Both the position numbers and the translations under genes were made by a program. A DNA stretch of 12,244 nucleotides, from positions 11,620 through 23,863 of the forward strand of contig JADGBP010000002.1 of NCBI GenBank assembly GCA_015231395.1, in the 5' to 3' direction. Position 1 is the stretch's first letter. Each line of letters opens with the position of its first letter. Source of the stretch: Desulfamplus sp. Lineage in GTDB: Bacteria; Desulfobacterota; Desulfobacteria; Desulfobacterales; Desulfobacteraceae. Under the pieces are notes generated by a model. That model worked only from the letters and a program-made list of their open reading frames with translations, made no database searches and was not told the origin of the DNA. Of the stretch, positions 1-12,244 are shown in pieces.

Positions 1-1601
1 ATTTCATAACCAATACTCCCAATTTTACAACCAATACTCCCAGTTGTACAATAAACAGAAAACGTCTTTCAATTCTTGGTTCTACCGGCTCCATCGGCAG
101 AAATGCCCTTAAAATTGTCGCTATGCATCCTGATAGATTTGATGTGACTGTGCTTGCCGGAGCAAACAATGTCAATCTTCTTGCGGAGCAGATAAAAATT
201 TTCAAGCCTGAAATCGCTGTTGTTCTAAATAGTGAACGGGCAGATATGTTGAGATCCGTGTTGTCTGCCAATAGTTTGCCTGATTGTCATAAACATGACT
301 CAAGCAGTTATGGTTCAAACGAATATGATTCAACCGTGCATGATTTAAAATATTCCAACTTGCATGATGTGAAGATTTTATGGGGAGACAGTGGTTATGT
401 TTTGGCTGCTTCCCATGAAAATGTGGATACAGTATTGCTGGCTATGGTTGGGGCATCCGGTCTTATGCCGGCACTTGCCGCCATTGATGCCGGTAAACAT
501 ATTGCCCTTGCGAACAAAGAGACACTAGTTATGGCGGGCGAGATTGTCATGGCACGGGCAGCGGAAAAAGGAGTGACTATCTATCCGGTTGACAGTGAGC
601 ACAGTGCCATTTTTCAATGCATTGAGGGAAACCGTACCAAAGATCTGAAAAAAATTTTCCTTACTGCATCTGGCGGTCCTTTCAGAACCACTCCACGGGA
701 AAAATTTAAAGATATCAGACCTGAAGATGCCCTGAATCATCCCACATGGAGAATGGGCAGCAAGATCACCATTGATTCTGCGACTCTGATGAACAAGGCT
801 CTGGAGATTGTGGAGGCAGTGAGGCTCTTTAATATTGATGTTTCTGATATTGAGGTGCTTGTGCATCCTCAGAGCATTGTTCACTCTATGGTTGGTTTTA
901 ATGATGGGTCTGTAATGGCTCAGATGGGCATGCCAGATATGAAGGCTGCAATATCATACGCGCTATCCTGGCCCGAACGTCTGGATCTTCAACTTGAGCT
1001 TCCAGATTTTGTGGCTTTGGGTTCGCTCTGTTTTGAGCCGCCTGATAAAGAGAAGTTTCCGTCCCTGAACTTTGCTGTTCAAGCATGTAACGAGGGTGGT
1101 ACCCTTCCTGCGGTGATGAACGCCGCCAATGAGATCGCGGTTAATGCATTTTTAAATCATCAGATTGATTTTCCCGAAATATTCATTGTCATTGAAAAAA
1201 CCATGAAGATGCATAAAGTCATAGGCAGAAGAGATGAAAAAAATATGTATGAAAATAGTTCGGGTGAATACGAAACCGTGCCTTGTGAAACCGAGAATCA
1301 GAAAACTTTGTCTTGTGAAACCTTAACGCACGAAACTATGATTCAAGAAATTATACCTCACGATAATCTAACTCGTAAAACCATAACTCACGATAATATA
1401 ACTCGTAAAACCATAACTCACGATAATATAACTCGTAAAACCATAACTCACGATAATATAACTCGTAAAACCATGAATCACGAAAACCTAACTCGTAAAA
1501 CCATGACTCGCAAAAACCTGACTTACACACTTGACGATGTAATCAAGGCTGACAAATGGGCAAGAGAAACAGCAATCCTGCTGATTAAAAAAGGAATCTG
1601 A
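1..1601 (+). CDS. dxr: 1-deoxy-D-xylulose 5-phosphate reductoisomerase, 5'-partial, with repeat insertions
   Basis: Converts 1-deoxy-D-xylulose 5-phosphate to 2-C-methyl-D-erythritol 4-phosphate with NADPH, the committed step of the MEP isoprenoid pathway, in the cytosol. The frame is open to the left edge (first full codon at base 3). The NADPH-binding motif GSTGSIG lies at bases 78-98, upstream of the first ATG (123), so that ATG is not the true start and the gene begins outside the window. Also visible are ANKETLVMAG, the catalytic metal-ligand motif DSEHSAIFQC, the substrate loop HPTWRMGSKITIDSATLMNK, VHPQSIVHSM and the C-terminal MNAANEIAVNAF. About 532 codons are visible against roughly 400 in the family. 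The excess is an N-terminal repeat, an Asp/Ser/His-rich insert near bases 270-365 and a long array of 10-residue repeats before the last helix. rseP follows after 10 bp, a very common pairing. Function is certain; whether the inserts affect activity is unknown. Confidence 0.95.
   Translation, partial: FITNTPNFTTNTPSCTINRKRLSILGSTGSIGRNALKIVAMHPDRFDVTVLAGANNVNLLAEQIKIFKPEIAVVLNSERADMLRSVLSANSLPDCHKHDSSSYGSNEYDSTVHDLKYSNLHDVKILWGDSGYVLAASHENVDTVLLAMVGASGLMPALAAIDAGKHIALANKETLVMAGEIVMARAAEKGVTIYPVDSEHSAIFQCIEGNRTKDLKKIFLTASGGPFRTTPREKFKDIRPEDALNHPTWRMGSKITIDSATLMNKALEIVEAVRLFNIDVSDIEVLVHPQSIVHSMVGFNDGSVMAQMGMPDMKAAISYALSWPERLDLQLELPDFVALGSLCFEPPDKEKFPSLNFAVQACNEGGTLPAVMNAANEIAVNAFLNHQIDFPEIFIVIEKTMKMHKVIGRRDEKNMYENSSGEYETVPCETENQKTLSCETLTHETMIQEIIPHDNLTRKTITHDNITRKTITHDNITRKTITHDNITRKTMNHENLTRKTMTRKNLTYTLDDVIKADKWARETAILLIKKGI
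8..51 (+). repeat. 21-bp tandem repeat in the N-terminal extension of dxr
   Basis: Two 21-bp units start at bases 8 and 29 and share the 14-mer AACCAATACTCCCA. In the dxr frame they encode a Thr/Asn/Pro repeat of about seven residues (TNTPNFT, TNTPSCT) directly before the conserved N-terminal beta strand. More copies may lie left of the window. Confidence 0.7.
1270..1530 (+). repeat. 30-bp in-frame tandem repeat in the C-terminal domain of dxr
   Basis: Three perfect 30-bp copies occupy 1381-1410, 1411-1440 and 1441-1470 (ten residues, ITHDNITRKT). Degenerate units on the same 30-bp spacing lie at 1351-1380 and 1471-1500, fading out to about 1270 on the left and 1530 on the right. The array sits between the conserved MNAANEIAVNAF region and the final helix (TLDDVIKADKWARETA). 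It adds roughly 90 residues and keeps the reading frame. The perfect centre and decayed edges are typical of minisatellite expansion. Confidence 0.9.
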
Positions 1602-1611
1602 AAGGAATATT

Positions 1612-2685
1612 ATGAGCTATTCAATATTTGCATTTGTTATTGTTCTTGGAATTCTTGTGTTTTTCCATGAACTCGGACATTTTCTGGTCGCCCGCTTTTT
1701 TGGCGTGGGTGTGGAGACTTTTTCCTTAGGGTTTGGTCCTAAGATTTACAAACGGAAAGTGGGATTGACAGAGTACTGCATCTCCTTGATACCCCTTGGC
1801 GGGTATGTAAAAATGGTTGGAGAGGAGCCAAAGGAAACCATTGCACCTAAAGATATTGAACTCTCCTTTAGTCAGAAAACTTTATTTCAGAAGTCCATGA
1901 TTGTCGCAGCAGGACCTCTATTTAATTTTTTTCTCGCTTTTCTTATTTTTTACATTATTGCCCAGTTTTCAGGACTCTATATTCTAAAACCTGTGGTCGG
2001 AGGCGTGGGGGAAAACACTCCTGCACATGCCGCGGGAATTCTTGCAGATGATATCATTCAGTCAGTACAGGGAAAACCAGTTAAGTCATGGGATGAATTG
2101 GTTGATATTATTGGTAATGGAACAGGAATGCCTCTTGAAATCATTGTCTTAAGAAAAGAGGCGGTTGTTTCTGTAATGGTGACCCCTGAGCTCAAAATTG
2201 TCAAAAATCTTTTTGGTGAAGATCAGAATAAATATATGATCGGCATATCTGCCAAGTCTGGAGAGATAGAACATATTCCATTGAACCCGTTTCAGGCTAT
2301 TGCAGAGGGAGTGAAACAGACATGGGAAATCTCCTCTCTTACCATTATATCAGTGGTCAAGATTTTTCAGGGAACAGTCTCCACAGATACTCTTGGCGGA
2401 CCAATCATGATTGCACAGATGGCGGGCCAGCAGGCAAAGGCAGGTATTGTCAATCTTGCTTTTTTTATTGCCATGCTTAGCATAAATCTTGGAATTATAA
2501 ATCTATTTCCTGTACCGGTGCTTGATGGCGGTCATCTGTTTTTCTTTGGCATTGAGGCTATTACCGGCAAAGCAACCAGCGATAAAGTCCGCGAAAAGGC
2601 GAATCAGGTTGGAATTGCACTGCTGGTTGCTCTGATGGTATTTGTTTTTTATAATGATATCATAAGAATTTTTAATGGCGGGTAA
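1612..2685 (+). CDS. rseP: RIP metalloprotease RseP (site-2 protease family)
   Basis: Inner-membrane zinc protease that cuts single-pass membrane substrates within the bilayer, classically anti-sigma factors such as RseA, and remnant signal peptides. The first membrane helix carries HELGH (residues 19-23), the zinc and catalytic motif. The usual GFGPKIYKRK and PLGGYVKMVGEEP stretch follows, then a second helix near residues 96-118, one PDZ domain (about residues 120-200), and the C-terminal helix with NLFPVPVLDGGH (Asp305, third zinc ligand). The length of 357 aa is typical for the one-PDZ form; E. coli RseP, with two PDZ domains, is longer. The start is supported by AAGGA at 1602-1606, 5 nt before the ATG. 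It is probably co-transcribed with dxr. No repeat insertion is seen here. The in vivo substrate cannot be read from the sequence. Confidence 0.96.
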   Translation: MSYSIFAFVIVLGILVFFHELGHFLVARFFGVGVETFSLGFGPKIYKRKVGLTEYCISLIPLGGYVKMVGEEPKETIAPKDIELSFSQKTLFQKSMIVAAGPLFNFFLAFLIFYIIAQFSGLYILKPVVGGVGENTPAHAAGILADDIIQSVQGKPVKSWDELVDIIGNGTGMPLEIIVLRKEAVVSVMVTPELKIVKNLFGEDQNKYMIGISAKSGEIEHIPLNPFQAIAEGVKQTWEISSLTIISVVKIFQGTVSTDTLGGPIMIAQMAGQQAKAGIVNLAFFIAMLSINLGIINLFPVPVLDGGHLFFFGIEAITGKATSDKVREKANQVGIALLVALMVFVFYNDIIRIFNGG

Positions 2686-2695
2686 ATTTTTTCAT

Positions 2696-2757
2696 TCAGG
2701 AATTTCAATCCTGCAATTATTGCAGTCATGGATTGACCATCATATTGAAATTCCTGA
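2696..2757. repeat. Large inverted repeat between rseP and hemerythrin
   Basis: A perfect 14-bp inverted repeat (2696-2709 with 2744-2757, TCAGGAATTTCAAT and its complement) encloses a perfect 15-nt palindrome at 2711-2725 (CTGCAATTATTGCAG). It lies in the 99-bp gap between two convergent genes, so it may end transcription or protect RNA ends, but neither side has a clear U tract. Bases 2694-2723 are identical over 30 nt to the reverse complement of 12086-12115, so it belongs to a dispersed repeat family. Confidence 0.7.
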
Positions 2758-2784
2758 GTAAATAATTTTGTAGAATTATTATCG

Positions 2785-3186
2785 TTAAGATACAAATGCT
2801 TTGTATTGTTGGTCCTCTGAAAGAATATGATTAACAAGCCAATTTTCGATGACTTTCATAATTTCTGAATTGAGCATTAAGATTCCATTTTCACAATCAT
2901 CATACATACGATTTAATTGTACCATAAAAGTTTGATGTAGTAGCTTATGTCTGACTAAGTCGGGATAACCGATTTTTTCCATATAGGCTTCTTCAAATGC
3001 AAAATGCATTTTACTATATTCACGCATTGCATTGAGTGCATCAGAACTTAAAGTTGATATTTCTTTATAAACTCCGCTCATCATTTTATCATGGGAAGTA
3101 TTAAAAATTTCAATCCACTTTTGATGCTGATTGTCAATCTCTGAGTGTCCAACGCTAAAATTCTCTGACCATAGTATTTTCGACAC
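2785..3186 (-). CDS. Bacteriohemerythrin
   Basis: A 133-aa single-domain hemerythrin that reversibly binds O2 at a non-heme di-iron site; in bacteria it is used for oxygen storage, delivery or sensing in the cytoplasm. All seven expected iron ligands are present at the family spacing: His21, His61, Glu65, His80, His84, His120 and Asp125. The opening ILWSENFSVGHSEIDNQHQKW is the standard family signature. The start is GTG at 3186, supported by AAAGGA about 7 nt upstream and by identity of this region with the second copy at 12196. The gene converges on rseP. Its promoter lies in the repeat block at 3187-3260; the AT-rich stretch at 3190-3217 could hold a -10 box, but no convincing -35/-10 pair was found. 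There are no repeat insertions. The fold is certain; the physiological role (oxygen scavenging in an anaerobe) is inferred. Confidence 0.93.
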   Translation of the reverse strand: MSKILWSENFSVGHSEIDNQHQKWIEIFNTSHDKMMSGVYKEISTLSSDALNAMREYSKMHFAFEEAYMEKIGYPDLVRHKLLHQTFMVQLNRMYDDCENGILMLNSEIMKVIENWLVNHILSEDQQYKAFVS

Positions 3187-3213
3187 GGAATTTTCCTTTA
3201 TTATTATGTTATA

Positions 3214-3248
3214 TTATTCAGGAATTTAAATCCTGTAATAATTGCAGC
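3214..3248 (+). repeat. Dispersed intergenic repeat, copy in the left arm
   Basis: A 35-bp element running from TTATTCAGGAATTT to ATTGCAGC. Related copies lie at 2694-2725 on the plus strand and, inverted, at 12086-12117 and 12134-12168; the last is an exact mirror of this one. The internal inverted halves GGATTT and AAATCC allow a short hairpin. It sits directly upstream of the hemerythrin start, so it may contribute promoter sequence. Confidence 0.7.
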
Positions 3249-3297
3249 AACGCTGCTTATGTTCATTTTCCAGATAATTAAATAGGCAAGAGTAGGG

Positions 3298-3316
3298 GGC
3301 AACCTTTGCGGTTGCC
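3298..3316 (+). repeat. GGCAACC/GGTTGCC hairpin (REP-like or terminator-like)
   Basis: Perfect 7-bp stem (3298-3304 with 3310-3316) around loop TTTGC, preceded by a G run and followed by TTTCTT. As plus-strand RNA it resembles a weak intrinsic terminator, but no gene reads into it. It is better seen as an intergenic palindrome. GGTTGCC recurs 37 and 74 bp downstream, so the 5' half could pair with any of three partners. A second copy lies at 11997-12015. Confidence 0.6.
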
Positions 3317-3396
3317 TTTCTTATATACGCTTGGCTTTCTTCTTGCGGTTGCCTTTATTATATACGCCTTGCTTTCTTCTTGCGGTTGCCTTTATT
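3306..3396 (+). repeat. 37-bp tandem repeat downstream of trpG
   Basis: Two full 37-bp units (3306-3342, 3343-3379) and a partial third to 3396, built from TTGCGGTTGCCTTT, TATATACGC and GCTTTCTTC. The inverted counterpart lies at about 11930-12007. Read from the TTG at 3306 the repeat is open and spells a hydrophobic, lipoprotein-signal-like peptide, but this copy soon runs antisense into trpG and is not called as a gene. The remaining intergenic DNA to 3445 shows nothing else. Confidence 0.8.
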
Positions 3397-3445
3397 GTGG
3401 GGGGAGGTGGCTTTCAAAATATCCCGAGTTTGCTGTTGAAGATAG

Positions 3446-4024
3446 TCATTCTGATAATAAATTTACAAAATTTCTAATAAGCCGTTTTCCCACACCGGTC
3501 ATGATGGATTCAGGATGAAATTGCACTCCGAATGTGGCATGCTCTATATGACGAATTCCCATGATTTCGCCATCTTCCGCTTTGGCTGTTACTGTCAGAC
3601 AGGCGGGAATCGTATCTTCAGACACTGCAAGGGAGTGATATCGCATGGCGGCAAAAGGTTTTTTGATTCCCGTAAAGATAAACTGCTCGTCTCCTGTCAC
3701 CATTGATGTTTTGCCATGCATTATTCTTTTTGCCTGAATGATATCGCCACCAAATGTATAGGCAATTGCCTGATGCCCAAGGCATACGCCAAGTATTGGC
3801 ATTTTACCTGAAAAGTGTCTGATCGCATCAACTGAGATACCCGCGTCTTCAGGACGTCCGGGACCCGGAGAGATAACAATTCCATTTGGTTTTAAGGCTT
3901 CAATTTCTTTAATGGTAATTTTGTTGTTTCTGAAGACATCAACCTTAGCACCGGACTGCATTATATAGTGGACAAGATTAAAGGTGAATGAGTCATAATT
4001 GTCAATTACAGTTATCAGCGTCAT
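3446..4024 (-). CDS. trpG: Anthranilate synthase component II, glutamine amidotransferase
   Basis: Class I glutamine amidotransferase subunit (192 aa). It releases ammonia from glutamine and passes it to TrpE for anthranilate synthesis from chorismate, the first step of tryptophan biosynthesis. Visible motifs are VIDNYDSFTFNLVHY at the N terminus, the oxyanion segment VISPGPGRPEDAG, the nucleophile elbow GVCLGHQAIAYTFGG (catalytic Cys) and the His-Glu pair in FGVQFHPESIMT near the C terminus; MRYHSLAV is also typical. The start ATG overlaps the trpE stop by 4 nt (ATGA), with a strong GGAGG at 4031-4035 inside trpE, so the two subunits are translationally coupled. PabA is nearly indistinguishable and such subunits can serve both pathways; the trpE neighbour favours TrpG. 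No further trp genes follow; downstream is repeat DNA. Confidence 0.93.
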   Translation of the reverse strand: MTLITVIDNYDSFTFNLVHYIMQSGAKVDVFRNNKITIKEIEALKPNGIVISPGPGRPEDAGISVDAIRHFSGKMPILGVCLGHQAIAYTFGGDIIQAKRIMHGKTSMVTGDEQFIFTGIKKPFAAMRYHSLAVSEDTIPACLTVTAKAEDGEIMGIRHIEHATFGVQFHPESIMTGVGKRLIRNFVNLLSE

Positions 4025-5727
4025 GACCTGCCTCCACAGTTATCTGTTCCGGAGTTCATCAGAGCAAGTTTGAGAGCACGCTCCACACTTCTGGCTTTAT
4101 TCACACACTCCTGATACTCTTTTTCAGGGTCTGAATCAGCCACAATGCCAGCTCCTGCCTGAACCGTCATTTTTCCATAGAGCCCACTTTTGCTGTGTTT
4201 CTCTACAGTCGCTGTTTTCAAGTTTTTCTCTACAGTCGCTGTCTTCAAATTTTTCTCTACAGTCGCTGTCTTCAAATTTTTCTCTACAGTAGCTGTTCTT
4301 ATTGTGATAGCCAGATCCATATTGCCTGAAAAGGATATATATCCAGCTGCACCGCCATAGATACCGCGAGGGCGTTTCTCCATATCTGAAATAATTTCCA
4401 TTGCCCTTATCTTTGGTGCTCCTGAAAGAGTTCCCGCCGGAAAGGTTGCACGCAGCAGATCCCATGCGTCAAAGCTATCCTTCATTTCACATGTGATGTT
4501 GGAGACAAGATGCATCACATGAGAATATCGCTCCACAAACATAAGATCCGTCACCTGCACTGTACCCACTTCAGCTACTCTTCCAAGATCATTTCTGCCA
4601 AGATCCACAAGCATCAAATGCTCGGCACGCTCCTTTTCATCATTTAAAAGCTCATCGGCAAGAGCTCTGTCCTCCTGCTCATTTTTTCCTCTTGGTCTGG
4701 TACCTGCAATGGGGCGAAGCGTGGCTGTCCGGTTTTCTAAACGTACCATGGTCTCAGGAGATGAGCCGGCAATGGCAATCTCCTCAAAATTCATGAAAAA
4801 CATGTATGGTGAAGGATTGATGTATCTTTGTGCTCTGTAAAGCATCACCGGATCCACAGGAACATTGGATGAAAATGGTTGGGAATAGACAGCCTGGATA
4901 ATATCACCGGCAACTATATGTTCTTTTATCTTCTTTACGCCTTCAATATAGGTATCATGGTCAGTTTCTGGAGTAAGTGAAAATTCTATATTTGTTGTAT
5001 CGGAAAATCCCATCATCTTGTTATCTGAGGCAGAAGTGATATCAGGGGCAGAGGTGATATCAGGGGCAGAAGTAATATCAGGGACAGAGGTGATTTGCTG
5101 TGTAAACTGTTGTGTAAAAGGATCACCTATTTTTTGTATTATTTTTTGCAAATGGTCGCATGATTCCTTATAACAGATATTTGCATCTCTGTTTTGAGTA
5201 TGACAGATACTCATGCATGTAAGTGTATGGTTCATGTTATCAAAAATAATCATGGCATCTGGAATGATAAAATGTGCATACAGTCTGTTTTCCTCAAGCA
5301 TGGAGGGAATCTCTTCAAAAAAGGAGACCATTTCATAAGTCATGTAACCGGTAAGTCCGCTCCAAAACCTTGGCAGATCGGTTATATCCGCAGGATTATA
5401 CCGTGATGTAATCTCTTTGAGAGTATGGAGAGGATCTCCGTGGTGAATTATATCTGTAATTTCACCATTCTCTTCAAAAGCAACATGTTTGGCAAATACC
5501 TTAACGTGGCTTCTGGCAGAAAGACCCATAAAACTGTATCGTGCCCAGTGTTCTCCGCCTTCCACACTCTCCAGTAGAAACAGCTCTTTTTCAGGAGAAT
5601 GGAATTTTTGAAGAATGGAAACCGGAGTTTCAGTATCTGCGAGAATTTCCGCACACACCGGTATGACGTTATGTTTCAGGGCAAGTTCACTGAAATCTTC
5701 CTTACAGGGGTATTGTTTTAAAATCAT
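4021..5727 (-). CDS. trpE: Anthranilate synthase component I with two repeat insertions
   Basis: Catalytic subunit that turns chorismate plus ammonia (from TrpG) into anthranilate. The N-terminal domain carries FLLESVEGGEHWARYSFMG, the segment that in TrpE forms the tryptophan feedback site. The chorismate-binding domain shows QAVYSQPF, INPSPYMFFM, GSSPETMVRLEN, RPIAGTRPRG, DLGRNDLGRV, HLVSNITCEM, TFPAGTLSGAPKIRAMEII, RGIYGGAAGYISF and VQAGAGIVADSDPEKEYQE. The ATG at 5727 gives 568 aa and starts just before the conserved YPCKEDFSEL block. Longer starts (ATG 5799, TTG 5811) add an Asn/Ser-rich tail without a ribosome site; the site for 5727 (GGAT) is also weak. Family length is about 460-520 aa. 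The excess comes from a DITSAP/FTQQ insert between the domains and a TATVEKNLK array before the final strand. PabB is less likely because of the feedback-site motif. Confidence 0.93.
   Translation of the reverse strand: MILKQYPCKEDFSELALKHNVIPVCAEILADTETPVSILQKFHSPEKELFLLESVEGGEHWARYSFMGLSARSHVKVFAKHVAFEENGEITDIIHHGDPLHTLKEITSRYNPADITDLPRFWSGLTGYMTYEMVSFFEEIPSMLEENRLYAHFIIPDAMIIFDNMNHTLTCMSICHTQNRDANICYKESCDHLQKIIQKIGDPFTQQFTQQITSVPDITSAPDITSAPDITSASDNKMMGFSDTTNIEFSLTPETDHDTYIEGVKKIKEHIVAGDIIQAVYSQPFSSNVPVDPVMLYRAQRYINPSPYMFFMNFEEIAIAGSSPETMVRLENRTATLRPIAGTRPRGKNEQEDRALADELLNDEKERAEHLMLVDLGRNDLGRVAEVGTVQVTDLMFVERYSHVMHLVSNITCEMKDSFDAWDLLRATFPAGTLSGAPKIRAMEIISDMEKRPRGIYGGAAGYISFSGNMDLAITIRTATVEKNLKTATVEKNLKTATVEKNLKTATVEKHSKSGLYGKMTVQAGAGIVADSDPEKEYQECVNKARSVERALKLALMNSGTDNCGGRS
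4201..4281 (-). repeat. 27-bp in-frame tandem repeat near the C terminus of trpE
   Basis: Three 27-bp units (4201-4227, 4228-4254, 4255-4281; the last two identical) plus a partial fourth match at the native junction from 4282. On the minus strand each encodes nine residues (TATVEKNLK). The insertion lies exactly where TrpE normally runs from AITIRTA into VQAGAGIVAD. The native RTATVEK sequence appears to be the seed that was copied. Confidence 0.92.
5029..5119 (-). repeat. 18-bp and 12-bp in-frame tandem repeats in the trpE interdomain linker
   Basis: Three 18-bp units at 5029-5046, 5047-5064 and 5065-5082 plus a partial fourth (to 5094) encode DITSAP on the minus strand. Next to them two 12-bp units (5096-5119) encode FTQQ twice. 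Together they form a flexible polar linker between the N-terminal feedback domain and the chorismate-binding domain. Confidence 0.88.
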
Positions 5728-5813
5728 ATTTTCTATCCAGAATTTTTTGAAATTTGAGTTTAAAATTTGATAATTTGATGACTGATTACAATTTGGCATT
5801 AATTTTGTCAAGG

Positions 5814-5841
5814 GCTTTGTTTCTTCTTATAGAAACAAAGC
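5814..5841. promoter_or_regulatory. Perfect 10-bp hairpin upstream of trpE
   Basis: GCTTTGTTTC (5814-5823) and its exact complement (5832-5841) flank an 8-nt loop. It lies 87 bp before the trpE ATG on the minus strand and next to TTGACA (5811-5806), a possible -35 box whose matching -10 is poor. It could be an operator or a leader structure; there is no U tract and no leader peptide with Trp codons was seen. Confidence 0.4.
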
Positions 5842-5912
5842 AGACTTCTTTCTTCTTGACATCCATTTAAAAAGAATTGAATAAGAAAGAGGAATTTCTA
5901 TATTCAGGCACT

Positions 5913-5956
5913 GCAAAATCTTAACATTTAGAAGGCAAAATCTTAACATTCAGAAG
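5913..5956 (+). repeat. 22-bp direct repeat upstream of the toxin-antitoxin promoter
   Basis: Two adjacent 22-bp units (5913-5934, 5935-5956) differ at one base; each contains AAAATCTTAACATT. The second supplies the -35 box of the promoter at 5943-5970. The arrangement could give tandem sites for a regulator or simply be a duplicated promoter half. Confidence 0.75.
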
Positions 5957-5970
5957 GCAGATTCTATAAT
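5943..5970 (+). promoter_or_regulatory. Sigma70-type promoter with overlapping palindrome for the antitoxin-toxin operon
   Basis: The -35 box is TTAACA (5943-5948, five of six consensus bases), the spacer 16 bp, and the -10 box a perfect TATAAT (5965-5970). A palindrome, CAGATT-CTAT-AATCTG (5958-5973), covers the -10 box. That is where RelB-family antitoxins normally bind to repress their own operon. The start codon at 6020 lies about 43 bp beyond the expected transcription start. Confidence 0.7.
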
Positions 5971-6019
5971 CTGTTCCTCGTGATAGAACCTAAACTTGTA
6001 ATTAAATAATGAGGATAAA

Positions 6020-6280
6020 ATGGACAAACTGTCAACAATAACAGCAAAAATAGATCCGATATTAAAAGCGGAAGTCGAGATCATTTTTCAAGACATGGAT
6101 TTGTCAATGAATGATGCTATTAATCTTTTTCTTGTTCAGGTAAAACGCTGTAACGCTTTGCCGTTCGAGACAGGAGTACCGAATAAACAAACTGATGAAG
6201 CAATCAATCAAGCAAGAAAAGGAATCGATATGATTGTATGTGACAATGAAAATGACATGTTTAAAAAGTTGGGAATATAA
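6020..6280 (+). CDS. RelB/DinJ-family antitoxin
   Basis: An 86-aa ribbon-helix-helix antitoxin. Residues 1-45 match the DNA-binding part of RelB/DinJ proteins: a short strand (TITAKID), a helix, then LSMNDAINLFLVQV with the family's typical ALPF-type segment (NALPFETGVPN) after it. The C-terminal half is charged and likely wraps the toxin. The start ATG has GAGG at 6011-6014, 5 nt upstream. The stop overlaps the toxin start by one base (TAATG), so translation is coupled. It most probably represses its own promoter through the palindrome at 5958-5973, with the toxin as co-repressor. Family assignment is firm; the symbol is left open because RelB and DinJ subtypes cannot be separated by eye. 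Confidence 0.9.
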   Translation: MDKLSTITAKIDPILKAEVEIIFQDMDLSMNDAINLFLVQVKRCNALPFETGVPNKQTDEAINQARKGIDMIVCDNENDMFKKLGI

Positions 6281-6549
6281 TGCTCAAACCAGTTTATTCA
6301 AAACGATTTGAAAGAGATGTCAAAAGAATCGTTAAACGTGGAAAAAATGTTGAAAAGTTAAAAGAGATAATTCGCAGGCTTATACATAAGGAAATACTGG
6401 AAAAACGCTATTGCAATCATCCCCTTAAAGGTGATTATAATGATTGCTTTGATTGTCATATTGAACCTGACTGGATATTGATATATCGCACGGAAGAGGA
6501 TTATATCCAGTTTCTGAGGACAGGTTCGCATGCGGATTTGTTCAAATGA
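6280..6549 (+). CDS. yafQ: YafQ-family mRNA interferase toxin
   Basis: An 89-aa RelE-superfamily ribonuclease that in characterised relatives cuts mRNA in the ribosomal A site. The residues important in E. coli YafQ (His50, His63, Asp67, Trp68, His87, Phe91) all have counterparts, each shifted by three: His47 (NHPLKGDY), His60, Asp64 and Trp65 (CHIEPDWILIY), His84 (RTGSHADLF) and Phe88. The length is normal and the catalytic set complete, so the toxin is predicted active and kept in check by the upstream antitoxin. Its stop codon overlaps the start of the radical SAM gene by 4 nt (ATGA), unusual for the end of a toxin-antitoxin pair. Confidence 0.92.
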   Translation: MLKPVYSKRFERDVKRIVKRGKNVEKLKEIIRRLIHKEILEKRYCNHPLKGDYNDCFDCHIEPDWILIYRTEEDYIQFLRTGSHADLFK

Positions 6550-8390
6550 TTTTAATATACCCGCCGGTTGCCAAAATATCAGAACCACCACCAGGAGTTG
6601 CAATCCTTTCAGGGGCACTCAAAGAACATGGCATTGACTGCAAAGTGATTGATGCAAATATAGAAGGGATGCTGTGGCTTGCCCGATCTTCTGTCGCCTT
6701 ATGCTCACTTTCTGCCAGTGAATCTTCCATACTTGTATCACAATCCAAAGTTGACAGCTGGAGCAGAAGAGCAATTACTCATTTTGACCGGAACATCTCT
6801 GAACTGAAGGATATAAGATTATATAAAAATATTGCAAAATATCGCCAGAAAGTTATTGATCTGAACAAAGTAATATCTATTGCTCCTGGTTCGCGATTTA
6901 AAGTTTCCATTTCCGATTACACTGACTCTAATCTGACCCCTGTAAAAAGTCAGGATTTGCTAATATCTGCAAGTGAATACAAGGAAAATTTATTTTACCC
7001 CTTTTTTGAAAGCCATCTTGCACAAGAAATTGAAGCACATTCTGCACGAAAAATTGAAACACATCCTGCACAAGAAATTGAAACGCATCTTGCACAAGAA
7101 ATTGAAACACATTCTGCACGAAAAATTCAAACGCATCCTGCACAAACAATTGAAGCTTATCAAGACAGAGAACCTCAAAACAAAAAATCTGAAGATCATT
7201 ATATCGGGATATCTTTGTGTTATCTGAGTCAGGCACTTACCTCCTTTGCCCTTGTCGGCTGGATACGTGCACGATTTCCTGAAAAGAAAATCGTGATGGG
7301 TGGAGGACTTGTAACATCATGGATGAGTATGCCTACATGGAACGATCCATTTAAAGGTCTGGTTGACTGTATGGTAAAGGGCAGGGGAGAGGAGCCTCTT
7401 ATCAGCCTGTGCGGTGGAGGTGGTATAAGTCTTTTACCTGACTTGGAAGTTGAACAAATCTGCAGAAGACCTGACTTGAGCAAAAGATCTAACTTGAAAG
7501 CTAAACAAAGCTATAGACCCAATTTTGATTTTTGCAACTGGGATCAATACATTGCCCCTGGACGGATTCTTCCATTCAGAACCGTCAGCGGATGCTACTG
7601 GAACAAGTGTCGCTTCTGCCCAGAAAAGGCAGAAGGCAACCGTTATAGTCCGGAGAAAAACAGAAATCTTTTAGAAAATTTGTGCCACCTTGTTCATAAA
7701 TATCAGCCTGATTACATCCATTTTATTGACGATGCCATCCCCCCCTCTTTTTTAAAAGCACTTGTTTCACAAAATACCGTTTCAAAGAATCCAGTCTTAC
7801 AAAATACTGTTTCAAATGACTCTATCTCACAAAATATGAGTTTCCCTTTTTTTAAATGGTATGGTTTTGTAAGATTTACAAAAGAGCTTGCTGATCCTGA
7901 ATTCTGCCATGCTTTATACCGTTCTGGATGCAGGCTTTTAAAACTTGGGCTTGAGTCAGGGGATCAGGCAGTTCTTGATAAAATGGAAAAGGGGACTGAT
8001 CTTAATCTTGCATCAAAAGTATTGACATGCCTTAAAAATGCAGGAATTCAAACTTATGTCTATCTTCTTTTTGGTACCCAGTTTGAAGATGAGATTGCGG
8101 CAGAAAAAACTCTTGATTATGTGCTATGCCATAGTGACCAGATATCATTTCTCAATCTTGCCATATTCAACCTGCCTCGTTTCAGCGAAGATGCAAAGAC
8201 TCTTCAGACAAAGATGATCTCTGAAGGTGATCTTTCCCTCTATCTCAGTTTTAAACATCCTATGGATTGGGACAGAAAAAAGGTACGAATCTTTCTTGAC
8301 AAAAAATTTAAGAAACAGTTTTTAATTCGAGATATCTTAAAGCATGATCCCCCTTTTTTTACTTCCAATCATGCCATGTTTGTAGTTTAA
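6546..8390 (+). CDS. B12-binding-type radical SAM protein with repeat insertions
   Basis: A 614-aa protein with the layout of cobalamin-type radical SAM enzymes. The N-terminal Rossmann-like part shows PPPGVAILSGALKEHGIDCKVID, GISLCYLSQALTSFALVGWIRARF, KIVMGGGLVTSW and VKGRGEEPL. The radical SAM core follows, with the 4Fe-4S cluster motif GCYWNKCRFC (Cys350, Cys355, Cys358), DYIHFIDDAIPPS, GCRLLKLGLESGDQAVLDKM and GIQTYVYLLFGT. The spacing is CX4CX2C rather than the usual CX3CX2C. Three repeat-rich inserts lie at about residues 157-206, 297-320 and 405-431. The ATG overlaps the toxin stop (ATGA) and the ribosome site is weak, so translation probably depends on coupling. The P-type ATPase gene follows after 43 bp. 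The substrate is unknown; candidates are methylation or other C-C or C-S chemistry, none indicated by the neighbours. Confidence 0.85.
   Translation: MILIYPPVAKISEPPPGVAILSGALKEHGIDCKVIDANIEGMLWLARSSVALCSLSASESSILVSQSKVDSWSRRAITHFDRNISELKDIRLYKNIAKYRQKVIDLNKVISIAPGSRFKVSISDYTDSNLTPVKSQDLLISASEYKENLFYPFFESHLAQEIEAHSARKIETHPAQEIETHLAQEIETHSARKIQTHPAQTIEAYQDREPQNKKSEDHYIGISLCYLSQALTSFALVGWIRARFPEKKIVMGGGLVTSWMSMPTWNDPFKGLVDCMVKGRGEEPLISLCGGGGISLLPDLEVEQICRRPDLSKRSNLKAKQSYRPNFDFCNWDQYIAPGRILPFRTVSGCYWNKCRFCPEKAEGNRYSPEKNRNLLENLCHLVHKYQPDYIHFIDDAIPPSFLKALVSQNTVSKNPVLQNTVSNDSISQNMSFPFFKWYGFVRFTKELADPEFCHALYRSGCRLLKLGLESGDQAVLDKMEKGTDLNLASKVLTCLKNAGIQTYVYLLFGTQFEDEIAAEKTLDYVLCHSDQISFLNLAIFNLPRFSEDAKTLQTKMISEGDLSLYLSFKHPMDWDRKKVRIFLDKKFKKQFLIRDILKHDPPFFTSNHAMFVV
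7020..7163 (+). repeat. 24-bp in-frame tandem repeat in the radical SAM gene
   Basis: Six consecutive 24-bp units (7020, 7044, 7068, 7092, 7116, 7140) encode eight-residue units such as AQEIETHS and ARKIETHP. Unit 1 pairs best with 4, 2 with 5, and 3 more weakly with 6, so a 72-bp block was duplicated after the basic unit arose. A degenerate half unit at 7006-7019 (FESHL) may be the seed. The array separates the N-terminal segment from the second half of the Rossmann-like domain. Confidence 0.93.
7436..7500 (+). repeat. Degenerate 33-bp/18-bp repeat in the radical SAM gene
   Basis: ACCTGACTTG occurs at 7436 and again 33 bp later at 7469, with a weaker third match (ATCTAACTTG) at 7487. The encoded stretch (PDLEVEQICRRPDLSKRSNL) is polar and lies between GEEPL and the radical SAM core. 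It looks like an older, decayed array. Confidence 0.5.
7767..7838 (+). repeat. 30-bp in-frame repeat within the radical SAM core
   Basis: Two 30-bp units (7767-7796, 7797-7826) and a partial third (7827-7838) share ACAAAATAC and GTTTCAAA. They encode ten-residue units rich in Ser, Asn and Gln (SQNTVSKNPV, LQNTVSNDSI). The insert falls in the barrel between the IDDAIPPS strand and FFKWYGFVRF, presumably in an outer loop. Confidence 0.8.
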
Positions 8391-8433
8391 ACTAACATTT
8401 AGCAGAACTGTATAAAATAAAGGTATAATAATC

Positions 8434-11316
8434 ATGAAGCTGGATTTTAAATCAGAAAAATACAGAGGCTTGACAGAAGAAGATGCAGCACAAAAAATTC
8501 AAACCGAAGGATACAACGAACTTCCATCATCAAAGCCACGTTCTCTTTTTACCATCGGGTTTGAAGTTATCAAAGAGCCCATGTTCCTTCTTCTTGTTGC
8601 GTCAGGCTCATTATATCTGATACTGGGCGATGTTCAGGAAGGTATTATGCTGCTATGTTTTGTCTTTGTTATTATGGGAATTGAGTTCTATCAGGAAAAA
8701 AAGACTGAGAATGCCCTCAATGCCCTCAAGGATATGGCAAGCCCCAGAGCTCTTGTGATTCGTGACGGAGTGGAAAGACGGATTCCTGGAAGAGAGGTGG
8801 TAACTGGAGATATCTTTGTGTTGCAAGAGGGCGACAGAGTTCCTGCAGACGCTGTTGTACTCTATTCTGTCAACCTCCTTGCCGATGAATCGCTTCTGAC
8901 AGGAGAATCCGTGCCTGTAAGGAAATCCGAGTATGATGATTCAAATAACCAGATTGATAATGATAATAGTCATACTCAGAAGGATTCCGAGCATAAAAAT
9001 ATAGAGAATAACAACATAGTGCATAACAACATAGTGCATAACAACATAGTACATAACAATTTAAAAAATCAGCCCGGTGGGGATGATCTGCCTTTTGTCT
9101 ATTCAGGGTCAATGATTGTGCAGGGTAATGGAGTTTTAAAGGCTACAGCCACGGGTATAAATACTGAAATAGGCAAAATAGGAAAAGCTCTGGATGAGGT
9201 TGAAGAGGAACCGACACGTTTGAAAAAAGAGATGGGACTGCTGGTCAGACGTCTTGCTTTTATCGGAATTTTCCTGTGCGTACTTCTTGTTGTTGTTTAC
9301 ACGATAACCCGAGGCGATCTTCTGAATGGCTTTTTGGCGGGAATCACTCTTGCCATGGCAATGCTGCCCGAGGAGTTTCCTGTAGTTCTTACTGTTTTTC
9401 TCGCAATTGGTGCGTGGAGAATGTCAAAACTTCAGGTGCTTACCCGAAAACCTGCGGCTGTTGAAACGCTGGGTTCTGCAACTGTTTTGTGCACTGACAA
9501 AACCGGAACCCTTACGCAGAACAAAATGGCTGTTACAACCCTTTACAATGGAACAGCTTTCCATGATGTAGTCAAAACCGGAAAATTCCCTGAACCGTTT
9601 CATGAGATTATAGAGTTTGGAGTTCTATCCAGCCAGATCAACCCGTTTGACCCAATGGAAAAAGCCATTAAGGAGATGGAAAATGATTATCTTCTCAATA
9701 CCGAACATATCCATACGGATTGGCAGATGGTAAAAGAGTATCCGCTTTCTAAAAAGATGCTTGCCATGTCACGGGTCTTTACAAATACGGGCAACGCAGC
9801 AAAGAGTGCACATGGAATCAAGGAGCAGACCATTGCGGCAAAAGGTGCTCCGGAAGCGATTTTCGATTTATGTCATTTAAGCGAAGCAACACAGGAAAAG
9901 TACGCGGAAGCAACGGCACGAATGGCGGCATCAGGCTTAAGGGTGTTGGGTGTAGCAAAATCCACAATAAAAGAGAGCCCTTTTATCAAAAAAAAGCTAT
10001 CTACCATAAATGAAAAGCCTCTGTCCGAAAATGACAAGACACTGCCCGAAAATGAAGAGGTGTTGCCTGAAAATGACAAGACACTATTTGAAAATAAAAA
10101 GGCACTGTCCGAAAACAAAAACACACTGTACCAAAATAAAAAGGCACTGCCCGAAAATGAAGCGACATTGCCGGGAGATCAGCATGAGTTCAACTTTAAA
10201 TTTGTTGGGCTTATAGGGCTGTCTGATCCCATAAGAGAAAATGTGCCACAGGCTGTGAAGGAGTGTTATCAGGCTGGTATCAGGGTAATTATGATTACTG
10301 GAGATTATCCGGTTACAGCTCAAAATATTGCAGGCGACATAGGACTAAAACACCACAATCGATCGATTACCGGTGATGAACTGCGGTCAATGAGCGAGGA
10401 ATCTCTTTGCGATCAGATAAAAGATGTTAATCTCTTCGCAAGGGTAGCTCCTGAACAGAAACTCAAAATCGTCAATTCGCTTAGAAAAAATGGCGAAGTG
10501 GTTGCCATGACCGGCGATGGAGTAAACGATGCCCCAGCTCTTAAAGCGGCTGATATTGGTATCGCCATGGGAGAGAAAGGGACAGATGTGGCAAGGGAAT
10601 CCTCTTCATTGGTACTGATGGATGACAACTTTGCCTCCATTGTCCGGGCGATAAGGATGGGACGCCGTATTTTTGATAATCTGCAAAAGGCTTTGGGATA
10701 TATTTTCGCTATTCATGTACCAATTGCAGGACTTTCACTCATGCCCATATTTTTTAAAGATCTTCCACTGATCCTGTGGCCTGTTCATATTGTCTTTCTG
10801 GAGTTGATTATTGATCCGGCATGTTCCATTATTTTTGAGGCAGAGCAAGAAGAAAGCAATGTAATGAGCCGTCCTCCAAGACAAATTAACGAGCCTTTTT
10901 TTGGAATAGACAAAATCATGATGAGCTGCACACAGGGACTCTGCGTGTTGGTTGTGGTGCTTCTGGTATATGCTCTGGGGCTTTATTCAGGGTATGCGGA
11001 AAGGGAGGTCAGAGCCTTGACATTTACGACTCTTATCGCATCAAATATTGCGGTGATTCTTTCCAATCGTTCATGGACAATGAACATCTTTCAAATTCTT
11101 ATGACACCCAACAGAACTGTGAAATGGGTTGTTGGCGGGGCGATTTTTTTTCTGACCCTTAGTCTGAATGTCCCGTTTCTGCTGGATCTGTTTAAATTTG
11201 AACGGATTAATTTTTTTGAAGCTCTTTTATGCACTGCTGCTGGAAGTTTAACTATTATATGGTTTGAGATTTACAAATGCTTTAGACTCAAAAAAATATG
11301 GGGATTTAAAGCATAG
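8434..11316 (+). CDS. P-type cation-transporting ATPase (P2/PacL-like) with repeat insertions
   Basis: A 960-aa inner-membrane pump with the full P2-type layout. These are the N-terminal cation-ATPase domain (GLTEEDAAQKIQTEGYNELP), M1-M2, actuator domain with TGES (156-159), M3-M4 with PEEFPVVL (312-319), phosphorylated Asp355 in DKTGTLTQNK, nucleotide-binding domain (KGAPEAIF), hinge GDGVNDAPALKAADIGIAMG (from 694) and six C-terminal helices. M4 reads PEEF instead of the PEGL of Ca2+ pumps, M5 has HVPIA and M6 has ELIIDP, so the ion is uncertain. Ca2+ or another divalent metal is plausible; no heavy-metal CPC motif is present. The start has AAAGG at 8419-8423. Two inserts lengthen it: an Asn/His-rich one after TGES and a seven-residue array in the nucleotide-binding domain. 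It probably forms an operon with the radical SAM gene. Confidence 0.93.
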   Translation: MKLDFKSEKYRGLTEEDAAQKIQTEGYNELPSSKPRSLFTIGFEVIKEPMFLLLVASGSLYLILGDVQEGIMLLCFVFVIMGIEFYQEKKTENALNALKDMASPRALVIRDGVERRIPGREVVTGDIFVLQEGDRVPADAVVLYSVNLLADESLLTGESVPVRKSEYDDSNNQIDNDNSHTQKDSEHKNIENNNIVHNNIVHNNIVHNNLKNQPGGDDLPFVYSGSMIVQGNGVLKATATGINTEIGKIGKALDEVEEEPTRLKKEMGLLVRRLAFIGIFLCVLLVVVYTITRGDLLNGFLAGITLAMAMLPEEFPVVLTVFLAIGAWRMSKLQVLTRKPAAVETLGSATVLCTDKTGTLTQNKMAVTTLYNGTAFHDVVKTGKFPEPFHEIIEFGVLSSQINPFDPMEKAIKEMENDYLLNTEHIHTDWQMVKEYPLSKKMLAMSRVFTNTGNAAKSAHGIKEQTIAAKGAPEAIFDLCHLSEATQEKYAEATARMAASGLRVLGVAKSTIKESPFIKKKLSTINEKPLSENDKTLPENEEVLPENDKTLFENKKALSENKNTLYQNKKALPENEATLPGDQHEFNFKFVGLIGLSDPIRENVPQAVKECYQAGIRVIMITGDYPVTAQNIAGDIGLKHHNRSITGDELRSMSEESLCDQIKDVNLFARVAPEQKLKIVNSLRKNGEVVAMTGDGVNDAPALKAADIGIAMGEKGTDVARESSSLVLMDDNFASIVRAIRMGRRIFDNLQKALGYIFAIHVPIAGLSLMPIFFKDLPLILWPVHIVFLELIIDPACSIIFEAEQEESNVMSRPPRQINEPFFGIDKIMMSCTQGLCVLVVVLLVYALGLYSGYAEREVRALTFTTLIASNIAVILSNRSWTMNIFQILMTPNRTVKWVVGGAIFFLTLSLNVPFLLDLFKFERINFFEALLCTAAGSLTIIWFEIYKCFRLKKIWGFKA
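9010..9060 (+). repeat. 15-bp in-frame tandem repeat in the ATPase actuator domain
   Basis: Three 15-bp units (9010-9024, 9025-9039, 9040-9054) and a partial fourth encode NNIVH repeats. They sit within a longer Asn/Asp/His-rich insert (about 8930-9085) between TGESVPVRKSE and LPFVYSGSMIVQGNG, a surface loop of the actuator domain in P2-type pumps. Confidence 0.92.
10021..10167 (+). repeat. 21-bp in-frame tandem repeat in the ATPase nucleotide-binding domain
   Basis: Seven 21-bp units (10021, 10042, 10063, 10084, 10105, 10126, 10147) encode seven-residue repeats of the form L-(P/S)-E-N-x-(K/E)-(T/A). They are flanked by degenerate starts on the left (STINEKP) and LPGD on the right. The array lies between LRVLGVAKS and FKFVGLIGLSDPIR, where the nucleotide-binding domain returns to the phosphorylation domain. 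The heptad spacing with Leu at every first position could form a charged helix. Confidence 0.93.
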
Positions 11317-12007
11317 GGCTTTCGGATGAATATGATAATATGATGGACTCAAGCCACTTACTGCCAGTATCTGCAATAGATGCATCAAGACTTTGAATGA
11401 CACGGATATAATCTTGCCCATGCTCCCTGAGTCCTTTTTCAATAGCAATAACAAGTTCTTCAGGGGGCACAGGAACGCTCATTTTTCTGCGTTGTTCAAA
11501 ATTTTCGCGTAAAGACGGCCATTCTTGAATAACCACATCATGTTCTTCAATCACAGGTGTAATTTTACCCCCATTGCCAGAAAGTATCAGCTCTTTTGAC
11601 CTGCCAAGCCTGTTCACAAAATCGTCAAGCCTGTTAATTCTCTCGTCAATAGCAGACTCAAGCACCTTCATCATGCCTATAAGCAGTTGCCGTGAAAAAA
11701 AATCTGATACAAACATAGACCTTATATGAAAATACCAGCTCATAAGTCCTTCAAGTCCTTCAATATATAAACAGTTGTTCCTATATATTCTTTTGACATT
11801 GCTATAAACCCCCTCTTTTCTTGCCAGAACCGTCTCTCGCATACCTCCGCCGAACATTAGCCTGTCTGGCTCTTCAATATCCTTTCTCCATATAGTACCG
11901 GCAGATGTAACAGACCCAAAAGGCAGTCTGCAAGAAGAAAGCAAGGCGTATATAAGAAAGGCAACCGCAAGAAGAAAGCCAGGCGTATATAAGAAAGGCA
12001 ACCGCAA
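11306..12007 (-). CDS. Protein of unknown function; start in repeat DNA uncertain
   Basis: An open frame of 233 codons from a TTG at 12007, or 183 from the ATG at 11857 (FGGGMRETVLARKEGVYSNV follows). I do not recognise a family. The part from residue 30 on has normal protein composition: a mixed segment with aromatic residues (NNCLYIEGLEGLMSWYFHIR), a long charged helical stretch (LESAIDERINRLDDFVNRLG), then VPVPPEELVIAIEKGLREHG. From the TTG start, residues 1-26 come entirely from the 37-bp repeat and resemble a lipoprotein signal peptide: one Arg, a hydrophobic run, and LSSC as lipobox. AGGGG lies 6 nt before the TTG. Either the repeat inserted at the front of an existing gene or it supplies the real start. 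No ribosome site is convincing for 11857. The 3' end overlaps the convergent ATPase gene by 11 bp. Confidence 0.55.
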   Translation of the reverse strand: MRLPFLYTPGFLLAVAFLIYALLSSCRLPFGSVTSAGTIWRKDIEEPDRLMFGGGMRETVLARKEGVYSNVKRIYRNNCLYIEGLEGLMSWYFHIRSMFVSDFFSRQLLIGMMKVLESAIDERINRLDDFVNRLGRSKELILSGNGGKITPVIEEHDVVIQEWPSLRENFEQRRKMSVPVPPEELVIAIEKGLREHGQDYIRVIQSLDASIADTGSKWLESIILSYSSESPML

Positions 12008-12055
12008 AGGTTGCCCCTACTCTTGCCTATTTAATTATCTGGAAAATGAACATAA

Positions 12056-12125
12056 ACGGGCTTTGCAGCAATGTAGCCTCAAGCCGCAATTATTGCAGGA
12101 TTGAAATTCCTGAATAAGAACATAA
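12056..12125. repeat. 70-bp segment present only in the right arm
   Basis: Absent from the left arm and flanked by the 8-bp direct repeat GAACATAA (12048-12055 and 12118-12125). It contains one more copy of the dispersed repeat (12086-12117). This fits either a small insertion with an 8-bp target duplication or a diverged tandem duplication whose counterpart was lost from the left arm by recombination between the 8-bp repeats. Confidence 0.75.
12086..12117 (-). repeat. Dispersed intergenic repeat, first copy in the right arm
   Basis: Thirty bases (12086-12115) are the exact reverse complement of 2694-2723 beside rseP. This copy therefore resembles the rseP-side element more closely than its neighbour at 12134-12168. 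Confidence 0.75.
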
Positions 12126-12133
12126 GCAGCGTT

Positions 12134-12168
12134 GCTGCAATTATTACAGGATTTAAATTCCTGAATAA
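12134..12168 (-). repeat. Dispersed intergenic repeat, second copy in the right arm
   Basis: Exact mirror of 3214-3248 in the left arm, placed just upstream of the second hemerythrin start. It lies about 50 bp from the first copy, in the same orientation. Confidence 0.75.
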
Positions 12169-12195
12169 TATAACATAATAATAAAGGAAAATTCC

Positions 12196-12244
12196 GTGTC
12201 GAAAATACTATGGTCAGAGAATTTTAGCGTTGGACACTCAGAGA
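12196..12244 (+). CDS. Second bacteriohemerythrin gene, 3'-partial
   Basis: GTG start at 12196 with AAGGA at 12184-12188. The 49 bases to the window edge are identical to the start of the hemerythrin gene at 3186-3138 and encode SKILWSENFSVGHSE after the initiator. Promoter region and ribosome site are also identical, so the two copies should be expressed alike. The di-iron ligands lie beyond the edge, so it could be a full gene or only a duplicated 5' end. Confidence 0.8.
   Translation, partial: MSKILWSENFSVGHSE

Follow-up and report, generated by a model that had tools for sequence, protein, structure and literature searches.

We think it probable that short DNA segments are duplicated and expanded in tandem throughout the genome of a Desulfamplus species, that within genes the products are filtered by reading frame and by the polarity of the residues they encode, and that the surviving arrays then decay. 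The evidence comes from a stretch of 12,244 nt (the window, positions 11620-23863 of contig JADGBP010000002.1, our label G000:C222) and from a wider sampling of its genome and of related and unrelated bacteria. Tandem repeats within genes are already known; their density in the core enzymes of a bacterium appears to be the new element. New protein segments are usually inferred from old inserts. Here clean arrays (birth), their growth and their apparent decay (non-repetitive inserts in the same loop) can be seen together in the enzymes of sister species.

Genome sampling and array detection

The source genome is a 2.81 Mb assembly in 548 contigs, 52% complete, with a G+C content of about 40%. 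Together with nine other genomes of its genus (G001-G009) it forms a set of ten, in which it is labelled G000. The nearest named relatives of its Dxr in genome contigs were Desulfamplus sp. assemblies (61-71% identity over the best segment), and among the 120 homologue proteins listed there was no near-identical strain of the source species, the best match after the window's own being 79%. For TRF analysis we sampled 613 kb of the source genome (60 loci on contigs chosen partly by length, so the sample is not random), 400 kb of G007, 400 kb of G001 and 400 kb for four family genera (the family controls); 75 loci from many bacteria served as a broad control. Arrays are merged TRF rows with a score of at least 50. 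Genes are greedily picked ORFs with at least 300 non-array bases, with no gene finder behind the calls, and arrays at ORF edges (33 in the source genome, 5 in G007 and 4 in G001) were excluded before coding and intergenic arrays were counted.

Tandem arrays in the window

Twelve merged arrays were found in the window, where 100 shuffles of the same sequence in 60-bp blocks averaged 0.11 and never gave more than 1. Nine lie in the reading frames of Dxr, TrpE, a radical-SAM-like protein and a P-type ATPase, every one with a unit length that is a multiple of three; as head-to-tail copies, in frame, of units of about 10-100 bp, these nine are in-gene minisatellites. The TRF coordinates and the block-shuffle control thus confirm an earlier sequence-only reading of the window, which had reported in-frame tandem arrays in these four unrelated enzymes. 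The 12-bp units that it also listed for them did not hold up, since none reaches a score of 50 in the four enzymes; the sole 12-bp row (score 36) falls in rseP, at 2615-2639. Its statement that the arrays lie between motifs and never within one is right in part: they fall between conserved blocks, but the Pfam domains of TrpE, the ATPase and Dxr are interrupted. The other three of the 12 arrays lie outside recognised genes, and none has a unit divisible by three. TRF places a 37-bp array of 2.5 copies at 3306..3396 and a 22-bp array of 2.1 copies at 5913..5959, both intergenic, and a 37-bp array of 2.1 copies at 11930..12007, which is an inverted copy of the 3306-3396 unit and lies in the 5' part of a 233-aa ORF.

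Extra sequence in Dxr and TrpE

The dxr gene (1..1601, forward strand) encodes 1-deoxy-D-xylulose-5-phosphate reductoisomerase, identified by Pfam and by TIGR00243 (444.8 bits, cut-off 315.7), with extra sequence in two loops. Loop insert 1 (273..362, forward strand) is polar and non-repetitive, with 30 residues here against 0-7 in 32 more distant Dxr proteins, and may be a decayed array. Loop insert 2 (1254..1547, forward strand) adds about 98 residues before the last helix, where the 32 more distant proteins have no extra residues; it contains a 30-bp array of 5.2 copies with a 15-bp sub-unit (1353..1509, forward strand, TRF). A further TRF array, with a 21-bp unit and 2.4 copies (1..51, forward strand), is in frame with the Dxr core and upstream of it. 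This array precedes the usual Dxr start, its start codon lies outside the window and a run of N stands just before the window; it is putatively coding.

We aligned 48 of at least 120 Dxr homologues and split them by rank into an ingroup of the 16 best matches and an outgroup of the 32 others. At the insert sites the ingroup varies from 0 to 98 residues, whereas in the outgroup one site holds 0-7 residues and the others are empty. Members of the genus do not all carry inserts: the D. magnetovallimortis Dxr (P0016) has only 4 extra residues, all of them at site 1. An AlphaFold model of the 516-aa Dxr, based on 48 sequences, has a mean pLDDT of 73.5, with 339 of the 516 residues at 70 or above. 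Values below 50 occur at residues 79-101 and 395-488, which fall within the inserts and in loops, and at 234-241, which is not at an insert; across residues 391-490 (insert 2) the block means are 25-54. On this prediction, the Dxr inserts are probably disordered.

The trpE gene (4021..5811, reverse strand), encoding anthranilate synthase component I, matches PF00425 and PF04715 over their cut-offs. Its best NCBIfam match, TIGR00564, gives 492.4 bits and falls under the cut-off of 517.7. The shortfall, which presumably stems from the inserts, matters for annotation. An 18-bp array of 3.7 copies (5029..5094, reverse strand, TRF) separates the N-terminal and chorismate-binding domains assigned by Pfam. 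A 27-bp array, also of 3.7 copies (4198..4297, reverse strand, TRF), falls where the solved homologue 7bvd makes a turn: TrpE residues 510 and 546 correspond to 479 and 481 of that structure, with a weak match for the second stretch (i-Evalue 0.03). At this site (516-551 in the aligned open-frame numbering) the source genome alone among the 10 genus genomes has the array, of 34 residues. G008, G003, G004, G001 and G002 have 0 residues there, and G006, G005, G007 and G009 have inserts of 26, 26, 26 and 13 residues, respectively, that are non-repetitive by eye. The alignment to relatives supports the suggestion that the TrpE array grew from the native residues RTATVEK.

Arrays in the radical-SAM-like protein and the P-type ATPase

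The B12/radical-SAM-like protein (6546..8390, forward strand) has sub-cut-off matches only, to PF04055, PF02310, TIGR03975 and others. Its three arrays, all on the forward strand, were compared with two relatives only: a 24-bp array of 6.2 copies with a 72-bp higher order (7006..7154; 52 residues at the site, against 12 and 2 in the relatives), an 18-bp array of 2.0 copies (7462..7497; 30 residues, against 6 and 12) and a 30-bp array of 2.3 copies with a 15-bp sub-unit (7767..7836; 22 residues, against 1 and 0).

The P-type ATPase (8434..11316, forward strand) is closest to the Ca2+-type. It passes TIGR01494 (288.9 bits, cut-off 62.3), scores 508.7 bits with TIGR01522, under the cut-off of 798.3, and has 6zhf as its best PDB match. 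A 15-bp array of 4.7 copies (8989..9059, forward strand, TRF) follows the TGES motif; ATPase residues 164 and 216 correspond to positions 174 and 186 in 6zhf. The second array (21 bp, 7.3 copies; 10008..10161, forward strand, TRF) is N-terminal to a block, GLIGLSDPIRE, that is conserved in the alignment of relatives. Three of the nine genus relatives, several of which have incomplete genomes, possess a clear ortholog (G008, G003 and G004). The inserts of these orthologs, some of them incomplete, differ, yet they occupy the same loops.

Array density across the genome

The source genome as a whole is enriched in arrays, with 470 per Mb (TRF score at least 50) compared with 231 in G001, 138 in G007, 43 in the family controls and 92 in the broad loci; shuffled samples gave 2.5 to 12.5 per Mb, the source sample 8. 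Array bases occupy 2.4% of its coding sequence; in the broad loci the figure is 0.38%. Arrays are 3.5-fold denser between genes (105.5 per 100 kb) than in coding sequence (30.2 per 100 kb). Of 445 ORFs that reach at least 100 aa without their arrays, 93 contain an array whose unit is a multiple of three, from 10 of 124 at 100-200 aa to 22 of 44 at 700 aa or more. The earlier impression that short genes are spared is mostly unsupported: arrays per 100 kb number 20.1 in ORFs of 100-200 aa and 34.5, 17.5, 28.4 and 35.6 in successively longer classes, the last of at least 700 aa. Since array density shows no steady trend with length among ORFs of at least 100 aa, short genes are mainly small targets. 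A Pfam scan of ten hand-picked array hosts matched all ten, among them CarB, polyprenyl synthase, NamZ, a sigma-54 activator, a histidine kinase and CbiZ.

Arrays with a step of 18-24 bp number 217 per Mb in the source genome, 65 in G001, 70 in G007 and 22-25 in the controls. By our own re-implementation of a published satellite rule (PMC6749651), which makes scales only roughly comparable, SATFIND-like satellites number 55.5 per Mb in the source genome, 40.2 in G001, 2.5 in G007, 6.2 in the broad loci and 0-12.5 in the family controls. G007 has few regular multi-copy arrays (1 SATFIND-like in 0.40 Mb, below the broad loci), so the activity is not uniform within the genus.

We also counted inserts of at least 8 residues in BLAST alignments (query vs subject), a measure that leans to the query (controls against broad loci, 3 vs 0 in 19 pairs) and in which BLAST also halts at long inserts. 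Counts for the source genome were 16 vs 4 against the family controls (48 pairs), 9 vs 3 against the broad loci (22 pairs), 21 vs 10 against G001 (63 pairs) and a nearly even 23 vs 19 against G007 (58 pairs). G007 gave 3 vs 0 with controls (18 pairs) and 7 vs 2 with broad loci (16 pairs); G001 gave 7 vs 2 (28 pairs) and 8 vs 0 (22 pairs).

Frame and polarity of coding arrays

Coding arrays are filtered by frame. In the source genome 140 of 157 coding arrays have units divisible by three, against 44 of 98 intergenic arrays (Fisher p 2.5e-14), and this contrast, together with the density of arrays, supports the local, frame-filtered repeat expansion that the sequence-only reading had proposed. 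G001 (coding 43/45, intergenic 18/43) and G007 (coding 36/42, intergenic 4/8) were scored in the same way, as were the broad loci (coding 38/50, intergenic 15/45). The frame filter as such is therefore ordinary, and array density is the unusual part. Seventeen of the 157 coding arrays of the source genome have units that are not divisible by three. The median unit is 21 bp in its coding and intergenic arrays alike, and coding and intergenic periods are similarly distributed, with borderline KS tests (p 0.059 in the source genome, 0.050 in G001). Multiples of three are slightly over-represented among its intergenic units (p 0.018), perhaps because some coding sequence was missed. The frame pattern is as expected from one mutational process followed by loss of frame-breaking events.

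The encoded stretches are polar. For the 140 coding arrays read in their real frame the median GRAVY is -1.02, compared with -0.29 for their hosts, +0.33 for the same arrays in other stop-free frames and +0.22 for intergenic arrays in stop-free frames. A dN/dS-like ratio between adjacent copies is 0.82 in the source genome (from 114 of the 157 coding arrays), 0.73 in G007 and 0.48 in G001. Constraint is thus weak in the source genome and stronger in G001, and the two lower values indicate that some arrays are constrained; copy-to-copy differences in the 114 arrays fall at the three codon positions in the numbers 228, 211 and 285. The arrays are thus weakly constrained polar inserts in globular core proteins, with disorder predicted from the low pLDDT of one model, that of Dxr.

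Origin of the arrays

We propose that short DNA segments, mostly of about 12-36 bp with a median of 21 bp, would be tandemly duplicated often and regardless of their sequence, both within and between genes. Slipped-strand misalignment during replication or repair would be the simplest molecular step, and we infer it as the best mechanism because loss of mismatch repair, RecJ, XseA or SbcD is unsupported. Within genes, the survivors would mainly be events that keep the frame and add, in a loop that tolerates it, a stretch that is polar and probably disordered. Surviving arrays would drift under weak constraint and then decay to non-repetitive inserts, with the outcome that each species' enzymes bear different inserts at the same few loops. 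Expansion may be going on at present (one genome per species was compared, and P0001 has one member sequence), and the inserts may be near-neutral for the host. What the data show are the enrichment, the filter by frame, the polar character of the arrays, the reuse of the same sites and the differences among lineages. More speculatively, and we hold this only as a tentative possibility, a duplication activity specific to Desulfamplus, with a preferred step of about 18-24 bp, might serve as a permanent source of new segments for proteins, in which core enzymes would continually gain, grow and lose disordered loops; this would apparently take in repair proteins such as MutS and RecJ.

The inserts might instead be driven by positive selection for polar disordered linkers that serve solubility, assembly or scaffolding, on top of an ordinary repeat process. 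The strong in-frame polarity of the arrays, the repeated reuse of the same loops and the dN/dS-like ratios below 1 (lowest in G001) all fit such selection. We nevertheless think it unlikely, because arrays are also enriched between genes, with units of the same size class, because neither the sequence nor the length of inserts is conserved among sister species where the four genes were compared, and because in-frame arrays occur in about a fifth of ORFs (the 93 of 445 above), with varied kinds of host among the ten scanned. The selection for polar linkers suggested by the sequence-only reading seems to act as a screen on which inserts are tolerated and not as the engine. Its other suggestion, lax mismatch repair, is unsupported, and we regard a repair deficiency that destabilises repeats as very improbable. 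MutS gave no match in the source genome, which is 52% complete, and homopolymers of at least 8 nt are commoner there (387 per Mb) than in composition-matched broad loci (216 per Mb). However, MutL is over the cut-off in all ten genus genomes and MutS in seven, including the array-rich G001 (G002 and G004 have fragments), and there is no clear microsatellite excess: the homopolymers of at least 8 are within the range of the family controls (225-583 per Mb) and at Markov expectation (237 observed, 250 expected), and those of at least 10 (11 per Mb; controls 0-25) are below it, with 7 observed against 38 expected. Bacterial mismatch repair is not known to act on loops of more than about 4 nt.

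Ordinary repeat-protein families would account for the few long-period arrays, with periods of 149 and 69 bp, which do resemble repeat domains, but most scanned hosts are globular enzymes or regulators (CarB, polyprenyl synthase and NamZ among them), and the Dxr and TrpE inserts are missing or different in relatives (absence in distant taxa was shown for Dxr only). As far as tested, then, the arrays are not conserved features of their families, and this explanation is highly improbable as a general one. We give scarcely any credence to in-frame insertion of a mobile element resembling the Rickettsia palindromic elements. A dispersed REP-like family does exist between genes, yet the arrays are head-to-tail, the TrpE array copies native sequence, and in-gene units share little beyond chance. 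When 90 coding units of at least 2.5 copies and 123 other units were compared, 5 of 4005 pairs of in-gene units had a common 11-mer (shuffled mean 1.9), and 22 of 7503 pairs of other units did (shuffled mean 6.2), some of them in REP-like families. The in-gene units are thus nearly unrelated, in agreement with the earlier remark that their sequences are not shared between genes, and a shared element family of the Rickettsia type is rejected for them. Assembly artefact in a fragmented metagenome bin is just as hard to credit. The 548 contigs and the N runs in several of them, one just before the window, would allow for it, but G001 has the same kind of arrays, and point changes distinguish the copies, whose match ranges from 66 to 100% among 67 coding arrays with at least 3 copies. 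Inserts at the same sites also appear in other assemblies; as far as tested, the arrays and inserts in independent assemblies of other genus members speak against assembly error.

Repair genes

Profile searches for MutS, MutL, RecJ, XseA and SbcD revealed no gene responsible for the expansion. Nine of the 10 genus genomes have RecJ over the cut-off and nine have XseA, and SbcD, in 4 of 10 inside the genus and 6 of 15 outside, is patchy in both. Loss of RecJ, exonuclease VII (XseA) or SbcD as the cause is unsupported, as no genus-specific absence was seen.

Several repair genes have long frames or split matches. The MutS matches in G003:C7 and G008:C246, whose open frames measure 947 and 955 aa, break at model positions 373-383. 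The MutL frame in G000:C289 has 782 aa, and the RecJ frames in G000:C530 and G007:C27, with split matches, have 698 and 666 aa. Long frames occur outside the genus too (MutL of 700 and 736 aa in G010 and G032, RecJ of 710 aa in G027), so only the split matches are telling; judged from sequence, repair genes may carry inserts as well. RecJ matches were found on two contigs each in G000, G004, G006, G007, G008 and G009, which probably have two RecJ-like genes.

Comparison with known repeat systems

The nearest analogue in its working, with no kinship claimed, is the non-globular sequence of Plasmodium falciparum, whose low-complexity inserts are likewise hydrophilic, weakly constrained extra sequence in many proteins. 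Low complexity in P. falciparum is homopolymer-like. Plasmodium is a eukaryote, whereas the host here is a bacterium of about 40% G+C in which units of 12-36 bp dominate. For the non-aligned regions of P. falciparum proteins, a dN/dS of 0.64 has been given and replication slippage named (PMC3197514).

Among prokaryotes, satellites were surveyed by Subirana and Messeguer (2019). In that work the units of likely coding satellites are mostly multiples of three, and just 18 of the 119 bacteria have more than 4 satellites per Mb (PMC6749651). Multiples of three are common to both data sets; the source genome has 55.5 per Mb on the rough scale of our re-implemented rule, and units here sit in globular core enzymes. 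No word beginning Desulf occurs in the searched text of that paper. Rickettsia palindromic elements are in-frame inserts in unrelated metabolic genes (PMC10969869), but they are ~150 bp long and form named families with a conserved peptide, and the units here are short, tandem and unrelated between genes. The SD repeats of staphylococcal surface adhesins are also in-frame minisatellites (PMC3324548); unlike those, the arrays described here occur genome-wide in enzymes and regulators too.

Our search, which left most subscription literature outside its reach, found no description of such array density in bacterial core enzymes or in Desulfamplus. The sole paper it returned on Desulfamplus and tandem repeats concerns magnetochrome domains. 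Since the genus includes D. magnetovallimortis strain BW-1 (PMC9534983), the mutational engine and the cost of inserts could be measured.

Intergenic elements and neighbouring genes of the window

The core pattern of the 37-bp unit occurs four times in the sample of the source genome, all in this window (3306-3396 and 11930-12007), and is absent from the samples taken from G007, G001 and the four family genera; a plasmid search with this intergenic repeat gave no match. The 233-aa ORF (11306-12007) has no Pfam or NCBIfam match, and its start is doubtful, its 5' end being the 37-bp repeat. A REP-like dispersed intergenic element lies at 2699, 3221-3260 and 12110-12161, with tandem copies elsewhere in the source genome. 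Its two core motifs have 8 and 15 matches in the sample of that genome and 0 in those of G007, G001 and the four family genera. A RelB/YafQ-type toxin-antitoxin pair occupies 6020-6549, between trpE and the radical SAM gene.
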